Program-made: the position numbers and the translations under genes
Shown here: positions 1 to 64,000 of the stretch, one piece after another
Layout of the letters: the number at the start of each line of letters is the position of its first letter
How positions within the stretch are numbered: position 1 is the first letter of the stretch
Notes under the pieces: generated by a model
The model's input: only the letters and a program-made list of their open reading frames with translations
Told to the model about the DNA's origin: nothing
Databases searched by the model: none
Assembly (NCBI GenBank): GCA_028278505.1
Contig: JANQEG010000027.1
Location: forward strand, 1 to 64,000
Reading direction: 5' to 3'
Origin: Rhodobiaceae bacterium
GTDB taxonomy: Bacteria; Pseudomonadota; Alphaproteobacteria; Rhizobiales; JAKPQE01
DNA: 64,000 nt

Positions 1-716
1 CGTGCAGTCTCAGTTCCATGGCGCAAGCCGCTCCCTCAAAAAGGCAATACCTTGCTCTACACCGATTCCATCCAAACAATCACCTGGAACCGAACACGCA
101 GGCGGGGACGGGAAGCCAATAAGGCCTGACCGAACATACATTCGCCCGCCGCTATCGCTCCAATGACCTCCCGCTTTCGCAGAGGAATCTTTGTGGGGAG
201 GGTGGACGGCGCGTCAGCGCCGGCCGGGTGGGGGTACAAGCAAACGTATGCGCGACTCGAAAGCGTCGTTGTTCTTATCTTTCGACCCCCACCCCCGACC
301 CCTCCCCACAAGGGGGAGGGGAGCGTTGGCGTCGTCTTCGATCGACAATTACGAGGCGCTGACAAGCGCCGCGGCAATCCAGTCCTGAGTATGACGCCCT
401 GGATTGCTTCCCCCGGCTTCCGCCGGGGTCGCAATGACGAACGAAAATGACTGGCCACGCCCGATCATATGAGTTGCGTTAAGTGCCGCTAGGATTTGGA
501 CCAGACAGCAGTTCGAGACGGCATCGCGACGATCACCTGGGGACTGCAAGGAAGGCGATCACACACCGCGCCGCCACTCCAATCGATTTTCAGTAACGCG
601 ATTCGCATAAGAGAGATTATGGAACTTTTTTGTATGGGCGATTTGGCAGATAGCAGATACACAGACGGCCTTCCGGCTAAAAATATACGCGAACAAACGC
701 GCTTATAGGTCTAAAA
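1..716. other. Intergenic region with palindromic repeats, no convincing gene
   Basis: No reading frame here looks like a protein. Two dispersed repeat types are visible. At 288-325 there is a C-rich/G-rich inverted block of the 'cccctcc...ggggagg' type. At 396-439 there is a 44-bp unit with the inverted arms cccccggc/gccgggg that recurs base for base at 57424-57467. The remainder shows no family resemblance, and codon-like translations across it are repeat artefacts. Confidence 0.6.
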
Positions 717-1532
717 CTATTCGCTTATCGGAACTTCAAAGCTGAGCCCGTCAAAGGCCGGTTCAATCCCGGCCGGCAATTCTTCGCAGAGTGTCCGGTA
801 ATCCAGGTCCACGTGCAGATTGGTCAGGATCGCCCGCTTCGGCTTCATCCGTTCGATCCAGTCGAGCGCGTCGTCGAGTGAGAAATGGCTCGGATGCGGC
901 GTCCGCCTGAGCGCATCGACGATCCAGACATCGAGGTCGGACAACGCCGCCAGGCTCTCGTCCGGCAGGCCGATGATGTCGCTCGAATAGCCGACGCCGG
1001 CGATGCGAAAGCCGAGCGCATCGATTTCGCCGTGGAACTGGCGCACCGGCAGCGCGGCCACCGGCCCGCCGGCACCGTCTATCGTCACCTTCTCGCCGGC
1101 GGCGATTCGGTGCTCGGTCAGGATCGGCGGATAGTTCGACCCTGGCGGCGTTGCAAAACAATATTCGAACGCCTGGTGCAGCCGCGCCGACGTCCCGGTA
1201 TCGGTATAGATATCGATCTTCTGCCGCTGATTGATGGCGAGCACCCGCAGATCGTCGATACCGTGAAGGTGGTCGGCGTGCGGATGGGTGTAGAGAACGC
1301 CGTCGACCCGCTCGACGTTGGCGTCGAGCAATTGCACGCGCATGTCGGGCGTGGTGTCGATCAGCACCGTCGTCTTTTCGCCGGACGCCGCAATCCGCTC
1401 GACCAGCAGCGAACAGCGGCGGCGACGGTTGCGCGGTTCGTTCGGGTCGCAGGCGCCCCAGTGATTGCCGACCCGCGGCACGCCTCCCGACGAGCCGCAG
1501 CCGAGTATGGTGAAGACGTGTCGCGCCGTCAT
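717..1532 (-). CDS. MBL-fold metallohydrolase (PhnP-like)
   Basis: A 271-residue metallo-beta-lactamase-fold hydrolase of the PhnP/RNase Z-like group. The N-terminus ILGCGSSGGVPR and the metal-binding motif THPHADHLHG (HxHxDH) are typical, and a later conserved histidine lies in LTNLHVDLD. In many alphaproteobacteria this gene follows tatD directly, as here, but its physiological substrate is not established; a phosphodiesterase activity is likely from the family. I use the ATG at 1532 (MTARHVF) rather than an in-frame GTG at 1544. A 129-bp gap filled with palindromic repeat DNA separates it from tatD. It is the last gene of the housekeeping block that reads leftward from the carboxypeptidase gene. 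Confidence 0.9.
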   Translation of the reverse strand: MTARHVFTILGCGSSGGVPRVGNHWGACDPNEPRNRRRRCSLLVERIAASGEKTTVLIDTTPDMRVQLLDANVERVDGVLYTHPHADHLHGIDDLRVLAINQRQKIDIYTDTGTSARLHQAFEYCFATPPGSNYPPILTEHRIAAGEKVTIDGAGGPVAALPVRQFHGEIDALGFRIAGVGYSSDIIGLPDESLAALSDLDVWIVDALRRTPHPSHFSLDDALDWIERMKPKRAILTNLHVDLDYRTLCEELPAGIEPAFDGLSFEVPISE

Positions 1533-1661
1533 ATGGGCAGCCACCGTATTTGATCCATTGTCTCGTCATGGCCGGGCTTTTGCCGGCAATCCAGGCAGCA
1601 CATCCGGGCATTGCCGCCTGGATCACCGGGCCGGGCCCGGTAATGACCGCGGTTTTGAGTG
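1533..1661. repeat. Palindromic intergenic repeat
   Basis: The gap between tatD and the MBL gene is made almost entirely of nested inverted repeats: ggccgggcttttgccggc, then ccgggcattgccgcctgg, then a ggcccgg/ccgggcc arm pair at about 1627-1640. It resembles the other 'ccggcaat...attgccgg' elements of this window, and transcribed RNA would fold strongly. Confidence 0.6.
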
Positions 1662-2450
1662 TTAGACGTCACGCGACCGCGGCACCTTGGCAAAGAGGCG
1701 AAAGAAATTCTCCGTCGTCCGGCGCGCGATCTCGGCCGCATCGACGCCGCGGACCTCGGCCAGAACCTTTGCAGTTTCAGCGACATAAGCCGGTTCGTTG
1801 CGTTTCCCCCGATACGGCACCGGGGCCAGATAGGGGGCATCGGTTTCAATGAGGAGGCGGTCCGCCGGCAGCCAGGCGGCGATCGCGCGCAATTCGTCCG
1901 CCTTCTTGAAGGTCAAAATGCCCGAAAACGACACGTAACAGCCGAGCGCGACTCCGGTTTCGGCGAGTTCGCGGCTCGACGAAAAGCAATGCAGAACCGC
2001 GGTAAAGGGACCATTGGCCATCTCTTCGCTGAGGATTTCCGCCATCATTTCGTCGGCATCGCGGCTGTGGATGACGAGCGGCAGGCCGGTCTCCCGTGCA
2101 GCCGCGATATGCCGGCGAAACGCCGCGACCTGCTTATCGCGCGGCGAATGGTCATAGTAGAAATCGAGCCCGGATTCGCCGATCGCCACCACTTTCGGAT
2201 GGGCGGCCATGCGGACCAGATGGTCGGCGGTAACGTCCGTCTCCTCGGCCGCATTATGCGGATGGGTTCCGACCGAGCAGTAGACGTTGTCGAAACGCTC
2301 AGTGAGCGCCCTCACCTCATCGAAGCGTTTTACCCTGGTCCCGATCGTCACCATGCGGCAAACGCCGGCGGCTTCGGCCCGCGCAACGACTTCGTCGATT
2401 TCGTCGGCGAAATCGGCAAAGTCCAGATGGCAGTGACTGTCGACCAGCAT
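1662..2450 (-). CDS. tatD: TatD-family deoxyribonuclease / metal-dependent hydrolase
   Basis: A 262-residue TatD-family TIM-barrel hydrolase. The metal-binding HxH is in the N-terminal DSHCHLDF. Other family motifs are IGESGLDFYYD (residues ~89-99), LPLVIHSRDAD, VLHCFSSS and LIETDAPYLAPVPYRGKRNEP near the C-terminus. Family members are 3'-5' exonucleases and metal-dependent DNases implicated in DNA repair. The ATG at 2450 overlaps the metG stop codon by one base (TGATG), so the two are translationally coupled. Much longer in-frame extension upstream lies inside metG in another frame and is not used. Length is normal for the family (about 260). Confidence 0.95.
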   Translation of the reverse strand: MLVDSHCHLDFADFADEIDEVVARAEAAGVCRMVTIGTRVKRFDEVRALTERFDNVYCSVGTHPHNAAEETDVTADHLVRMAAHPKVVAIGESGLDFYYDHSPRDKQVAAFRRHIAAARETGLPLVIHSRDADEMMAEILSEEMANGPFTAVLHCFSSSRELAETGVALGCYVSFSGILTFKKADELRAIAAWLPADRLLIETDAPYLAPVPYRGKRNEPAYVAETAKVLAEVRGVDAAEIARRTTENFFRLFAKVPRSRDV

Positions 2451-4018
2451 CAGGCGTCCGGACTGTCGGCCGGCTCCGGCTCGACATAGCGCGGAAAAAC
2501 CGGCTCGGGTTTCGGCAGTGCGGTTCCGGCGGCAAGCCGGCCGGCGGCACCGAGCGCCGCAAAGTCGCGCGCGCCCTCCTCCACCGCAAGCCCGTCGAGC
2601 AGCTTCGCCGAGGCGGTCGGCGTATAGGGCTGGGTCAGGATCGCGATCTGGCGGATCACTTCCGCCGTGACGTAGAGCACCGTGCCCATGCGTTCGGGAT
2701 CGGTCTTGCGCAGCACCCACGGCTCTTGCGCGGCGAAATAGCGGTTGGCCTCGGCCACCACCGCCCAGATCGCGGCAAGCGCGGTGTGAATCTCCTGCCG
2801 GCTCATCGCCTCGCGGCAGGTCCCGTGCAGGCTGTCGGCCTTGTCGAGGATGGCGGTGTCGTCTGGCGAAAACGCACCGGGCGCCGGCAGCCGGCCGTCG
2901 AGGTTCTTGGCGATCATCGACAGCGAGCGCTGGGCCAGATTGCCGAGATCGTTGGCGAGGTCGGCATTTATGCGCTGGACGATGGCCTCATGGCTGTAAT
3001 TGCCGTCCTGGCCGAACGGAACCTCGCGCAGGAAGAAATAGCGCACCTGATCGACGCCGTAATGGTCGGACAAGGCGAACGGATCGATGACGTTGCCGAC
3101 CGATTTCGACATCTTCTCGCCCTTGTTGAACAGGAAGCCGTGGGCGAAGACGCGTTTCGGCACCGGCACCCCGGCCGACATCAGGAAGGCCGGCCAGTAG
3201 ATCGCATGAAAGCGCAGAATGTCTTTGCCGATGATATGTATATCGGCCGGCCAGTAGCGCCGATAGCGCTCCGAGTCCTCGTCCGGGAAGCCGGCGGCGG
3301 TGATGTAATTGGTGAGCGCGTCGACCCAGACATACATGACGTGGTGCGGATCGCCCGGCACCGGCACGCCCCAGTCGAAGGTGGTGCGCGAGACCGACAG
3401 GTCGCGCAAGCCGCCCTTGACGAAGCTGATCACCTCGTTGCGCCGTTCCTCCGGGCCGATGAAATCGGGATGGGCCTCGTAATGGGCGAGCAGCGGTTCG
3501 GCATAGTCCGACAGGCGGAAGAAATAGCTCTCCTCCTCGACCCACTCGACCGGGCTGCCGGTCGGCGCCAGCCGCACGCCGTCCTCGCCGACGGTGGTTT
3601 CCGCCTCGCCGAAGAAGCCCTCGTCGCGCACCGAATACCAGCCGGAATATCTGTCGAGATAGATGTCGCCGCGCGCCGCCATGCGGTTCCAGATCTCGGT
3701 CACGGCCCGGTAGTGCCGCGGCTCGGTGGTGCGAATGAAATCGTCGTTGGAACAGGTCAGTTTTTCAACCATGGAGACGAAGCGCGGCGTGTTGCGCTCA
3801 GCCAGTTCGTGTGGCGTCAGCCCTTCCTTCGCGGCGGTCTGCAGCATCTTCTGGCCGTGCTCGTCGGTGCCGGTCAAAAAGAACACGTCATAGCCGTCGA
3901 GCCGCTTGAAGCGAGCGATCGCATCGGTGGCGATCGCTTCATAGGCGTGCCCGATATGGGGAAGCCCGTTCGGATAGGAAATCGCGGTGGTGATGAAAAA
4001 GGCAGGTTTCTCAGCCAT
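2450..4018 (-). CDS. metG: Methionyl-tRNA synthetase
   Basis: A 522-residue class I aminoacyl-tRNA synthetase that charges tRNA-Met. The signature HIGH is in [22 protein letters not shown] at residue ~20 and KMSKS is in [15 protein letters not shown] at about residue 300. The C-terminal helical anticodon-binding domain follows (about 380-500). Length and the lack of a C-terminal tRNA-binding extension fit the short alphaproteobacterial MetRS type. The ATG at 4018 begins [18 protein letters not shown]; longer in-frame sequence upstream runs into holB and has no family match. It lies in an operon with tmk and holB upstream and tatD downstream. Confidence 0.97.
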
Positions 4019-4067
4019 GAAACGACCGGTTGGTTCGCGCTGATGAAAGTCGACGATCGATCTGTGG

Positions 4068-5180
4068 TCATCCCCGGCGCACGGCTCCAGCGAGCGCCCG
4101 GATTGACGACAAAACGACCTGCTTGCGGTCGAGATTGAGGCTTTCGGCAAGCCCCGCCGACCGCGCGACCTTTTCCCATACCTCCGCCCAACTGACAAGC
4201 GCGGTCTGGTGAAGCATGGGCGCCCTGTCGCCCGACGCCGATGGCGGCTCGCCGCGCCCCCTCACCCGCCGCTGCAGCCAGCCGCGCAAAAGGTCGAGGA
4301 AGATGTCGTAGGCGTCCTCGTTGCGGGCGCCGCCGACCTTGTCGGCAAACGCGTGCAGGGCTGAGACGTCCAGCGCCGGCAGGCCGTCGACGAGTTCGCG
4401 AAACGCCCGGTAGAGCGCGATACCGTCGTTTTCGAGCAGAATGATGGCGCGGCGCAAACTGCCCTCGGCCAGCGTCCCGGCGAGTTCCAGCTCGGCATCG
4501 CTGTGACCGGCGGCAATTCCGAACCGCTGCAGCGCCGCGCGGATGTCGGCGGGCGTCAGGCCACTCAGTGCGATCTTGCGGCAGCGCGAGCGGATCGTCG
4601 GCAGCAGCCGTCCGGGCTGGTGGCTGACCAGCAGAAACAGCGCCCGTTCAGGCGGTTCTTCAAGAACCTTCAGCATCGCATTGGCAGCGCTCGCATTCAT
4701 GTCGTCTGCGGCATCGACGATGGCGATTCGCCAGCCGCCCTCGGCCGCCGTCGAGCCGAAGAACGACACCGTGCGCCGGACGTGGTCGACGGGGATGCCG
4801 GTGGTGAACCGCTTTTTCTCCGGATCGTAGCGGCGCGACAGCACCAGGAGATCGGGATGGGAGCCGGCCGCGACCCTGTGCGCGGCACCGCTTTCGGGAT
4901 CGACATGGAGGTCGCGTGCCGCGGCGACCGCGTCGGCGTGCGGATCGGGATGAGCGAGCACGAAACGGGCAAACCGGAAGGCGAGCGTCGCCTTGCCGAT
5001 GCCGCGCGGACCGCCGATCAGCCAGGCGTGGTGGATGCGGCCGCTGCGGTAGGCCTCAAGCAGGGCCGTCTCGGCCGGCTGCTGGCCGATCAGGTCGTGG
5101 CGGCAGCGCGGCGGCGCGAGATCGCCGATGGTGTCGGCCTCAAGCACCACACCGTCGGCCGGCGTCCGCGCCGCGCTCAT
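4068..5180 (-). CDS. holB: DNA polymerase III subunit delta'
   Basis: A 370-residue clamp-loader delta' subunit of the AAA+ family. The N-terminal part has the modified Walker A region [20 protein letters not shown] (residues ~55-75), a Walker-B-like segment [26 protein letters not shown], and a sensor-1 region [19 protein letters not shown]. The arginine-finger SRC motif is present. The usual delta' zinc-binding cysteines are not visible as a cluster, as in many alphaproteobacteria. The start overlaps the tmk stop by four bases (ATGA), and the stop lies 49 bp before metG. The tmk-holB-metG-tatD order is widespread and supports the assignment. Confidence 0.95.
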
Positions 5181-5830
5181 AACGCGAGCCTTTCGGTGAC
5201 GAGCTGCCGGATTTCGGCCGCGACCTCGTCTTCGTCGGCCGTCGCATCGACGACGGCGCAGCGCTCCGGCTCGGCCTTGGCGATATCCAGGAATCCTTGG
5301 CGCAGGCGCTCGTGATGGGCGACCGGGTGCTTCTCGAACCGGTCGGGCGCATCGCGGCCTTGGCTGCCGCGCCGGCGCGCCGCCCGCTCCAGGCCCAGTT
5401 CGGCCGGAATATCGAGGATGAGGGTCAGGTCGGGCCTCAGCCCCTGCAGGATCAGGTCTTGGAGCGCGCCCAGGAATTCGACATCGACCGCGCCGCCGAT
5501 GCCCTGATAGACGCGGGTCGAATCAGCAAAACGGTCGCAGATCACCCAGTCGCCGCGCTCAAGCGCCGGGCGGATCGTCACCCGCAAATGATCGTCGCGG
5601 GCCGCGGCGAAGAGCAGCGCCTCTGCCTTTGGCCCGAGCGCTTCGGCGACGCCGGTCAACAGCACGTGGCGGAGCATTTCGGCGCCCGGCGAGCCGCCGG
5701 GCTCGCGGGTTTCAACGACGCCGATCCCCTTTCCCCGCAGAGTTTCGGCCAGGCGCCGGACTTGCGTCGACTTCCCGCTGCCCTCGCCGCCCTCGAAGGT
5801 AATGAATTTGCCGCTCAAAAAATCGCCCAC
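5177..5830 (-). CDS. tmk: Thymidylate kinase
   Basis: A 217-residue dTMP kinase that phosphorylates dTMP to dTDP. The P-loop is in [15 protein letters not shown] (residues ~9-23), the substrate segment [14 protein letters not shown] follows, and the DR(Y/F) motif is ICDRFADST. The lid region EARRRG-like segment [18 protein letters not shown] is present. The start codon is GTG at 5830 with no strong ribosome-binding site; a start a few codons inside (TTG before [10 protein letters not shown]) cannot be excluded. It overlaps holB by four bases and lies 28 bp after the carboxypeptidase gene, so it probably shares its transcript. Confidence 0.95.
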
Positions 5831-5858
5831 GCGATGGTTATAGAGACCGGGGCGGAGA

Positions 5859-7037
5859 TTACCACCAGCCGAACAGCAGTTCGAGGGCGGCGTCGAAGGC
5901 GCGCTGGTGAAGGTTGCCGACGCCGATCGCCTCGCCGGAATAAAGCAGCGTCTCCTGGATGACCTCGCCTTCCCGCGTCACCTTCATGATCGCCAACGGG
6001 CGGCCGGGCTCGATCGGGGCCTCGATCGGCCCGATATAGTGGATCGCGCCGCGGATCCGGTCCTTGGTCTCGCGCGGCACGATGGCGGCGACCGGGCCAT
6101 CGCCGATCAGCTTGACGTAGCGCTTGTCGCCGCCGAACACCCGGGCAGCACCCGCGGCCACGCCTTCATCGAAGAGCCGTACCTGTCGGAAGGCCGAATG
6201 GCCCCATTCCAGGAGTTCGACGGCGGCGCGCTCGCGGTCGCGCGGGCGCGCGGCGCCGCCGACCACCACGATCAGCCGCTGGCCGTCGCGCACCGCCGAA
6301 CCGACCAGCCCGTAGCCCGATTCCTTGACATAGCCGGTCTTCAGCCCGTCGGCGCCGATATTGCGCTTCAACAGCGGATTGCGGTTGCGCTGTAGGATCT
6401 TGTTCCAGGTGAACTCCTTCTCGCCGTAATAGCGGTAGTAGTTCGGATGGACGCGGATCAGATAGCGGGCGATCTTGGCCAGATCGCGCACCGTCACCTT
6501 CATGTCGGGATCGTGCAGCCCGCTCGGATTGGTGAAGTGCGAATTGCTGAGGCCGAGTTCGCGCGCCCGCTTGTTCATGCGCGCGGCAAACGCCGCTTCC
6601 GATCCGGCCATGCCCTCGGCAATGACGATTGCCGCATCATTGCCCGACTGGACGATGACGCCGCGGATGAGGTCTTCGAGCCGGATCACCGAATTGAGCT
6701 CGGCGAACATGGTCGAGCCGCCGGCCGGCGCGCCGCCGGTCCGCCAGGCGTGTGTGCTGACCTTGTATTCGGTATCGAGCGTGACTTCGCCGGCCTTCAG
6801 CGCATCGAAGACGACCGCCATGGTCATCAGCTTGGCGAGGCTTGCCGGCGGAAACGGTGTGTCGGGCGCGCGCCTGAACAGCACGGTGTTGGTGTCGGCG
6901 TTGAGCAGCAGCGCGTAAGGGGCCTGGTCGGCGAGGCTGTCCTCGACGTCGTCCTCAGCGGCTGCGGGCGAAAGGCCCGCCGCCAGAATGGCAAGTCCGG
7001 TCAGCGCCGCCATGGCGAGCCGCTGTACTGATCGCAT
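5859..7037 (-). CDS. D-alanyl-D-alanine carboxypeptidase (PBP5/6 family)
   Basis: A 392-residue periplasmic penicillin-binding protein that trims the terminal D-Ala from peptidoglycan stem peptides. The N-terminus [28 protein letters not shown] is a cleavable signal peptide. The three peptidase S11 motifs are present: SLAK (SxxK), SGN in VQSGNDAA, and KTG in [14 protein letters not shown]-terminal PBP5-like beta domain follows. The ATG at 7037 is chosen because it begins the signal peptide; further upstream in-frame ATGs add a non-signal stretch. It resembles DacC/DacF, but paralogues cannot be separated from one sequence. It lies 186 bp after rlpA. Confidence 0.93.
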
Positions 7038-7223
7038 CACGCTTCGCAACGCCGCGGCGTGCCGCCGCGCGCTCTCCCAAATGTCGTCTCTCTCGTTCAG
7101 GCTCCTGCCGGTCTTGGGCAAGTGCAGGAAACGGATGAGCAATATCATCCCGGCAGCGATTCCGCGAGCCCCTGTCACATATCGGACAACGAGATTGATT
7201 GAGGATGTGGATTTGGACCGCGG

Positions 7224-8669
7224 TCAGCGGAGGATGTAGGCGCCGTTGAAACCGTTCGCCCGGGCAAGGCCGACCGCCTTTGCCGCTGCGATGCGCTCGC
7301 CAAGCCGGACGCGCACCACATGGAGCGGGGCGGCACCGCGGTCGAGCGTGGCGACCGTGACCTCGCCGAGCCCGGCCAGCGTCTTCCGCGCCCGTTCGGC
7401 GTTCGCCGCATCGGCGAACACGGCCGCCTGAAGAATCATCGGCGATATGCGGCCGGCATTTTTCGCGGCCGGCTTCGCGGTCGTACCGGTTTCCGCATCG
7501 ACCAGACGGTCGATCACGTGATGGGCGGCGGCGACCCGCGACGCCGCCGCATAGGAACGTGACGGCGAAGTCGTCCGGAACGGAACCGGGTGGCCGAAAA
7601 TCGGCTTCTTCTTCTTGCCGATCGAGCCGGTGATCTCCGGGGATACCGCGAGGCTGCCCCAGGCGTCGGTGTCGAGCGAGGACGGCGCGCTGCCGGACGT
7701 GGTCGTCGCCCCGGTCCGCATATTGGCCGACAGGGATTGCGGGCGGATGTCGAGCGGTGTGCCGCCGCCGGCGAGCGGACGGGTGCGCGGCGCCGGCAGT
7801 TCGGCGATTTGCGTCGGCGCACCGGCATCGAGCGGGGGAAGATCGGCGGGCTCGACCGTCCGTGGCGCCGGCGCGGGCGGGGCCTGCGAATAGCCGATGC
7901 CGCTGCGCGAACGCTCCATGCCGGGCGGCACCGAGGAGGCGTCGGCGACCATGATGGTCGGCGCCGCGCTGTCCTCGCCCGGCGTCCTCGGGCCGCCATT
8001 GACGGGCCGGCCGTTCACGGTCAGCGAGGCCATCAGATATTCCTGGTCGAGGCCGTCCATGCGCGCCTTGCCGACATATTCGACGCGCACCTTGGCGGTG
8101 CCGCGCTTCTTGTAGTCGAGCAGTTCGGCGGCGCGCTGCGAAAGATCGATGACGCGGCCATGGGCGAACGGCCCGCGGTCGTTGACGCGGACGACGACGG
8201 AGCGCGAATTGTGCAGATTGGTGACGCGCACATAGGACGGCAGCGGCAATGTCGGGTGGGCGGCGGTCAACGCGCCCATGTCGTAGATTTCGCCATTGGC
8301 GGTCTTGCGGCCGTGGAACGCCGAGCCGTACCAGGAGGCGATGCCGGTCGCCTTATAGTTCGGATTTTCCTTCGGCCGGTACCATTTGCCGGCGATCTTG
8401 TAGGGCTTGCCCACGTGATAGCGGCCGCCGCCCTTGGGCACCGGCTTGCCGTAGCTGACCACCCGCGGGCTGGCCTTGCCGTATTGGGATTCCGGGAAAT
8501 ATTCCTTGCCCCTGGGCGGGTGCTTGATTTTCGAGGACGCGCCGCAGCCGGCAATGGCGATGCAGAAGATCACCACCAGGAGGCCCGTCGCCAGGCGCCG
8601 CAAATCCGAGCTGCGTGGGTCCGGACACGCGCGGTCCGGCCGCCCTTCCCTGTCGAACATCGTTATCAT
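7224..8669 (-). CDS. rlpA: RlpA septal lytic transglycosylase lipoprotein with SPOR domain
   Basis: A 481-residue outer-membrane lipoprotein. The N-terminal hydrophobic stretch ends in the lipobox AIAGC (Cys at residue ~42). The double-psi beta-barrel RlpA domain spans roughly 105-200, with GIASWYGSAFHGRKTANGE, and VRVNDRGPFAHGRVIDLS carrying the expected catalytic Asp. A long Pro/Ala/Thr-rich linker follows, then a C-terminal SPOR domain (about 405-481) that binds denuded glycan at the septum. RlpA cleaves naked glycan strands during daughter-cell separation. The start may be the ATG at 8669 or the one at 8660. The neighbour is another peptidoglycan enzyme gene. Confidence 0.95.
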   Translation of the reverse strand: MITMFDREGRPDRACPDPRSSDLRRLATGLLVVIFCIAIAGCGASSKIKHPPRGKEYFPESQYGKASPRVVSYGKPVPKGGGRYHVGKPYKIAGKWYRPKENPNYKATGIASWYGSAFHGRKTANGEIYDMGALTAAHPTLPLPSYVRVTNLHNSRSVVVRVNDRGPFAHGRVIDLSQRAAELLDYKKRGTAKVRVEYVGKARMDGLDQEYLMASLTVNGRPVNGGPRTPGEDSAAPTIMVADASSVPPGMERSRSGIGYSQAPPAPAPRTVEPADLPPLDAGAPTQIAELPAPRTRPLAGGGTPLDIRPQSLSANMRTGATTTSGSAPSSLDTDAWGSLAVSPEITGSIGKKKKPIFGHPVPFRTTSPSRSYAAASRVAAAHHVIDRLVDAETGTTAKPAAKNAGRISPMILQAAVFADAANAERARKTLAGLGEVTVATLDRGAAPLHVVRVRLGERIAAAKAVGLARANGFNGAYILR

Positions 8670-9396
8670 GCCGCCAAACTCGGTACATTGGTGTCGGCAT
8701 GGGAACGTGAACGCACCGAAATCGCGCCGGGCACATCCGAACCGACTTCCCCAAGTCTGGCCCGAACCGCTGTTCCGGCGTCCCGGTGATCCGTCCCCAC
8801 CAAAAACGTCACGACAGAGTCTCGCCCACCTCTTACCCGACCGTTAAGAACCGCCCTCACGCGCGCGGAATCCGGGCGGCGATCGATCGATAGCCTTAAC
8901 ATGTCATAAAGGCTGACGGAATACGCCGGAAATGAGGCGCCCGAATGTGCCAATAGGAGACGGAGTGCGCGCGTTCGGCGATCTCTGCGGTCCGTCTGCC
9001 GAGGGGAATTCCGGACACCGGTCTTGCGATCCAGTGACTTGGGCGTCGCTGCGCCGAACGCTGCCGGCATACCGTGTTGAGCGGGGTAATGGGTCCCCGT
9101 TGCCACGGGGACGGTGGGTGGTGTTGGTTCTTGAGCACGATCTTCCACCTTCCCCGCGAAAGCGGAGAACGATTGGCCGTGCCGGAATCACAGGTGCTTG
9201 CGGTTTGTGCGCGTTCCTTTGAAACACCCGACCACCAATGACGCGGCGCAGGCGAAGCCATCCAGTCGTTCGAGCCGCCCGCTCAAGCCTATATGACCGA
9301 CGATCCTATCGCGGCGACGGCGTCGCAGCCTTGCGATGGCCGCGAGAACCGGCAACGCTTGTCAAACGGCGGCGATTACCCCATTGATGACGCTCC
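8670..9396. other. Intergenic region between rlpA and tRNA-Ser
   Basis: No gene is supported. The 9040-9180 part is built from short inverted repeats (ggggtaatgggtccccgttgccacgggg and ttccccgcgaaagcgg). Its fragment accgtgttgagcgggg reappears inverted near 52430, so this is a member of the dispersed repeat set. The 8880-8900 part, gatcgatcgatagcc, is a simple tandem of GATC. The remainder probably holds the rlpA promoter on the minus strand and the tRNA promoter. Confidence 0.5.
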
Positions 9397-9486
9397 GGAT
9401 GGGTGGCCGAGTGGTTGAAGGCACCGGTCTTGAAAACCGGCAGGCGGGAGACCGTCTCGTGGGTTCGAATCCCACCCCATCCGCCA
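9397..9486 (+). tRNA. tRNA-Ser (anticodon UGA)
   Basis: A 90-nt class II tRNA. The acceptor arms are GGATGGG and CCCATCC followed by discriminator G and an encoded CCA at 9484-9486. The D-arm region is TGGCCGAGTGGTTGAAGGC, the anticodon arm is CCGGTCTTGAAAACCGG with UGA in the loop, a long variable arm follows (GGCGGGAGACCGTC), and the T-arm is GTGGGTTCGAATCCCAC. The large variable arm and the UGA anticodon give serine. It reads UCN-type codons, mainly UCA. Confidence 0.97.
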
Positions 9487-9665
9487 ACAATACTGATTAA
9501 TAATATGATTTAAAACATATTTTCCAGTTTGTACGGACGACGTTCCCGCAAAGGCTCCGACATCGGTCATCCCGCTTCCGACGGTCAAAGCCGTCGCCGC
9601 GTAAGCTTGACGCAAGCTTGGCGCCATAAGGGATCCGCACAATTGTTGAAGCGCGGGCCCTTAAG

Positions 9666-11060
9666 GTGACACCTGGGAAAGAAACGAACTGGGATGTGCT
9701 GGTCATCGGCGGCGGCAACGCGGCGCTGTGTGCGGCGATTACCGCGGCGGAGGCCGGGGCGCAGGCGCTCATCCTGGAAGGCGCACCAAAGGCCTATCGC
9801 GGCGGCAATTCGCGGCACACGCGGAATTTCCGCTGCATGCATTCCGGCCCGCTCGGCGTCCTCACCGACGCCTATGGCGAAGATGAGTATTTCGACGATC
9901 TCCTGAACGTCACCAAGGGCAAGACCGATGCGGCGCTCGCCCGCATGGTCATCCGCCAATCTGAGGAATGCTATCCGTGGATGCACGATCACGGCGTCCA
10001 CTTTCAACCGTCATTGTCGGGAACGCTATCGCTGTCGCGCACCAATGCGTTTTTTCTCGGGGGCGGCAAGGCGCTGGTGAACGCCTATTACCGCACGGCG
10101 GAACGGCTCGGCGTTACCGTGCTCTACGACGCCGAAGTCACCCATATACATCTCGACGGCGGTCGCATCGCCCATGTGGACGCCCGGATCGACGGCACGC
10201 CGCAGCGCTTTGCGGCGAAGGCCGTCGTCGCCGCCGCCGGCGGATTCGAGGCCAATATCGAATGGTTGACCGAGGCCTGGGGCCCGGCCGCAGCTAACTT
10301 CCTGATCCGCGGTACGCCTTACAATCGCGGGGCGGTGCTGAAAGATCTGCTCGACCAGGACATCGCCTCGGTCGGCGATCCCACCCAGTGCCACGCGGTG
10401 GCGATCGACGGGCGCGCGCCGAAGTTCGACGGCGGAATTGTCACACGACTCGACTGCGTGCCGTTCTCGGTCGTCGTCAACAGGCACGGAGAGCGGTTCT
10501 ACGACGAGGGCGAGGACGTATGGCCGAAACGCTACGCGATCTGGGGCCGTCTGGTCGCCGCCCAGCCCGATCAGGTGGCTTATGCGATCATCGATTCAAA
10601 AAGCCTGGACCTGTTCATGCCTTCCGTGTTCCCGCCGGTGACGGCCGAAACGCTGGATGAGCTGGCGGAGAAACTGGACCTGCCGGCGCAAAAGCTCGTT
10701 GCAACGATCACGGCCTTCAACGCGGCCTGCCGGCCGGGCGATTTCTATCCGACCGAACTGGACGGTCTGGCCACCTCCGGTCTTTCCCCGGAAAAGACCA
10801 ATTGGGCTCGGCCGATCGCCGAGCCGCCCTTTTACGGCTACGCGCTTCGCCCCGGCGTCACCTTCACCTATCTCGGATTGAAGGTCGACGACGGGGCACG
10901 GGTGCAGGGCCCGGAGGGCCCGATCGACAATCTGTGGGCCGCAGGCGAGATTATGGCCGGTTCGATTCTCGGGCAAGGCTATCTGGCCGGCTTCGGCATG
11001 ACGATCGGCACCGTCTTCGGGCGCATTGCAGGCAATGAGGCGGCGGCCCATGCGCGCTGA
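9666..11060 (+). CDS. tcuA: FAD-dependent tricarballylate dehydrogenase TcuA
   Basis: A 464-residue flavoprotein of the fumarate reductase/succinate dehydrogenase family. The N-terminal FAD-binding Rossmann motif is VLVIGGGNAALCAAITAAEAG (residues ~10-30). RGGNSRHTRNFR, the VAAAGGFEANIEWL segment and the C-terminal GEIMAGSILGQGYLAGFGMTIGTVFGRIAG are characteristic of TcuA. The enzyme oxidises tricarballylate to cis-aconitate and passes electrons to TcuB. The start is a GTG at 9666; a GTG ten codons later is also possible. It overlaps tcuB by 11 bp. The usual tcuC (MFS transporter) is missing; a Tct-type transporter lies 7 kb downstream instead. Confidence 0.9.
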   Translation: MTPGKETNWDVLVIGGGNAALCAAITAAEAGAQALILEGAPKAYRGGNSRHTRNFRCMHSGPLGVLTDAYGEDEYFDDLLNVTKGKTDAALARMVIRQSEECYPWMHDHGVHFQPSLSGTLSLSRTNAFFLGGGKALVNAYYRTAERLGVTVLYDAEVTHIHLDGGRIAHVDARIDGTPQRFAAKAVVAAAGGFEANIEWLTEAWGPAAANFLIRGTPYNRGAVLKDLLDQDIASVGDPTQCHAVAIDGRAPKFDGGIVTRLDCVPFSVVVNRHGERFYDEGEDVWPKRYAIWGRLVAAQPDQVAYAIIDSKSLDLFMPSVFPPVTAETLDELAEKLDLPAQKLVATITAFNAACRPGDFYPTELDGLATSGLSPEKTNWARPIAEPPFYGYALRPGVTFTYLGLKVDDGARVQGPEGPIDNLWAAGEIMAGSILGQGYLAGFGMTIGTVFGRIAGNEAAAHAR

Positions 11061-12165
11061 AGTCAACGGTTCACGAGAAACACGCGCCGAGGCGCGACGC
11101 CAGATCGAGATCTGCAATGCCTGCCGCTATTGCGAGGGCTATTGTTCGGTGTTCCCGGCGCTCATGCGCGAGCGTTCCTTTTCGGACGCCGACATCATCC
11201 AGTTCGCCAATCTCTGCCACAATTGCCGCGGCTGCTATTACGCCTGCCAGTACACCGAACCGCACGAGTTCGCGCTCAACCTGCCGAAAGTGCTGGCCGA
11301 AGCGCGGCAGGACAGCTGGCGGGAATACGCCTGGCCGCGCCCGCTCGCCAACCTCTTTCATGAGCGCGGCGTTGCGCTGGCCCTGGCGGTCGTTGCCGGT
11401 ATTGCGGTCATCATAGGGCTCGCCCGTCTGCTCGCCCCGACCGACGGCGAGGGTTTTTACGCCTATCTCTCGCACGGAGCCATGGTGGCGATCTTCCTGC
11501 CCGCCTTCGTGTTGCCGCTTGTCGCCGTTGCCGTCTCGCTGCGGCGCTATTGGACATCGATCGGCGGCGGTACGGTGCGGCTTTCCCACGTCATTGCCGC
11601 GACCAGAGCAGCCGCGACAATGAAAGACCTCGACGGCGGCCATGGCGACGGCTGCAATTTCGAGGATGAGGACCGCTATTCCAATGGCCGCCGCCATGCG
11701 CACCAGGCCGTGCTCTACGGCTTCCTCCTGTGCTTTGCCTCCACCTCGGTCGCGACGCTGATGCACTATATCCTCGACATGCCGGCACCCTATCCGATTT
11801 ACAGCCTGCCGAAACTTCTCGGCCTGCTCGGCGGCATCCTGCTTTGCCTCGGCACCGCGGTGCTCGCCCTCCTCAAAGTGAAGGCGGACAGGTCCCTCGG
11901 CGATGTCCGGGTCTGGGGCGGCGAAATGGCCTTCACCGGGCTGGTGTTCCTCGTCGCAGCTTCAGGCCTGTTGCTCTACGCGGCCACCGGCACAAGCCTC
12001 GTCATGCCGCTGCTCGCGCTCCATCTTGGCGCAGTGCTCGCCTTCTTTCTTGCAACGCCATTCTCGAAGATGATGCACGGATTCTACCGGTGCGCCGCCC
12101 TCGTAAAAGAGGCTGCGACCTCGGGATTACGGCACTCCATCACCGATCAGGGCAACCGAATCTAA
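11050..12165 (+). CDS. tcuB: TcuB, membrane iron-sulfur/haem partner of tricarballylate dehydrogenase
   Basis: A 371-residue membrane protein. The N-terminal domain has two ferredoxin-type cysteine clusters, CNACRYCEGYC and CHNCRGCYYAC, for two 4Fe-4S centres. The rest has about six hydrophobic segments, with several conserved histidines (HVIAATRA, RRHAHQAVLYGF, LMHYILD) likely to bind haem. In Salmonella, TcuB reoxidises the FADH2 of TcuA and feeds electrons to the quinone pool. The ATG at 11050 lies inside the end of tcuA, so the two are translationally coupled. A start 24 bp upstream is less likely. The stop is 14 bp before the ATP-citrate-lyase-like small subunit gene. Confidence 0.9.
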   Translation: MRAEVNGSRETRAEARRQIEICNACRYCEGYCSVFPALMRERSFSDADIIQFANLCHNCRGCYYACQYTEPHEFALNLPKVLAEARQDSWREYAWPRPLANLFHERGVALALAVVAGIAVIIGLARLLAPTDGEGFYAYLSHGAMVAIFLPAFVLPLVAVAVSLRRYWTSIGGGTVRLSHVIAATRAAATMKDLDGGHGDGCNFEDEDRYSNGRRHAHQAVLYGFLLCFASTSVATLMHYILDMPAPYPIYSLPKLLGLLGGILLCLGTAVLALLKVKADRSLGDVRVWGGEMAFTGLVFLVAASGLLLYAATGTSLVMPLLALHLGAVLAFFLATPFSKMMHGFYRCAALVKEAATSGLRHSITDQGNRI

Positions 12166-12179
12166 CCGGAGTATTTCAG

Positions 12180-13460
12180 ATGCAAATCACGGGCATGCTC
12201 TACGGCAGTCGCTTGCTGCGCCATGTCGGGTTTCCGGCAACGGAAATCCTCGGGCCGGGCGCGAGCGAGGACGAGATCCGCGATCTGATCGAACGCCATC
12301 AGACGATCTTCATCAAGCCGCTGTTCAAGGGCGGGATCGGCAAGAAGGGCAAGGCCGGCCTGATCGGCAAGGCGCAGGATCTCAAAACCGCGCTTGCGGA
12401 AAAGGAACGGCTCTATTTCGCCGAGCACCGGCACGGCAATGCCGTGGCCAAAGCCAACGGCGTCACCTTCGAGGCCGGCGTTCCGGCCGAGCACGAGGTC
12501 TATTTCTCGATCACCGACGATACGCGCTATCGAGCGCCGACGATGACGTTGACCCATAAGGGCGGCATCGAGATCGAGGAATTGGACAAATCCGAAATCG
12601 CCACCGTGCCCTTCGACGCCCTGACCGGGCTGAAGGCCTTTGTCGTCGCCAATGCGCTTAGCGACATCAACGCATCGAAAGAGGTCATCTCGCCGCTCGT
12701 CCAGCAACTGCCGAAACTGTGGGAGCTGATGCACCATTACGGCATGACGACGCTGGAGCTCAATCCGATCCGCATGCGGCCGGGCAAGGGCGGGCGGCTG
12801 ACGCCGGTCGCCTGCGATTTCAAATGCGGCTTCGACCGCGACGATCCGCGCGTCGCCCGGCTCGGCCTGCCCGACCATCTGTTCGCTTCCGACATCTCGG
12901 CATTCGAGCAGGAGGTCAATCTGCTCAGAACCCATCAGGGCCAGTCGGATGTCTTCGTCATCAACGATCAGGGCACGATCCTGGCGCCGACCTTCGGCGG
13001 CGGCGCCAACAGCCTGGTCACCGAAGTGCTCGGCGACGCGGCGATCATCTCGTCCGATTTCGGCGGCAATCCGCCCTATGAGAAGATGAAGGCGGTGGCG
13101 TCGATCTGCTACCGCCATTTCCTGAAGCAGACCAACGTGCTCTTCATCATCGGCGGCAAATCCAACAACACCGACATCTTCGAGACCTTCCGCGGCATGG
13201 GCGACGCGCTGCGCGAGCATTTCTCCGCGCACGGGCCGACGCCGCTTTACGTGGTCGTCGGCCGCGGCGGCCCTAACCTCGTTCGCGGCCTGGGCAATCT
13301 GGCGGAGACCTGCGACGCGCTCGGCCTGCCCTACCGGTTCTTCGGCTTCGACAGCGCGATTTCCGAAGTCGTCAACTACGCCAAGGACGTCGACAAATGG
13401 ATGCGCGGCGGCGGCCGGGCGGAAATCGCCCGCCTGATCGGCGCCAGTGAAGCAGTTTGA
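12180..13460 (+). CDS. ATP-citrate-lyase-like small subunit (ATP-grasp plus citrate-binding domain)
   Basis: A 426-residue protein matching the N-terminal part of animal ATP-citrate lyase and bacterial AclB. The ATP-grasp part (about 1-240) has IFIKPLFKGGIGKKGKAGL and TTLELNPIRM. The second domain (about 245-420) has the tricarboxylate-binding elements of ACL: FGGGANSLV, IIGGKSNNTDIFETFRGM and GRGGPN, which line up by eye with the Gly, Asn/Thr and Arg that bind citrate in human ACL. One residue is deleted in the N-F-T loop. It should activate citrate or a similar tricarboxylate together with the following gene. The ATG at 12180 has CGGAG upstream. It lies 14 bp after tcuB, apparently in one operon. 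Confidence 0.85.
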   Translation: MQITGMLYGSRLLRHVGFPATEILGPGASEDEIRDLIERHQTIFIKPLFKGGIGKKGKAGLIGKAQDLKTALAEKERLYFAEHRHGNAVAKANGVTFEAGVPAEHEVYFSITDDTRYRAPTMTLTHKGGIEIEELDKSEIATVPFDALTGLKAFVVANALSDINASKEVISPLVQQLPKLWELMHHYGMTTLELNPIRMRPGKGGRLTPVACDFKCGFDRDDPRVARLGLPDHLFASDISAFEQEVNLLRTHQGQSDVFVINDQGTILAPTFGGGANSLVTEVLGDAAIISSDFGGNPPYEKMKAVASICYRHFLKQTNVLFIIGGKSNNTDIFETFRGMGDALREHFSAHGPTPLYVVVGRGGPNLVRGLGNLAETCDALGLPYRFFGFDSAISEVVNYAKDVDKWMRGGGRAEIARLIGASEAV

Positions 13461-13471
13461 GGCCGAAGACA

Positions 13472-16183
13472 ATGCACAAGCCAGGCATCGAGGGAATTCC
13501 CTACTATCTCGGCATCAACTCGTTGAGCGAGATCGCCACCCGCGACGATACCGTCGTCGTTCTTAACGCCATGGGCGGCGAAAGCCGGCAGGTGACGCCG
13601 GTGTCGCACGCGTTTTCGGGCGGCAATGTGGTGTTCGGCGTATCGCCCGGCCGGCGCGGGCAGAAGCTGCCGACGCCCGCCGGCGACATCCCGATCTACA
13701 ACAATGTCCGCGAGGGCCTTGAAGACGGGCACCGGTTCAACACCGGCGTCGTCTACCTGCCGCCGTCGGGCGTGCGCGACGGCGTCGCCGAACTCATCCG
13801 GGTCAATCCCGATCTGAGGAAGATCGTCATCATCACCGAAAAGGTCGCCGTGCATGATGCCCGCGAGATCCGCGCCATGGCCCAGGCCAACGGGGTCGAC
13901 GTGATCGGCGGCAACTGCCTCGGCGTCGCCGACAGTTGGAACCGGGTGCGGATCGGCGGTGCACTCGGCGGCGATCACCCGGACGAATCGCTGCTCAAGG
14001 GATCGATCGCGATCTTCTCCAATTCCGGCGGCTTCACCACGACGATCGCCCAATATCTGGCGACCGAGGGCTGGGGCACCTCGACGCTGATTTCGTCGGG
14101 CAAGGACGTCTACATCCACTATGGCGCGCGCGATTTCGCCCATGCCCTGAAGAATGACGACCGCACCAAGGCCGCCGTCCTCTATGTGGAGCCGGGCGGC
14201 TATTACGAGCGCGGCGTCGATTTCGGCAAGCCGGTGGTCGCCTGTGTCGTCGGCCGCTGGAAGTCGAAGCTCACCCGCGCCGTCGGCCATGCCGGCGCGA
14301 TGGCGGGCTCCGGCGACAGGGCCGAAGACAAGGAAGACTGGTTCATCGACGCCTTTGGCACCGGCGGCCTGTTCACGCCCGAGGACCCGAAGGTTTCGGC
14401 CAAAGGCGCCGTCGTCACCAACATCGCCCATATTCCGGCGGCACTGACGGCGGTGATGAAGCTCAACGGCGTTGAAACGGACTTCGCCTCGACGGGAAGC
14501 CTGTCGCTGAAGCCGTGGATGTCGAACGATCAGGGGCTGACGCTGCCGGCCGATATCGACCTGCCCCCGGTTGCAGCACCCGAACCCTACGGCACCCAGA
14601 TCGAGGTCATCGGCAAGCAGATCGGCGCCGTGATCGCGCGCCAGACGATGAAGGACAAGTCCGGCGCCTCGTCCATGGACCCCAAGACCCAGGTGACGAG
14701 CGTGCACGGAAAATCGGTGCTCGAAATGGCGCTCGAGCCGCTCGAGGCGATCTTCGCGCTGCCGCTGGTGCACGAGATCGCCGACGACAACGCCCGCGCC
14801 CTGCTCGATGTCGCGGTCGCCGCGGAAGTCAATCTCGTCGGCGATCCCGCGCTGGTCGCCGCCGAGGCGTCGCGCGAGGCCGGCAATTCGCCGAACGTGG
14901 TCATGGCCGCGGCGGCCTCGATCATCGGGCCGAACCGGATCGACCGTGCGCTCGCCTGCGCGCGCACGCTGATCACGCTCTTTGCCCAGAGCGGACTGCG
15001 CGATGGCCAGGATACCGGGTTCGACGCATCAGGAATCGCGGTCGATGCCGAAGCCCGGGCACTGTTTGCGGCCGATGACGACGAGGCCGACGATCCGCGC
15101 CCGGAGGCTGTGCTGAAGGCGGTTGCGGCGCGCGGCGGCAAGTCCGTGTTCATCGATTTCCTGACCGGGCTCGGCATACGGCTGTCGCGGGATGCGCTGC
15201 TGGCGGCGATCGCAACGACGATTGCCTGGGGGCCGCTTCTGCGCAAGCGCATCACCCGGCTGACCGCGGAAACCCTGCCCTGGTATCTCAGGCTCTACGG
15301 CGTGATGATCGGCGCCACCATTCCCGCCGAACACCACCGGCACGGCTCGCTCTGGGGAATTCCGCGCCAGGAGCGCTTCGAACACTGGACCATGGCGGAT
15401 CTGTGCTTCCTGGCGATGACCGGCAAGAAGCCGCAGGGCGAGGACGCGCTGCCGCTGCAGATGCTGATCGGCCTCCTGATCTCCAACGGTCCCGGCTCGA
15501 TCTCGGCGCAAGGAGCAAAAGGCGCGGTGGCCGCGGACGGCCCGCAGACGCCGTCGCGGGTGCAGATCAACAAGGCGATGATCGGCTTTCTCTCGCACAG
15601 CGGCTACAGCCATGGCGGCAACGGTTTCGAAGGCATGGCGATGCTTCTGGAGGAGTTCAAGGACACTGGGCTCGCCGATCCGACCGATCCCGGCCACGGG
15701 CTCGACCTGAAGGCGATGGCGAAGCGGTTCGCCGAGGCCTACAAGGCCGAAAAGGCGGCTGCCAAGGAGGTCGGCGGCGAGGTCCGCGCGCTTCCCGGCA
15801 TCCATCATCCGGTCTTCAAGGGCAATCAGGTCAACTATGATCCGCGCGAGCGCTTTCTCGCGGAATACCTGGAAAAGCGCGGCGATTACAACATCTTCCT
15901 GGCGTTCTACCGGGAGGTCGTCGAGGCCATTTACGCGGTCGGCGCGACGCGCAACGTGTTCTGCGTCAATGTCGACGCGGTCATTGCGGCGCTGCTCCTC
16001 GCCATTCTCTGGAAGGACTACAGGGCCGGGAAGCTGAGCGAACGGGCGCTTGAAACGGCCGCCTTCACCGTGTTCCTCTACGGCCGCATGATCGGCTCGG
16101 CCGCCGAGATCGACGACCATCTCAATCGCGGCCGCAACATGGACACGCGAACGCCGGTATCGGCCTGCGGCTTCGTTGTTTAG
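13472..16183 (+). CDS. Oversized ATP-citrate-lyase-like large subunit (CoA-ligase plus duplicated citrate-synthase-like region)
   Basis: A 903-residue protein, about 300 longer than Chlorobium AclA (about 610). Residues ~1-330 are a succinyl-CoA-synthetase-alpha-like CoA-binding/ligase part: IAIFSNSGGFTTTIAQYL and the phosphohistidine motif GHAGAMAGSG (His ~272). A citrate-synthase-like segment starts at TSVHGKSVLEMALEPL (~408) and has GNSPNVVMAAAASIIGPNRID (~470). A second, fuller citrate-synthase-like module (~610-900) has ISNGPGSISAQGAKGAV (~670), GIHHPVFKG (~777) and NVDAVIAALLL (~833). The His and Asp of the last two motifs match citryl-CoA lyase; the first catalytic His region appears changed (SNGP...AQGAK instead of DHGP...GAH). 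ATG at 13472 has GAGG upstream. Stop codon overlaps that of the convergent kinase gene. Confidence 0.85.
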   Translation: MHKPGIEGIPYYLGINSLSEIATRDDTVVVLNAMGGESRQVTPVSHAFSGGNVVFGVSPGRRGQKLPTPAGDIPIYNNVREGLEDGHRFNTGVVYLPPSGVRDGVAELIRVNPDLRKIVIITEKVAVHDAREIRAMAQANGVDVIGGNCLGVADSWNRVRIGGALGGDHPDESLLKGSIAIFSNSGGFTTTIAQYLATEGWGTSTLISSGKDVYIHYGARDFAHALKNDDRTKAAVLYVEPGGYYERGVDFGKPVVACVVGRWKSKLTRAVGHAGAMAGSGDRAEDKEDWFIDAFGTGGLFTPEDPKVSAKGAVVTNIAHIPAALTAVMKLNGVETDFASTGSLSLKPWMSNDQGLTLPADIDLPPVAAPEPYGTQIEVIGKQIGAVIARQTMKDKSGASSMDPKTQVTSVHGKSVLEMALEPLEAIFALPLVHEIADDNARALLDVAVAAEVNLVGDPALVAAEASREAGNSPNVVMAAAASIIGPNRIDRALACARTLITLFAQSGLRDGQDTGFDASGIAVDAEARALFAADDDEADDPRPEAVLKAVAARGGKSVFIDFLTGLGIRLSRDALLAAIATTIAWGPLLRKRITRLTAETLPWYLRLYGVMIGATIPAEHHRHGSLWGIPRQERFEHWTMADLCFLAMTGKKPQGEDALPLQMLIGLLISNGPGSISAQGAKGAVAADGPQTPSRVQINKAMIGFLSHSGYSHGGNGFEGMAMLLEEFKDTGLADPTDPGHGLDLKAMAKRFAEAYKAEKAAAKEVGGEVRALPGIHHPVFKGNQVNYDPRERFLAEYLEKRGDYNIFLAFYREVVEAIYAVGATRNVFCVNVDAVIAALLLAILWKDYRAGKLSERALETAAFTVFLYGRMIGSAAEIDDHLNRGRNMDTRTPVSACGFVV

Positions 16184-17574
16184 AGCATCGGGCTCTCCGA
16201 TCCGGGTGCCGCCAGCGGCAGCCGGATCGAGATGCGCGCGCCGATGTCGCTCTCGTCTATGCAGACGCTGCCGCCATGGTTCTGCGCGGTTTCGACGACG
16301 ATGGCGAGGCCGAGGCCCGAACCTTCGGCCGGGCCGACCTGACCGAAACGGGCAAAGGCGGTCTCGGCGTCTTCCGGCTTGATGCCGATACCGCTATCGC
16401 TGACGGTGACACGCGCTTCAGTGTCGGCGGCGGAAACCGCGACGGTGATCTTGGTGTTGTTCGAACCGCCGTGGACGAGGGCGTTGTCGATCAGGTTTTC
16501 GACCGCCTCTTCGAGGAATACGGGATCGCCGTGAACCGGCACCGACCTGGCGGCGGGAACGAATTCGAAGTCGATTTCGCGATCCAGCACGCGCTTGGCG
16601 TTGCGCTCGCACACGTCCCGAGCAAGCGCGTTCAGGTCGATGACCTGCCTGGTCGTCGGATCGGTGCGGCCCCTGGCCCGTTCCAAAGAGAGCAATTGCT
16701 GGGTCAGCCGCGCGACATGTTTGGCGGCGGCGACCAGATCCTCGGTGCGCGACAGCCGGGCATCGTCGCTCCTCGCATCGCGAACGGATTCGGCAATGGA
16801 CAGAACGCCGGCGATCGGATTGCGAAGCTGGTGCGCCGCATCCGAGATGAAGGCATCCCGGGACGCAAAGGCGCGGGTCACCTGATCAAAAAGGCCGTTC
16901 AAGGTGCGCACGATCCCCGACACCTCGCGCGGGATCGGACGCCGGATGCGGCTCAGATCGTCCGAGGAGCGGATCGAGATCGCCTCTTGCAGGTCGGTGA
17001 GCGGTTTCAGCCCGAGATTGATGCCGAACCAGACGACCAGCACGACGGTCAGGATCAGCGATCCCATGACGATCGCGGCGCGGCCGGCGAGATCGCGCGC
17101 AAACGCCTGCCGCGCCGCCATCGTCTGCCAGACAGTGATGGTCGAATATCCGCTGATCGTGTCGATGGTCACGAATTCGCGCAACCGCGCGACCCGAACC
17201 TCTTCGCCGCGATAGCGCGACAGGAAAAGAATGGGAGCACCGTTGTTCACCTGCAAATCGCGCGGCGCCACCGGCGGCGTCGCATAGCCGGTGATAAAGA
17301 CGCCGTCCGGCCCGTGAACATGATAGAAGACTTCGCCGCCGGAACTGCTGCGGATCAGGTCGAGCGTCGACGACGAAATCGCGTCGCCGCCCGAAACCGC
17401 AACGTCGCGGGAAATGGCGAGCGTCGTCGCCATCAGCGTCCGGTCGAACAGCTCTTCCGCCGTCTTGGTGGCGGTCGTGATCCGCCAATAGCCGGCGAGG
17501 ATCGAGATCGCGACGAGCGGGATCAGGATGAGGAGCAACAGCCGCGCCCGCAGCGACGCCGGCTTCGCGATCAT
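16180..17574 (-). CDS. tctE: Sensor histidine kinase TctE
   Basis: A 464-residue membrane histidine kinase. It has an N-terminal transmembrane helix (about 12-32), a periplasmic sensor of the TctE N-terminal type (about 33-165), a second helix (about 172-192), then HAMP-like, HisKA with the phosphorylated His in AFISDAAHQLRNPIAG, and an HATPase domain with the N box ENLIDNALVHG, G1 DSGIGI and G2 GSGLGLAIV. In other bacteria TctE senses tricarboxylates outside the cell and phosphorylates TctD. The start at 17574 overlaps the tctD stop (ATGA). Its 3' end overlaps the convergent large-subunit gene by four bases. Confidence 0.92.
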   Translation of the reverse strand: MIAKPASLRARLLLLILIPLVAISILAGYWRITTATKTAEELFDRTLMATTLAISRDVAVSGGDAISSSTLDLIRSSSGGEVFYHVHGPDGVFITGYATPPVAPRDLQVNNGAPILFLSRYRGEEVRVARLREFVTIDTISGYSTITVWQTMAARQAFARDLAGRAAIVMGSLILTVVLVVWFGINLGLKPLTDLQEAISIRSSDDLSRIRRPIPREVSGIVRTLNGLFDQVTRAFASRDAFISDAAHQLRNPIAGVLSIAESVRDARSDDARLSRTEDLVAAAKHVARLTQQLLSLERARGRTDPTTRQVIDLNALARDVCERNAKRVLDREIDFEFVPAARSVPVHGDPVFLEEAVENLIDNALVHGGSNNTKITVAVSAADTEARVTVSDSGIGIKPEDAETAFARFGQVGPAEGSGLGLAIVVETAQNHGGSVCIDESDIGARISIRLPLAAPGSESPML

Positions 17575-18239
17575 GTTTCCTCTTCCATCAAATAGCCGAG
17601 GCCGCGCGCCGCCTTGATGCGGATGCCGCAGTCGTCGAGTTTCTTTCTGAGCCTTGAAATGTGCACTTCGACGATCTTTTCGTCGACGTCCGCGCCGGTG
17701 CCGTAGATATGGTCGGCGAGCACCGATTTCGGCACAAGCCGGCCGCGCCGATGCAGCAGGCACTCAAAGGCGGCAAGTTCCCGCCGGGTCAGCTCGACCG
17801 CGTCATCATTGTTGCGCAATATCCGGGCGCCCGGATCGAAGACCAGACACCCGATCGGCTCGACCGGCGGCCGGTCGATCCCGCGGCGCCGCGACAATGC
17901 GCGGACCCGCGCTTCGAGTTCCGCCATCTCGAAGGGCTTTACAAGATAGTCGTCGGCACCAGCATCGAGCCCGTCGACCCGGTCGGTGACTTCCGAGCGT
18001 GCCGTCAACAACAGCACCGGCGTGTTGTCGTTGCGCGCGCGAAGTTTGCGGAGCACGTCGAGCCCGTTCAGTCCGGGAAGATTGATGTCGAGAATGACGA
18101 GGTCGGCGCCTTCATGGGCGAGATGATCGTTGCCGTCCTCGCCATCGTGAAGAACATCGACCGCATGACCTTGATCTCGCAATCGGTAGGCGATGCCGGC
18201 AGCCAGCGATTTGTTGTCTTCGATAACGGCAATACGCAT
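17571..18239 (-). CDS. tctD: OmpR-family response regulator TctD
   Basis: A 222-residue response regulator. The receiver domain (1-120) has the acidic pair EDN at 7-9, the phospho-acceptor Asp in LVILDINLPGLNG (~51), the Thr in LLLTARSE and Lys in YLVKPFE. The C-terminal winged helix (about 130-222) has ELTRRELAAFECLL, the recognition-helix region VDEKIVEVHISRLRKKL and GLGYLMEE. TctD normally activates tctCBA transcription in response to citrate-like acids. It is divergent from tctC and shares the 143-bp control region. ATG at 18239 begins the receiver (MRIAVIEDN). Confidence 0.93.
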   Translation of the reverse strand: MRIAVIEDNKSLAAGIAYRLRDQGHAVDVLHDGEDGNDHLAHEGADLVILDINLPGLNGLDVLRKLRARNDNTPVLLLTARSEVTDRVDGLDAGADDYLVKPFEMAELEARVRALSRRRGIDRPPVEPIGCLVFDPGARILRNNDDAVELTRRELAAFECLLHRRGRLVPKSVLADHIYGTGADVDEKIVEVHISRLRKKLDDCGIRIKAARGLGYLMEEET

Positions 18240-18250
18240 CGGCCGATCCT

Positions 18251-18271
18251 GCAAGCTTCGCGCAAGCTTGC
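18251..18271. promoter_or_regulatory. Candidate TctD site: direct repeat in the tctD/tctC divergent region
   Basis: The octamer GCAAGCTT occurs at 18251-18258 and again at 18262-18269, 11 bp (one helical turn) apart, and the second copy continues to a palindrome GCAAGCTTGC. OmpR-family regulators commonly bind direct repeats with this spacing. It lies just upstream of tctD and about 115 bp before tctC, so it could serve both. Function is inferred from spacing and position only. Confidence 0.35.
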
Positions 18272-18382
18272 GACGATACCTTTGACCGATCAACCCCGGG
18301 GAAAAGGTTTCCCGAGGCGAAATCGGGGAGGTTCGGCCGGATGGCGCGGCCCTCCCCCGTGGCGAGACATTGGGAGGATTGC

Positions 18383-19480
18383 ATGTCCAACTCGAAAACC
18401 ATCACACGCCGTGCGACGCTCGGATTGGCGGCGGTCGCTGCGGCGGCCTTTACGCTGCCGGCACAGGCCGACATGGACCTCAGCGGCAAGACCGTCGAAT
18501 GGGTCATTCCGTTCTCGGAAAGCGGCGGCTCGGCAAAATGGGCGAACTTCTATGCGCCGCTCCTGGCCGAGGCGCTGCCCGGTCAGCCGACCGTGGTCGT
18601 CAAATTCATGCCGGGTGCCGGCTCGACCAAGGGCGCCAACTGGTTCCAGACCCAGGCCAAGGCCAACGGATTGACCATATTCGGCTCGTCCGGATCGACG
18701 CAGTTCCCTTATCTGCTCGGCGATCCGCGCGTCCGGTATGAATACCGGGACTGGAACGTCGTGCTCGCGTCCGGAACCGGCGGCGTCGCCTATCTGCCGC
18801 CCGACCTGGCGGAGAAGTGGAAGGCGGATCCGAAATCCCTGCTCGACGTGGACTTCATCTACGGCTCGCAGGGCGCGACCCGTCTTGACCTGGTGCCGCT
18901 GCTGGCCTGGGAAATGCTCGGGCTGAAGGTGGAGCCGGTGTTCGGCATCAAGGGCCGCGGCGACGGCCGGCTGATGTTCGAGCGCGGTGAGGCCAATATC
19001 GACTACCAGACCTCGTCGTCATATCTGAAAGGCGTGACGCCGCTGGTCGAGGAAGGCAAGGCCGTGCCGATGATGACCTGGGGCGCGCTCGATGCCGACG
19101 GCAATATCGTCCGCGATCCGACCTTCCCCGACATCCCGACCTTCAAGGAAGTCTATACAATGATGAAGGGCGAGGAGCCGTCGGGCGCGGCCTGGGAGGC
19201 CTGGAAGGCGTTCTTCGTTGCCGGTTTCCCGGCCCAGAAGATGGTGTTCCTGCCGAACGGCGCGACGCAGGAGATGATCGACACCTATTCGAACGCGTTC
19301 AAGAAGGTGCATGCGCGGCCCGACTTTGCCGAGATCTCCAAGAAGCGCCTCGGCATCTATCCGCAGATGACCGGCGCCGATGCCGATGCGGCGCTCGATC
19401 AGGCGATTTCGGTCAGTGACGAGGCCAAGGATTTCGTCAAGAATTGGCTGAAGGAACGCTATGGCGTCGAGCTGAAATAA
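18383..19480 (+). CDS. tctC: Tripartite tricarboxylate transporter substrate-binding protein (TctC/Bug family)
   Basis: A 365-residue periplasmic binding protein. The N-terminus MSNSKTITRRATLGLAAVAAAAF carries twin arginines before the hydrophobic core, so it may leave by the Tat route. The mature part matches the Bug/TctC fold: VEWVIPFSESGGSAKWANFYAPLL, KFMPGAGSTKGANWF and the loop region of the carboxylate pincer. It differs from classical TctC in that the segment VEWVIPFSESGGS replaces the usual VPFPPGGGTD, so the ligand is uncertain. ATG at 18383 has GGGAGG upstream. It is followed by a strong hairpin before the permease gene, which fits its need for higher expression. Confidence 0.88.
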   Translation: MSNSKTITRRATLGLAAVAAAAFTLPAQADMDLSGKTVEWVIPFSESGGSAKWANFYAPLLAEALPGQPTVVVKFMPGAGSTKGANWFQTQAKANGLTIFGSSGSTQFPYLLGDPRVRYEYRDWNVVLASGTGGVAYLPPDLAEKWKADPKSLLDVDFIYGSQGATRLDLVPLLAWEMLGLKVEPVFGIKGRGDGRLMFERGEANIDYQTSSSYLKGVTPLVEEGKAVPMMTWGALDADGNIVRDPTFPDIPTFKEVYTMMKGEEPSGAAWEAWKAFFVAGFPAQKMVFLPNGATQEMIDTYSNAFKKVHARPDFAEISKKRLGIYPQMTGADADAALDQAISVSDEAKDFVKNWLKERYGVELK

Positions 19481-19497
19481 GCGGCGCAAACAAATGA

Positions 19498-19524
19498 CCC
19501 GCGCCCCGGCAGACGGGGCGCGGG
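19498..19524 (+). terminator. GC-rich hairpin between tctC and the permease gene
   Basis: A perfect 10-bp stem, CCCGCGCCCC paired with GGGGCGCGGG, closes a 7-nt loop 17 bp after the tctC stop and 31 bp before the permease start. No run of U follows (gcgaaaataag), so it is more likely a 3' stabiliser or partial attenuator that keeps binding-protein mRNA in excess than a full terminator. Confidence 0.6.
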
Positions 19525-19555
19525 CGAAAATAAGAATACCTGGGGAGGAACATCG

Positions 19556-21571
19556 ATGGATATTCTTGCGACGGCCCTGCCGGCGTTGAATGAGGCGTTT
19601 GCGCTCATTCTGCAGCCACAGCAGATCATGTTCCTCGTCCTGGGCGTATTGCTCGGCCTCTCGGTCGGCGTGTTCCCCGGCCTTGGCGGCATTGCCGGGC
19701 TCAGCCTGGTTCTCCCCTTCGTCTACGGCATGGACCCGGTCGCGGGGCTTGCTCTGATGGTCGGGCTTGTCGCCGTCATCCCCACCTCCGACACCTTCGC
19801 CTCGGTGTTGATGGGCATTCCCGGTTCGTCGGCCTCCCAGGCCACGGTTCTGGACGGATTTCCGCTGGCCAAGCGCGGCGAAGCCGCCCGGGCGCTTGCG
19901 GCGGCCTTCACCTCGTCGCTGTTCGGCGGCCTGTTCGGGGCAACGGTGCTCACCTTCTTCATCCTGATGGCGCGGCCGCTTGTTCTCGCTTTCGGCCTGC
20001 CCGAAATGCTGATGATCACGATACTGGGCCTGTCGATGGTCGCCATTCTCGCCGGCCGGCTGCCGCTCAAGGGTCTGGCGTCCGCCGGCCTCGGCCTCAT
20101 GGTCGGCACCATCGGCGCCGCCGATGCCGGCGGTTCGCCGCGGATGAGCAGCTATGACATGCCCTACCTCTATGACGGCCTGAAGCTCGTCATCGTCGGC
20201 CTCGGCATCTTCGCCATTCCCGAAATCATCGCGCTCCTGCGCCAGGACCGGTCGATCGCCAAGAACGCCGAACTCGGGGCCGGATGGATGACCGGCATTC
20301 GCGACTGGTGGGCCAACATCTTCCTGTCAATCCGTTGTTCGACGATCGGCGTCATCGTCGGCGTCATCCCCGGGCTCGGCGGCTCGGTGGTCGACTGGAT
20401 CGCCTATGGGCACGCGGTCCAGACCTCCAGGGACAAGTCGAAATTCGGGTCCGGCGAAATCCGCGGCGTGATCGGGCCGGAAAGCTCCAACAACGCCAAA
20501 GAGGGCGGCGGCCTCGTGCCGACGCTGATCTTCGGCATTCCCGGGTCGGGTTCGATGGCCGTCTTTATCGGCGGCATGGCGCTGCTCGGCTATGACGCCG
20601 GACCGCAGCTCATCAGCAACGATCTCAACATCACCTACACGATCGTCTGGTCGCTGGCGCTCGCCAATGTGGTCGGCGCCGGGTTGTGCATCCTGCTTTC
20701 GGGCGGGATCGCGCGGCTGACCACCATCCGCTTCACCCTGCTGGCGCCGTTCCTGTTCATGCTGATCTCGTTTGCCGCCTTCCAGTCGCGGCAGTCGCTC
20801 GGCGATCTCGTCGCGCTCTTTGCGGTCGGCCTTGTCGGCATCTTCCTGCGCCGCTTCGACTGGTCGCGGCCGGCGTTTCTGATCGGCTTCGTGCTTTCCG
20901 GCCAGGCTGAAAACTACAGCTTCCAGGCCTATCAGACGGCGAGCTTCCAGTTCCGCCGGAGCATGGAACAGGGGCTTGAATACATCTTCTCGCCGATCGT
21001 CATCGTGCTGATCATCGTCACCCTGGTCTCGGTCGTTCTGGGCATCCGCCAGGCCAAGGCGATCATGCCCGAGGGCGCGGTCGACACCGGAACCAAACGG
21101 GCGCCGCTGATCTTCCTCATCGCGGTCACCGCCTATTTCGTCGTCAGCCTTATCGATGCGGCGATGATCAGTCAGATGACCGACAAGATCTTCCCGGTCT
21201 TCATTTCCAGCGTTTCGATCGTCGCCTGCGTGTTGCTGCTGATCCGCATGATGCGGCAGCCGGAAACGGATGCGGTGTTCGCGGATCGCGAAGCCGCCGG
21301 CGAGGATTCCGATGCGGCGCACGGGCTCTGGGGAACGCTCGCCTGGTTCGCCGGGCTTCTGGTGATGGCGAGTGTCTTCGGCTTCATCATCGCCCTGACC
21401 ATCTTCCTCATAACCTTCCTGCGCATTCGTGCCGGTCTCTCTTGGTTGAAAACGGCGCTGTTCTGCGCCGCCGGCGTCGGCTTCATGATGTCCATGGCGG
21501 CGATCCTCAACCGCGACTTCCCGCCGGGCCTGCTGCAGGCTTATGTCGAACTGCCATGGCCGCTGAAATGA
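19556..21571 (+). CDS. Fused TctA-TctB tricarboxylate transporter permease
   Basis: A 671-residue membrane protein. Residues 1 to about 500 are TctA: the family motif region GVFPGLGGIAGLSLVLPFVYGMDPVAGLALM and a second, inverted-repeat copy VGVIPGLGGSVVDWIAYGHAVQT, then EGGGLVPTLIFGIPGSGSMAVF. Residues about 520-671 contain further hydrophobic segments in a four-helix TctB-like pattern (APLIFLIAVTAYFVVSLI, ISSVSIVACVLLLIRMM, LWGTLAWFAGLLVMASVFGF, TALFCAAGVGFMMSMAAIL), joined by an acidic linker. No separate tctB exists nearby, so one polypeptide replaces both subunits. It uses the ion gradient to import the TctC ligand. GGGGAGGAAC precedes the ATG. Confidence 0.9.
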   Translation: MDILATALPALNEAFALILQPQQIMFLVLGVLLGLSVGVFPGLGGIAGLSLVLPFVYGMDPVAGLALMVGLVAVIPTSDTFASVLMGIPGSSASQATVLDGFPLAKRGEAARALAAAFTSSLFGGLFGATVLTFFILMARPLVLAFGLPEMLMITILGLSMVAILAGRLPLKGLASAGLGLMVGTIGAADAGGSPRMSSYDMPYLYDGLKLVIVGLGIFAIPEIIALLRQDRSIAKNAELGAGWMTGIRDWWANIFLSIRCSTIGVIVGVIPGLGGSVVDWIAYGHAVQTSRDKSKFGSGEIRGVIGPESSNNAKEGGGLVPTLIFGIPGSGSMAVFIGGMALLGYDAGPQLISNDLNITYTIVWSLALANVVGAGLCILLSGGIARLTTIRFTLLAPFLFMLISFAAFQSRQSLGDLVALFAVGLVGIFLRRFDWSRPAFLIGFVLSGQAENYSFQAYQTASFQFRRSMEQGLEYIFSPIVIVLIIVTLVSVVLGIRQAKAIMPEGAVDTGTKRAPLIFLIAVTAYFVVSLIDAAMISQMTDKIFPVFISSVSIVACVLLLIRMMRQPETDAVFADREAAGEDSDAAHGLWGTLAWFAGLLVMASVFGFIIALTIFLITFLRIRAGLSWLKTALFCAAGVGFMMSMAAILNRDFPPGLLQAYVELPWPLK

Positions 21572-22692
21572 CCCAGACCGCCATCCCCTTCCTGTTCATG
21601 CGCGGCGGCACCTCGCGCGGACCGTATTTCAAGCGGTCCGACCTGCCGGAAGACCGGGGTTTCCTCGCAGATGTCCTTGTCGCCGCGGTCGGGTCCGGCC
21701 ACCCGCTCAACATTGACGGTATCGGCGGCGGCGCTGCGGTGACGACCAAGGTCGCGATGCTGTCGGCGTCCGAGGATGGCTGGGCCGATGTCGACTATTT
21801 CTTTGCCCAGGTCAGCGTCGAGGACCGCCTGGTCGACTTCAAGCCGACCTGCGGCAATATCCTGGCCGGCGTCGGCCCGGCGGCGATCGAAATGGGCCTC
21901 GTTTCTGCCGAGGACGGTGTGACCACCGTGAACATCCGCGCCGTCAACACCGGCGCGCGGGTCGTCTCCAAGGTGGAGACGCCGGGCGGACGCGTCCGCT
22001 ATGACGGCGACACCGCGATCGACGGCGTGCCGGGGACGGCGGCGCCTTTGGAATTGAACTTCATGGATGTCGCCGGTTCGGCAACCGGCGCGTTGCTGCC
22101 GACCGGAAATCTCCGCGACGCGGTCGGCGGCATCGAAGTAACCTGCATGGACGCGGCGATGCCGATGGTGATCGCCAGGGCGGACGCCTTCGACCTGACC
22201 GGCTATGAAAGCTGCGACGAACTCGACGCCGACACGGCGTTTTTTGAGCGCATGGAGGCGGTTCGGATCGCGGCCGGGCGGATGATGGGCCTCGGCGATG
22301 TCTCAAAATCGGTCATCCCCAAATTCGGCGTCCTGGCCCCGGCGCGGGCCGGCGGCACGATCGCGGCGCGCTATTTCATGCCGTGGAACACCCACCCGAC
22401 GATGGCGGTGACCGGATCGCAATGTCTGGCGTCTTGCGCGTTGACGCCGGGCACGGTCGCCGACGGCCTTCTGGAGAGGCCCGACCAAAGCCCGACCACG
22501 GTGACGATCGAGCATCCCTCGGGGACGATCGACGTGCTCGTCGATTTCCAATTGGACGACGACGCCTTCACCTTGAATTCCGCCGGCCTCGTCCGCACCG
22601 CGCGCAAGCTTGCCGCCGGCGACCTTTTCGTTCCGGCGGCGATTTGGGACGGATCGGCCGCACCTGAAACGAGATCGGAGACTTTCGGATGA
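21568..22692 (+). CDS. PrpF/GalD-family isomerase (predicted aconitate or 4-oxalomesaconate isomerase)
   Basis: A 374-residue protein of the PrpF family (DapF-like fold). Family motifs are FLFMRGGTSRGPYFKRSDLP at the N-terminus, DGIGGGAAVTTKVAML, FKPTCGNILAGVGPAAIEMGLV carrying the active-site Cys-Gly-Asn, and the C-terminal NTHPTMAVTGSQCLASCALTPGTV. PrpF isomerises trans- and cis-methylaconitate; relatives (GalD/LigU) tautomerise 4-oxalomesaconate and others isomerise trans-aconitate. Next to tcuA/tcuB and a Tct transporter, trans-to-cis aconitate isomerisation is the most economical role. The ATG at 21568 overlaps the permease stop (ATGA); an ATG four codons earlier is possible. Confidence 0.88.
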   Translation: MTQTAIPFLFMRGGTSRGPYFKRSDLPEDRGFLADVLVAAVGSGHPLNIDGIGGGAAVTTKVAMLSASEDGWADVDYFFAQVSVEDRLVDFKPTCGNILAGVGPAAIEMGLVSAEDGVTTVNIRAVNTGARVVSKVETPGGRVRYDGDTAIDGVPGTAAPLELNFMDVAGSATGALLPTGNLRDAVGGIEVTCMDAAMPMVIARADAFDLTGYESCDELDADTAFFERMEAVRIAAGRMMGLGDVSKSVIPKFGVLAPARAGGTIAARYFMPWNTHPTMAVTGSQCLASCALTPGTVADGLLERPDQSPTTVTIEHPSGTIDVLVDFQLDDDAFTLNSAGLVRTARKLAAGDLFVPAAIWDGSAAPETRSETFG

Positions 22693-23510
22693 GCATCCGC
22701 AACATTCTCGTCGCCTGCAATGACGCCGAAGGCGCGCCGAACGCGCTTCTGTTCGGCGGCACGCTGGCCAAACGCCACGATGCCCATCTGACCGGGCTGC
22801 TGGCGACCGCGGCCCATGAATCCTATGCCGCCGAAAGCCGCTGGATACCCGATGAGGTGCGCGCGATCATTGCCCGCGCCAACGCCGACGCCGCCGAGAG
22901 AATCGAAAAACGCTTTCGGGATTTCGGCGCCACGCTCGGTCTCGGCGACCGCCTCCACTTTGCGCGGGCCGAGGGCCGTGTCGACGCCGTTGTCGCGCAA
23001 ATGGCGCGCAGTTTCGACATTCTCCTCCTCGACCAGCTCGCCAGCGACGTGGACGACCACCATTTGCTTCTCCATCCCGATCGGATCGCCCTGCAGAGCG
23101 GCCGTCCGGTCATGCTGGTGCCGAAGACCTTCGACACCGAAACGCGGTTTTCCAACGCGATTCTGGCCTGGGACGGCCGGCGCGCGGCCGCCCGCGCATT
23201 TGCCGATGCCCTCGACCTGCTGGAGCCGGGCGCAACACTCTCCATTCTCACGGTCGGTCAAATGAGATTGCCGCGCCCGGTCGAGGAAATCGCCGCGCAA
23301 GTCGCCCGCCATGGATTGACTCCCCTCCCCGCCCAACTGCCGGCGACGACTAACGAGGCAGAGGCGGTCCTCGATTTCTGTCGGGAGCAAAGCGCGGACC
23401 TGCTGATCATGGGGGCCTATGAGCACAGCAAGTTCCGCACGGAAATCTTCGGCAGCATGTCGTCGACCGTTTTGCGGAAATGCCCGGCGCCGGTCATCAT
23501 CTCCCACTAA
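22689..23510 (+). CDS. Tandem universal stress protein (UspA family)
   Basis: A 273-residue protein of two UspA-like halves. The first half begins [22 protein letters not shown], and the second (about 155-273) has [18 protein letters not shown], then [36 protein letters not shown], close to the G-2x-G-9x-G(S/T) nucleotide-binding signature. The start overlaps the isomerase stop (ATGA), so it is co-expressed with the transport operon. Usp genes are common riders in TRAP and TTT transporter operons; a role in gating or sensing of the transporter has been suggested for TRAP, but the function here is unproven. Confidence 0.88.
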
Positions 23511-23522
23511 CGAGGGATCAGC

Positions 23523-23735
23523 ATGACGAAAACACCGGCCGACCACGTTACCGACGCAAAGGCGAGCCTGCTTTCCGCCAAGCAGGAACTTGCCGACCAG
23601 ATCGCGAACTATCCCTCGCCGATCGCCGGCTGCGATGCGCAGTTCAACCATCTGCTCGCCGAACGGCGGCGGATCGATGCGGCGCTTACCGCACTTGGCG
23701 CCGAAATCCATATTCCGACGCCGCGTGCGCCCTAA
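23523..23735 (+). CDS. Small hypothetical protein, 70 residues
   Basis: An uncharacterised 70-residue protein in the tct operon. It starts 12 bp after the usp stop with GAGG at 23512-23515, and ends 14 bp before the dehydrogenase start, so its spacing is that of a real operon gene. It is mostly helical with charged heptad-like stretches ([20 protein letters not shown] and [19 protein letters not shown]), and has one cysteine and a Pro-rich tail. No signal peptide or membrane segment is seen. I do not recognise the family. Confidence 0.65.
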
Positions 23736-23749
23736 AAAGGCTACCGCCG

Positions 23750-24748
23750 ATGCGCGTCTCCATCCTCGACGACTATTTCGATACGCTGCGCCGCCTGCCC
23801 TGCTTCCGAAAGCTCGACGGTTTCGACGTCACGGTGTGGACCGACCATGTCCAGGATAGGGACGCGCTTGTGGAGCGTTTGCGGGATACGGAAGTGCTCG
23901 TCCTTTTTCGCGAGCGCACGCGGATCACCGGGGAATTGCTGGACCGGCTGCCCAAGCTGAAGCTCATCAGCCAGCGCAGCGTCTATCCGCACATCGACAT
24001 TGAGGCCTGCACCCGCAACGGCGTGCTCGTTTCGTCCAACATGCACGCCGGCACGCCGTCCTATGCGGCAGCCGAACTGACCTGGGGCCTGATCCTTTCC
24101 GGCATGCGGCAGATCCCTGAGCAGATGGCGTCGCTGAAGGCCGGGCACTGGCAGATGGGTGTCGGCCGGACGCTGCGTGGGCGGCTGCTCGGCCTTTATG
24201 GCTATGGCCGGATTGCGGGAGCCCTGGCCGGCTATGCCAAGGCGTTCGGAATGGACGTCGTCTGGTGGTCGTCGGAAGCGGGGCGCGCCAGGGCGATGGC
24301 CGCCGGAGAGACTATTGCCGCCTCCCGTGAAGCGTTCTTTGCCGAGCCCGACATCGTCAGCGTTCACGTGCGGCTGAAACCGACCACCCGCGGCATCATC
24401 ACGAAGCGCGACCTTGCCGAAATGCGTCCCGACGCCCTCTTCGTCAACACCTCGCGGGCCGGTCTGGTCGAGGACGGCGCGCTCTTGGCCGCGCTCAATG
24501 CCGGCCGGCCCGGACAGGCCGCGATCGATGTCTTCGACATCGAGCCGGTAACCGATCCGGCCGATCCGCTGCTTTCGCACAAAAACGTCATTGCGACCCC
24601 GCATATCGGCTACGTCACAGAAGACGAGTTCGAGCTGCAGTTTTCGGACATTTTCGATCAGATCACCGCCTATGCCGAGGGCGCGCCGATCCACATGATC
24701 AATCCGGAAGTGTGGGCGTCGAGGGTGTCAATCGGCATTGAAATCTGA
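23750..24748 (+). CDS. D-isomer-specific 2-hydroxyacid dehydrogenase (SerA-like)
   Basis: A 332-residue NAD(P)-dependent dehydrogenase. The nucleotide-binding motif is [30 protein letters not shown] (GxGxxG near residue 150). The catalytic Arg is in [13 protein letters not shown], the Glu in [10 protein letters not shown], and the His in TPHIGYVTE. The substrate cannot be read from the sequence; its place at the end of the tricarboxylate operon suggests reduction or oxidation of a 2-oxo/2-hydroxy acid made there. ATG at 23750 has AAAAGG upstream. It is the last gene before the IS3 remnant and the GTTATCGATAAC operator. Confidence 0.88.
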
Positions 24749-24799
24749 TCCCTTACCGGCGTCCAAAAGTGACCGCTTTGATTGCGGTTTAGGTCCGGC

Positions 24800-24865
24800 G
24801 GTAGCACCCGCCCGATGCTCTTTCACAATCCCAATGATCTGTTCTTCCGCCACCCTGGCTCGCAT
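24800..24865 (-). pseudogene. Remnant of an IS3-family OrfA transposase
   Basis: About 22 codons on the minus strand read MRARVAEEQIIGIVKEH then RAGAT. The EEQIIGIVKEHRAGAT part matches the N-terminal helix-turn-helix start of IS3/IS407-type OrfA proteins (EEQII.(V/L)KE..AG). The rest of the element is missing on both sides. It is a short scar of past insertion between the tricarboxylate and sugar-acid blocks. Confidence 0.45.
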
Positions 24866-24946
24866 CCGTTCCGCCGTCTGCCGCATTCTTGTCGCCGGCG
24901 CAATCGTTCTCGATCCGGGCCGTAAAAAGTCCTTTGCAATCGCTTG

Positions 24947-24960
24947 TGTTATCGATAACA
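24947..24960. promoter_or_regulatory. Operator palindrome TGTTATCGATAACA (lactonase promoter)
   Basis: A perfect 14-bp palindrome, TGTTATCGATAACA, 116 bp before the lactonase start. Its core is shared with sites at 36395, 39094 and 40678. LacI-family regulators bind such central-CG palindromes, and one is encoded at 36524-37561, so this site probably places lactonase and hyi in its regulon. Confidence 0.75.
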
Positions 24961-25075
24961 TAATCACCCGATACCAACACGCGAACCTGCCGAACGCCGC
25001 CGATAGCTCGGCCCTGCCCCGTCGGACCCGGCAATTTCTCAGGAACCGCTCGATTTTCCGGATAGGACTGCACAG

Positions 25076-26203
25076 ATGATGGAACGGGATTATTCGCTGC
25101 TTGTGGGCAGCTACAGTGATCTGGACGCGCTGGCCCACCAGCCCTATGCGCCGGTCCCGGGCAAGGGAATCTATGCGATGACGCTGAGCGGAGACGGCAA
25201 GCTCCGGCTCAACGATGTCACCGAGGCGCTCAATCCGGCCGTCCTCATCCCCCACAGCAACGGAAAAACCCTCTACGCCATCGTCGAGACCATTCAGGAC
25301 GAGGGCGACGTCCTGCGCTACTCGGTCAATGGCGACGGCACCCTCGCCTATCGGGACAGCTTCCGCGCCTCGGGCCGGTCCACCTGCTATCTGGCGCTTT
25401 CGCCGAACAAGGATGCGGCGATCGTCATCAATTACTGGGACGCCATCATCGACATTGCCGATGTCGATGCCGATGGCCGGCTCGGCGAACTGCGCCAGAG
25501 CTTCCGCCAGCACCATCGCGGCGACGGCGAATGGCGCCAGGTCGAGAACCGCGAGGACCATTGGGGCAATCGCCAGGTCGGACCGCACGCCCATTGCGCC
25601 CATTTCTGGCGTTCGTGGGTGTTCATCCCGGATCTGGGCGAAAACGCCGTCTTCCAGTACCGCTATGATGCCGAAGCAAAGAGACTGAGCCGCGAAACCT
25701 ACATTTCGTTCGAGGCCGGCTCGGGCCCGCGCCACATGGCCATGCACCCGGAGCTCGACATCTGCTACGTCTCCAACGAGCTCTTCAACACGGTCTGCGT
25801 CGCCCGTCTCGACGGCAGCGACCCCGACGCCGTCAAACCGCGCCTCGTGCCGGTGCAATACGAATCGACCCTCGATGACCGCGAACAGACGAGCTACGTT
25901 TCTGAGATAAAGCTCTCGCCGGACGCCCGCTTCCTCTACGTCTCCAATCGCGGCGACAATTCGCTCGCGATCTTCAAGGTGCTCGGTGACGGCGGTCTGG
26001 CGCGCACCGGCCTAGTGCCGACCGGCGGCAAGTTCCCGCGCCATTTCGCGATTTCGCCCTGCGGCAAGGTGGTGATCGTCGCCAACCAGGACTCGGGGCA
26101 CATCCGCGTGTTTTCGCGCGACGTGGAGACCGGCGCGCTGACCATGACCGACGAGATCTTCGAGATCCCCGCGCCGAACTACATCCGCTTCGTCAACGTC
26201 TGA
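25076..26203 (+). CDS. Lactonase family protein (6-phosphogluconolactonase YbhE-type beta-propeller)
   Basis: A 375-residue seven-bladed beta-propeller protein of the YbhE/Pgl lactonase family. Recurring blade motifs include YSLLVGSY at the start, GSGPRHMAMHPELDICYVSNEL, SEIKLSPDARFLYVSNRGDNSLAIFKV and PRHFAISPCGKVVIVANQDSGHIRVF. It should hydrolyse a sugar lactone such as (6-phospho)gluconolactone to the aldonic acid. No secretion signal is visible, so it acts in the cytoplasm. It carries the shared operator in its promoter and is followed 37 bp later by hyi. ATG at 25076 and 25079 are both possible. The exact lactone is an inference from the gluconate genes in the same regulon. Confidence 0.88.
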   Translation: MMERDYSLLVGSYSDLDALAHQPYAPVPGKGIYAMTLSGDGKLRLNDVTEALNPAVLIPHSNGKTLYAIVETIQDEGDVLRYSVNGDGTLAYRDSFRASGRSTCYLALSPNKDAAIVINYWDAIIDIADVDADGRLGELRQSFRQHHRGDGEWRQVENREDHWGNRQVGPHAHCAHFWRSWVFIPDLGENAVFQYRYDAEAKRLSRETYISFEAGSGPRHMAMHPELDICYVSNELFNTVCVARLDGSDPDAVKPRLVPVQYESTLDDREQTSYVSEIKLSPDARFLYVSNRGDNSLAIFKVLGDGGLARTGLVPTGGKFPRHFAISPCGKVVIVANQDSGHIRVFSRDVETGALTMTDEIFEIPAPNYIRFVNV

Positions 26204-26240
26204 CCTTGGATTTGCGGTCCCGCGGGCCGAAGGGGCAAAA

Positions 26241-27011
26241 ATGCCGAAATTCTCCGCCAATCTCGGGTTCCTCTGGACCGAAATTCCGCTACCGGACGCA
26301 ATCCGCGCCGCCAAATCCGCCGGCTTCGACGCGGTCGAGTGCCATTGGCCCTATGATTTCGACGTTGTCGATGTCAAAGCGGCGCTGGCCGAGACCGGTT
26401 TCGCCATGATCGGCATCAACACGCGGCTCGGCGTCAACGGCCCGGCCGATTTCGGCGTCACCGCCATGCCCGGGCGCGAAGCCGAGGCCCGCGGTTATAT
26501 CGACGAGGCGGTCGCCTATGCCGCGGCCATCGGCTGCCGCAATATCCACGCGGTTGCCGGCAAGACCGGCGGCACGCGCGAGGCCGAGGCCGTCTATCGG
26601 GAAAACCTCGCCTATGCCTGCGAGAAGGCCGCGCCGCACGGCATTTCCATCCTGGTTGAGCCGATCAACCAGCGCGACGCACCGGGATTTCATGTCAGCA
26701 TCATCGAGCGGGCGCTGGAGACGATCGACGCCGTCGGCGCCGAAAACCTCAAGCTGATGTTCGACTGCTATCACGCCCAGATCATGCAGGGCGATTTGAT
26801 CACGCGGCTCAAGTCGGTTCTTCCCCATGTCGGCCATATCCAGTTTGCCGCCGTGCCCGATCGCGGCGAGCCCGACGAGGGCGAGGTCAACTATCCGTGG
26901 CTCTTTGCGGCAATCGACGAGATTGGCTGGACCGGATATCTGGGCGCCGAATACCGCCCGCGCGGGACAACCGAAGAGGGGTTGGGCTGGCTGCGGGGTT
27001 ATGCGGGGTAG
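26241..27011 (+). CDS. hyi: Hydroxypyruvate isomerase family protein
   Basis: A 256-residue TIM-barrel sugar-phosphate-isomerase-like protein of the Hyi/OtnI family. Recognisable parts are [79 protein letters not shown] and [16 protein letters not shown], with the metal-ligand Glu, Asp, His and Glu in these segments. It interconverts hydroxypyruvate and tartronate semialdehyde, or acts on a 2-oxo-tetronate. It fits the tartronate-semialdehyde-reductase-like gene at 30818-31684. It follows the lactonase gene closely. Its last 39 codons are repeated in a fragment at 28194-28322. Confidence 0.88.
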   Translation: MPKFSANLGFLWTEIPLPDAIRAAKSAGFDAVECHWPYDFDVVDVKAALAETGFAMIGINTRLGVNGPADFGVTAMPGREAEARGYIDEAVAYAAAIGCRNIHAVAGKTGGTREAEAVYRENLAYACEKAAPHGISILVEPINQRDAPGFHVSIIERALETIDAVGAENLKLMFDCYHAQIMQGDLITRLKSVLPHVGHIQFAAVPDRGEPDEGEVNYPWLFAAIDEIGWTGYLGAEYRPRGTTEEGLGWLRGYAG

Positions 27012-27032
27012 TTTGCCCCCCGCTGAAACGCC

Positions 27033-27527
27033 TCAGAACGTCGGATTGTTGTTCGCGATTGTGCCGCCTGACACCAGAACCAGGACTCTGGTAAAGAAGT
27101 CGATGGGTTGAAGCGCATCCCAGTGCTCCGCCAGCTTCCCATTCTCGATCCTGAACGTATCGGTGATGATGAATCCCTTTGCTTCGTTGCCGCGATGCTC
27201 TGCTTTGAGCGTGGCATGGCTGTGCAAGACCACGAAGTCTCCGCTGGAAATGATCCGCTTCACGTCGAAGGAATAAGCCGGGAACCGCTTCACGATCGTT
27301 CTGATATAGCCAACCAGGCCGGAAATCTGATCCGGAATGGCGCGGTTGTGCTGGATGTACGATCCATCGCCATAGGTGCGAAGCGTGTATTCGAAATCGT
27401 GTTCGTTCATCAGGCGCTGGAAGAAATCGACAACAAGGGCTGCGTTGTCCCTTTCCTGTTCTGTCCAGTGTTCCTGCACATGGTCGTCCAGGGAAATCAC
27501 CGGTGTCGTACTCCGCGAGGCCACCAT
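27033..27527 (-). CDS. SnoaL-like / NTF2-fold protein
   Basis: A 164-residue protein with the alpha+beta NTF2-like fold typical of SnoaL-like polyketide cyclase relatives: NAALVVDFFQRLMNEHDFEYTLRTYGDGSYIQHNRAIPDQ, YSFDVKRIISSGDFVVLHSHATLK and GFIITDTFRIENGKLAEHWDALQPI. These proteins are often small isomerases, dehydratases or hydrolases of unknown substrate. No signal sequence is evident. It is divergent from an HxlR regulator, a common pairing in which the regulator controls the enzyme. It is convergent with hyi, 21 bp apart. Confidence 0.8.
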   Translation of the reverse strand: MVASRSTTPVISLDDHVQEHWTEQERDNAALVVDFFQRLMNEHDFEYTLRTYGDGSYIQHNRAIPDQISGLVGYIRTIVKRFPAYSFDVKRIISSGDFVVLHSHATLKAEHRGNEAKGFIITDTFRIENGKLAEHWDALQPIDFFTRVLVLVSGGTIANNNPTF

Positions 27528-27611
27528 TTGATCGTTTTCCTTTCTCCGAAATTGGGGACTGAACCGTTCGCTGGCATCCCGGAGCAGCGCTCGGTCAGAT
27601 CATGGCAATAT

Positions 27612-27735
27612 CTGGTATCCAAAACGCACCAATAGTCAATTACGCACTTTTATGACACTTGGTTTGTTCAATGATACCAGTCATTAATATGAGCCTTGAA
27701 ATTCGCGAAATTGGTATGATAATCGGTTTTGGTAT
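27612..27735. promoter_or_regulatory. Divergent control region with GGTAT half-sites (HxlR operator candidates)
   Basis: The AT-rich gap between the SnoaL-like gene and the HxlR gene has CTGGTATC at 27612-27619 and its exact complement GATACCAG at 27673-27680, plus TTGGTAT at 27711-27717 and 27729-27735. Repeated GGTAT half-sites in a divergent promoter next to an HxlR gene suggest operator sites, by position only. Confidence 0.4.
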
Positions 27736-27755
27736 TTTACGTGCACCGAGGCCCT

Positions 27756-28133
27756 ATGCTTCCCATTGGCGTCGAAAACAAAGGCCAAGCGCTGAACTGT
27801 CCGATTCGTTCCGTCCTTGCGAACGTCACGGGCAAATGGCGCGTCATTATCATCCTTGCATTGGAGGATGGCCCCAAGCGATTCGGCGCGATGAAGCGCT
27901 GCATCGGCGACATCACGCAGCGCGTGCTGACCGAAAACCTGCGCAGCCTTCAACGTGACGGATACCTCACCCGCACCGTCGATCCGGGACCGCCCGTCGC
28001 GGTTTCCTATGAACTGACGCCGCTCGGACAGCGTTTCCTGGAGATGATAAAGCCGCTCGTTTTTTGGTCAAACGACCACATGGAGCAGGTCAGACGCGCG
28101 CGGATGGAATACGACCGGACAGAGCGAAGGTAA
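27756..28133 (+). CDS. HxlR-family transcriptional regulator
   Basis: A 125-residue winged-helix regulator of the HxlR type. The signature is NCPIRSVLANVTGKWRVIIILALEDGPKRFGAMKRCIGDITQRVLTENLRSLQRDGYLTR, followed by VSYELTPLGQRFLEMIKPL. The N-terminal Cys seen in NCPI is the residue that senses reactive electrophiles or redox change in several family members. ATG at 27756 with GAGG upstream is preferred over a TTG at 27729. It probably controls itself and the divergent SnoaL-like gene. Base composition of the promoter is lower in GC than its surroundings, hinting at an acquired pair. Confidence 0.88.
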   Translation: MLPIGVENKGQALNCPIRSVLANVTGKWRVIIILALEDGPKRFGAMKRCIGDITQRVLTENLRSLQRDGYLTRTVDPGPPVAVSYELTPLGQRFLEMIKPLVFWSNDHMEQVRRARMEYDRTERR

Positions 28134-28193
28134 TGTCGACCGGTTTTCGGCCAACAAAATACGAACGCGCCAAAGAAACGGTGTCGGGGTTGG

Positions 28194-28322
28194 GGCGAGG
28201 TAAACTATCCGTGGCTTTTTGAGGCCATCGACGAGGTGGGCTGGACCGGCTATCTGGGCGCCGAATACCGCCCGCGCGGGACGACGGAGGAGGGGTTAGG
28301 CTGGTTGCGCGCGTGCCGATAG
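28194..28322 (+). pseudogene. 3' fragment of a second hydroxypyruvate isomerase gene
   Basis: Forty-two codons and a stop read [20 protein letters not shown] and onward to [14 protein letters not shown]. Of the first 39 residues 37 match the end of hyi (26883-27000), and the DNA is also close but with many silent changes. No start or upstream coding sequence remains. This is a decayed copy or the footprint of recombination that placed the SnoaL/HxlR pair between two hyi copies. Confidence 0.85.
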
Positions 28323-28337
28323 CCGCAGAATCGTCGA

Positions 28338-28424
28338 GTGCGTTAGCACAGCGTAACGCACCAACATCAGGCAAGTGCGGCATCTCGAAAAACGATGCGT
28401 TACGCCGCCGGCGCGGCTAACGCA
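28338..28424. repeat. Two related GTGCGTTA hairpins (REP-like)
   Basis: Arms GTGCGTTA (28338-28345) and TAACGCAC (28354-28361) form one hairpin; TGCGTTA (28396-28402) and TAACGCA (28418-28424) form a second with a GC-rich interior. The shared arm sequence indicates a repeated extragenic palindrome, placed just after the hyi fragment at the edge of AT-rich DNA. Confidence 0.6.
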
Positions 28425-28659
28425 CCCTGGGTTTGGTTATATCCCCTGTCGTTTGTATTCTACTTTGTACATTGCGGCAGTAAGTAATTTATGTTGCAAA
28501 ATTCAGAATCACCCCACCATCACAAATCTATTCTGATAAAATACTTTATGCAAATAAATATTTTAGCATGGTCACAAACTCCTGGAAGTTGTCATCTAAA
28601 TATGCAACTATGAAGGGTGTTTGCTTTGGATTGCAGACACCATAGACTGGGAGCAAGCT

Positions 28660-29007
28660 ATGAATTTCTACTCTTTTAAGGCGCTTTGTTTCGCGTCTCT
28701 CATGGTAACACTGGGTACGAGCAACGCTGAAGTTGCAGCGGAAATCGTCACCTCCGAAGACACAGTGGTCAGCACACAGTCTGGCGACAACTGTGCCATT
28801 CTGAACTTGGCATGCCCAGAACTGCGGGGAACGATCGTGGAAGTGAAGGTCATTTCAGGCGCTGGGTTGCCGATGGAGATCATTTGCGTCAAGGGATCCG
28901 GGCCCGGAACGTGCAACACCTACAAAATTCAGGCGTGCCGACCCGAAGCCCCCATTGACAAACATGGTGTCACCGCACGAATTTACTGCTCTAGAGAAGC
29001 GCAGTAG
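28660..29007 (+). CDS. Small secreted cysteine-rich protein of unknown function
   Basis: A 115-residue protein I do not recognise. The N-terminus MNFYSFKALCFASLMVTLGTSNAEVAAE is a signal peptide with a likely cut after SNA. The mature part has six cysteines (DNC, LAC, IIC, GTC, QAC, YC), an even number that suggests three disulfides in the periplasm or outside the cell. ATG at 28660 has GGGAGC upstream. The gene stands alone in a stretch of clearly lower GC (28430-28660 is AT-rich) between the hyi fragment and the IS630 element, so horizontal acquisition is likely. Confidence 0.6.
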   Translation: MNFYSFKALCFASLMVTLGTSNAEVAAEIVTSEDTVVSTQSGDNCAILNLACPELRGTIVEVKVISGAGLPMEIICVKGSGPGTCNTYKIQACRPEAPIDKHGVTARIYCSREAQ

Positions 29008-29598
29008 GAAACTAGTATCGGCGGCCGTTTTGATGGAACGTCGTGGTAGACTCGTAAGAATTGCAGGCGATGGCTGAGGATTTGGCGCATGTTGTTGAGT
29101 GCGCTTCACACGGACTGACTTCCTTGAGTTGTTGCGCACAGGATGAATAGCGGGCTGACCACCAAAGGGAACCCGGTCAGAGGATACTTGGTGGTTACTA
29201 GGGGCTACTTTATCGGGCAATGAGGTCGTGTAGTAAATACGCCAAGGCGGACATTAGTCTTACTGCTGATAGATCAATCGACTAGGTGCCAAATTGAGCC
29301 ATTTTTGGGAATACTTCTATGTCTTGATCATCGATCCAAAACGGCAGCTTACAAATCGTAATCGCTCCATTCTTCGTCGAGTGCCGCAGGCGGTGGTCGT
29401 TGCCCAAAGAAGGCCTGCCTGCCAACGCCGGCGTAAAAAAATTGAACCCCTGAGCGGCCGGTTTGCCTGATCGCGGCGAAGGAAGATTCCACCACTCATT
29501 ACCGTCTTGGTATCAGGGGAACCGATTCGGAAGGCGGCGGGAAATGTATCAAATGGATCTTTGCCGGAGGGTTCGGCTTGCCAGTCATCATGAGGGTC
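29008..29598. other. Intergenic region before the IS630 element, no supported gene
   Basis: GC content is mixed and no frame gives a recognisable protein. A 98-codon minus-strand frame at 29317-29613 crosses the IS boundary and its codon use does not resemble neighbours. The part 29320-29480 may be decayed coding DNA, because more than one minus frame gives protein-like stretches, but no family could be named. Confidence 0.4.
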
Positions 29599-29600
29599 TA

Positions 29601-30649
29601 GAGTCTTGGGCAATCAGGTTGGGTCATATCCTGCGTGTCTGACATAGTTGGCGCATTCGTGGTCCGAGACGGCTTGGAGTGCGGATTTGAGGGCATCGCA
29701 GAGCGTATCGAAACAGCGCGCAGCCGCACCGCGGACGATGGATTTGAGCTTTGCGAACAGCATTTCGATGGGATTGAGATCAGGCGAGTAGGCCGGCAGG
29801 AAGCGCAGCTCGGCGCCGCGCGCCTCGATCGCCTTGCGGGCGGCGGCGTTCTTGTGGACGCTGAGATTGTCGCAGATCACCATGTCGCCTGGCTTGAGCG
29901 TTGGGGCGAGCGCCTGTTCGACCCAGACGGCGAAGGTTGCGCCGTTGATTGGGCCGGGGATCAGCATCGGCGCGTCGATGCGGTCGCTGCGCAGAGCCGC
30001 GATAAAAGTGTTGTTGTGCCACTTCCCGTGCGCAACGGCGCCGATGCAGGGCGCGCCGCGCACGCAGCGTCCGCGCGACCGCGTCATCTTGGTGTCGAAG
30101 CCGCTCTCGTCGATGAAGACGAGCGAGCGGCCATCAAGCTCTTTCATCCCCGCGCGCCAGTCCGCCCGGGCTTCGGCGAGGTCGTCGCGTTGCCGCTCGG
30201 CGGCAATGATCGTCTTTTTTTACGCGTGACGTTGTGGCGGGCCAGCAGGCGACCCACCGCCCATCCGGAGGTCTCGACATCCTCTTGCGCCAGACGCGTC
30301 ACGATCTCATGCAGGAAGATGTCCGGCGTCTCCTCGACCAGTGCGAGGATTTTCGTCGCATGGGCCTCCAGCGCCTGTGAGCGCCGATCGCCGCCCATCG
30401 GCAGGGCCTCGGCGCGGCTTTCAACACGCCAGATCGCCGCCCAGCGGGTCGCCGTCGAGCGCGCCACCAGAAGACGCCGACCCGCCGCGCTCGCCGACAT
30501 TCCTTCTTCAAGCAACGCCACAAAGCGGCGACGCAAATCTCCCGAATACGGTTTTCCCATCCAAGCCGACCTCCTTCCGGCCAGCAGCTTGAATCAGAAA
30601 ATCAAACAGATGGGAATCCCGCGCGACTCAAATCGGTCGCTCAGGACTC
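29601..30649 (-). mobile_element. IS630-family insertion sequence, complete
   Basis: A 1049-bp element. Its ends are imperfect inverted repeats: GAGTCTTGGGCAATCAGG from 29601 and, on the other strand from 30649, GAGTCCTGAGCGACCGAT (17 of 25 positions match). It is flanked by TA at 29599-29600 and 30650-30651, the target duplication of the IS630/Tc1-mariner superfamily. The transposase fills the element in two overlapping frames. It looks intact. Confidence 0.9.
29614..30560 (-). CDS. IS630-family transposase, made by -1 frameshift from two frames
   Basis: Frame A (30144-30560) gives an N-terminal helix-turn-helix region: MGKPYSGDLRRRFVALLEEG and SAAGRRLLVARSTATRWAA. Frame B (stop at 29614) gives the DDE domain: LVFIDESGF, MVICDNLSVHKN and NPIEMLFAKLK supply the D, D and E. 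Seven A residues in the coding strand (30215-30221 as T on the plus strand) lie where the frames overlap. A -1 slip there joins HNVTRKK to KTIIAAERQRDDLAEARADW and continues into frame B, giving one full transposase of about 315 residues. Such slippery A-runs are known in IS630 elements, so this is probably programmed and not a mutation. Confidence 0.88.
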
Positions 30650-30817
30650 TAAGTAAACGAAAGGCTGCCAAGTGTCTTTTGGCGCGTCCGCTCAGGGTCA
30701 CTGTTGGTCGATTCCTTCTGCCTGCGACAGACAGCTTCTCGACCACACCCGGCCCTCAGCCTCCCACCCGCCACTCGACACGCCACCCTGGCGCCTCTCC
30801 CCCGCGCCCCTAAACCC

Positions 30818-31684
30818 TCACGCCGATCCGCGCTTTTCCAGCCACAGATAGTAGGCGGAGTGATCGAGGTCGCCGCCGTCGAAGTCTTCGACCAGGCTGC
30901 GGAAGCCGGCCTCGGCGGCGTCGGCGAGCGGCAGCTTCAGGCCGGCTTCACCGGCTACGGCGAGCGCATTGTGGATATCCTTCAATTGCGATCGGGACCT
31001 GCCGCCGGGCGCGAAGTCGCGCTTCACCATGCGCTCTCCGTGCAGTTCAAGGATGCGGCTGTCGGCGAAGCCGCCGCGCAGGGCCGTGCGCAATATGGCG
31101 GGATCGCAGCCGGCGCTCTCGCCGAGCTTGAAGGCTTCGGCGACGGCGCCGATGGTGATCGCGACGATCAACTGGTTGGCGAGCTTGGCCGACTGGCCGG
31201 CGCCGAGCGGCCCGATCAAATTCGGCCGGCCCATCGACTGAAGCACCGGCCGGGCGCGCTTCATGTCGGCCGCCTCGCCGCCGACGAAGATGGTGAGCGT
31301 CGCGGCCTCGGCGCCGGCGACGCCGCCGGAGACCGGGGCGTCCAGAAAGCGCACGCCCCGCGCGGCCGCGATCCCGGCCAGCTTGCGGTCGCGGTCCGGC
31401 TCGACCGAGCCCATGTCGATGATCAGGCTGCCGGGGGACACCGCGTCGATGACGCCGTCATCGACCAGCACCGTCGTCGTCACCGGCCCGTCATAGAGCA
31501 TGGTGATGACGATGTCGGCCTCGGCGACGGCGTCCGCCGGCGTTTGATGAACCGTGGCGATATCGTCGAGCTGCTCGGCCTTGTCGGGGCTTCTATTCCA
31601 GATGTGGAGGTCGTGCCCGGCGGCGGCGAGGTTGCGCACCATCGGCGCGCCCATCAATCCGGTTCCGAGAAACGCCACCCGCAT
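30818..31684 (-). CDS. NAD(P)-dependent beta-hydroxyacid dehydrogenase (tartronate semialdehyde reductase-like)
   Basis: A 288-residue enzyme of the 3-hydroxyisobutyrate dehydrogenase/GarR family. The cofactor motif is MRVAFLGTGLMGAPMVRNLAAAG, the substrate-binding motif is FLDAPVSGGVAGAEAATLTI, and the catalytic Lys is in GAGQSAKLANQLIVA. Members include 2-hydroxy-3-oxopropionate (tartronate semialdehyde) reductase; hydroxypyruvate isomerase in the same block supports that. ATG at 31684 has GAAGGAGC upstream. Removal of the MITE at 31704-31970 would place this gene about 14 bp after the ABC permease stop, so it was probably the last gene of that operon. Confidence 0.85.
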   Translation of the reverse strand: MRVAFLGTGLMGAPMVRNLAAAGHDLHIWNRSPDKAEQLDDIATVHQTPADAVAEADIVITMLYDGPVTTTVLVDDGVIDAVSPGSLIIDMGSVEPDRDRKLAGIAAARGVRFLDAPVSGGVAGAEAATLTIFVGGEAADMKRARPVLQSMGRPNLIGPLGAGQSAKLANQLIVAITIGAVAEAFKLGESAGCDPAILRTALRGGFADSRILELHGERMVKRDFAPGGRSRSQLKDIHNALAVAGEAGLKLPLADAAEAGFRSLVEDFDGGDLDHSAYYLWLEKRGSA

Positions 31685-31703
31685 CCCATTGCTCCTTCGT
31701 TTA

Positions 31704-31970
31704 GAGCGTGTCATGGCTATATTGAACCATTCTGCCGGAGACGGTTTGGTTCAAGGTCAAGGGCTTTGGCGACGGGCGTACCGGCAGTACGGCCGAGACA
31801 AAGCCCGCAGGATTTGGGCCAAACCGGTCCGGCCCTTCGGATTTCATTTCGGCGGGCGCCCGCGGTGTCGCGGCTTTTGCCCGGAGCCCCACTCCGCGCT
31901 GCAAGCCGCTCCTGGCGGATCGCCTCGCCGGAATGAAACAGAATTGATCCAAGCTAGCCATGACACGCTC
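31704..31970. mobile_element. MITE-like element with 16-bp perfect terminal inverted repeats
   Basis: A 267-bp non-coding element flanked by TA on both sides (31702-31703 and 31971-31972). Its ends are exact inverted repeats, GAGCGTGTCATGGCTA, with weaker similarity continuing for about 20 bp more (ttgaaccattctg against ttggatcaattctg). It has no transposase. The TA duplication and GAG start are like those of IS630-group elements, so a transposase of that kind may move it. It lies inside the stop codon of the upstream permease gene. Confidence 0.85.
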
Positions 31971-32845
31971 TAACCCTTAACGGCCCCGGCGGTCATGCCG
32001 GTGATGATCTGCTTGGAAGCGATGAAGGTGAAGATGATCGGCGGCACCGCCAGAAGCATCCCCGTCGCCATGATCACGCCCCAGTCGATATCATGCTCGG
32101 TGAGCGAATTCACGATCGTCACCGGCACGGTCCGCGTATTCCGGTCGAGCAGCGTGTTGGCGAGCAGGAACTCGTTCCAGGCGATGCGGAAGGTGAAGAT
32201 CGAGGCCGCCGCCAGGCCCGGCTTGATCAGCGGCAGCACCACCAGGAAGAAGGTCTGGAACGGCCCGGCGCCGTCCATCTTGGCGGCCTCTTCGAGCTGG
32301 ATCGGCACCTGGACGATGAAGCTTTGCAGGATCCAGATGACGAACGGCAGGTTCAGCGCCACATAGACCAGAATGATTCCGGCATAGGTGCCGTCGAGGC
32401 CGAACTGGTAGGTCCAGATACCGAACACCGGCACCAGGAGCACCGCCGGCGGCACCATGCGCATGATCAGCGTCGTCAGCGAGATCGCGCCGCGCCCGAC
32501 GAATTTGAAGCGCACGATCGCGTAGGCCGCCATGCAGCCGAGCACCAGGGTCAGGCCGGTCGAGATCAGCGCGACAAATATCGAGTTGCCGAGCGCGCGG
32601 CCGAAGGTCGGATCGCAATAGTCGACGTGCTCCGGGGCATAGGGCAGCACGTTGCAGAGCACCGTTTCGTAGTTCCGGATCGTGGGGATGAAGAACAGGC
32701 TCGCGGTGTCGTCCATGATGTCGACATTGACCCTGAACGAAGTGAGCAACATCAACAGGATCGGCGCGATCGACATCATCACCAGGGCGACGATGAGGGC
32801 GTAATAGGTCGGGTTCTGCCGGTCGTAGGGGGAAGCGGCGCTCAT
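31970..32845 (-). CDS. Sugar ABC transporter permease (MalG family)
   Basis: A 291-residue inner-membrane permease with about six transmembrane segments. The coupling EAA motif is in LEEAAKMDGAGPFQTFFLVVLPLIKPGLAA (about residues 190-220). The start overlaps the other permease gene by four bases (ATGA). The last sense codons GTT AAG GGT are followed by TAG, of which TA is the MITE target duplication and G is the first base of the MITE; without the MITE the gene would end in TAA at the same place. The protein is therefore unchanged by the insertion. The substrate is probably a sugar or sugar acid. Confidence 0.92.
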   Translation of the reverse strand: MSAASPYDRQNPTYYALIVALVMMSIAPILLMLLTSFRVNVDIMDDTASLFFIPTIRNYETVLCNVLPYAPEHVDYCDPTFGRALGNSIFVALISTGLTLVLGCMAAYAIVRFKFVGRGAISLTTLIMRMVPPAVLLVPVFGIWTYQFGLDGTYAGIILVYVALNLPFVIWILQSFIVQVPIQLEEAAKMDGAGPFQTFFLVVLPLIKPGLAAASIFTFRIAWNEFLLANTLLDRNTRTVPVTIVNSLTEHDIDWGVIMATGMLLAVPPIIFTFIASKQIITGMTAGAVKG

Positions 32846-33759
32846 TTCACATCCTCCTCGGCCCGCTGCTGGACCCGCGCGGCGCGCGCCTCGACGGCCT
32901 TGTTGTAGAAGAACATGCCGAAGGTCAGGATCAGCAGCAGGATCAGCAGATAGTTCGACATGGTCGCGGCCACGCCGAGTTCGCGGAATTCGGATGCGGT
33001 GCGGGCGATGCGCAAGGCCAGGATTTCGGTGGCGAGGCCCGGGCCCCCATTGGTCATCACCAGGATCACTTCCAGCACCTTGAACGCATCGATCAGGCGC
33101 AACAGGCAGGTGACGATCAGGACCGGCATCATCAGCGGGATCTTGATGTAGAGAACCTGCTGCCATTCCGAGGCGCCGTCGATCCGGGCGGCTTCGAGCG
33201 CCGATCGCGGCAGCGACTGCAACGCGGCGAGCGCCAGGATGAAGATGAACGGCGTCCACTGCCAGATGTCGGCGATCACAACGGAGGTGAACGCCCACCA
33301 GCTGTCGGAGAGCCAGGGGACCGGCTCCAGCCCCCAATCCTTGAGGGTGCGGTTGAAGATGCCGACGGTCGGGTGATACATGTAGCGCCACATCAGGCCG
33401 ACGACGATCGGCGCGATCATCATCGGCAGGATGAAGATGGTCCGCAGCAGCGACATGCCGCGAATGTTGCGGTCGAGCAGCAGCGCCAGCCCGACGCCGA
33501 TGACCATCTCCAGGACGACGACGATCGAGGCGAATTTCAGCGTCACCCACATGCTTTCGTGGAAGCTGGCGTCCTCGGCCAGATTGCCGTAATTGCGCAG
33601 GCCGACCCATTCGGCCTCGCCGATATACTGGCTCGGATTCCAGTCCAGAAAACTGGCATAGATCATGTAACCGATGGGATAGAGCAGCGCCGCGGCGAGG
33701 ATGACGATCGCCGGCCCGAGAAACATGTACGGGGTCAATTTGTTGAGGTTCATGACCAT
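32842..33759 (-). CDS. Sugar ABC transporter permease (MalF/UgpA family)
   Basis: A 305-residue inner-membrane permease with six predicted helices. The EAA coupling loop is LEAARIDGASEWQQVLYIKIPLMMPVL (about residues 195-221). The N-terminus KLTPYMFLGPAIVILAAALLYPIGYMIYASF and the segment GGPGLATEILALRIARTASEF are typical of carbohydrate uptake transporter-1 permeases. It may begin at 33759 or at the ATG at 33753. It lies between the binding-protein gene (114 bp away) and the MalG-type gene, which it overlaps. Confidence 0.92.
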   Translation of the reverse strand: MVMNLNKLTPYMFLGPAIVILAAALLYPIGYMIYASFLDWNPSQYIGEAEWVGLRNYGNLAEDASFHESMWVTLKFASIVVVLEMVIGVGLALLLDRNIRGMSLLRTIFILPMMIAPIVVGLMWRYMYHPTVGIFNRTLKDWGLEPVPWLSDSWWAFTSVVIADIWQWTPFIFILALAALQSLPRSALEAARIDGASEWQQVLYIKIPLMMPVLIVTCLLRLIDAFKVLEVILVMTNGGPGLATEILALRIARTASEFRELGVAATMSNYLLILLLILTFGMFFYNKAVEARAARVQQRAEEDVK

Positions 33760-33873
33760 TTTCCCATCAGAAACCGATCGGCAGAAAAGCGAATGGCGTC
33801 AATCGTGGCGCATTGCCTTTTGTCGGTGCCCCGCCGGGGCGGCCTGAGCCTCCCCGGCGCGGCGGTCTTCAGG

Positions 33874-35202
33874 TCATTGCCAGGTGTAGTATCCGGCCTC
33901 CATCAGGGTGTCCTTGGCCCGCTTGGCGACGCCATCAAGAGCCTCCTGAATGTCGAGATTTTCCGTCAACACCTTGGACAGGGCGGTGCCGAGATCGGCG
34001 TTGATCTTGCCCCAGACCGGGATGATCGGGCGCCAGTCCGGATCGGCATATTTCAGCGCCTCGCCGAAGACCGGCATGTGCGGGAATTTCGCCACCACGT
34101 CCGGATCCTCATGGGTCGAGAACCGCGACGGGTTACCGCCGGCCAGCGCGACCAGCTTGTCACCCTTCTTCGAGGTCAGCCACTGCATCAGCAGGAACGC
34201 GGCTTCCTTGTTCTGCGCGTTCTTCGGAATGCCGATGCCGAAACCGCCGGTCTGCGAACCGCGGCGGACACCTTCCGGGTGCAGCGCCCATGCAACCTTG
34301 CCGACGACCTTCGACTTGTTCGGGTCGTTGATCTGGCCGGCCACCACCGTGGTGTCGAGATACATCGCCGTCTTGCCCTGGAGGAAGGAGTTGAGCGCCT
34401 CACCGAAGGCAAAGGAGGTCGCCCCTTCCGGGCCGCAGTCGACGATGGTCTTCAGCGCCTCGGCGGCCTTGACGCCGGCCTCGTTGTTGATGATCGGGTT
34501 CCAGTTGTCATCGAGGACCCGACCACCGAGCGGCGCCAGATGGAGCAGGAAGGCGTGCGAGGCCTGGTGGCCGGAGGCTGCGCGCGAAGACACGCCGCCC
34601 ATGCCGGGCTCAAGCTTCGGAATCTCGCAGGCCAGCTTCAACAGTTCGTCATAGGTCTCCGGCACCTTCAGATTGTGCTTTTCGAAGATGTCCTTGCGGT
34701 AGCCGAGGACCGACGTCTCCGAACCGTAGGGAATGCCGAACAAGGACCCGGTCGGGCCCGGCAGATAGCCCTTCTTGCCGCCGGCAATGCCGATATTCTC
34801 CAGATAGCCGGTGACGAGGTCGTCCGGGTCGTAGCTCGGATCGGCGAGCTTCGGATTCATGAAGAAGCGGGCCAGGTTTTCGAGCTGATCGGCGAACACA
34901 TAGTCGGCCTTGGAGAACACCACATAGGCGATCAAATCATAGTCGCCCTTGCGCTTGGTCAGTTCCAGGGTCTGGCGCTCGCGCATCTTGAGGTACTGGA
35001 GCTGGTCGACCTCGACATTGATCCCGGTCTCCTTGGTGAATTCCGGCAGCACCTTGCGGACGGCGTCATAATGGGGGTGAGCCGGGAAGTTCACCACCAG
35101 GGTCGTCCCCTTGTACTCGTCATAGGGCCCGGCAAAGGCAAGGCCGGCCGACAAGGCCAGACCAGCCGCCCCGAGCAGCGTCTTTTCAAGGATGTTTCGC
35201 AT
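33874..35202 (-). CDS. Sugar ABC transporter substrate-binding protein (family 1)
   Basis: A 442-residue periplasmic binding protein. The signal peptide is MRNILEKTLLGAAGLALSAGLAFA, cut before GPYDEY. The mature sequence has the family 1 extracellular solute-binding layout: EFTKETGINVEVDQLQ, YDLIAYVVFSKADYVFADQLENL, FGIPYGSETSVLGYRKDIFEKHNL and AFLLMQWLTSKKGDKLVALAGG. It belongs to the same broad group as glycerol-3-phosphate and maltose-type proteins. Because the operon carries the operator shared with gluconate genes, an aldonic acid, a polyol or a keto sugar acid is a reasonable ligand, but none can be read from the sequence. Confidence 0.9.
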   Translation of the reverse strand: MRNILEKTLLGAAGLALSAGLAFAGPYDEYKGTTLVVNFPAHPHYDAVRKVLPEFTKETGINVEVDQLQYLKMRERQTLELTKRKGDYDLIAYVVFSKADYVFADQLENLARFFMNPKLADPSYDPDDLVTGYLENIGIAGGKKGYLPGPTGSLFGIPYGSETSVLGYRKDIFEKHNLKVPETYDELLKLACEIPKLEPGMGGVSSRAASGHQASHAFLLHLAPLGGRVLDDNWNPIINNEAGVKAAEALKTIVDCGPEGATSFAFGEALNSFLQGKTAMYLDTTVVAGQINDPNKSKVVGKVAWALHPEGVRRGSQTGGFGIGIPKNAQNKEAAFLLMQWLTSKKGDKLVALAGGNPSRFSTHEDPDVVAKFPHMPVFGEALKYADPDWRPIIPVWGKINADLGTALSKVLTENLDIQEALDGVAKRAKDTLMEAGYYTWQ

Positions 35203-35275
35203 TGATTTCTCCCTTCCTGTTCAGATCGCTTCGTTTCGTCATGACTATTCTTAAATTATTGATATAATTACATAT

Positions 35276-36358
35276 TCATAGTCTGAGCTCGGTTTTGTTA
35301 TCGAAAAGAAGGACGTCCTGGGGCGCAACGCTCATCGTCACCGTCTCGCCGCTTTCCGGGTTTTTGCCGCTTTCCGTTTCCACCAGGACTTCGGTGTCGC
35401 CGACCATGCAGATCAGCACGGTGTTGGAGCCGAGATATTCGGTGAGCTTCACATTGAGGTCGATCGTCGACCCGGCATGGGCGCCGGGTCGGATGGCGAA
35501 GGGCCGAACGCCGACCGTCACCGATTTGCCGCGGTGACCGTTCAGGCGGGCCGTCTGTTCGTCGCTCAGATCGAAGGCAAAGCCGGTGCCGACCGCCTTC
35601 ACCCGGCCGTCGACCTCGCTCAGTTCGCCGTCGAGGAAGTTCATCGCCGGCGTTCCGATGAAGCCGGCCACGAATTTGTTCGCGGGGTTTTCGAACAGCT
35701 CCTGCGGCGCGCCCTGCTGCTGGATGATGCCGCCGGAGACGACGACGATGCGGTCGCCGAGCGTCATCGCCTCGATCTGGTCGTGGGTGACGTAGATCAT
35801 GTTCTTGTTGAGCATCTTGTGCATTTCGGCGAGTTCGGTGCGCATCTTGGCACGCAGCTTCGCATCGAGATTGGAGAGCGGCTCGTCGAACAGGAACGTC
35901 GAGGCATCGCGCACCAGCGCCCGGCCCATGGCGACGCGCTGGCGCTGGCCGCCGGAGAGTTCGGCCGGTTTGCGGTGCAGATATTCGGCAAGGCCCAACA
36001 TGGTTGCGACGTCGCGGACCTTCCTTTCGATCTCGTCCTTGGGTCGACGTTCCAGCCGCAGCGCAAACGACATGTTCTTGGCGACGTTCATATGCGGGTA
36101 AAGCGCATAATCCTGAAACACCATCGCCAGATCCCGGTCCTTCGGCTCGAGATGGCTGATGGGCTTGTCGTCGACATAGATCTCGCCTTCGGTGACGGTC
36201 TCCAGACCGGCGATCGTGCGCAGGATCGTCGACTTGCCGCATCCGGAAAGGCCGACCAGCACGGTGAACTCGCTCTCTTCCATTTCGAGATTGATGCCGT
36301 GCAGCACCTGCACGTTGCGGAATCTCTTGACGAGGTTCTCAAGCCTGATTTTCGGCAT
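35276..36358 (-). CDS. Sugar ABC transporter ATP-binding protein (MalK/UgpC family)
   Basis: A 360-residue ATPase. Walker A is GLSGCGKSTILRTIAGLE (residues ~35-52), the Q-loop is VFQDYALYPHM, the signature is LSGGQRQRVAMGRAL, Walker B is TFLFDEPLSNLD and the switch His is in VTHDQIEAMTL. A C-terminal MalK-like regulatory OB domain follows (about 240-360). It energises the two permeases. It is the first gene of the transporter operon, with the GTTATCGATAAC operator 37 bp upstream of its ATG. Having the ATPase before the binding protein is less common than the reverse. Confidence 0.94.
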   Translation of the reverse strand: MPKIRLENLVKRFRNVQVLHGINLEMEESEFTVLVGLSGCGKSTILRTIAGLETVTEGEIYVDDKPISHLEPKDRDLAMVFQDYALYPHMNVAKNMSFALRLERRPKDEIERKVRDVATMLGLAEYLHRKPAELSGGQRQRVAMGRALVRDASTFLFDEPLSNLDAKLRAKMRTELAEMHKMLNKNMIYVTHDQIEAMTLGDRIVVVSGGIIQQQGAPQELFENPANKFVAGFIGTPAMNFLDGELSEVDGRVKAVGTGFAFDLSDEQTARLNGHRGKSVTVGVRPFAIRPGAHAGSTIDLNVKLTEYLGSNTVLICMVGDTEVLVETESGKNPESGETVTMSVAPQDVLLFDNKTELRL

Positions 36359-36394
36359 TTCCGTGTCCCTTGTTCACGCCCGGCACGTCTTATT

Positions 36395-36406
36395 GTTATC
36401 GATAAC
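36395..36406. promoter_or_regulatory. Operator palindrome GTTATCGATAAC (ABC transporter promoter)
   Basis: A perfect 12-bp palindrome with context ATTGTTATCGATAACGTT, 37 bp before the ATPase start and 118 bp after the lacI stop. It probably blocks RNA polymerase at the transporter promoter when LacI-family regulator is bound. Confidence 0.78.
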
Positions 36407-36523
36407 GTTTCTGGCCGGTCCCGTCGTGTTTGCCGTTGCTCCCTGAGCCGATCGGCTCCGTCCCATCTGTCCGCTGTTCCTGTCGGCCGTTGCCGACCGT
36501 GGTGGTTGCGGCGCCGAAGCGCT

Positions 36524-37561
36524 TCACGAGCTTTCGCGCATCACCATTTCGACCTTGGTTTCGATATGCTGCGGCGGCAGCGCATGGGCGTTGCCCGTCT
36601 TGGCTGCGTCGAGCACTTTGAGGATCAGTTGCGCTGCCGCACTGCCGAGCCGCCACGGATCGACGGCAACGGTCGAAAGCGGCGGCGTCGAATACTGCGA
36701 GATCTCGAAATTGCCGAAGCCGGCGACGGCGATGTCGTCGGGAACCTTGCGGCCGCTCTCCAGGACTGCGCTCATGGCGCCGAACGCGGCCGGGTCCGAG
36801 ACGCAGAACACGCAATCCGTATCGGGATATGTCTCCATCAGGATCCGGCCGGCCTCGGCGCCGGTGGTGATCGAAACGGGAGGCGTCTTGTGGCGCACCA
36901 GCCGGTGCGGCGAGAGACCCGCCTCTTCCATCGCCGCAACGAAGCCGGCGCGGCGGGCGGCGCCGCGGGTTCCGGCATCGTGCGCCTCGCCCAAAAAGGC
37001 CAGTTTCCTGTAGCCCCGGTCGATCAGGGCGCAGGTCATCTGCCTGGCGGCATCGAAATTCGAAAAGCCGACCGTGTGCTCGATTGGACGCTCCGGCGTC
37101 TCCCAGATCTGGACAACCGGGATCGAGGCCTTTTTCAGAAGTTCCTCGGTGCGCTCGGTGTGGCCGTCATAGGACAGGATGATCGCCTCGGGGCGCCGGC
37201 GCAGCATGAGCTCGATCAGCTCTTCTTCCTTGTCCGAGCAATAGTTGGTGTAGCCGAGAAGGATCTGCAGGCCGACCGTTTCCAGGGTCTCGGTCAAGGC
37301 CTGGACCGTCTGGGCGAAATGAAGGTTGTTGAGCGAGGGCAGCAGCACCGTCACGAAGCCCGACTTCTTGGAGGACAGGCTGCCCGCCGTCAGGTCCGGC
37401 ACATAATTGAGCTTGCGCACGACGTCCAGAATGCGTGTCCGGGTCTCTTCGCTGATCGGGCCGTCCTTACGCAGCGCGCGCGACACGGTCATGGTCGAGA
37501 CGCCTGCCGCCTTGGCGACATCGCTCATCCGCACCGTTGGATTGCCCTGTGGTTTCGTCAT
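36524..37561 (-). CDS. LacI-family regulator (GntR-like) of the sugar-acid genes
   Basis: A 345-residue LacI/GalR regulator. The N-terminal helix-turn-helix is VRMSDVAKAAGVSTMTVSRALRKDGPISEETRTRILDVVRKLNYVPDLTAGSL (residues ~10-62), including the hinge that inserts into a central CG step. A periplasmic-binding-protein-like effector domain fills the rest. Its closest look is to gluconate repressors (GntR/IdnR). The four GTTATCGATAAC palindromes near it, in front of gluconate, idonate, lactonase and transporter genes, are its likely targets. It starts at 37561; an inner ATG at 37528 would remove only the first 11 residues. It lies between gnd and the transporter genes. Confidence 0.9.
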   Translation of the reverse strand: MTKPQGNPTVRMSDVAKAAGVSTMTVSRALRKDGPISEETRTRILDVVRKLNYVPDLTAGSLSSKKSGFVTVLLPSLNNLHFAQTVQALTETLETVGLQILLGYTNYCSDKEEELIELMLRRRPEAIILSYDGHTERTEELLKKASIPVVQIWETPERPIEHTVGFSNFDAARQMTCALIDRGYRKLAFLGEAHDAGTRGAARRAGFVAAMEEAGLSPHRLVRHKTPPVSITTGAEAGRILMETYPDTDCVFCVSDPAAFGAMSAVLESGRKVPDDIAVAGFGNFEISQYSTPPLSTVAVDPWRLGSAAAQLILKVLDAAKTGNAHALPPQHIETKVEMVMRESS

Positions 37562-37622
37562 GATCCGATCCTGCCGGTCCTTCCTGGTGCCGGCCTAAGT
37601 GTCCTTTCGTCTAAGCGCGCCG

Positions 37623-39038
37623 CTACATCCACTCCGTATGAAACGTTCCCGGCCGATCCAGCCGCTCATAGCCATGGGCGCCGAAGCAGTCGCGTTGCGC
37701 CCGGATCAGGTTGGCCCATGAAGTGGTCTGCCGATAGCCGTCGAAATAGGTCAGCGCCGAGCCGAGCCCGGGCACCGGCATGCCGGCGCGCACCGCCGAC
37801 TGCACGGTCTGCCGCCAGCCGTCCTGAACTCGGGCCAGGATTTCCGCAAAATGCGGCGCGCACATCAGGTTCGAAAGATCACCGTCGTCGCTATAGGCTT
37901 TCGCCACGTCGTCGAGCAGCGCGGCGCGGATGACGCAGCCATTGCGCCAGACGGCGGCGACGGCGGCCAAGTCGATCTGCCAGCCATGCTCGCGGCCGCC
38001 CGCCTCGATGAGCGAAAGCCCTTGCGCATAAATCGCCACGAAGGCGCCGAGCAAAGCCTGGCGGAGCGCCTCGATCGCAGCATCATCCGCAGCGATGCCG
38101 ATAGCGGAAGACGGCCCGAGCAGGATTTCAGACGCCGCGACGCGCTCGTCCTTGAACGACGCCATCGCCCGGGCGAATACCGCCTCCGAAATCGTCGATG
38201 TGGGTATGCCAAGCGCCAGCGCAGTCTCGGAACTCCAGCGTCCGGTCCCCTTCTGTCCGGCCTTGTCAAGTATCGCCTCGACCAGCGGGCCCGAGCCGAA
38301 ATCGTCGGGTTTTTCAAGGATGTTTCCGGTGATCTCGATCAAATAGGACGACAACTCGGTGTCGTTCCAGCACCTGAAAATGCCGGACATGTCGGCGTGA
38401 TCGAGACGGAAGAGATCGCGCATCAGCCCATAGGCCTCGGCGATCGCCTGCATGAGGCCGTATTCGATGCCGTTGTGGACCATCTTGATGAAATGGCCGG
38501 CGCCGCCTTCGCCGAGCAGCGCGCAGCACGGATCACTGCCGAAGCGGGCGGCGATCGCCTCAAGCATCGGTCGTGCCTGCGCGTAGGCCTCTGTGGAGCC
38601 CCCCGCCATCAGCGCCGGGCCATGCCGCGCCCCGTATTCACCGCCGGAGACGCCAAGCCCCAGAAAGCCGATCCCGTCGGCCGCCAAGGCCGCTTCGCGC
38701 CGGATCGTGTCGTGAAAATGGGAATTCCCGCCATCGATCAGGGTGTCGCCGCGCACCAGGAGCGGCGCCAGTTCGCCGAGCACCGCATCGACCGGATCGC
38801 CCGCCTTGACCATGATCAGAATGGTCCGCGGCGTCGGCAGCGCGCCGACCATTGCCGGCAATTCGTCGAAAAGCGCGATATCGGGAGGATTTTCGGCATC
38901 GAGAATAGCGGCGAAACCGTTGCGCGCCTCGGCCCAGGTATCAAAGGCGGCGACGCCAAATCCGGCGTCCGCGAAGTTCAGAGCCAGGTTTCGGCCCATC
39001 ACGCCCAATCCGATCAATCCCAGCATTTGTGCAGCCAT
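37623..39038 (-). CDS. gnd: 6-phosphogluconate dehydrogenase (decarboxylating)
   Basis: A 471-residue oxidative pentose-phosphate enzyme that converts 6-phosphogluconate to ribulose-5-phosphate and CO2 with NAD(P)H. The cofactor motif is LGLIGLGVMGRNLALNFADAGF. The signature IKMVHNGIEYGLMQAIAEAYGLMRD carries the catalytic Lys, and GTGRWSSETALALGIPTSTISEAVFAR is characteristic. Length is full. ATG at 39038 has GGGGAGCAG upstream; five codons further upstream is another possible start. The operator at 39094-39109 lies 56 bp before it. Its presence beside gluconokinase means that gluconate can be sent to the pentose phosphate pathway, since no edd/eda is seen here. Confidence 0.95.
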   Translation of the reverse strand: MAAQMLGLIGLGVMGRNLALNFADAGFGVAAFDTWAEARNGFAAILDAENPPDIALFDELPAMVGALPTPRTILIMVKAGDPVDAVLGELAPLLVRGDTLIDGGNSHFHDTIRREAALAADGIGFLGLGVSGGEYGARHGPALMAGGSTEAYAQARPMLEAIAARFGSDPCCALLGEGGAGHFIKMVHNGIEYGLMQAIAEAYGLMRDLFRLDHADMSGIFRCWNDTELSSYLIEITGNILEKPDDFGSGPLVEAILDKAGQKGTGRWSSETALALGIPTSTISEAVFARAMASFKDERVAASEILLGPSSAIGIAADDAAIEALRQALLGAFVAIYAQGLSLIEAGGREHGWQIDLAAVAAVWRNGCVIRAALLDDVAKAYSDDGDLSNLMCAPHFAEILARVQDGWRQTVQSAVRAGMPVPGLGSALTYFDGYRQTTSWANLIRAQRDCFGAHGYERLDRPGTFHTEWM

Positions 39039-39093
39039 GATGCTGCTCCCCATGATCCGCCGATATCGTCAACCGGTCCGAATGCCGACCAAA

Positions 39094-39109
39094 ATGTTAT
39101 CGATAACAT
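39094..39109. promoter_or_regulatory. Operator palindrome ATGTTATCGATAACAT (gnd promoter)
   Basis: A perfect 16-bp palindrome, ATGTTATCGATAACAT, 56 bp before gnd. It is identical over all 16 bases to the site at 40678-40693, which supports a common regulator. Confidence 0.8.
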
Positions 39110-39492
39110 CGTTCATATGCAAGCGAAAAATCGCCGCGAGATGATCCCCGATCGTCATCCGCAAAAAAGCGGATTTCCGCGCGCGGGCCGTGCTGCCACA
39201 CCACACGACACTTTTGGGACTATGGTCACTACCGTCTTGATTTGCGGCTAATCAGAGAAAGCTGACATCCGCCCTATCCCCTCACCCGGCCCTTCGGGCC
39301 GACCTCTCCCCAGAGGGGAGAGGTGAGGTTTTTCAAGGCGTTGCAGCTTTCGTGCCCTCTCCCCGCCGGGGAGAGGGAAAGGGTGAGGGGGCTGAGATCG
39401 CCGTCTTGATCCGCACATCCCGCGTGGTGATGACAGCCGTGTCGTGTAGCGTGCCGCGATGCGCCAACGCGAAAACCCGACGGCAACCGGTC
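39110..39492. repeat. Intergenic region with ccctcaccc/gggtgaggg repeat
   Basis: Downstream of idnD and upstream of the gnd operator. The 39278-39391 part is a dispersed palindromic element beginning cccctcaccc and ending gggtgaggggg, with inner arms ggcccttcgggcc, cctctccccagaggggagagg and ctctccccgccggggagag. Similar elements occur at 44548-44658 and 57190-57325. Nothing else is recognisable; it may end idnD transcription. Confidence 0.7.
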
Positions 39493-40527
39493 TCAGCCGA
39501 AGCTGAGCTGCACCTTCATGGATTCCGAACGGTCTCCCGCGGCCTCGAACGCCGCCACCGCATCCTCGATCGGAAAGACGCCGGTCAGAAGCGGCGCGAG
39601 CGGGATGCGCCCGGCGCCGATCAATTCGACCGCCCAGGCAAATTCCTCGTGGAACCGGAACGATCCGCACAGTTCGATCTCCTTGGCCACAAGGACGTTC
39701 TGCGGGATCGACACGTCGCCGCCAAGGCCGAGCTGAACGAGGCGGCCGCGCGGCCGGATGACGTTAAGCGCAGACGTCAAGGCCGCCTGATTGCCCGAGG
39801 CTTCGACAACGATATCGAAAGTTCCCTTGCCCTCGGCGAATGTGTCGAGTTCCGAAGCGTTGCTCGCGACATTGATTGTGGTATCTGCGCCGACAGCGCG
39901 GGCGCGCTCCAGGGCGGCGTCGACGACATCGGTGGCGACGACCTGCAAGGCGCCGTGGGATTTGGCAACCGCCACGACCAGCGCGCCGATCGGCCCGGTT
40001 CCGGTGACGAGCACGCGCCGGCCGATCAGCGCGCCGGCGCGGTTCACGGCGTGAAGCGCAACCGAAAGCGGCTCAGCGAAGGCGGCGTCCCGGGCGCTGA
40101 CAGTGTCCGGCAGTTTGTGGCACTGCCAGGCCTTTGCCGTCAGGGCTTCGCGGAACGCCCCCTGGACGTGCGGGAACCGCATGGCGCTGCCGTAATAGCG
40201 CATGTCGAGGCACTGGTTGTACATCGCCCGCCGGCAGTATTCGCAATCTCCGCAGGGCCGGCTCGGATTGACCGCCACCAGATCGCCGACGGCGATGTGC
40301 TCGACCGCAGCCCCCGTTTCCGCCACCCGGCCGGCGACCTCGTGACCCAGGATCATCGGCTCGCGAATGCGGATCGCGCCGAAACCGCCGTGATTATAGT
40401 AGTGAAGGTCGGAACCGCAGATTCCGCCCGCCTCGACGCGGACCAGAACCTCGTCCGGCCCGACCGGCGGCGTTTCCCGGTCTTCGATCCGCAAATCCTT
40501 GGCCCCAAAGCAAACGACCGATTTCAC
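39493..40527 (-). CDS. idnD: L-idonate 5-dehydrogenase-like zinc alcohol dehydrogenase
   Basis: A 344-residue medium-chain dehydrogenase, the same length as E. coli IdnD. The catalytic zinc Cys is in VEAGGICGSDLHYYNHGGFG, the His-Glu in ILGHEVAGRV, and the structural zinc cysteines in PSRPCGDCEYCRRAMYNQC. The NAD(P) site is RVLVTGTGPIGALVVAVAKSHGA. GICGSDLHYY with the following glycines is close to IdnD, which oxidises L-idonate to 5-ketogluconate. The start is a GTG at 40527 with GAAAGGA upstream; in-frame sequence further upstream crosses the operator and is not used. It is divergent from idnO. Confidence 0.87.
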   Translation of the reverse strand: MKSVVCFGAKDLRIEDRETPPVGPDEVLVRVEAGGICGSDLHYYNHGGFGAIRIREPMILGHEVAGRVAETGAAVEHIAVGDLVAVNPSRPCGDCEYCRRAMYNQCLDMRYYGSAMRFPHVQGAFREALTAKAWQCHKLPDTVSARDAAFAEPLSVALHAVNRAGALIGRRVLVTGTGPIGALVVAVAKSHGALQVVATDVVDAALERARAVGADTTINVASNASELDTFAEGKGTFDIVVEASGNQAALTSALNVIRPRGRLVQLGLGGDVSIPQNVLVAKEIELCGSFRFHEEFAWAVELIGAGRIPLAPLLTGVFPIEDAVAAFEAAGDRSESMKVQLSFG

Positions 40528-40677
40528 TTGAAAAATCCTTTCCCGCAGGCGGCGTCTCGGCAGCTCTACTCGATGCCAGAGAACGCACCGTCGCCGTCCG
40601 GCGCCCTCTTCGGCCGGCGCTGCCGGATCGTCCGGTTCGCGTCGCCGACAGCTTGACAACAGCCGCACTCTTGCTTC

Positions 40678-40693
40678 ATGTTATCGATAACAT
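40678..40693. promoter_or_regulatory. Operator palindrome ATGTTATCGATAACAT (idnD/idnO divergent promoter)
   Basis: A perfect 16-bp palindrome, ATGTTATCGATAACAT, between divergent idnD (151 bp away) and idnO (49 bp away). It is the same 16-mer as at 39094. One site could control both directions. Confidence 0.8.
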
Positions 40694-40741
40694 CGAAACA
40701 TGCAAGCGGTTTCTGAACGCGGTCTTTGAAGGGGGTGCGCT

Positions 40742-41512
40742 GTGACATTGAACAAACTGTTCGGGCTTTCCGGTCGCCGCGCCCTGGTGACCGGTTCCGG
40801 CCAGGGCATCGGCTTCGAGCTCGCCCGCGGGCTCGCCGAAGCCGGGGCGGAGATCATTCTGAACGACATCGACGGCATCCGGCTCAAAACAGCCGCCGAA
40901 AAGCTGCGCTGCGAAGGCGCGACGGTGCACGAACTCGGTTTTGACGTCACCGACCCCGACATCGTCACCCGGACGATCGACGGCTTCGAAGCCGAAGCCG
41001 GCCCGATCGACATCCTCGTCAACAATGCCGGCATGCAGTTCCGCGCCCCGCTCGAAGACTTTCCCGTCGACCGGTTCGACTTCATGATGCGGCTGAACAT
41101 CAACGCCGCGTTCTATGTAGGTCAGGCCGTCGCGAAACACATGATCGGGCGCAAGCGCGGCAAGATCGTCAACATCTGCTCGGTGCAGACGGCGTTGGCG
41201 CGGCCGTCGATTGCGCCCTACACCGCCTCGAAAGGCGCGGTCGCCAATTTGACCAAGGGCATGGCCACGGACTGGGCCCGCCACAACCTTCAGATCAACG
41301 GCCTGGCGCCGGGCTATTTCAAGACCGAGCTCACCTCGGCGCTGGTCGCCGATCAAACGTTTACCGCCTGGCTCTGCACCCGCACGCCGGCCGGCCGCTG
41401 GGGTGATGTGAGCGAGCTTGTCGGCGCCTGCGTTTTCTTAAGTTCCGAGGCTTCGAGTTTCGTCAACGGACACGTTCTCTATGTCGACGGCGGTATCACC
41501 TGTTCGGTTTGA
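40742..41512 (+). CDS. idnO: Gluconate 5-dehydrogenase (5-ketogluconate reductase), SDR family
   Basis: A 256-residue short-chain dehydrogenase. The cofactor motif is ALVTGSGQGIGFELARGLAEAGAEIILND, the NNAG is in DILVNNAGMQFRAPLEDFP, and the catalytic Ser/Tyr/Lys are in NICSVQTALARPSIAPYTASKGAVANL (YxxxK). NKLFGLSGRRALVTG at the start is typical of IdnO/Gno proteins, which reduce 5-ketogluconate to D-gluconate. The start is a GTG at 40742 after GAAGGGGG. Its 3' end overlaps gntK by 32 bp. Confidence 0.9.
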   Translation: MTLNKLFGLSGRRALVTGSGQGIGFELARGLAEAGAEIILNDIDGIRLKTAAEKLRCEGATVHELGFDVTDPDIVTRTIDGFEAEAGPIDILVNNAGMQFRAPLEDFPVDRFDFMMRLNINAAFYVGQAVAKHMIGRKRGKIVNICSVQTALARPSIAPYTASKGAVANLTKGMATDWARHNLQINGLAPGYFKTELTSALVADQTFTAWLCTRTPAGRWGDVSELVGACVFLSSEASSFVNGHVLYVDGGITCSV

Positions 41513-42026
41513 GCGGCGCCCGATCGTCGTCGTCATGGGCGTATCGGGATCGGGCAAGACGACGATCGGCGAAGCGCTTGCCCGCCGCCAGAACCTGCCG
41601 TTTCTCGACGCCGACGACTTTCACCCGCAAGCCAATATCGACAAGATGTCGGCCGCAATCCCGCTCACCGACGACGACCGCTGGCCCTGGCTCAAGGCGC
41701 TCGGCGCGGCCATGCGTCAGGCGGCCGAAAACGAGGGCGGCGTCATCGCCACGTGTTCGGCCCTGAAGCGATCCTACAGATCGCATTTGTCCGAACATGT
41801 CGGGCTGCCGATGATCTACGCGCTGCTCGACGGCAGCCGCGAAACGCTGTTCAAGCGCATCAGCGCCCGAAAGGACCATTACATGCCGCCGAGCCTCCTC
41901 GACAGCCAGCTTGCCGCGCTCGAACGCCCGGCAGCCGACGAGCCGGTAGCGACCTTTTCGATCGAGAACGACGCGGAGGCGATCGTCGAGGAGATCGAGG
42001 CGGCCCTCGCCGCGCTGTCGAAATAG
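41481..42026 (+). CDS. gntK: Gluconokinase
   Basis: A 181-residue kinase that makes 6-phosphogluconate from gluconate and ATP. The P-loop is in PIVVVMGVSGSGKTTIGEALA, followed by FLDADDFHPQANIDKMSAAIPLTDDDRWPWL, ATCSALKRSYR and KDHYMPPSLLDSQLAALE, all hallmarks of the GntK/IdnK family. The ATG at 41481 lies inside idnO; the next ATG (41535) would delete the first beta strand of the P-loop fold, so 41481 is preferred. Its product is the substrate of Gnd. Confidence 0.93.
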   Translation: MSTAVSPVRFERRPIVVVMGVSGSGKTTIGEALARRQNLPFLDADDFHPQANIDKMSAAIPLTDDDRWPWLKALGAAMRQAAENEGGVIATCSALKRSYRSHLSEHVGLPMIYALLDGSRETLFKRISARKDHYMPPSLLDSQLAALERPAADEPVATFSIENDAEAIVEEIEAALAALSK

Positions 42027-42053
42027 CTTTCGGTTTATCACCGCGATCCGGCT

Positions 42054-43019
42054 TCACGTGACCCGGTCAACCGGCGCCTTCCCGGCAAAGAACGCATCGA
42101 GATTGTCGAGCGCGCGGAAGCCCATGGCGTCGCGGGTCTCGACCGTGGCGCTGCCCAGATGCGGCAGCAGAAACGCGTTGTCGAGCGTCCGGTAGCCCGG
42201 ATGGATCGCCGGCTCGTTGTTGAAGACGTCGAGGCCGGCGGCATAAAGCCGGCCCGAACGCAGCGCATCGATCAACGCCGCGTCGTCGATGACGTTGCCG
42301 CGGGCGGTGTTGACGACGATGGCGCCCGCCGGCAGCAGCGCCAATGTCCGTTCATTGATCAGCCGGTCGGTCTCCGGTGTCGCCGGGCAGTGGATCGACA
42401 GAACGTCGGCGTGGCGCAGCAGGTCATCCACCGTGTCGTGGAAGATGGCGCCGGCCTCAAGCGCCGGATCGAGCCGGTTTCGGTTGTGGTAGTGGATCTC
42501 CATGCCGAAACTTCGGGCGCGTTCGGCGGTAATCCGGCCGATCTTGCCCATGCCGAGCACCCCGAAGCGCCGGCCCGTGACCTGGCGGCCGAGCATGAAG
42601 GTCGGGCTCCAGCTTGTCCAGCCGTCGGCGCGCACCAGCCGCTCCCCCTCCCCGGCCCGCCGCGCCGCGCCGAGCATCAGCAGGATGGCGATTTCGGCGG
42701 TGGCGTCGGACAGCACGTCCGGCGTGTTGGTGACGACGAGCCCCCTCGCCTGCGCCGCCTCAATGTCGATGTGGTCGTAGCCGACCGAGAAGCTGGCGGC
42801 GATCCGGATGCTCTGCGGAAGCCTTTCGATCACCGCCGCCGACAGCTTGTCGGTCGGGCAGACGAGCAGGCCGTCGGCGCCTGCGGCGCGGCTGATCAGT
42901 TCGTCGGCGCTGAAGACGGTGTCGTCGGGATTGAGCCGTGCCGCATAGTCGCGTTGAAGCCGCGCCTCGACCGCCTCGGGCAGCTTGCGGGTCACCAGGA
43001 TCGTCGGTTGTGCCGCCAT
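42054..43019 (-). CDS. 2-hydroxyacid dehydrogenase (glyoxylate/hydroxypyruvate/2-ketogluconate reductase type)
   Basis: A 321-residue NAD(P)-dependent enzyme of the GhrB/GyaR type. The cofactor motif is RFGVLGMGKIGRITAERARSFGMEIHYHNR, and the Arg in the next loop (HNRNR) favours NADPH. The catalytic Arg is in NTARGNVIDDAAL, Glu in DVFNNEPAIHP and His in LLPHLGSATVETR. Enzymes of this kind reduce glyoxylate, hydroxypyruvate and 2-ketogluconate; the last would join it to the gluconate genes. ATG at 43019 has GAGGACGG upstream. It follows acyP by 28 bp and converges with gntK. Confidence 0.87.
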   Translation of the reverse strand: MAAQPTILVTRKLPEAVEARLQRDYAARLNPDDTVFSADELISRAAGADGLLVCPTDKLSAAVIERLPQSIRIAASFSVGYDHIDIEAAQARGLVVTNTPDVLSDATAEIAILLMLGAARRAGEGERLVRADGWTSWSPTFMLGRQVTGRRFGVLGMGKIGRITAERARSFGMEIHYHNRNRLDPALEAGAIFHDTVDDLLRHADVLSIHCPATPETDRLINERTLALLPAGAIVVNTARGNVIDDAALIDALRSGRLYAAGLDVFNNEPAIHPGYRTLDNAFLLPHLGSATVETRDAMGFRALDNLDAFFAGKAPVDRVT

Positions 43020-43047
43020 TCCGTCCTCTTTCAGGTTTCCGGGCCAC

Positions 43048-43332
43048 TCACGCCGTCGGCGCAACCTCAAAGCCCGGGCGGGTGGGGATTTCGGCCGTTG
43101 CGGCATCGCGCCGCTCGATGGCGTCGACCCGGGCGCCAGCCGGTCCGCGACGGCACGCCGCGATCATCTCTTCAATGGCGGTCTCGGGGCCGGCAAAGAC
43201 CGCCTCCACCGTGCCGTCGGCGCGGTTGCGCACCCAACCGGAAAGCCCGAGTGCGGCGGCGGTGCGGCGCGTCCAGACCCGGTACGCAACCCCCTGCACC
43301 CGGCCGCGGATGACCACATGAACCGATCTCAT
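43048..43332 (-). CDS. acyP: Acylphosphatase
   Basis: A 94-residue acylphosphatase that hydrolyses carboxyl-phosphate bonds. The signature [22 protein letters not shown] carries the catalytic Arg (phosphate loop GRVQGVAYR), and [20 protein letters not shown] carries the catalytic Asn. Length is normal. It precedes the hydroxyacid dehydrogenase gene by 28 bp and probably shares its promoter. Upstream lies repeat-filled DNA. Confidence 0.93.
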
Positions 43333-43571
43333 CGCTGCCCTCCCGGCCGTCTTGGGCGCCCGACGCCTGAATTTTCCGTGTCAACGCAACGGACTGAAGC
43401 ACGCGCCGATACTATCGCGTATTCCCGAAAAAGCCTGCTCCGGGCCTGAACCGGGGTGGGAACCGGTTTTCGGATAAGAATACGCGACAAAACAAAGAGA
43501 TAGAGCGCTTTAAGCGATTGAATTCACACTACGCTAAACGACACAAACATCATCGCCACCACCTCTCCCTC

Positions 43572-43735
43572 GTCACCGCCCGGTTTATCCGGGCGGTCCA
43601 TTGGCCCGTCAACTTGCCAACGCAGTGGCGAAAAACTCAAGCGCTTCTGGGTGCGGGACCGCCATTGGATTGCCCGCATGAAGCGGGCAATGACGACGGA
43701 AGAGGGATCGAAACCATCCCAAATTGCCGAAACCG
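43572..43735. repeat. Dispersed intergenic repeat, type B, copy 1
   Basis: An approximately 160-bp unit starting gtcaccgcccggtttatccg and passing through ccattggcccgtcaacttgc and gccattggattgcccgc to gcgggcaatgacgacgg and ccatcccaaattgcc. It shares all these landmarks in order with 52178-52340 and 59161-59317. It is full of small inverted arms (accgcccggtttatccgggcggt; attgcccgc...gcgggcaat). The rest of the acyP upstream gap (43333-43571, 43736-43846) shows nothing recognisable. Confidence 0.85.
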
Positions 43736-43846
43736 GACAAACCCGGCAGGACGGAAATACGCTGCTGTATCGTGTAGTGTGGATTCAGTTCAAACGAAAA
43801 GCGCTCTATCGCGAGAACCCTTCCCGCAGAGAACGATTTTCGTGTT

Positions 43847-44509
43847 ATGACGGTCGATGCATTGTGGACCGGATCGATGGATTTAAGACGCGACGGAACA
43901 GAACGGCTGATTTTCCGCCATGACGGAGAACGCACGACGCGGATCTTCGCCGCCATTGTCGGCGGCATCCTCGTGCTTGCCCTGTTCATCTGGTTCTTCA
44001 CCGGAACGACCTCGCCGCTGCCGATCCTCGCCACCCTCGGCCTCGCCCTCGGTTTCTTCTGGCTGGTGCGCCGGACCCAGACGGAATCGATCGCCGTCTT
44101 CGATCTGGAAAACGGTGCCTTCGGGCTGCGCCACAGCCGCCGCGGCCAGGTGATCGAGGAGATCGAGGTGCCGCTGCTCGCAATCGAGGCGATCATCGTC
44201 GACGTTGCCGCGGGCGGCAATCCACGAACGCTGTCGCTGCGCCCGGCAGTGGTGATCGAAAAGACCATCGTGCCGCTGACCCAGACCGATTTCGAGACCG
44301 GCGAGCGGCCGCAGACGATCGCCACGGCGTTGCGCCTCTTTCTTGGCCATGACGATTACGGACTGATCGACGATTCCATCGCCGCATTGGCGCGCCTCTC
44401 GCCGCGCATCCAGCCGGCGATCCGGCTCGCCAGGCTCGGCAAGGGGCTGAGCCGGACCGAGGCCTTCCGCCTCGTCAGCTCGCTGCGCGAGGTCGAGCCG
44501 ACCGCCTGA
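43847..44509 (+). CDS. Hypothetical membrane protein, about 220 residues
   Basis: A protein I do not recognise. A charged N-terminal part is followed by two adjacent hydrophobic helices (residues ~33-51 IFAAIVGGILVLALFIWFF and ~57-74 SPLPILATLGLALGFFWLV), then a soluble cytoplasmic domain with a PH-like strand pattern (TESIAVFDLENGAFGLRHSRRGQ, IEEIEVPLLAIEAIIVDVAA) and a helical C-terminal part. This arrangement is like other small proteins that present a PH-like domain at the membrane. The start may be 43847 or the ATG at 43877; neither has a strong ribosome-binding site. It stands alone between repeats. Confidence 0.7.
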   Translation: MTVDALWTGSMDLRRDGTERLIFRHDGERTTRIFAAIVGGILVLALFIWFFTGTTSPLPILATLGLALGFFWLVRRTQTESIAVFDLENGAFGLRHSRRGQVIEEIEVPLLAIEAIIVDVAAGGNPRTLSLRPAVVIEKTIVPLTQTDFETGERPQTIATALRLFLGHDDYGLIDDSIAALARLSPRIQPAIRLARLGKGLSRTEAFRLVSSLREVEPTA

Positions 44510-44547
44510 GCGGGGTCGATAGACCGTTTCAGAATCAACCCCTTCCA

Positions 44548-44658
44548 CCCTCACCCGGCCTTCGGCCGACCTCTCCCTCAAGGGAGAGGTGGAATTGCGC
44601 GTGGCGCCAACCACACGTGTCCCCTCTCCCCGCCGGGGAGAGGGCCAGGGTGAGGGGG
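44548..44658. repeat. ccctcaccc/gggtgaggg palindromic element
   Basis: Begins ccctcacccggccttcggcc and ends with gggtgaggggg, with inner arms cctctccctcaagggagagg and ctctccccgccggggagag. It lies between the convergent membrane-protein gene and pccA and could act as a bidirectional terminator. Confidence 0.8.
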
Positions 44659-44674
44659 ACAAAAGCTCCGGGCC

Positions 44675-46687
44675 CTACTCGAACTCCATGATGACCGCAT
44701 CGACGGCGAGGCTGTCGCCCGGCTCGGCCTTGATCGCAGCGACCGTCAGATCGCGCTCGGCCCGCAGCACGTTCTCCATCTTCATCGCCTCGACGATCGC
44801 CAGCGTCTCGCCGGCCTTGACCTCCTGGCCCTCGGCGACCGCAATCGAGACGACGAGGCCGGGCATCGGGCAAAGCAGCATCTTGGAGGTGTCGGGCGGC
44901 ACCTTTTCCGGCATCAGCGTTGCGAGTTCGGCGATGCGTTCGGTCATCACCTCGGCGGTGACCGTGATCCCGCGCCAGGTCAGCCGCCAGCCGTTCAGTG
45001 ACCGGCGAACCTGGACGGTCAACCGGCGCTCGCCGACGGTGCCTTCCCACAAAAGGTCGCCCGGCCGCCAATCGGAGCGGACCGCCTGATTGCTGCCATC
45101 GGCGCCGAACACGATCTCGCACTCGATCGGCGCCGGCAGGAAGCCGGCCGGCAGGTGGATCTCGACCGGATGACCGTCGAGCCGAACCACCCAGTCCATG
45201 CGCTGCTCGCGCGGCGCGAAATGGCGCTCGGCGCTGTCCTCGAAGCGGTAGCGGTTCGACAGCTCCACCGACGCCGCCACGGCGGAGAGCAGCAACTCGG
45301 CCTCGGCATCGAGATGGCCGCCGGTGAAGCCGTCGGGATATTCCTCGGCGATGAAGCTCGTCGACAGCCGCCCCTCGCGCCAGCGGGCATGGCGCATCAG
45401 ATCGGAGAGAAACGGGATATTGTGCTCAATCCCGTCGATAAAGAACGCGTCGAGCGCCTCGCTCATGCCGGTGATCGCCGCCGATCGGGTCGCGGCGTGG
45501 ACGCACAGCTTGGCGATCATCGGGTCGTAGAACATGGAGATTTCTGAGCCCTCGACGACGCCGGTGTCGTTGCGCACCAGATAGCCGTCATGGCGCCCCT
45601 CGCTCGGTGGCCGGTAGCGGACCAGGCGCCCGATCGACGGCATGAAGTTGCGGAACGGGTCCTCGGCATAGATGCGGCTCTCGATCGCCCAGCCGTCGAT
45701 CTTGACCTGATCCTGGGTGATCGAAAGCGTCTCGCCGGCGGCCACCCGGATCATCTGCTCGACCAGATCGATGCCGGTGATCAGCTCGGTCACCGGGTGC
45801 TCGACCTGCAGCCGCGTGTTCATCTCCAGGAAGTAGAAATTGCGGTCCTTGTCGACGATGAATTCGACCGTGCCGGCGCTCTCATAGTCGACGGCGCGGG
45901 CGAGCGCCAGGGCCTGTTCGCCCATCGCTTTGCGGGTCTTCTTGTCGAGAAACGGCGACGGCGCCTCCTCGATCACCTTCTGGTTCCGGCGCTGGATCGA
46001 GCACTCGCGCTCGTTCAGATAGATGGCGTTGCCGTGCTTGTCGCCGAGCACCTGGATTTCGATGTGACGCGGCTCGACGATGAACTTTTCGATAAAGACG
46101 CGGTCGTCGCCGAAAGAGGATTTCGCTTCCGAGCGGGCGCGGTCGAAGCCGTCGGCGACCTCCGCCTCGGTCCAGGCGATGCGCATGCCCTTGCCGCCGC
46201 CACCGGCCGAGGCCTTGATCATCACCGGATAGCCGATGTCGTCGGCGATCTTCACCGCCTCCTCGGGCGTCTCGATGACGCCGAGATGGCCTGGCACCGT
46301 GCTGACCTTTGCGGCGCTGGCGAATTTCTTCGATTCGATCTTGTCGCCCATCGCCTCGATCGCCGCCACATTGGGGCCGATGAAGGCGATGCCGGCGTCG
46401 GCGAGCGCCCGGGCGAACGCCGCGTTCTCCGAAAGGAAGCCGTAGCCGGGATGCACGGCTTCGGCGCCGGTGTCCTTGCACGCGGCAATGATCTTGTCGA
46501 TGACCAGATAGGATTCGGCCGCCGGCGCCGGGCCGATAAGGACGGCTTCGTCGGCCATTTCCACATGCATCGCGTCCTTGTCCGCATCGGAGTGGACCGC
46601 GACCGTTGCAATGCCCATCTTCTTCGCCGACTTGATGATCCGGCAGGCGATTTCGCCGCGATTGGCAATCAGGATTTTTCTGAACAA
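44675..46687 (-). CDS. pccA: Acyl-CoA carboxylase biotin-carrier/biotin-carboxylase subunit (PccA-like)
   Basis: A 670-residue alpha subunit. The biotin carboxylase part (1-450) has MFRKILIANRGEIACRIIKSAKKMGI, the ATP loop SAGGGGKGMRIAW, HIEIQVLGDKHGNAIYLNERECSIQRRNQKVIEEAPSP and FLEMNTRLQVEHPVTELITG. The C-terminal biotinyl domain has the biotinylated Lys in IVEAMKMENVLRAE. Length and C-terminal region match propionyl-CoA carboxylase alpha chains, including the middle BT domain. The start is TTG at 46687 with GAGGTGAGG upstream. The beta subunit gene is not in the window. Acetyl- or methylcrotonyl-CoA specificity cannot be excluded. Confidence 0.9.
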   Translation of the reverse strand: MFRKILIANRGEIACRIIKSAKKMGIATVAVHSDADKDAMHVEMADEAVLIGPAPAAESYLVIDKIIAACKDTGAEAVHPGYGFLSENAAFARALADAGIAFIGPNVAAIEAMGDKIESKKFASAAKVSTVPGHLGVIETPEEAVKIADDIGYPVMIKASAGGGGKGMRIAWTEAEVADGFDRARSEAKSSFGDDRVFIEKFIVEPRHIEIQVLGDKHGNAIYLNERECSIQRRNQKVIEEAPSPFLDKKTRKAMGEQALALARAVDYESAGTVEFIVDKDRNFYFLEMNTRLQVEHPVTELITGIDLVEQMIRVAAGETLSITQDQVKIDGWAIESRIYAEDPFRNFMPSIGRLVRYRPPSEGRHDGYLVRNDTGVVEGSEISMFYDPMIAKLCVHAATRSAAITGMSEALDAFFIDGIEHNIPFLSDLMRHARWREGRLSTSFIAEEYPDGFTGGHLDAEAELLLSAVAASVELSNRYRFEDSAERHFAPREQRMDWVVRLDGHPVEIHLPAGFLPAPIECEIVFGADGSNQAVRSDWRPGDLLWEGTVGERRLTVQVRRSLNGWRLTWRGITVTAEVMTERIAELATLMPEKVPPDTSKMLLCPMPGLVVSIAVAEGQEVKAGETLAIVEAMKMENVLRAERDLTVAAIKAEPGDSLAVDAVIMEFE

Positions 46688-46817
46688 TTCCTCACCTCGC
46701 CGAAAGAAGGGATATCGCCGGGTCCCGTCGATGCGTCCGCGCGAGACGCCGGCCGGCCCGATCCGGCAGGGATCGTTTTATACTGCGATGCGAAAGCGGT
46801 AAACGCCGTCGTTCGGC

Positions 46818-47576
46818 TTAAGCAGACGTCAGCGCGAGCACCTCGACGGCGGCCTGCATTTCGCAAGCTTGCGCCGCGCGCCGGCGGGCCGCCTCCGCGT
46901 CCTCGCCCCATTGCGCGATCTGCCAATCCTCGTCCACATGCGCCGCCTGCCAGGCCGCTTCCGTCGACAGCCGGCCGTGGCCTGCGGCCAGCGCCAGAAC
47001 CGCCGATCCGGTCAGCGTGGTGATCGTGTGAAGCGCCGTCAGCCGGAACGGATCGCCGCCGACGAGGTAGTCGAGCGCGGCGGAAAACCGCGCCAGCGCC
47101 GCCGCCGTCTGCTCGACATGGCGGATGCCGCCGGCGACGGCGAAATCGACACCGAGTTCCTGCTTGAGCCAGGCGAGAACCGGGTCCCACGCCGCCTGCT
47201 GGTGCGCGACCAGCCTGTCGGGCTCAAGCGCGCGATAGCAGAGGAGATCGCTGCCGGCAAAGTCGAGGATATCCGCCGCGACCGCCTCCATATCGTCGCC
47301 GACGCCGTCGATCGCGACATTGACGATGCGCGTGATCGGCAGCGCCAGGGGATCGATGACCTCGCCCAGCCCCTGCCATTCCAGGGCGACCGCCTGGCTC
47401 AGCTTCACATGGGGCGTCGACAGCGGCCGTTTCGCCGGGGTCCGCGCCGACCGGCCGTCGAGAGTGAGCACGAAGCCGTCCGGGGTCTCGGCGACGGTCG
47501 CGGTCTTGAAGAAACGGCGCGGCGGTGCCGGCCGGGCCTGGGCCCGGGCGCGCCGCGTCGGATCGTCAGCATCCAT
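46818..47576 (-). CDS. ATP12 family chaperone protein
   Basis: A 252-residue homologue of mitochondrial ATP12, the assembly factor of the F1-ATPase alpha subunit. Recognisable parts are PPRRFFKTATVAETPDGFVLTLDGRSARTPAKRPLSTPHVKLSQAVALEWQ and CYRALEPDRLVAHQQAAWDPVLAWLKQELGV, with a conserved Asp/Glu-rich tail region HVDEDWQIAQWGEDAEA. It is nearly restricted to alphaproteobacteria and mitochondria, which supports the taxonomic placement. The start overlaps the HAD gene's end by 11 bp. Confidence 0.93.
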   Translation of the reverse strand: MDADDPTRRARAQARPAPPRRFFKTATVAETPDGFVLTLDGRSARTPAKRPLSTPHVKLSQAVALEWQGLGEVIDPLALPITRIVNVAIDGVGDDMEAVAADILDFAGSDLLCYRALEPDRLVAHQQAAWDPVLAWLKQELGVDFAVAGGIRHVEQTAAALARFSAALDYLVGGDPFRLTALHTITTLTGSAVLALAAGHGRLSTEAAWQAAHVDEDWQIAQWGEDAEAARRRAAQACEMQAAVEVLALTSA

Positions 47577-48240
47577 GGGTCCAGAAGAACTCCTCCAGCG
47601 CCGGCACCAGATCCTCGAAGTCCTCGACCACGGCGAAGGCGCCGGCGGCCATCAGCGCATCTTTGGTATGGTTGCCCCAGGCGACGCCGATGCCGGTGAC
47701 GCCGGCGGCCTTGGCCATTTCCATATCATAGGCGGTGTCGCCGACGACAATGGTGTTTTCCTTCTCGACGCCGGTTTCGGCGATCGCCCGGCGCACCATC
47801 GTCGGATCGGGCTTGGAGGGCGAGGTGTCGGCGGTCTGGATGGTGTTGAAGCGGCCGTTGAGGCCGGTCGCCGCGAGCATGGTGTCGACGCCGCGGCGCG
47901 ATTTTCCGGTGGCGATCCCGAGCAGCACCTCCTCGCGCTCGTCGAGAAAGTCGATCGCTTCGAGGGCGCCGGAAAACAGGCATTCGGAATGGTGCGGGTC
48001 CTGGCGCATTGCCGCGAAATTGTTGCGGTAGGTTTCGACCACGTCGGTAAGGCGCACCGCCTCGCCCGGCGCGACCAGCCGGCTGATCGCCTGGGGCAGC
48101 GACAGGCCGATGACCTCCAGCACGTCGTCGCGATGCGGCGCCGACAGCTTGTGCCGGTGGAATGTCCGCATCATCGCTTCGACGATCAGATGCTGGCTGT
48201 CCACCAGCGTTCCGTCACAATCGAACAGGACCAGATACAT
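47566..48240 (-). CDS. HAD-superfamily hydrolase (phosphoglycolate-phosphatase-like)
   Basis: A 224-residue HAD hydrolase. Motif I is LVLFDCDGTLVDSQ with the nucleophile Asp, motif II is the Thr in LGIATGKSRRGVD, motif III is the Lys in SPSKPDPTMV, and motif IV is VVGDTAYDMEMAKAAG. The cap inserted after motif I places it with Gph-type phosphatases. In alphaproteobacteria it commonly lies with the RluA-type synthase and ATP12 genes, as here. The substrate is not determined. It overlaps ATP12 by 11 bp. Confidence 0.9.
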   Translation of the reverse strand: MYLVLFDCDGTLVDSQHLIVEAMMRTFHRHKLSAPHRDDVLEVIGLSLPQAISRLVAPGEAVRLTDVVETYRNNFAAMRQDPHHSECLFSGALEAIDFLDEREEVLLGIATGKSRRGVDTMLAATGLNGRFNTIQTADTSPSKPDPTMVRRAIAETGVEKENTIVVGDTAYDMEMAKAAGVTGIGVAWGNHTKDALMAAGAFAVVEDFEDLVPALEEFFWTHGC

Positions 48241-48312
48241 CGTTATTCTTGAGCGTTTCCAATTTCGCCATTCAAGCGGAATAAATTGAGGCCGTCGATG
48301 AGCCGAACCGTC

Positions 48313-49230
48313 TCACCCCCGCGCCGGCCTGTTGACGATATAGATACCGAAGGCGACGAGCGCGAGGGCCAGGAGCAGCGTCCAGGTCACCTGCTCCTGC
48401 AGCAGCAATGCGCCGAAGAGGACGCCGAACAGCGGCGTCAGAAAGGTGAAGGAAGCGATCCGCGGCGCCGAATAGTGCCGCACCAGCCAGAACCAGACGA
48501 GATAGCTGATCGCCGCGACGATGATCGTCTGGTAGGCGAGCGACAGCATGATCAGCGGCCGCGTGTCGGTGATCGTCATCTCGCCGAAAAGCGGCGCCGC
48601 CGCAAACAACAGCACGGCGGAGACCGCAAGCTGGTAAAGCAGCGTCTTTTCCGGGCGAACGACGGCCAGCGGCGATGCCTTGATCAGCACCGTCGTCGCC
48701 CCCCAGAAGACCGCGCCGATGAGACAGAGCGCGTCGCCGAACACCGCCTCCGGCGTATAGGCGACGAAACCGTCGCCAAAGGCGATGACGATGCCGGCAA
48801 AGGCGGCGCTCAGTCCGACCAGGCGGACACCGGTCAGGCGCTCGCCGGTGATGAAGAAATGGCTGCCGATGGCGACGACGAACGGCGCGAAATTGATGAA
48901 GATCGGCGCCCGCGACGCATTGGTGAAGGTGAGCCCCCAATAGATCAGCAGAAACTCGATGCCGAACAGCAGTCCGGCGGCAATGCCCCACCACAGGGTT
49001 CCGTCGCGGTCGAACAGCGGCACAGACCGCGCCTGGCACCACATGAAGACGAGAATGGTCGCGCCGGCGGAGCGGATGCCCGATTGAAGCACCGGCTGCA
49101 CGCCCTCATTGGCGACCTTGATCGCGACCTGCTGCAGGCCCCAGGTCAGGCACAGCACGATGAGCGTCGCAGCCGCGGTCGCGTCGAGGGCGGCGCTCGC
49201 GGGCGCCCGTCCCGGCTTCGGCGGCGTCAT
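48313..49230 (-). CDS. EamA/DMT-family transporter
   Basis: A 305-residue membrane protein with ten hydrophobic segments in two EamA repeats (about 18-145 and 165-290). Typical parts are LCLTWGLQQVAIKVANEGVQP, ITGERLTGVRLVGLSAAFAGIVI and LTPLFGVLFGALLLQEQVTWTLLLALALVAFGIYIVNRP. Members export amino acids or other metabolites; no substrate can be assigned. The start overlaps the small membrane-protein gene by four bases (ATGA). Confidence 0.9.
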   Translation of the reverse strand: MTPPKPGRAPASAALDATAAATLIVLCLTWGLQQVAIKVANEGVQPVLQSGIRSAGATILVFMWCQARSVPLFDRDGTLWWGIAAGLLFGIEFLLIYWGLTFTNASRAPIFINFAPFVVAIGSHFFITGERLTGVRLVGLSAAFAGIVIAFGDGFVAYTPEAVFGDALCLIGAVFWGATTVLIKASPLAVVRPEKTLLYQLAVSAVLLFAAAPLFGEMTITDTRPLIMLSLAYQTIIVAAISYLVWFWLVRHYSAPRIASFTFLTPLFGVLFGALLLQEQVTWTLLLALALVAFGIYIVNRPARG

Positions 49231-49445
49231 TCCCGCGCGTTCCCGCCGCCTTCGCGCTCGTTCAGGCGCTCGAGCAGCGCGTTGGTCCGCGCCACCTCCT
49301 CTTTCAGCGCATTCAACGCATCGACGATGTGCCGGTCGTCGCGCCGCGGCGCGGCGATGACGAAATAGCGCCGGCCGAACCAGACGATCAGCACGGTCAG
49401 GGCGACGAGCCCGACGAGCGCGAGATAGGCGGCGATCTCGGTCAT
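49227..49445 (-). CDS. Small membrane protein with coiled-coil tail
   Basis: A 72-residue protein. One N-terminal transmembrane helix (about 5-27: AAYLALVGLVALTVLIVWFG) is followed by a charged region with heptad-like spacing (HIVDALNALKEEVARTNALLERLNERE) that should form a short coiled coil. The stop overlaps the transporter start (ATGA), so the two are translated together; the coupling makes it likely to be real. It is not recognised as a named family. Confidence 0.7.
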   Translation of the reverse strand: MTEIAAYLALVGLVALTVLIVWFGRRYFVIAAPRRDDRHIVDALNALKEEVARTNALLERLNEREGGGNARE

Positions 49446-49517
49446 GACGGTGCGCGCTTCACTCCAGCAGTTTCGACCCGCACACCGTGCCGCCGCAATT
49501 CTCGGTGCCCGGTCGCG

Positions 49518-50498
49518 CTACTCCGCGTTATCTTTCACGAAGGCGTCGAAGCCGTCCACATTTGCTTTCCAGATATCGATATAGCGGGCCATGTCGGTGC
49601 GGCTGAGCCCGTCGAAGGTCAGCACTTCCATGGTCAGGACCAATTGCTTTTCGTCATAAGGTATCGCTGCAATAAACCACTCTGTTATATTGAAATCATT
49701 CAATATTTGAGGCGTGTGGATCGGCTCCAGAGGACGCACCAGGAAAAACGTCATGGCGCCGCAATGCTGCATGCGGATATGGCAGAGCTGGACGCCGGCG
49801 AGCACCCGCATGCCGTCGATCGTCACCCACAGCCGCGAATCGTCGCCCTCCAGCCGCCTGGTCTCGTGACCGAGATCGCCGAATATCTCGGCCAGGGTAT
49901 CGATGTTGACGATCTTGAGGCGCCGGTCCTCGGCAATGCTGTCGTCGCGCCCGAGCAGCGCCTCGACCTTCGGCGGCGACGTGGTCATGGCCGAATCGAG
50001 AACCTCGTCCGCCATCACCTCGTCGCCCGGATCGGCCGGATAGCCGTCGGCGAGCGCCCCGGCGATCTCGCGCCAGATATCGATCGCAGCGGAAAACCGG
50101 AGGTCCGGGTCGCCCGAGACGAAGGTGACATCCATCTCAACGCCCGGAACGCCGGACGCATCGAGGAAATGGCGGACGAACAGCCAGGCGGTATTGCGCT
50201 TGAGGATCTCGACCAGCGGCGGCGCTTCAACGTCGTCGAATGTGGCGATGAAGGCGATATCGAGGCAGGTCGTCGGCTCGCCGTCGCAATCGCCGAATTG
50301 AAGCGTCGTCGGCAGATCGCCGAAATCGGTTTCAATCGTCGGCGAGCCGGCCTCGCTGACGCCGAACTGGACGGGGAATTTGAAGCGCTCGAGGATCGAG
50401 GCAATGTCGACCGGCGTGACCCCGTTCGCCGCATGCGCGGCGTTCATGACCACCAGTGCCCCGAGAATACCGGCGGCGATCGTTGACAGAAACTTCAT
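49518..50498 (-). CDS. Exported protein with two YbjN-like domains
   Basis: A 326-residue protein. The signal peptide is MKFLSTIAAGILGALVVMNAAHA. Two similar domains of the YbjN type follow: about 27-160 (ILERFKFPVQFGVSEAGSPTIETDFGDLPTTLQFGDC to FVSGDPDLRFSAAIDIWREIA) and about 195-320 (LAEIFGDLGHETRRLEGDDSRLWVTIDGM to MEVLTFDGLSRTDMARYIDIWKANVDGF). YbjN domains resemble type III secretion chaperones, but no secretion genes are near. The signal peptide implies periplasmic action. ATG at 50498 begins the signal; upstream in-frame sequence has none. Confidence 0.75.
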   Translation of the reverse strand: MKFLSTIAAGILGALVVMNAAHAANGVTPVDIASILERFKFPVQFGVSEAGSPTIETDFGDLPTTLQFGDCDGEPTTCLDIAFIATFDDVEAPPLVEILKRNTAWLFVRHFLDASGVPGVEMDVTFVSGDPDLRFSAAIDIWREIAGALADGYPADPGDEVMADEVLDSAMTTSPPKVEALLGRDDSIAEDRRLKIVNIDTLAEIFGDLGHETRRLEGDDSRLWVTIDGMRVLAGVQLCHIRMQHCGAMTFFLVRPLEPIHTPQILNDFNITEWFIAAIPYDEKQLVLTMEVLTFDGLSRTDMARYIDIWKANVDGFDAFVKDNAE

Positions 50499-50656
50499 GG
50501 TGCGCCCCCTGCCCGGCTTTCCCCCGTGGCGGCCCCGCGCCGGCCAGCGGTCGGCCGCGAGCCCGGAGTATAGGCCACGGCATCGACGCCGGCGCTGCCG
50601 CCAATCGGCGCACCGGCCGCATGCATTGTCAGCAAGGACCGTCGGCGCGCAAACGC

Positions 50657-51655
50657 TCAAAGATCCTTGTCGTGCGCCTTGGCGTCATAATCCGACACAT
50701 CGAAGCCGAGTCGGTCAAAACTGCGCTGCATGTGCTCGGGCAAGGGGGCGGTGACGTCGAGGGTGCCGCCGGTGGGATGCGGCAGCACGATCCGCCGCGC
50801 CAGCAGATGCAGTTTGTTGTCGAGGCCGCCGAGCGGATCGCGCTCCGGATCGGCGACATGCCGTTCGCCATATTTCGGATCGCCGACGATCGGATGGCCG
50901 ATATGAGCGCAGTGGACGCGGAGCTGATGGGTGCGTCCGGTGACCGGCTTCAGGCTGAGCCAGGCGAAGCGCTGCGCCGCCTTGTCGACGACGGCGTAAT
51001 AGGTAACGGCGTGCTGCGCCGCCTCGTCCTCACCGTCGACGGTTGCCACCCGCTCGCCCTGCGGCCCCGGCGTCTTGGCGAGCGCCACCGAAATCCGGCC
51101 CTGGGCTGGCTTCGGCACGCCGGTCACCAGCGCCCAGTAGATCTTGCGCGCCGCGCGGGAGCGGAACGTGCGCGAGAGTTCGGCGGCGACCACGCGGCGG
51201 CGGGCAAGCACGATCACCCCGGCGGTATCCCGGTCGAGCCGGTGGACGAGGCGCGGCGGCTCGCCGTTTCGCCCGGCGAGCGCGCCGAGCATCCCGTCGA
51301 GATGCCGGGACGTGCCGCTGCCGCCCTGCACCGCGAGGCCACAAGGCTTGTTGAGGACAAAGAGTTCGTCGTCCTCGTGCAGGATCAGCGACCGGACAAA
51401 GTCGGCGTCCGCTTTGTTCGGCTTTTTCGGCGGTTTCGGTGCCGCCTCGAGGTCGATCGGCGGCACCCGGATCTTCTGGCCGACGGCGATCCGTTCGCCG
51501 GGCCGGGTCCGCCCGCCGTCAAGCCGGATCTGGCCGGTGCGCATCAGCTTCTGCAGCCGGCCGAAAGAGAGCCCCGGATAGTGCGCCTTGAACCAGCGAT
51601 CAATCCGGATGCCGTCATCGCCGGCCGCGACCTCGCGGATCTCGACGCCGCTCAC
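50657..51655 (-). CDS. RluA-family pseudouridine synthase (RluC/RluD-like)
   Basis: A 332-residue tRNA/rRNA pseudouridine synthase. The N-terminal S4 RNA-binding domain (about 1-75) has DRWFKAHYPGLSFGRLQKLMRTGQIRLDGGR. The catalytic motif is PPRLVHRLDRDTAGVIVLAR with the Asp in HRLDRDT, followed by KPVTGRTHQLRVHCAHIGHPIVGDPKYG. It isomerises uridines in 23S rRNA in the manner of RluC. The start is GTG at 51655, overlapping the crcB stop (GTGA). The crcB-rluC pairing is typical of alphaproteobacteria. The C-terminal region is complete. Confidence 0.93.
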   Translation of the reverse strand: MSGVEIREVAAGDDGIRIDRWFKAHYPGLSFGRLQKLMRTGQIRLDGGRTRPGERIAVGQKIRVPPIDLEAAPKPPKKPNKADADFVRSLILHEDDELFVLNKPCGLAVQGGSGTSRHLDGMLGALAGRNGEPPRLVHRLDRDTAGVIVLARRRVVAAELSRTFRSRAARKIYWALVTGVPKPAQGRISVALAKTPGPQGERVATVDGEDEAAQHAVTYYAVVDKAAQRFAWLSLKPVTGRTHQLRVHCAHIGHPIVGDPKYGERHVADPERDPLGGLDNKLHLLARRIVLPHPTGGTLDVTAPLPEHMQRSFDRLGFDVSDYDAKAHDKDL

Positions 51656-52032
51656 ATGAGCACCATGCGCACCAGCCTGAGGCCGAGATAGAGGCCGAAG
51701 ACGGCGCCGAACACCGACGTGCCGATATAGGCGGCCGCCGTCATCGTCGCGCCGCGCTCGATCATCACGACAAGGTCGAGCGAAAAGGCGGAGAAGGTGG
51801 TGAAGCCGCCGAGCATGCCGGTGGCGACCAGCAGCCGTATATTGGCCGAGCCCTGGAATTTCAGCGCCAGCAGTTCGATGAAGACGCCCATCAGCAGCGA
51901 GCCGAGGATGTTGACGGTCAGCGTGCCCCAGGGAAAGCCGGGACCGAACGCCCGCAAGGTCCACATATTGACCAGATGGCGGAGCGCGGCGCCGACCGCG
52001 CCGCCGGCTGCGACGATGAGAAGATGCTGCAT
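51652..52032 (-). CDS. crcB: Fluoride channel CrcB/Fluc
   Basis: A 126-residue membrane protein that forms dimeric fluoride channels. Four helices are seen. The family motifs are GGAVGAALRHLVN, PWGTLTVNILGSLLMGVFIELL with the pore Asn, and GMLGGFTTFSAFSLDLV with the Phe/Thr-Ser filter. Length is normal. No convincing fluoride riboswitch fold was found just upstream. The gene overlaps the pseudouridine synthase gene by four bases. Confidence 0.94.
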   Translation of the reverse strand: MQHLLIVAAGGAVGAALRHLVNMWTLRAFGPGFPWGTLTVNILGSLLMGVFIELLALKFQGSANIRLLVATGMLGGFTTFSAFSLDLVVMIERGATMTAAAYIGTSVFGAVFGLYLGLRLVRMVLM

Positions 52033-52843
52033 GATGACGGCCGTTTCCGCGGTTTCGATCGACTTCGCGACATATACCCTATCGGCGCCGGTTTCTCACC
52101 TTTGTGCGGGCGGGGCGTGGGACGCGTCTTCGATCCGTCGCAGAGAGGCAAATCTTCTGCGACCTCCGGAAATTCCCACCTCGCCCGCGAAAGCGGGCGT
52201 CCATTGGCCCGTCGACTTGCCAACGCATTTGTGAAGAAGCTCAAGCGCTTCTGAATGCCGAAAAGCCATTGGATTGCCCGGATAAACCGGGCAACGACGA
52301 TGGAGGAGGGATCGAAACCATCCCAAATTGCCTAAACCACAAACCCGGCAATGACGCCGGTGGTGGGGCGGCGTCTTTCACGCAAGCGTCCACACCACCC
52401 ACCGCTCCCGCGGAAGCGGGAGTCTTCTGCCCCGCTCAACACGGTATGTCGGCCCAGATCCGGGCGATGTCTCGAATTTATCAATTGGGCCAGGAATTTG
52501 TCGCCGACGCCAATGGTTCCCCGCTTTCGCGGGGAAGGTGCGGATTGGGAGCCAAATGGGCAATCCGGTTTCAGTTCCTGTGCTCCGTTTCGCAGTTCCT
52601 CTCCCCTGTCATCACCGGGCTTGTCCCGGTGATCCATGGGGCCTGACAGTCTGAAAACAAAGTCAGTTTGGATTGCCGGGACAAACCCGGCAATGACGCC
52701 GGTGGTGGGGCGGCGTCGTTCACGCGGAACGCCTCTCCGACCATGTTCATACCGGCGCAATTCCGTGATAAATCCACATATTCAACGGCTTAACCGGTCT
52801 CATCGAGTTTATACCGGCCAGCAATACCTTTTCGCGGGAAATT
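52033..52843. repeat. Repeat-filled intergenic region, including type B copy 2
   Basis: No gene is supported in these 811 bp. At 52178-52340 lies a type B repeat (ccattggcccgtcgacttgc through gccattggattgcccgg to ccatcccaaattgcc). A unit beginning aacccggcaatgacgccgg occurs at about 52339 and again at about 52684, giving a direct repeat of nearly 40 bp. Between them are inverted arms cgctcccgcggaagcgggag and ttccccgctttcgcgggg and a segment related to 9070-9090 in opposite orientation. Confidence 0.75.
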
Positions 52844-53866
52844 CTATCCCGGCTCCGGGCACTCATCGGTATAGGACGTCGTGATGTTGGCGAGGAACAT
52901 GTCGGCCGACTGCGCCCAGGTATACGTCATCGCGTAGTCGCGGCAGCGGTCGCCGGAAATGTCGAGTGCGGCAAGCGCCGCCGCACCCAGATCATCATCG
53001 AGCACGCCGACGCCGCTGTCGCCGATCACGTCGAGCGGGCCGGTCACCGGATAGGCGGCGACCGGCAGGCCGGAAGCGAGCGCTTCAAGCAAGACGACGC
53101 CGAAGGTGTCGGTCAGGCTCGGGAACACGAACACGTCGGCCGACGCATAATGGGCGGCCAACTCCTCGCCGACCTTGCTGCCGACGAACACCGCATCGGG
53201 GAAACGGGAAATCAGCGTCTCGCGCGCCGGCCCGTCGCCGACGACGAGTTTGGTTCCGGGCAGATCGAGCTTTAAGAAAGCCTCGATATTCTTCTCCACG
53301 GCGACGCGGCCGACATAGAGGAATACCGGCCGCGGCAGGTCGAGGATCGCGTGTTCGCGCGGACGATAGAGATCGGTATCGACGCCGCGGCTCCAACGGC
53401 AGATATGGGCAAAGCCGCGCGCGTCCAGTTCCCGCGCCAGGCTCGCGGTCGCCACCATGCAGCAGGTGCCGGCATTATGAAACCGCGCAAGCCAGCGATA
53501 GATCGGTCCCTCGGGTATCGGCAGCCGCGCCGACACATATTCGGGAAAGCGGGTGTGGAAGCTGGTGGTGAAACTGCGCCGCTTTTTGAGGCACCAGCGG
53601 CGCGCCAGAATGCCGAGCGGGCCCTCGGTGGCGATATGGATATGCTCCGGGTCGACTTCGCCCAGCCGTCGCCCGACTGCGCCGGGCGGGGCGAGCGCGA
53701 GCCGGATTTCCGGATAGGTCGGCAGCGGCAGCGTCCGATACTGGCTCGGCACGATCGGAACGACCTCGATGCCGCGCTGATCCAGCTCGTGCTGCAGATT
53801 TTGAAACGTGCGAACGACGCCGTTGACCTGCGGCGCCCAGGCGTCGGAAACCAGCGCTATCCGCAT
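52844..53866 (-). CDS. Glycosyltransferase (GT4 type), predicted glycolipid synthase Agt-like
   Basis: A 340-residue GT-B glycosyltransferase. The N-terminal domain starts MRIALVSDAWAPQVNGVVRT, with TSFHTRFPEYV and the linker RPVFLYVGRVAVEKNIEAFL, and the C-terminal donor site has VVGDGPARE, FVGSKVGEELAAHYASADVFVFPSLTDTFGVVLLEALASGLPVAAYPVTGP (E-x7-E). It belongs to the group of mannosyl/glucosyl/glucuronosyl transferases acting on diacylglycerol or PI. It starts at 53866, sharing one base with the plcP stop (TGATG). In the plcP-agt pair of marine alphaproteobacteria the transferase makes glycolipids from diacylglycerol. The sugar is not identifiable from sequence. Confidence 0.85.
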   Translation of the reverse strand: MRIALVSDAWAPQVNGVVRTFQNLQHELDQRGIEVVPIVPSQYRTLPLPTYPEIRLALAPPGAVGRRLGEVDPEHIHIATEGPLGILARRWCLKKRRSFTTSFHTRFPEYVSARLPIPEGPIYRWLARFHNAGTCCMVATASLARELDARGFAHICRWSRGVDTDLYRPREHAILDLPRPVFLYVGRVAVEKNIEAFLKLDLPGTKLVVGDGPARETLISRFPDAVFVGSKVGEELAAHYASADVFVFPSLTDTFGVVLLEALASGLPVAAYPVTGPLDVIGDSGVGVLDDDLGAAALAALDISGDRCRDYAMTYTWAQSADMFLANITTSYTDECPEPG

Positions 53867-54693
53867 CAAGCGGCCTCCAGCGGCTTCCTCGTCGCCGCGG
53901 CCAGCACGTGCTTCTGGTAGATTTCGCTCCAGCGGATGATCCGGTACGCGCCGTCGAGGGTTTCGACGATTGCCGTACAGCTTTCGACCCAGTCGCCGGT
54001 GTTCATGTAGCGAATGCCATAGTCGTCATGGATCGCGGCGTGGTGGATGTGGCCGCAGATGACCCCGTCGACGCCGTTTTGCCTGGCCTCCTCGGCGACG
54101 ACGCGCTCGAATTCGCCGATGAAGTTGACCGCGTTCTTGACCTTGAGCTTGGCCCAGGCCGACAGCGACCAGTAGGGAAATCCGAGCCAGCGCCGGACGA
54201 TGTTAAAAGTGGTGTTGGCTTTTAAAGCGAGATCGTAGGCCCAGTCGCCGAGAATGGCGAGAAAGCGGGCATGGCGGACGACCACGTCGAACTCGTCGCC
54301 GTGGAGGATCAGATGCCGCTTGCCGTCGAGCCCCTCATGGACGGCGCGGCCGACGATCCGGATGCTGCCGAAATGGCCGTCGAGATAATCGCGCAGGAAC
54401 TCGTCGTGATTGCCCGGAACATAGATGATGCGCGCGCCCTTGCGGCCCTTGCGCAGGATCTTCTGGACGATGTCGTTGTGGGCCTGCGGCCAGTACCACG
54501 ACCGGCGCAGCCGCCAGCCGTCGACGATGTCGCCGATGAGGTAGATGAGATCGGCGTCGTGGAAGCGCAGAAATTCGAGCAGCAGCGCTGCCTGGCAGCC
54601 GCGCGTGCCGAGATGGATATCGGACAGGAAGATGGCGCGGTAGTGGCGCGTGGTGAGGTCTTCCAACGGCTCAATTTGATCGTCTTTGGGCAT
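53866..54693 (-). CDS. plcP: PlcP-like metallophosphoesterase (phospholipase C type)
   Basis: A 275-residue calcineurin-like phosphoesterase. The metal-binding motifs are SDIHLGTRGCQ, IGDIVDGWRL, VPGNHDEFLRDY, LHGDEFDVVVRH and CGHIHHAAI. It looks like LpxH/UDP-diacylglucosamine hydrolases, but in the neighbourhood of betaine-lipid and glycosyltransferase genes it fits PlcP, which removes headgroups from phospholipids to leave diacylglycerol under phosphate limitation. ATG at 54693 begins MPKDDQIEPLEDL; upstream sequence runs into btaB. The gap to btaB is 26 bp. Without biochemical data LpxH-like activity cannot be excluded. Confidence 0.85.
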   Translation of the reverse strand: MPKDDQIEPLEDLTTRHYRAIFLSDIHLGTRGCQAALLLEFLRFHDADLIYLIGDIVDGWRLRRSWYWPQAHNDIVQKILRKGRKGARIIYVPGNHDEFLRDYLDGHFGSIRIVGRAVHEGLDGKRHLILHGDEFDVVVRHARFLAILGDWAYDLALKANTTFNIVRRWLGFPYWSLSAWAKLKVKNAVNFIGEFERVVAEEARQNGVDGVICGHIHHAAIHDDYGIRYMNTGDWVESCTAIVETLDGAYRIIRWSEIYQKHVLAAATRKPLEAA

Positions 54694-54719
54694 TCGCCGT
54701 TCCAATCCGCATCCGGGGA

Positions 54720-55397
54720 TTATCTGCCTGCTGTCGCCGGGCGCGACAGCGTGGCCAGAAACGCATAGCCGCGGCCGAAGGCGCGAATGTCGACATCGCA
54801 TCCCCGCACTTCGGCCAGGGCCCTGAGCGCGGCAGCGAACTCGCCGGCGCGCGGCGCGACGTGAAAGAGCGAAAGCCAGGCGAACAGCAGCCGTCGGAAG
54901 ACGGCCGGCAGATCGCGCTGCGCGCCAAAATCGACGATGTGCAGGCGCCCGCCAAGCGCGAGCCCGTTCGCCGCCCGGGTCAGCGCCGAACGCCAGTCGG
55001 GGATCATTGACAGCGTGTAGGAAAAGGCGATGCGGTCGAAGCCGTCGAGGCGGAAGGGAAAGCGCGGATCGGTCGCCGCCGCGTCGGCCTCGGCAAGCGT
55101 GATCCGCTCGGCCAGCCCGGCGCGGCCGATCGCGGCCCTCGCTGTGGCGAGCATTTCGGTCGAGATATCGATGCCGTAGAGCCGGGTCGTCGGGTGGCGG
55201 CGGGCGATTTCGATCAGATTGCGCCCGGTGCCGCAGCCGATTTCAAGCACCCGTCCATTTACCGGCGGATCGAGTTCGGCGATCAGCCGGTCGCGGCCGA
55301 ACAGATAATATTTGCGCGTCGCATTGTAGATATGGCGCTGATACCGGTAGGTCCGGTCCATCAATTGGCGATGCGGGGTCCGCGCGGCGGCCGTCAT
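54720..55397 (-). CDS. btaB: Betaine-lipid N-methyltransferase BtaB-like
   Basis: A 225-residue class I SAM-dependent methyltransferase. The SAM motif I is GRVLEIGCGTGRNLIEIARRHPTTRLYGIDIS (residues ~50-81), preceded by MDRTYRYQRHIYNATRKYYLFGRDRLI, a pattern characteristic of BtaB. It should methylate diacylglyceryl-homoserine three times to give the betaine lipid DGTS. It overlaps the btaA stop by four bases (ATGA) and is followed by plcP. The pair btaA-btaB is as in Rhodobacter and Sinorhizobium. Confidence 0.9.
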   Translation of the reverse strand: MTAAARTPHRQLMDRTYRYQRHIYNATRKYYLFGRDRLIAELDPPVNGRVLEIGCGTGRNLIEIARRHPTTRLYGIDISTEMLATARAAIGRAGLAERITLAEADAAATDPRFPFRLDGFDRIAFSYTLSMIPDWRSALTRAANGLALGGRLHIVDFGAQRDLPAVFRRLLFAWLSLFHVAPRAGEFAAALRALAEVRGCDVDIRAFGRGYAFLATLSRPATAGR

Positions 55398-56641
55398 GCG
55401 TCGAGCCCCCGCAGCCTGTAGAGATGGAAACCGCCATAGATCGCCGAGCGGTCGCGCTCATGGACCGCGGCGGAGGTTTCCGCGTCGTAGCGCCAGCGGC
55501 CGAGAATATCGTCGTCGACGCGGCCGGGAAGCAGGTCCGGCTCAGCCGCGGTGCGGAAAATCACCCGGGCGCCCGGCCTGGCGGTGCGGGTGATCTCGTA
55601 CCAGAGCGCGTTCAATTGCTCGTCGCTCATCCAGTCCTGGGCGTCGAGCAGGACCACGCGGTCGACGCTTTCCGGCGGCTGATCGGCAAGAAAATCGGTC
55701 ATCGACCGGTGCAGCACACTGACCTCTTCCGCCCGCGCGCGCAGCGCCCCGAACCGGGATTGCCGGAGATAGAGCGGCAGCGCCTCGTCGGCGTCGGTCG
55801 AATAGCGCCGGCCGAAGGCCTGATGGGCGAAATAATTGTCGGAAAGGTCGAAATCGCAGGCCAGCCGGCGCAGACGGTCGCGCAGCACATCGGCCATGTG
55901 GCGGTCCCCGGCGAGTGCTGAATACTGCGCCGGCGGAATGCCGAGGCCGTAGAGCGAGATCGTCCGGCCGGTCAGCCAGCGCAGGAAGCGCCGGTCGAAC
56001 AGCGGCGCGATCTGGGCATCGAAAATCTCGATCTGCTGATCGCGATCGCCGGCCGTGAGCATGATCCGCGGATCGATGCCGTATAGGCGCGCCACCTTGT
56101 GGGCAGCGCCGATGAAGCGGCCGAGCAGCCCCTTGGTGTAGAAATTGCCGGAAAACGCCGCGATGCGCCGGCGGCCGAGGCGCCGCCGCTGCCAATAGCT
56201 GCGGGTCGCCGGGTCAAGGGCGCGGTCGAGGCAGCGGTCGAACGCGGCAATGTTGTCGGGCTGGCGCGGCTCGGCGAAGAACCGCCGGAACGCCGCATAG
56301 TCGGGCAGGTTCCGGGCGGCGGCGAGCTTCAATCGGGTCAGCGCGATATGGGCCGGGTTGAGGTCGACCGCGGTGATTTTGCATGGCGCCGCGGACAGGT
56401 AGGACATGACGTTGCAGCCGCCCGACGAGATCGTCACCAGATGGTTGTCCGGCTCGATCTCGAGTGCGTCGAGGTCGGCTTCCGGGTCCTCCCAGATCTG
56501 CGGATAGACGAGGCCGGTGAACGCCATCGTAAACAGCCTGTCGAGCATGCCGGCATTGGGCCTGGCGCTGTCTGCCCCGAGCGCCGCCCGGATCCTCGAC
56601 GCCGACGCCTTGCGTGAAGCGATCGCGACTGCGTCCAACAC
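55394..56641 (-). CDS. btaA: BtaA, SAM:diacylglycerol 3-amino-3-carboxypropyltransferase
   Basis: A 415-residue enzyme of the DUF3419 family that moves the 3-amino-3-carboxypropyl group of SAM to diacylglycerol, the first step to betaine lipid. Recognisable parts are FTMAFTGLVYPQIWEDPEADLDAL, LVTISSGGCNVMSYLSAAPCKITAVDLNPAHIALTRLKL and DRVVLLDAQDWMSDEQLNALWYEITRTARPGARVIFRTAA. The start is GTG at 56641, or TTG at 56638, after AGGAG at 56646-56650 (plus strand ctcct). Upstream in-frame sequence includes repeat DNA and is excluded. The Pho-box-like site lies 67 bp upstream. It heads an operon of four genes for lipid exchange. Confidence 0.9.
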   Translation of the reverse strand: MLDAVAIASRKASASRIRAALGADSARPNAGMLDRLFTMAFTGLVYPQIWEDPEADLDALEIEPDNHLVTISSGGCNVMSYLSAAPCKITAVDLNPAHIALTRLKLAAARNLPDYAAFRRFFAEPRQPDNIAAFDRCLDRALDPATRSYWQRRRLGRRRIAAFSGNFYTKGLLGRFIGAAHKVARLYGIDPRIMLTAGDRDQQIEIFDAQIAPLFDRRFLRWLTGRTISLYGLGIPPAQYSALAGDRHMADVLRDRLRRLACDFDLSDNYFAHQAFGRRYSTDADEALPLYLRQSRFGALRARAEEVSVLHRSMTDFLADQPPESVDRVVLLDAQDWMSDEQLNALWYEITRTARPGARVIFRTAAEPDLLPGRVDDDILGRWRYDAETSAAVHERDRSAIYGGFHLYRLRGLDA

Positions 56642-56707
56642 TCCACTCCTCTTAACGGTTGCGAATCGATTGTCCTGTGGTCGTCGTCCTGCGGATAAAG
56701 TGGAAGC

Positions 56708-56725
56708 ATGAAAGACGGATGACAC
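56708..56725 (-). promoter_or_regulatory. Pho-box-like direct repeat upstream of btaA
   Basis: On the coding strand of btaA the site reads GTGTCAT CCGT CTTTCAT: two heptamers, each one change away from CTGTCAT, separated by exactly four bases. That is the architecture of PhoB-binding sites. It lies 67 bp before the btaA start, near where an activator would stand for a -35-deficient promoter. Confidence 0.65.
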
Positions 56726-57590
56726 TCGAATTCGCGGCAATTGCCCGGAATTCCGCCGAAAGCGGCCAAGTTGCCGGCAACGAGCGGCAATTGGTCGCGA
56801 AACCGGGCACGGGCGCCCTGCCCATTGATGAGTGCGTGTGCCGCCGAAGTCTTCGACGCCCGCCCCCTCACCCGGCGCTTCGCGCCGCCCTCTCCCCCAA
56901 AGGGGGCGAGGGCTGAAAGCGGGACTTCGATAAGGCCTGACCGCAAACCCGGCCATTTGCCGAACCGCCCCAATGGACCCCCGTCTTCACCGGGGTGACG
57001 GAGGAAATTGCGTAAGTGACGGAAGAAGCGGGGCGACGGAGGACAATGGTGAGTGACTCTGGAGAATTCGGATGACCAGCATGTCCACCACGTATTCGTC
57101 GTTCCCGCGAAGGCGGGAATCCAATAGGGCTTTTCCGCAATGAAACTGACTGCCGCCACCGCCTAACGCCCCGATTTCGAAGAGCAATCCCAAAGGGGGC
57201 GAGGGCTGAAAGCCGCTGCAGTCGCAAATTTCTCCCTCTCCGCGGATGGCGAGAGGTGAAGTCTTTCAATGCCTTGCGGTTTTCGTGCCCTCTCTGCCGG
57301 TGGGGAGAGGGTCAGGGTGAGTTGGTAAATCCCTCGCCTTCAGGTGATGGACCAAAGGAGAACGTCATCGCGAGGCCACGAAGTGGCCGTGGCGATCCAG
57401 TCTACAGATGAAGGAGGAATTCGGCCCTGGATTGCTTCCCCCGGCTTCCGCCGGGGTCGCAATGACGGGGATGGTGTCGGCGGTGGTATCCGTCTGCCGA
57501 CCGATCCGGCTTTCAGCCGCAACCCGAAGCCACCGACCTGAGCCGGTGAGGTGTCCAAATTGTTGTAATAATTTCTCTATTATCATCCTA
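56726..57590. repeat. Intergenic region with several dispersed repeats
   Basis: No gene is supported. A repeat of the cccctcaccc type lies at about 56872-56912 and a longer one at 57190-57325 (sharing ttcgtgccctct and gggtcagggtgag with 39278-39391). At 57424-57467 lies the same 44-bp unit as at 396-439. Fragments gtcttcaccggggtgacgga and cgttcccgcgaaggcgggaa are further small palindromes. The right end near 57550-57590 is AT-rich and leads into the LiuR-like promoter. Confidence 0.75.
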
Positions 57591-57612
57591 TTGACTTTTA
57601 CGTAAAAGTCAA
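57591..57612. promoter_or_regulatory. Perfect 22-bp palindrome and promoter of the MerR-family gene
   Basis: The half-site TTGACTTTTAC is followed by its exact complement, giving a 22-bp perfect palindrome centred on the central CG of TTACGTAA. TTGACT at 57591-57596 works as a -35 element and AATAAT at 57613-57618 as a -10 element with 16-bp spacing. A MerR-type regulator bound here would overlap its own promoter. TTACGTAA-like cores are known for LiuR. Confidence 0.75.
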
Positions 57613-57649
57613 AATAATTGCAGAAAACACCCCAATCGAGGGCTCATTT

Positions 57650-58066
57650 TTGAAACCGCTCTGCAGCATTACCGATCTCTGCCGCGAATTCGACGTGTCG
57701 ACGCGGACCCTGCGCTTTTACGAGACCGAGGGCCTGATTTCGCCGATCCGGCGCGGCCGCCAGCGGCTCTATCGCTCCAGCGACCGGACCCGGCTGAAGC
57801 TGATCCTGCGCGGCAAGCGGCTCGGCTTCACGCTCGCCGAGATCCGCGAAATCGTCGACATGTATCGCGCGCCGCCCGGCGAAACCGGGCAGCTTCTGCT
57901 GCTGGTCGACAAGATTGCCGACCGGCGGGCCGAATTGATGCAAAAGCAACGCGATATCGAGCTGACGCTTTCCGAGCTCAACGAAGTCGAAGCCGGCTGC
58001 CGCCAACGGCTCGACGCGCTTGGCGCCCGCGGGCCCGCAAAAGCGGGAGACGATGATGGGGTTTGA
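57650..58066 (+). CDS. MerR-family regulator (LiuR-like)
   Basis: A 138-residue MerR regulator. The DNA-binding domain has SITDLCREFDVSTRTLRFYETEGLISPIRRGRQRLYRSSDRTRLKLILRGKRLGFTLAEIREIVDMY (residues ~6-75), followed by a dimerisation helix rich in Glu/Arg. Lack of effector cysteines and the gene context (isovaleryl-CoA dehydrogenase) fit LiuR, the repressor of branched-chain amino-acid degradation that responds to CoA thioesters. The start is TTG at 57650 with CGAGGG upstream. Its stop lies inside the next gene. The palindrome at 57591-57612 is its probable operator. Confidence 0.85.
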   Translation: MKPLCSITDLCREFDVSTRTLRFYETEGLISPIRRGRQRLYRSSDRTRLKLILRGKRLGFTLAEIREIVDMYRAPPGETGQLLLLVDKIADRRAELMQKQRDIELTLSELNEVEAGCRQRLDALGARGPAKAGDDDGV

Positions 58067-58529
58067 ACCGCGCACTCCCGATTTCGCCGCGCGCGTCGCG
58101 GACAGCTTCGCCCGGCAATCCTTCATGACGCTGCTCGGCGCCCGGCTCGCCCATATCGCGCCCGGAGAGGTCGATATCGAGACCCCGGCGCGCGACGATC
58201 TCTGCCAGCAGCACGGCTTCTTCCACGCCGGCGTCACCGCCTCGATCGCCGACAGCGCCGCCGGTTATGCCGCCTATTCGCTGTTTTCCGCCGAGTCGAG
58301 CGTGTTGACGACCGAGTTCAAGATCAATCTGCTGGCCCCGGCCGCCGGCGAGGTGCTGATCGCCCGCGGCCGCGTGGTCAAGCCCGGACGCACGCTGACG
58401 ATCGCCCGCGCCGATGTCTATGGCGTTCAGGATGGTGTCGAGGTCCATGTCGCCACGGCGCTCTACACGATGATGCAGATGGCGGGCATGTCCGATCAGG
58501 CGATCGCGAAGACGGCGGAGGGCGGCTGA
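58053..58529 (+). CDS. PaaI-family thioesterase
   Basis: A 158-residue hotdog-fold acyl-CoA thioesterase. The PaaI-type motif is CQQHGFFHAGVTASIADSAAGYAAY (HGG-like with catalytic Asp in IADSA), followed by LTTEFKINLLAPAAGEVLIARGRVVKPGRTL. It should hydrolyse acyl- or aryl-CoA esters and so rescue CoA in this leucine/CoA gene group. The ATG at 58053 or 58056 overlaps the regulator gene by about 14 bp, so they are coupled. A one-base gap separates it from the next thioesterase gene. Confidence 0.88.
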   Translation: MMGFEPRTPDFAARVADSFARQSFMTLLGARLAHIAPGEVDIETPARDDLCQQHGFFHAGVTASIADSAAGYAAYSLFSAESSVLTTEFKINLLAPAAGEVLIARGRVVKPGRTLTIARADVYGVQDGVEVHVATALYTMMQMAGMSDQAIAKTAEGG

Positions 58530-58530
58530 C

Positions 58531-58968
58531 ATGGGAATGGAGGCCGGCCTCATCACCTATCGCGGCGCCGTTTATCCCTGGCATTGCGATCACATGGGCC
58601 ACATGAACGTCATGTACTATGTGGGCAAATTCGACCAGGCGACGTGGTGCTTCTTCGCCCGGCTCGGGCTCTCGCCGTCCCACCTCCGAAAAGCGGGCCG
58701 CGGCATGGCCGCCGTCGAGCAGCGCATCAGCTATAGGGCGGAACTGCACGCCGGGGACGTGGTCACGGTACGCACGAAGCTCGTCGAGTGCCGCGACAAG
58801 TCGATCCGCTTCGTGCATGAGATGATGAATGACGAGACCGGCGAACTGGCGGCGGTGACCGAGCTGACCGGCGTCCACATGGACACTGAAGCCCGCCGCG
58901 CAGTGGCGTTTTCGGACGATATCCGCGTGGTGATCGAGTCATTCGGGAATGGAGGCGACCGTAAATGA
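58531..58968 (+). CDS. 4-hydroxybenzoyl-CoA-thioesterase-like hotdog protein
   Basis: A 145-residue hotdog thioesterase of the YbgC/4HBT group. The catalytic region is YPWHCDHMGHMNVMYYVGKFDQATW with Asp in CDHMGHMN, then RISYRAELHAGDVVTVRTKLVECRDKSIRFVHEM. It begins one base after the PaaI-type stop. Two different thioesterases in one operon with an acyl-CoA dehydrogenase suggest hydrolysis of branched short-chain acyl-CoAs that accumulate during leucine breakdown; this is an inference from context. Confidence 0.88.
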   Translation: MGMEAGLITYRGAVYPWHCDHMGHMNVMYYVGKFDQATWCFFARLGLSPSHLRKAGRGMAAVEQRISYRAELHAGDVVTVRTKLVECRDKSIRFVHEMMNDETGELAAVTELTGVHMDTEARRAVAFSDDIRVVIESFGNGGDRK

Positions 58969-59160
58969 CCCCCGGTCATTGCCGGGCTTGTCCCGGTACG
59001 CCGGTTAAGCGGTTTTGGCATCGACATCTTGTCGTCGTCATTGCCCGCTTCGTAACGCTGGTGTTCGGCTTAATTGCACAAGGACGTCATGGGAAATTGC
59101 ACGGATGCCGTTTTTTCGACCGAAGTGCCGCGTGGACACGGGTGGGCACCCCCTCTCGAT

Positions 59161-59317
59161 GTCACCACCCGGTTTATCCGGGTGGTCCATTGGCTTGTCG
59201 GCTTGGCCAACGCGCTCGTGAGGAATCCAGGCGCTTCAGGGTGCCGGTAAGCCATTGGATTGCCCGCCTAAAGCGGGCAATGACGACGGAGAGTTATCAA
59301 TGCAATCCCAAATTCCC
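59161..59317. repeat. Dispersed intergenic repeat, type B, copy 3
   Basis: Starts gtcaccacccggtttatccg, then gtccattgg, ggcgcttcagggtgccgg, gccattggattgcccgcc and gcgggcaatgacgacgg, in the same order as 43572-43735. It lies in the 448-bp gap before the isovaleryl-CoA dehydrogenase gene, whose first part (58969-59160) also holds a gtcattgccgggcttgtccc palindrome. Confidence 0.85.
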
Positions 59318-59416
59318 CTGATCGAACGGCAATAGCCTCATGGGCGCAATCCAACGGCCTGTCCATTTGCGAAAAGCGCCAAGCAACCGGCAAAGCCGCC
59401 TAAGGAGAGACGAGAC

Positions 59417-60589
59417 ATGATCCCCAATGACATGCCGACGCTTGATTTCGGCCTCGGCGAGACCGCCGACATGCTGCGCGACAGCGTTCGCGCCTTTGCC
59501 TCCGACCGGATCGCGCCGCGCGCCGAAGAGATCGACAAAACCAATACCTTTCCCCGCGATCTGTGGCCGGAAATGGGCGAACTCGGCCTGCATGGCATTA
59601 CCGTCGAGGAGGACTATGGCGGCTCCGGGCTCGGCTATCTGGAGCATTGCATCTCCATGGAGGAAGTCAGCCGCGCCTCCGCCTCGGTCGGGCTTTCTTA
59701 TGGCGCCCACTCCAATCTTTGCGTCAACCAGATCCGCCGCAACGGCACCGACGAGCAGAAGCGCCGCTACCTGCCGAAGCTGATCTCCGGCGAGCATGTC
59801 GGCGCGCTTGCCATGTCGGAACCGGGCGCCGGCTCCGATGTGGTCTCGATGAAGACCCGCGCCGACAAGAAGGGCGACCGCTACATCCTCAACGGCAGCA
59901 AGATGTGGATCACCAACGGGCCGGAGGCCGATACCCTCGTCGTCTACGCCAAGACCGACATGAATGCCGGCCCGCGCGGCATCACCACCTTCCTGATCGA
60001 GAAGGATTTCAAGGGCTTTTCGACGGCGCAGAAGCTCGACAAGCTCGGCATGCGCGGCTCCGACACCTGCGAACTGGTGTTCGAGGATTGCGAGGTGCCC
60101 GAGGAGAACGTGCTCGGCCAGGAGGGCAAGGGCGTCAACGTGCTGATGTCCGGCCTCGATTATGAGCGCGTCGTGCTCGCCGCCGGCCCGCTCGGCATCA
60201 TGCAGGCGGCGCTCGATGTCGCCATGCCTTACGTGCACGAGCGCAAGCAGTTCGGCCAGCCGATCGGCACCTTCCAGCTCGTCCAGGGCAAGATCGCCGA
60301 CATGTATGTGACGATGAACGCCTGCCGCGCCTATGTCTATGCCGTGGCCCAGGCGAGCGACCGCGGCGAGACCACCCGCCAGGACGCCGCCGGCGCCATC
60401 CTCTATGCCGGCGAAAAGGCGACGCAAATTGCGCTCGACGCGATCCAGCTTCTCGGCGGCAATGGCTACGTCAACGAATACCCGACGGGGCGGCTCCTGC
60501 GCGACGCCAAGCTTTACGAGATCGGCGCCGGCACCTCGGAAATCCGCCGCATGCTGATCGGGCGGGAATTGTTTGAGAAGACGGGCTGA
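59417..60589 (+). CDS. Isovaleryl-CoA dehydrogenase
   Basis: A 390-residue FAD-dependent acyl-CoA dehydrogenase that makes 3-methylcrotonyl-CoA in leucine degradation. Motifs are [37 protein letters not shown] and [35 protein letters not shown]. The usual catalytic Glu of medium-chain enzymes (EGT) is replaced by AGT, while a Glu is in [12 protein letters not shown]; this shifted base is the mark of isovaleryl-CoA dehydrogenases. ATG at 59417 has AAGGAGAG upstream. The stop shares a base with the RidA start (TGATG). The methylcrotonyl-CoA carboxylase genes are not next to it. Confidence 0.95.
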
Positions 60590-61053
60590 TGACCACACCT
60601 GAAGCGCGCCTGAAGGACCTCGGCATCGAATTGGCCGCTCCGCGCGGGCCGGCCGGCGCCTATCGCCCGGTCGTCATCGACCACGGACTCGCCTGGCTCT
60701 CCGGCCAGGGGCCGATCGATCCCGAAGGCAATGCGATCCGGGGAAGCGTCCCCGACGAGGTGTCGATGGAGCGCGCCATCGAGGCGGCGCGCTGGACCGG
60801 CGTCAACGCGCTCGCCATGCTGCGCGCCGAGATCGGCTCACTCGACCGGGTCGAGCGGATCGTCAAGATCACCGGCTATGTCTGCGCCGCCCCCGGCTTC
60901 ACCGAACACCCGAAGGTGATCGACGGTTTTTCGACCCTGATGGTCGATGTCTTCGGCGATGCCGGGCGCGCGGCCCGGGCCGCCGTCGGCGTCGCCACCC
61001 TGCCCTTCGGCCTCGTCGTCGAAATCGACATGGTGGTGCGATTGGAAGAGTAG
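60589..61053 (+). CDS. RidA/YjgF/Rid-family protein
   Basis: A 154-residue member of the RidA superfamily with the N-terminal variant RLKDLGIELAAPRGPAGAYRPVVIDHGLAWLSGQGPI typical of the larger Rid6/7-type proteins. The core has WTGVNALAMLRAEIGSLDRVERIVKITGYVCAAPGF and ATLPFGLVVEIDMVVRLEE. The otherwise conserved RidA Arg (RxxxxV in the last strand region) is not evident, so 2-aminoacrylate deaminase activity is doubtful. Coupling to isovaleryl-CoA dehydrogenase suggests handling of an enamine, imine or reactive acid of leucine metabolism. Confidence 0.87.
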   Translation: MTTPEARLKDLGIELAAPRGPAGAYRPVVIDHGLAWLSGQGPIDPEGNAIRGSVPDEVSMERAIEAARWTGVNALAMLRAEIGSLDRVERIVKITGYVCAAPGFTEHPKVIDGFSTLMVDVFGDAGRAARAAVGVATLPFGLVVEIDMVVRLEE

Positions 61054-61115
61054 GACCAGGGGCGGGTCATAGTGATTCATCTGACGGGCTCAGATCGGTT
61101 CATTCGGGCAGGCGC

Positions 61116-61973
61116 CTACATCCGCCCCTGCCGGAAATCCTCAAAGGCCTGCAGCACTTCGGCTCTTGTGTTCATGACGAACGGACCGCCGCGGGCGACC
61201 GGCTCGCCGATCGGCCGGCCGGCGATGATCAGCGCCTTGGCGCCCGCCGCCCCGGCCCGGAGCTCGATGACGTCGCCGGCGCCGAGCACCGCAAGCTCGC
61301 CCGCCGCGATGTCGCGGTCCGCCCCCGGCACATGAACCGCGCCGTCGTGAACCATCACGAAGACATTGTGGCCGGGATCGAGCGGCTCGCGCAGAACCGC
61401 ATGCGCCGCCATATGGGCATCGGCATAGAACGGGTCGGTGGCAATGTCGCGGACCGGGCCGGCCGTCCCTTCAGACGTGCGGCCGGTGATCAGATGAAGC
61501 TCGACGCCGTCACGGGATTCTGCCGGAATCTGCCCGGCCGCGAACTCCTGATAGCCGGCCGGTCCCATCTTGGCCGCGGCCGGCAGGTTGACCCAGAGCT
61601 GGAAGCCGGAGAGCAGCCCGTCCTCCTGTTCCGGCATTTCGGAATGGACGATGCCGCCGGCCGCCGTCATCCACTGGATGCCGCCCGGCTCGATGACGCC
61701 CTCGTGGCCCTTATTGTCCCAGTGCCGCATGCGGCCGTTGATCAGATAGGTCACGGTCTCGAAGCCGCGATGGGGATGGTCGGGAAAGCCGCCGATATAG
61801 TCCTGCGGCTGGTCGGAATGGAACCAGTCGAGCAGCAGGAACGGATCGAGCATGTCGATCTCCGGCGTTCCGATCATCCGGCGCAGATTGACGCCGTCAC
61901 CGTCGGAGGCCCGAAAACCTTTTGTTTTCAATGCAATCGGCCGGACCCGGCCATCATGTTCGGTCGCGCTCAT
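61116..61973 (-). CDS. Pirin family protein
   Basis: A 285-residue bicupin. The N-terminal cupin holds the metal ligands in GFPDHPHRGFETVTYLINGRMRHWDNKGHEGVIEPGGIQWMTAAGGIVHSEMP (two His, one His and one Glu), and a C-terminal Pirin_C domain follows (about 180-280). Bacterial pirins of this type include quercetin 2,3-dioxygenase-like enzymes and redox-linked regulators; the role is not fixed. ATG at 61973 has GGAGGCGG upstream. It is convergent with the RidA gene (62 bp). Confidence 0.9.
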   Translation of the reverse strand: MSATEHDGRVRPIALKTKGFRASDGDGVNLRRMIGTPEIDMLDPFLLLDWFHSDQPQDYIGGFPDHPHRGFETVTYLINGRMRHWDNKGHEGVIEPGGIQWMTAAGGIVHSEMPEQEDGLLSGFQLWVNLPAAAKMGPAGYQEFAAGQIPAESRDGVELHLITGRTSEGTAGPVRDIATDPFYADAHMAAHAVLREPLDPGHNVFVMVHDGAVHVPGADRDIAAGELAVLGAGDVIELRAGAAGAKALIIAGRPIGEPVARGGPFVMNTRAEVLQAFEDFRQGRM

Positions 61974-62082
61974 ACCGCCTCCTTCGGAGATCTGCCCGTG
62001 TATTCGCCTGTCCAATAGATTGGTCGCCGCGCGGTGGAAAGGAAGCCCCGCGCTACGTGAGCGCTACGCTCGGCGTATCCGC

Positions 62083-63480
62083 TTATAGGGACGTATCTGC
62101 CGCCGGCCGGTGCTCGGCAATCGAAAACCGGCGCCGGAACGCGTCGAGATGCTTTTCCGGCACCCGGACGATGACATCGGTGCGGCCCTCCGTGTCCGTC
62201 GTCCGCTCCAGCACCTCGCAATGCTCATGGATCCAGGCCAGCCCGGCGCCGTCTTCGGCGGCAACGACGGCGCGATAGCGGTCCCGCCCTTCGGCGAGCC
62301 GCGCCTCGATCTCCGCGGCGAGCGCATCGACCCCCTCCCCGGTCACCGCCGAGACAAGGACCGGCCGACGCCGCCTGTCGGTGCCGGCGGTCATCGCCGG
62401 CAAGGAAGCACGGCGATCCGGCGGCAGCAGATCGATCTTGTTCCAGACCTCGATGATGCGGTCGCCGTCGCCGGCATCGATGCCGAGCAGCGCCAGAACC
62501 TCGCGGACATCGGCGGCCTGCGCGGCGCTGTCCTCATGGCAGACATCGCGGACATGCAGGATCAGATCGGCCTCCAGCACCTCTTCGAGCGTCGCCCGGA
62601 AGGCGGCGACGAGCTGGGTCGGCAGGTCGGAAATGAAGCCGACCGTGTCGGACAGGATGACACTTGCGCCATGCGGCAGCACGAGCCGGCGCAAGGTCGG
62701 ATCGAGGGTCGCGAAAAGCAGATCCTCGGCGAACACCTCGGCCTTCGTTATCGTGTTGAAAAGCGTGGATTTCCCGGCATTGGTATAGCCCACGAGCGCG
62801 ACCACGGGATGGGGCACGTCGCGGCGGCTCTTGCGGTGCAGGCCGCGGGTGCGCTTGACCTGTTCGAGCTCCTTCTCGATCCGCGATATCCGCTCCTGCA
62901 GCAGCCGCCGGTCGGCCTCGATCTGGGTCTCGCCCGGGCCGCCGAGGAAGCCGAAGCCGCCGCGCTGCCGTTCCAGATGGGTCCAGGAGCGCACCAGCCG
63001 GCTCTTCTGGTAGGACAGATGCGCCAGTTCGACCTGCAACCGCCCTTCGCGCGTGCGTGCGCGGCGCCCGAAAATCTCCAGGATCAATCCGGTGCGGTCG
63101 AGCACCTTGACGGTCCACGCCTGTTCCAGATTGCGCTGCTGCACCGGCGTCAGCGGATGGTCGACGATCACCAGTTCGACACCGTCGGCGGCGATGCGGC
63201 CGACCAGCTCCTCGACCTTGCCCTTGCCGAACAGCGTCGCCGGGCGAAGCCCCGAGAGCATCACGATGCCGCTCGCGACGACGTCGAGATCGATCGCCGC
63301 GGCCAGGCCGACGGCCTCGTCCAGCCGCGCTTCCGGCGATCTTTGCGGGCGATCGGGCGGCTCGGCGGGGCGTTTCTTTCCGCCGCGCACCACCGGCACG
63401 ATGACCAGCGCGCGGACGAGATCGCCGCCGTCCTTGTGCGGAGGCGATCCGGTATCGGTCTCGCGCGGCCGGTGTTTCAA
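62083..63480 (-). CDS. hflX: GTPase HflX
   Basis: A 465-residue ribosome-splitting GTPase. The N-terminal HflX domain has ASGIVMLSGLRPATLFGKGKVEELV and IVDHPLTPVQQRNLEQAWTVKVLDRTGLILEIFGRRARTREGRLQVELAHLSYQ. The GGFGFLGGPGETQIEADRR motif is the HflX hallmark. The G domain has G1 GYTNAGKSTLFN, G3 DTVGFI and G4 NKID. The start is a TTG at 63480, 13 bp after the hfq stop. It rescues stalled or heat-damaged 70S ribosomes. The hfq-hflX order is standard in proteobacteria. Confidence 0.95.
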   Translation of the reverse strand: MKHRPRETDTGSPPHKDGGDLVRALVIVPVVRGGKKRPAEPPDRPQRSPEARLDEAVGLAAAIDLDVVASGIVMLSGLRPATLFGKGKVEELVGRIAADGVELVIVDHPLTPVQQRNLEQAWTVKVLDRTGLILEIFGRRARTREGRLQVELAHLSYQKSRLVRSWTHLERQRGGFGFLGGPGETQIEADRRLLQERISRIEKELEQVKRTRGLHRKSRRDVPHPVVALVGYTNAGKSTLFNTITKAEVFAEDLLFATLDPTLRRLVLPHGASVILSDTVGFISDLPTQLVAAFRATLEEVLEADLILHVRDVCHEDSAAQAADVREVLALLGIDAGDGDRIIEVWNKIDLLPPDRRASLPAMTAGTDRRRRPVLVSAVTGEGVDALAAEIEARLAEGRDRYRAVVAAEDGAGLAWIHEHCEVLERTTDTEGRTDVIVRVPEKHLDAFRRRFSIAEHRPAADTSL

Positions 63481-63492
63481 ACCGGCACCGCC

Positions 63493-63741
63493 CTAAACCT
63501 CGGCCTCTTCACTGGGCTCGAAAAGCTGAACCGGCTGTCCCGGCATGACGGTTGAAATCGCGTGCTTGTAGACGAGCTGGGAATGACCATCGCGCCGCAA
63601 CAAAACGCAGAAATTGTCAAACCAGGTGACCACGCCTTGAAGCTTCACGCCGTTGACGAGAAAAACGGTCAGCGGAGTCTTGTTCTTGCGAACGTGATTG
63701 AGGAACGTATCCTGCAGGTTCTGCGCGCGTTCTGCCGCCAT
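63493..63741 (-). CDS. hfq: RNA-binding protein Hfq
   Basis: An 82-residue Sm-like RNA chaperone. The Sm1 region is [44 protein letters not shown] and Sm2 is [15 protein letters not shown], with the proximal-face YKHA motif. It forms hexamers that pair small RNAs with mRNAs. ATG at 63741 begins [10 protein letters not shown], with the canonical length; longer in-frame sequence upstream is not conserved. It is the first gene of the hfq-hflX unit. Confidence 0.97.
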
Positions 63742-64000
63742 CCTTTTTGCCCTTTTGCTGCCGACCTGATCTCCTGCCGGGACAGTTACCGGCAGGATAA
63801 ATCTCAAATTGCGCGCAACAAAGCACATCTACCGCACAGCGACTGCCTCTGGCAACCGCCAGCACTCCGGTCGTAACGGCATAGAGGGGCGGATTCGGCG
63901 CAGGCTTGTGCCGATTTGCGCCCGTCATGTCGCCGACCGGCTGCGGCGAAGCGCCGCGATTTCAACATGGTCATGAAAGCATCGTCGCAGTCCGGTTACA
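63742..64000. other. Upstream region of hfq
   Basis: 259 bp without a recognisable gene on either strand. It contains the short inverted arms ccggcaggat/gtcccgg around 63778-63800 and must hold the hfq promoter. Another gene may begin or end beyond the window edge. Confidence 0.4.

Follow-up and report, generated by a model that had tools for sequence, protein, structure and literature searches.

A probable modular MITE of the IS630 type at an ABC transporter permease stop codon

The window, i.e. the complete stretch of 64,000 nucleotides from a Rhodobiaceae bacterium analyzed here, harbors a 267-bp element where an ABC transporter permease gene has its stop codon. The most likely interpretation (probability about 0.8) is a non-autonomous, modular MITE of the IS630/Tc1 type, which inserted into the TAA of the permease and is tolerated at stop codons. 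A wider formulation is put forward more tentatively, namely that the core is shared across alphaproteobacterial orders, that it has repeatedly exchanged its two ends together, taking ends from various IS630 transposons, and that stop codons serve as safe sites at which a new TAG is made.

Structure of the element and its insertion site

The element (31704..31970, no assigned strand, subfamily A) was delimited by sequence, by an inverted-repeat scan and by comparison of copies, and comprises 267 bp without the adjacent TA dinucleotides. Its termini are the left inverted repeat GAGCGTGTCATGGCTA at 31704..31719 (plus strand) and a right repeat at 31955..31970 (minus strand), the 16 bases of which are identical to the left ones with 0 mismatches; in a shuffled version of the window, GAGCGTGTCATGGCTA with up to three mismatches would turn up 0.4 times on average. 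Target-site copies TA are located at 31702..31703 and 31971..31972, the latter being at the same time the first two bases of the permease stop. The longest open reading frame inside the element has 86 codons, which is below the size of a transposase. Being short, devoid of transposase-coding capacity, bounded by terminal inverted repeats and present in multiple copies, the element is a MITE.

The permease gene (PF00528; 31970..32845, minus strand; profile match and gene call) ends on the minus strand with ...AAG GGT TAG, where the stop codon (31970..31972, minus strand) is composed of TA and the element's first base, G. When the element and one TA are removed, the reconstructed site becomes GGT TAA, and a spacer of 16 nt, ACGAAGGAGCAATGGG, then leads to the ATG of a dehydrogenase gene at 31684, so that the stop is TAA without and TAG with the element. 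Exact 16-bp inverted ends with TA on both sides, a start within the permease stop and the restoration of GGT TAA had all been described in the first-pass annotation and are confirmed here, as is the short distance to the dehydrogenase start, which measures 16 nt instead of the approximately 14 bp given there. The permease protein had been considered unchanged by the insertion; in agreement with this, orthologous permeases in ten other genomes (from a 397-genome sample of the order) share the same last residue, VKG followed by the stop, and the end of the protein is thus unaffected. Mechanistically, the element would have entered the TAA codon at its TA by a cut-and-paste step, with this TA and the first G of the element rebuilding the stop as TAG.

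Upstream of the permease gene, on the same strand, lie a second ABC transporter permease (PF00528; 32842..33759, minus strand, profile match) and an extracellular solute-binding protein (PF01547; 33874..35202, minus strand, profile match). The next gene past the element encodes a 3-hydroxyisobutyrate dehydrogenase-type NAD-binding protein (PF03446, PF14833; 30818..31684, minus strand), the start of which was set by the Shine-Dalgarno sequence AAGGAG at 31692..31697 (minus strand), immediately outside the element. Since both genes are on one strand, would be 16 nt apart without the insert and retain an intact Shine-Dalgarno sequence, it is plausible from the sequence that the insertion split an old permease-dehydrogenase operon. 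The gene downstream of the orthologous permease differs in all ten relatives from the 397-genome sample. At 31684-31714 the element end provides an in-frame upstream ATG (MTRSKRRSNG...), and automatic annotation may run the dehydrogenase into the MITE.

Copies and distribution

A search of the host genome for further copies, suggested by the first-pass annotation, returned 45 BLAST matches, some of which are the two arms of a single copy; they correspond to at least 29 copies, each with at least one readable end. Nine contigs start or stop within subfamily-A copies. Relatives of the element are present in Rhizobium, Sinorhizobium, Bauldia, Kiloniellaceae and others; they were found in four other genomes of a 61-genome set that includes the host, and in 72 plasmid records, mostly of Rhizobium, three of which were examined in detail. 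The core pattern occurs in at least 119 stretches of named genomes, again mostly Rhizobium, and its exact form in 7 of the 397 genomes of the order, each with more than one match. No match was obtained in phage sequences, and one matching stretch in viral contigs.

Aligned copies are usually 271-276 bp long including both TAs. Several Rhizobium copies (L050, L058, L083, L115, L116, L117, L124, L153) measure approximately 354 bp, about 81 bp above the usual 273, which suggests a second insert in the core. Three palindromes of 49-73 bp with little beyond the element ends (G030:C1:62582-62654, L147:6582-6654 and G682:C1:1754524-1754572) are apparently internally deleted derivatives.

Empty sites

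Precise empty sites are available for two related Rhizobium copies. The copy on pRL12 of R. johnstonii, which sits in the stop codon of a LacI-type gene, corresponds to a clean 271-bp gap at CTAG in comparison with R. indicum and WSM1325, and the ligD copy of R. binae to a clean 355-bp gap at TTAA in comparison with Rhizobium sp. K102. In R. binae the ligD stop was converted from TAA to TAG, the same change as in the window permease. In the comparison of L050 with L190 the gap is longer and the empty site is not a clean one. For the window copy itself no empty site was found, as no relative with the same permease-dehydrogenase pair was detected, and the only other genome of the host's family has no permease ortholog at 1e-90; the comparison with empty sites proposed in the first-pass annotation was made for the two related copies. 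The original reading of a MITE within a stop codon is supported by the repeated occurrence of the element in the host genome, by the TA flanking each end and by the clean empty sites of related copies.

At the empty site of R. indicum and WSM1325 (L051, L187, L188) another repeat, TAGAGCATGATG, already starts at that stop codon, which is therefore used by two different repeats. The TAGAGCATGATG repeat is presumably RIME-like.

Target preference and placement at stop codons

Among the matches listed, at least 119 stretches, 112 elements have a left end and 90 have both ends. The TA is preceded by C at 116 and by T at 70 ends, together 186 of 202 ends among these matches, and the commonest insertion site is CTAG. 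A TA target with preference for CTAG, as expected for mobilization by IS630, is thus found among the matches listed.

Among the same matches, 151 of the 202 ends were usable for a frame comparison, and in 42 of these 151 the TAG is entered by an open frame of 150 codons or more, compared to 8 and 13 in the other two frames. Seven of the 90 elements with both ends were too close to a contig edge, leaving 83 insertions, which were reduced to 80 upon merging of similar flanks. Gene predictions came from a codon-usage caller that was checked on no more than three annotated loci. On this basis 36 of the 83 insertions, or 34 of the 80 independent ones, lie on a stop codon, and three insertions run into a gene (among the matches listed). 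Restricted to YTAR sites, for which 29 of the 80 insertions were set aside because their sites were decayed or of another kind and 2 because they lay within genes, 25 of 49 insertions among the matches listed are on a stop codon versus 120 of 998 comparable non-coding controls (odds ratio 7.6, p 1.8e-10); for CTAG alone the figures among these matches are 13 of 24 versus 42 of 207 (p 7e-4). The excess among the matches listed is smaller when measured against sites just downstream of genes, the ratio of stop codons to YTAR sites within 50 bp downstream being 26:9 compared to 124:130 in the control (odds ratio 3.0, p 0.006). In 22 of 34 cases among these matches the closest gene downstream is convergent, versus 294 of 795 in the background (p 0.0018). 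Within the host genome a stop codon is touched by 8 of the 29 copies, a figure without a matched control, and the only two other TAGAGC palindromes found are too few to judge stop-codon placement.

Because the element ends begin with G, a TAA or TAG codon hit in that frame is always turned back into a stop, TAG, and the upstream protein stays untouched. The concentration at stop codons is most likely the product of a CTAG/YTAR preference and of the persistence of insertions that do no damage at the 3′ ends of genes, and much of the pattern is what is expected from a CTAG-preferring element filtered by selection. Should the element instead be kept at stop codons as a useful mRNA 3′ hairpin, which stabilizes or bounds the transcript, or should the transposase be drawn to gene ends, this would agree with the excess persisting against YTAR sites immediately downstream, with the convergent neighbors and with the very stable fold described below; but convergent gene ends are also the least harmful places for an insertion, and among the matches listed the stop-codon genes read the element in sense in 15 and in antisense in 20 cases, i.e. 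without orientation bias. As the fold has no consistent strand preference either and a terminator-like site is absent by scan, usefulness or targeting is considered rather unlikely, and tolerance of insertions that do no harm is preferred.

An autonomous IS630 of Sphingopyxis granuli likewise forms the annotated stop of an adjoining IS3-family transposase gene (L248:673-675).

Subfamilies, termini and the IS630 partner

Across the subfamilies the core is kept while the outer stems are unrelated. Subfamilies B and C of the same genome have a mean identity of 0.81 in the core and of 0.30 in the outer stem, from which it follows that both ends have been replaced together. A possible route is that one side captured a new end and that arm-to-arm copying via the hairpin followed.

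For comparison, 21 IS630 loci and 7 plasmid relatives were examined. Paired TAGAG ends are present in the window's own IS630 (L191), L193, L194/L198 (the same IS), L242, L243, L246, L247 and L248. The longer TAGAGC is found at both ends of L193, L194/L198, L243, L246, L247 and L248 and at one end of L242 and L196, L196 having one TAGAG and one TAGTG end; in L192 and L201 a single end was seen, and the other loci examined, including L244 and L245, showed no TAGAG pair by the method used. Judged by these bases, the TAGAGC ends of the element are those of alphaproteobacterial IS630 transposons. The agreement extends to 14 terminal bases between L196 and subfamily C (TAGAGCGTCGGGCG) and to 12 between L192, a truncated IS630 of the host genome, and subfamily A of the window (TAGAGCGTGTCA). 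When 12 stems were compared with IS630 ends, identity reached well past TAGAGC in two only, perhaps three.

The IS630 in the window (29601..30649, minus strand; profile match and end comparison) has a split transposase frame and imperfect ends TA-GAGTCYTGRGC. It was rejected as the partner of the MITE, as its ends read TAGAGTC and not TAGAGCGTG. Located about 1 kb from the MITE, it contains two frames, of 138 and 177 codons, with an overlap of 4 nt; this split may reflect programmed frameshifting or decay.

No complete IS630 with the exact ends of the window element, as sought in the first-pass annotation, was found in the host assembly, which is 84.9% complete, nor was one with the ends of the Rhizobium element found in R. 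johnstonii 3841. The proposed IS630-type mobilization is supported by the shared terminal sequence. DDE_3, the catalytic family of IS630, was matched in 6 of 13 other element-carrying genomes and gave no match in 7. These seven genomes, and an outer stem that varies in sequence while its pairing stays, would suit a mover that reads a folded single strand in the manner of REP-associated transposases, but such an enzyme is very unlikely in view of the TA flanks, the clean TA empty sites and the TAGAGC ends common to several IS630 elements.

With an IS630-type mover, the outer stem would be exchangeable, and since the subfamily stems match different IS630 transposons, the core probably came under different IS630 transposases.

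Folding of the element

Folded as a single strand, the window element is far more stable than shuffled versions of itself (z -10.1) and forms a branched hairpin from end to end. In 20 diverse copies, standard pairs occupy 92.8% of the cells of an 80-pair fold compared to 35-41% with the partners slid, and 49 of the 80 pairs show changes on both sides, in a fold that was derived from the same alignment as used for scoring and in copies that are related and thus not independent. The plus strand is more stable in 51 of 69 copies; the sign is not constant across 19 distinct copies and tracks composition. With neither strand consistently favored and genes reading the element either way, a DNA palindrome or symmetric RNA hairpin fits better than a strand-specific RNA. 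Rfam gave no match within the element up to E 1, and a scan of the element found neither a terminator-like site nor an outward promoter. A structured RNA or riboswitch was rejected for lack of an Rfam match and of strand bias, and a terminator or outward promoter on the result of the scan. A conserved structured RNA gene, repeated incidentally, is highly improbable as the primary nature of the element, for the covariation and the constant length of 271-276 in the aligned set are countered by the missing Rfam match and strand bias, by the patchy occurrence (7 of 397 genomes by exact core pattern) and by the mobility evident from TA ends and empty sites, pairing being also expected from arm-to-arm copying in replication or repair. 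For the MITE, a conserved core would have spread across the alphaproteobacteria, folding together with its ends as a branched hairpin.

Implications and comparison with known systems

The element offers a testable pattern, in which a parasite without genes persists in gene-dense genomes by landing harmlessly, and a MITE could change its transposase by changing both ends together. This would explain some of the TAG-converted stops and operon gaps in rhizobial genomes as well as breaks between assembly contigs.

Six sequence strings of the element family occur in no relevant paper within a search that excludes subscription journals. The search, which covered few subscription papers and none of those on RIME and CIR, also returned no account of this family or of a matched replacement of two ends. 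The defining CIR features (approximately 110 bp, conserved GANTC) are not those of the present element, which has 267 bp and, in an alignment inspected by eye, no GANTC common to all copies. RIME is approximately 108 bp long. Already in print are IS630-mobilized MITEs, the use of TA as a target and repeats providing stop codons, the last exemplified by GTAG REPs (PMC3733652).

RIME and CIR are, like the window element, palindromic intergenic repeats of alphaproteobacteria, CIR having approximately 110 bp, two arms and TA at the ends (PMC2229807); in length the 267-bp window element differs from both. IS630 and Tc1-mariner elements (ISY100, IS630) insert into TA and duplicate it, (PMC2170065), and IS630 prefers CTAG (Tenzen and Ohtsubo 1991, cited in PMC2170065); the window element has the same TA target and ends that begin with TAGAGC, but carries no transposase. 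The ends of GTAG-type REP elements often give flanking genes a TAG stop (PMC3733652), and REPs measure 20-40 bp; the window element supplies TAG stops as well, but is 267 bp long and flanked by TA. RUP from Streptococcus pneumoniae is a MITE linked to IS630-Spn1 (PMC2229807): both RUP and the window element are non-coding, use a TA target and have ends resembling an IS630, whereas RUP has 107 bp and the window element 267 bp; the core of the latter is branched and, across its family, comes with several outer stems unrelated to one another.

Follow-up and report, generated by a model that had tools for sequence, protein, structure and literature searches.

The window, a 64 kb stretch of bacterial DNA, carries four adjacent genes that very probably form an operon for membrane remodelling under phosphate starvation, driven by PhoB and with the activities predicted below. 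The row btaA-btaB-plcP-GT4 lies entirely on the minus strand, its members being separated, in that order, by a 4-base overlap (ATGA), a 26-base gap (54694-54719) and a 1-base overlap (TGATG). A sequence-only reading had proposed this layout and the identities of the four genes. The coordinates confirm the layout, and the identities are borne out by family assignments and motifs. The features are as follows:

55394-56638, minus strand: btaA, S-adenosylmethionine:diacylglycerol 3-amino-3-carboxypropyl transferase (DUF3419; PF11899, 360.7 bits over residues 37-408)
54720-55397, minus strand: btaB, class-I methyltransferase with predicted N-methylation to DGTS (PF13649)
53866-54693, minus strand: plcP, calcineurin-type metallophosphoesterase of the intracellular phospholipase C type, with predicted diacylglycerol release (PF00149)
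52844-53866, minus strand: agt-like GT4 glycosyltransferase, predicted glucosyl/glucuronosyl-diacylglycerol synthase (family search and residue match)
56646-56653, minus strand: ribosome-binding site AAGAGGAG before btaA, read from the sequence
56692-56697, minus strand: possible, weak -10 hexamer TATCCG, read from the sequence 10 bases past the box
56708-56725, minus strand: Pho-box-like candidate PhoB site GTGTCATCCGTCTTTCAT (consensus comparison and de novo motif, 13.4 bits)

The coding content of the system amounts to 3.8 kb, to which the promoter is added. The btaA reading frame can be extended to 56956, yet homologues start near the TTG at 56638; the GTG at 56641 is an alternative start. 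Downstream, the nearest same-strand gene is crcB, which starts at 52032, about 800 bases from the operon, and a divergent MerR-type gene starts at 57650 on the other side, so that the four-gene row stands alone. Since the operon lies in the interior of a 72 kb contig (3.35 Mb assembly, 150 contigs), a contig-end artefact is unlikely. No clear terminator was found after the GT4 gene. The intergenic stretch downstream of the operon (about 52330-52760) is repeat-like, with minus-strand reading frames containing TTGVIAGFVPAI, and resembles stretches in other intergenic regions of the same genome. The DUF3419 protein BtaA is full-length and shares 52-70% identity with 15 homologues; it is followed by a SAM methyltransferase, the succession by which DGTS-synthesis genes are recognized. 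A btaB homologue likewise lies behind btaA in the relatives' loci that were compared.

The candidate PhoB site, GTGTCAT-CCGT-CTTTCAT, stands 69 bases before the TTG start of btaA and differs from CTGTCAT-N4-CTGTCAT by two mismatches. It is the sole match with at most 3 mismatches in the 64 kb window, where 2.55 are expected by chance, and by count alone this match proves nothing. Sites with at most 2 mismatches number only six in the 3.35 Mb genome. As consensus counting in the window alone lacks significance, we turned to motif discovery on relatives, using 51 upstream stretches of their plcP and btaA homologues with the window excluded. The motif found de novo, TGTCACAAAACTGACA, is the Pho box, and it occurs on the coding strand of nearly all of the 51 promoters. 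The site that the sequence-only reading had pointed out before btaA fits this motif at 13.4 bits, the second-best score across the 64 kb. Random 250-base sequences reach this value in about 1% of cases on the minus strand and in none on the plus strand. Among held-out loci, 13 of the 24 candidate leading promoters score at least 13.4 bits, compared with 1.85% of random stretches. The 10-base spacing between the box and the possible -10 hexamer fits a PhoB-activated promoter. This hexamer is poor, and the promoter scan gave no sigma-70 match at the btaA promoter.

The same genome contains a complete phoR-pstSCAB-phoU-phoB locus on contig C105. Overlapping Pho-box repeats, CGTTATAAAACTGTCACATAGCTGTTGCA, lie ahead of pstS beside this locus (L147, 2200-2240 of C105), and the box before pstS scores 17.6 bits with the relatives' motif. 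The window box is weaker than this one and than most relatives' boxes. It consists of tandem CTGTCAT-like repeats with a 4-base spacer, placed before the first gene in a genome that has phoB, as is expected of a member of the Pho regulon. No clear Pho gene is attached to two other close consensus sites of the genome, on C20 (one mismatch) and C95 (two mismatches). The top score of the window, 14.4 bits, belongs to another minus-strand site at 27640-27657, TGTCATAAAAGTGCGTAA, between two genes that we take by eye to encode a SnoaL-like protein (27033-27527, minus strand) and an HxlR-like regulator (27729-28133, plus strand). This could be either a Pho site or an operator of another kind.

Co-occurrence of the genes in relatives is strong. 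Among 81 genomes of the order, none of the 23 with a strong BtaA lacks PlcP, and 34 of the other 58 have it (Fisher p = 5.6e-5); a wider probe found it in 135 of 136 BtaA-bearing genomes. In the same 81 genomes, plcP usually adjoins a GT4 gene. Of 138 BtaA genomes, 26 have btaA and plcP at most a few kb apart, while random placement would give about 0.2. Most relatives hold the plcP-GT4 and btaAB modules apart, and many of the corresponding promoters have Pho-box-like sites; co-regulation thus does not need fusion. This is the case in the nearest genome, G001, which belongs to the same family: its plcP-GT4 pair and its btaA-btaB pair lie on separate contigs. Its plcP promoter carries a 16.3-bit Pho box and its btaA promoter a weaker 12.2-bit candidate, under the 12.5-bit listing threshold, suggesting that the two modules are probably co-regulated without being fused. 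In one further genome (G030) plcP occurs twice, once behind btaAB (L092, contig C3) and once followed by a GT4 gene (contig C18), each lipid branch thereby having its own plcP.

The separate modules of G001, together with the two mismatches of the Pho-like site and the chance expectation of a match with at most 3 mismatches in 64 kb, could be read as indicating that the four genes are clustered without being one regulatory unit, the site being fortuitous or serving btaAB only and plcP-agt being transcribed from an unseen promoter. We consider this unlikely. Indeed, the position and strand of the site agree with those of the relatives' btaA boxes, the genes overlap or are 26 bases apart, and the Pho-motif scan gave no score exceeding zero bits where one gene of the operon meets the next.

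Other assignments were also considered for the two last genes. LpxH is the closest solved family to PlcP, and public records label such proteins 'UDP-2,3-diacylglucosamine diphosphatase', which would make the metallophosphoesterase an enzyme of lipid A synthesis placed beside btaAB incidentally. This is very improbable, and the concern that PlcP might act only as LpxH, raised from the outset, is most likely unfounded: PlcP fails the LpxH equivalog test (TIGR01854) with 38.3 bits for a cut-off of 190.35, the genome has an LpxI gene at another place (C84:19945-20352), and two further points speak against it, the strong co-occurrence with BtaA and the fact that many relatives have plcP linked to agt or bta genes. 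The presence of LpxI, of the complete phoR-pstSCAB-phoU-phoB locus and of a single PlcP homologue in the genome also makes a role as LpxH unlikely. The metal-site motifs of PlcP are complete (SDIHLG, GDIVD, GNHD, HGDEFD and GHIHHA), and the protein shares 62% identity with a homologue from Sinorhizobium meliloti. As for the transferase, GT4 is a very broad family whose generic models match it weakly, so that a surface polysaccharide or another lipid could be imagined as its target, its downstream position being a matter of chance; we regard this as improbable too, although slightly less so than the LpxH assignment. The gene adjoins plcP across the order, and the signature residues of Agt and GTcp are conserved, including an Asp that replaces the usual Glu. 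In GTcp of SAR11, the catalytic, UDP-sugar-binding and DAG-binding residues were identified by mutagenesis (PMC8231724). Their counterparts here, matched by motif and position and not by alignment to the GTcp sequence, are residues 16, 82, 85, 104, 160, 187, 192, 253-256, 261 and 317, which are mostly invariant across 33 homologues. H104 and D253 (in FPSLTDTFG) correspond to the catalytic pair His104-Asp256 of GTcp (PMC8231724). The UDP-sugar motifs GRVAXEKN and FPSXTDTFG are found as GRVAVEKN at 186 and FPSLTDTFG at 248, and the DAG residues Arg163 and Trp320 correspond by position to R160 and W317, with a constant offset of -3, both being nearly invariant in the homologues.

The LpxH name is also attached to the plcP homologues of three plasmid records (H1, H4 and H8), as in many public records, and is likely a systematic misnaming. 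This label hides a phosphate-saving pathway. The plasmid search also returned a plcP-agt pair in Roseomonas, among three records examined.

For the PhoB-driven operon, we infer PhoB binding, a single transcript, and the enzyme activities and products as follows. At low phosphate, phosphorylated PhoB would bind the box at 56708-56725 and promote one transcript of the four genes. PlcP would strip the phosphorylated head group from phospholipids, yielding diacylglycerol. BtaA would move the 3-amino-3-carboxypropyl group of SAM onto this diacylglycerol, and BtaB would methylate the product three times to give zwitterionic DGTS, a presumed stand-in for PC and PE. The GT4 transferase would use UDP-sugars to attach glucose, glucuronic acid or both to diacylglycerol, with MGlcDG and the anionic lipid GlcADG as products, the latter standing in for PG. 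Co-transcription could reasonably lead to a putative 'balanced exchange' of lipids. The PlcP of S. meliloti is reported to be active on PE and PC only (as described in PMC4796936), and with such a limitation the exchange of PG for GlcADG may need another source of diacylglycerol.

The combination of both lipid branches in one locus is not unique to this genome. Across the genomes examined we found 13 intact four-gene loci including the window, in at least five arrangements:

btaA-btaB-plcP-GT4: four loci, namely L089 (G037), L236 (G229), L237 (G334) and the window
plcP-GT4-btaA-btaB: L090, L091, L167 (Pseudorhodoplanes sp.) and L207 (Pseudaminobacter manganicus)
GT4-plcP-btaA-btaB: L241 and L251
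divergent layout of the four genes: L190 and L249
btaA-btaB-GT4 facing plcP: L225

The named and numbered locus collections are partly redundant (L222 and L100 share length and layout), and the four-gene loci were told apart by their differing identities to the window. L089, L236 and L237 have the gene order and strand of the window and a candidate box before btaA, but their proteins are only 49-69% identical to those of the window and they belong to other families of the same order. The count leaves out L094 (G015:C396), whose GT4 homologue is truncated (2732-3126, beside a convergent btaB), all four genes being otherwise present; the short GT4 may reflect gene decay or an error of assembly.

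The four-gene state changes nine times on the BtaA tree (nine rows), eight of these changes being forced by supported branches, and 11 times on a larger PlcP tree, while the label of the window's exact gene order changes 4 times on the PlcP tree and 3 times on the GT4 tree, gains being indistinguishable from losses in these parsimony counts. Judged from these trees, a single origin is insufficient for the four-gene arrangement and several independent changes are needed. A supported set of three (96*) in the larger PlcP tree unites the window with G001 and L236, and the window and L236 may therefore share part of their history. The nearest relatives of the window's GT4 (99*) and BtaA (100*) are the corresponding proteins of G001, where the modules are separate; no supported placement of its BtaB was obtained. 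The GC content of the operon is 0.66, near the 0.64 of the window. These affinities and the GC content favour vertical inheritance followed by rearrangement. We also considered whether the operon had been acquired horizontally in one piece, as a 'selfish' block; this is disfavoured, PlcP, GT4 and BtaA being nearest to G001 and the GC content near that of the window.

The plcP-btaAB and plcP-agt modules are already published separately, and the fused four-gene unit is a variation on a known system. Sebastian et al. 2015 describe plcP with btaAB as type 1 and plcP with agt as type 2, note putative Pho boxes, and tested the PlcP of Phaeobacter MED193 and the Agt of SAR11 (PMC4796936). The window resembles type 1, plcP-btaA-btaB, as in Phaeobacter sp. 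MED193, which combines PlcP with DGTS-synthesis genes and putative Pho boxes and is described as acting in phosphate-limited remodelling (PMC4796936). However, plcP precedes btaAB in the description of type 1, where agt is not mentioned, whereas in the window btaAB come first and agt is added (PMC4796936). It also resembles type 2, plcP followed by an Agt-type GT4 gene, as described for SAR11 HTCC7211 and Erythrobacter NAP1 (PMC4796936), and the plcP-agt operon of Methylosinus trichosporium OB3b, where plcP is directly followed by such a gene and deletion abolishes GADG (PMC9239053). Unlike the window operon, these plcP-agt units are described without btaAB. GTcp (Candidatus Pelagibacter HTCC7211) and Agt (atu2297, Agrobacterium) share the catalytic pair, UDP-sugar motifs and DAG-binding residues with the window's GT4. 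No description of the four-gene unit was found in the open-access papers searched; a fused example may be listed in the supplementary tables of PMC4796936.

Two published lipid-remodelling modules are thus joined in one predicted transcript. All the parts are known, and it seems that both rebuilding branches have come to lie several times behind one phosphate-starvation switch. We regard the locus as a well-supported and mostly ordinary phosphate-saving operon, of more interest through its repeated assembly. A more speculative reading is that the three functions were brought together repeatedly and independently in Hyphomicrobiales (13 intact four-gene loci in five or more layouts, a single Pho box leading several of them), which would reflect selection for a fixed DGTS:GlcADG ratio beyond co-regulation; we think this rather doubtful. 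The system is compact enough to ask whether operon structure is the means by which bacteria fix the proportions of their phosphorus-free lipids, and the repeated linkage constitutes a natural experiment in which genomes with fused and with separate modules can be compared.
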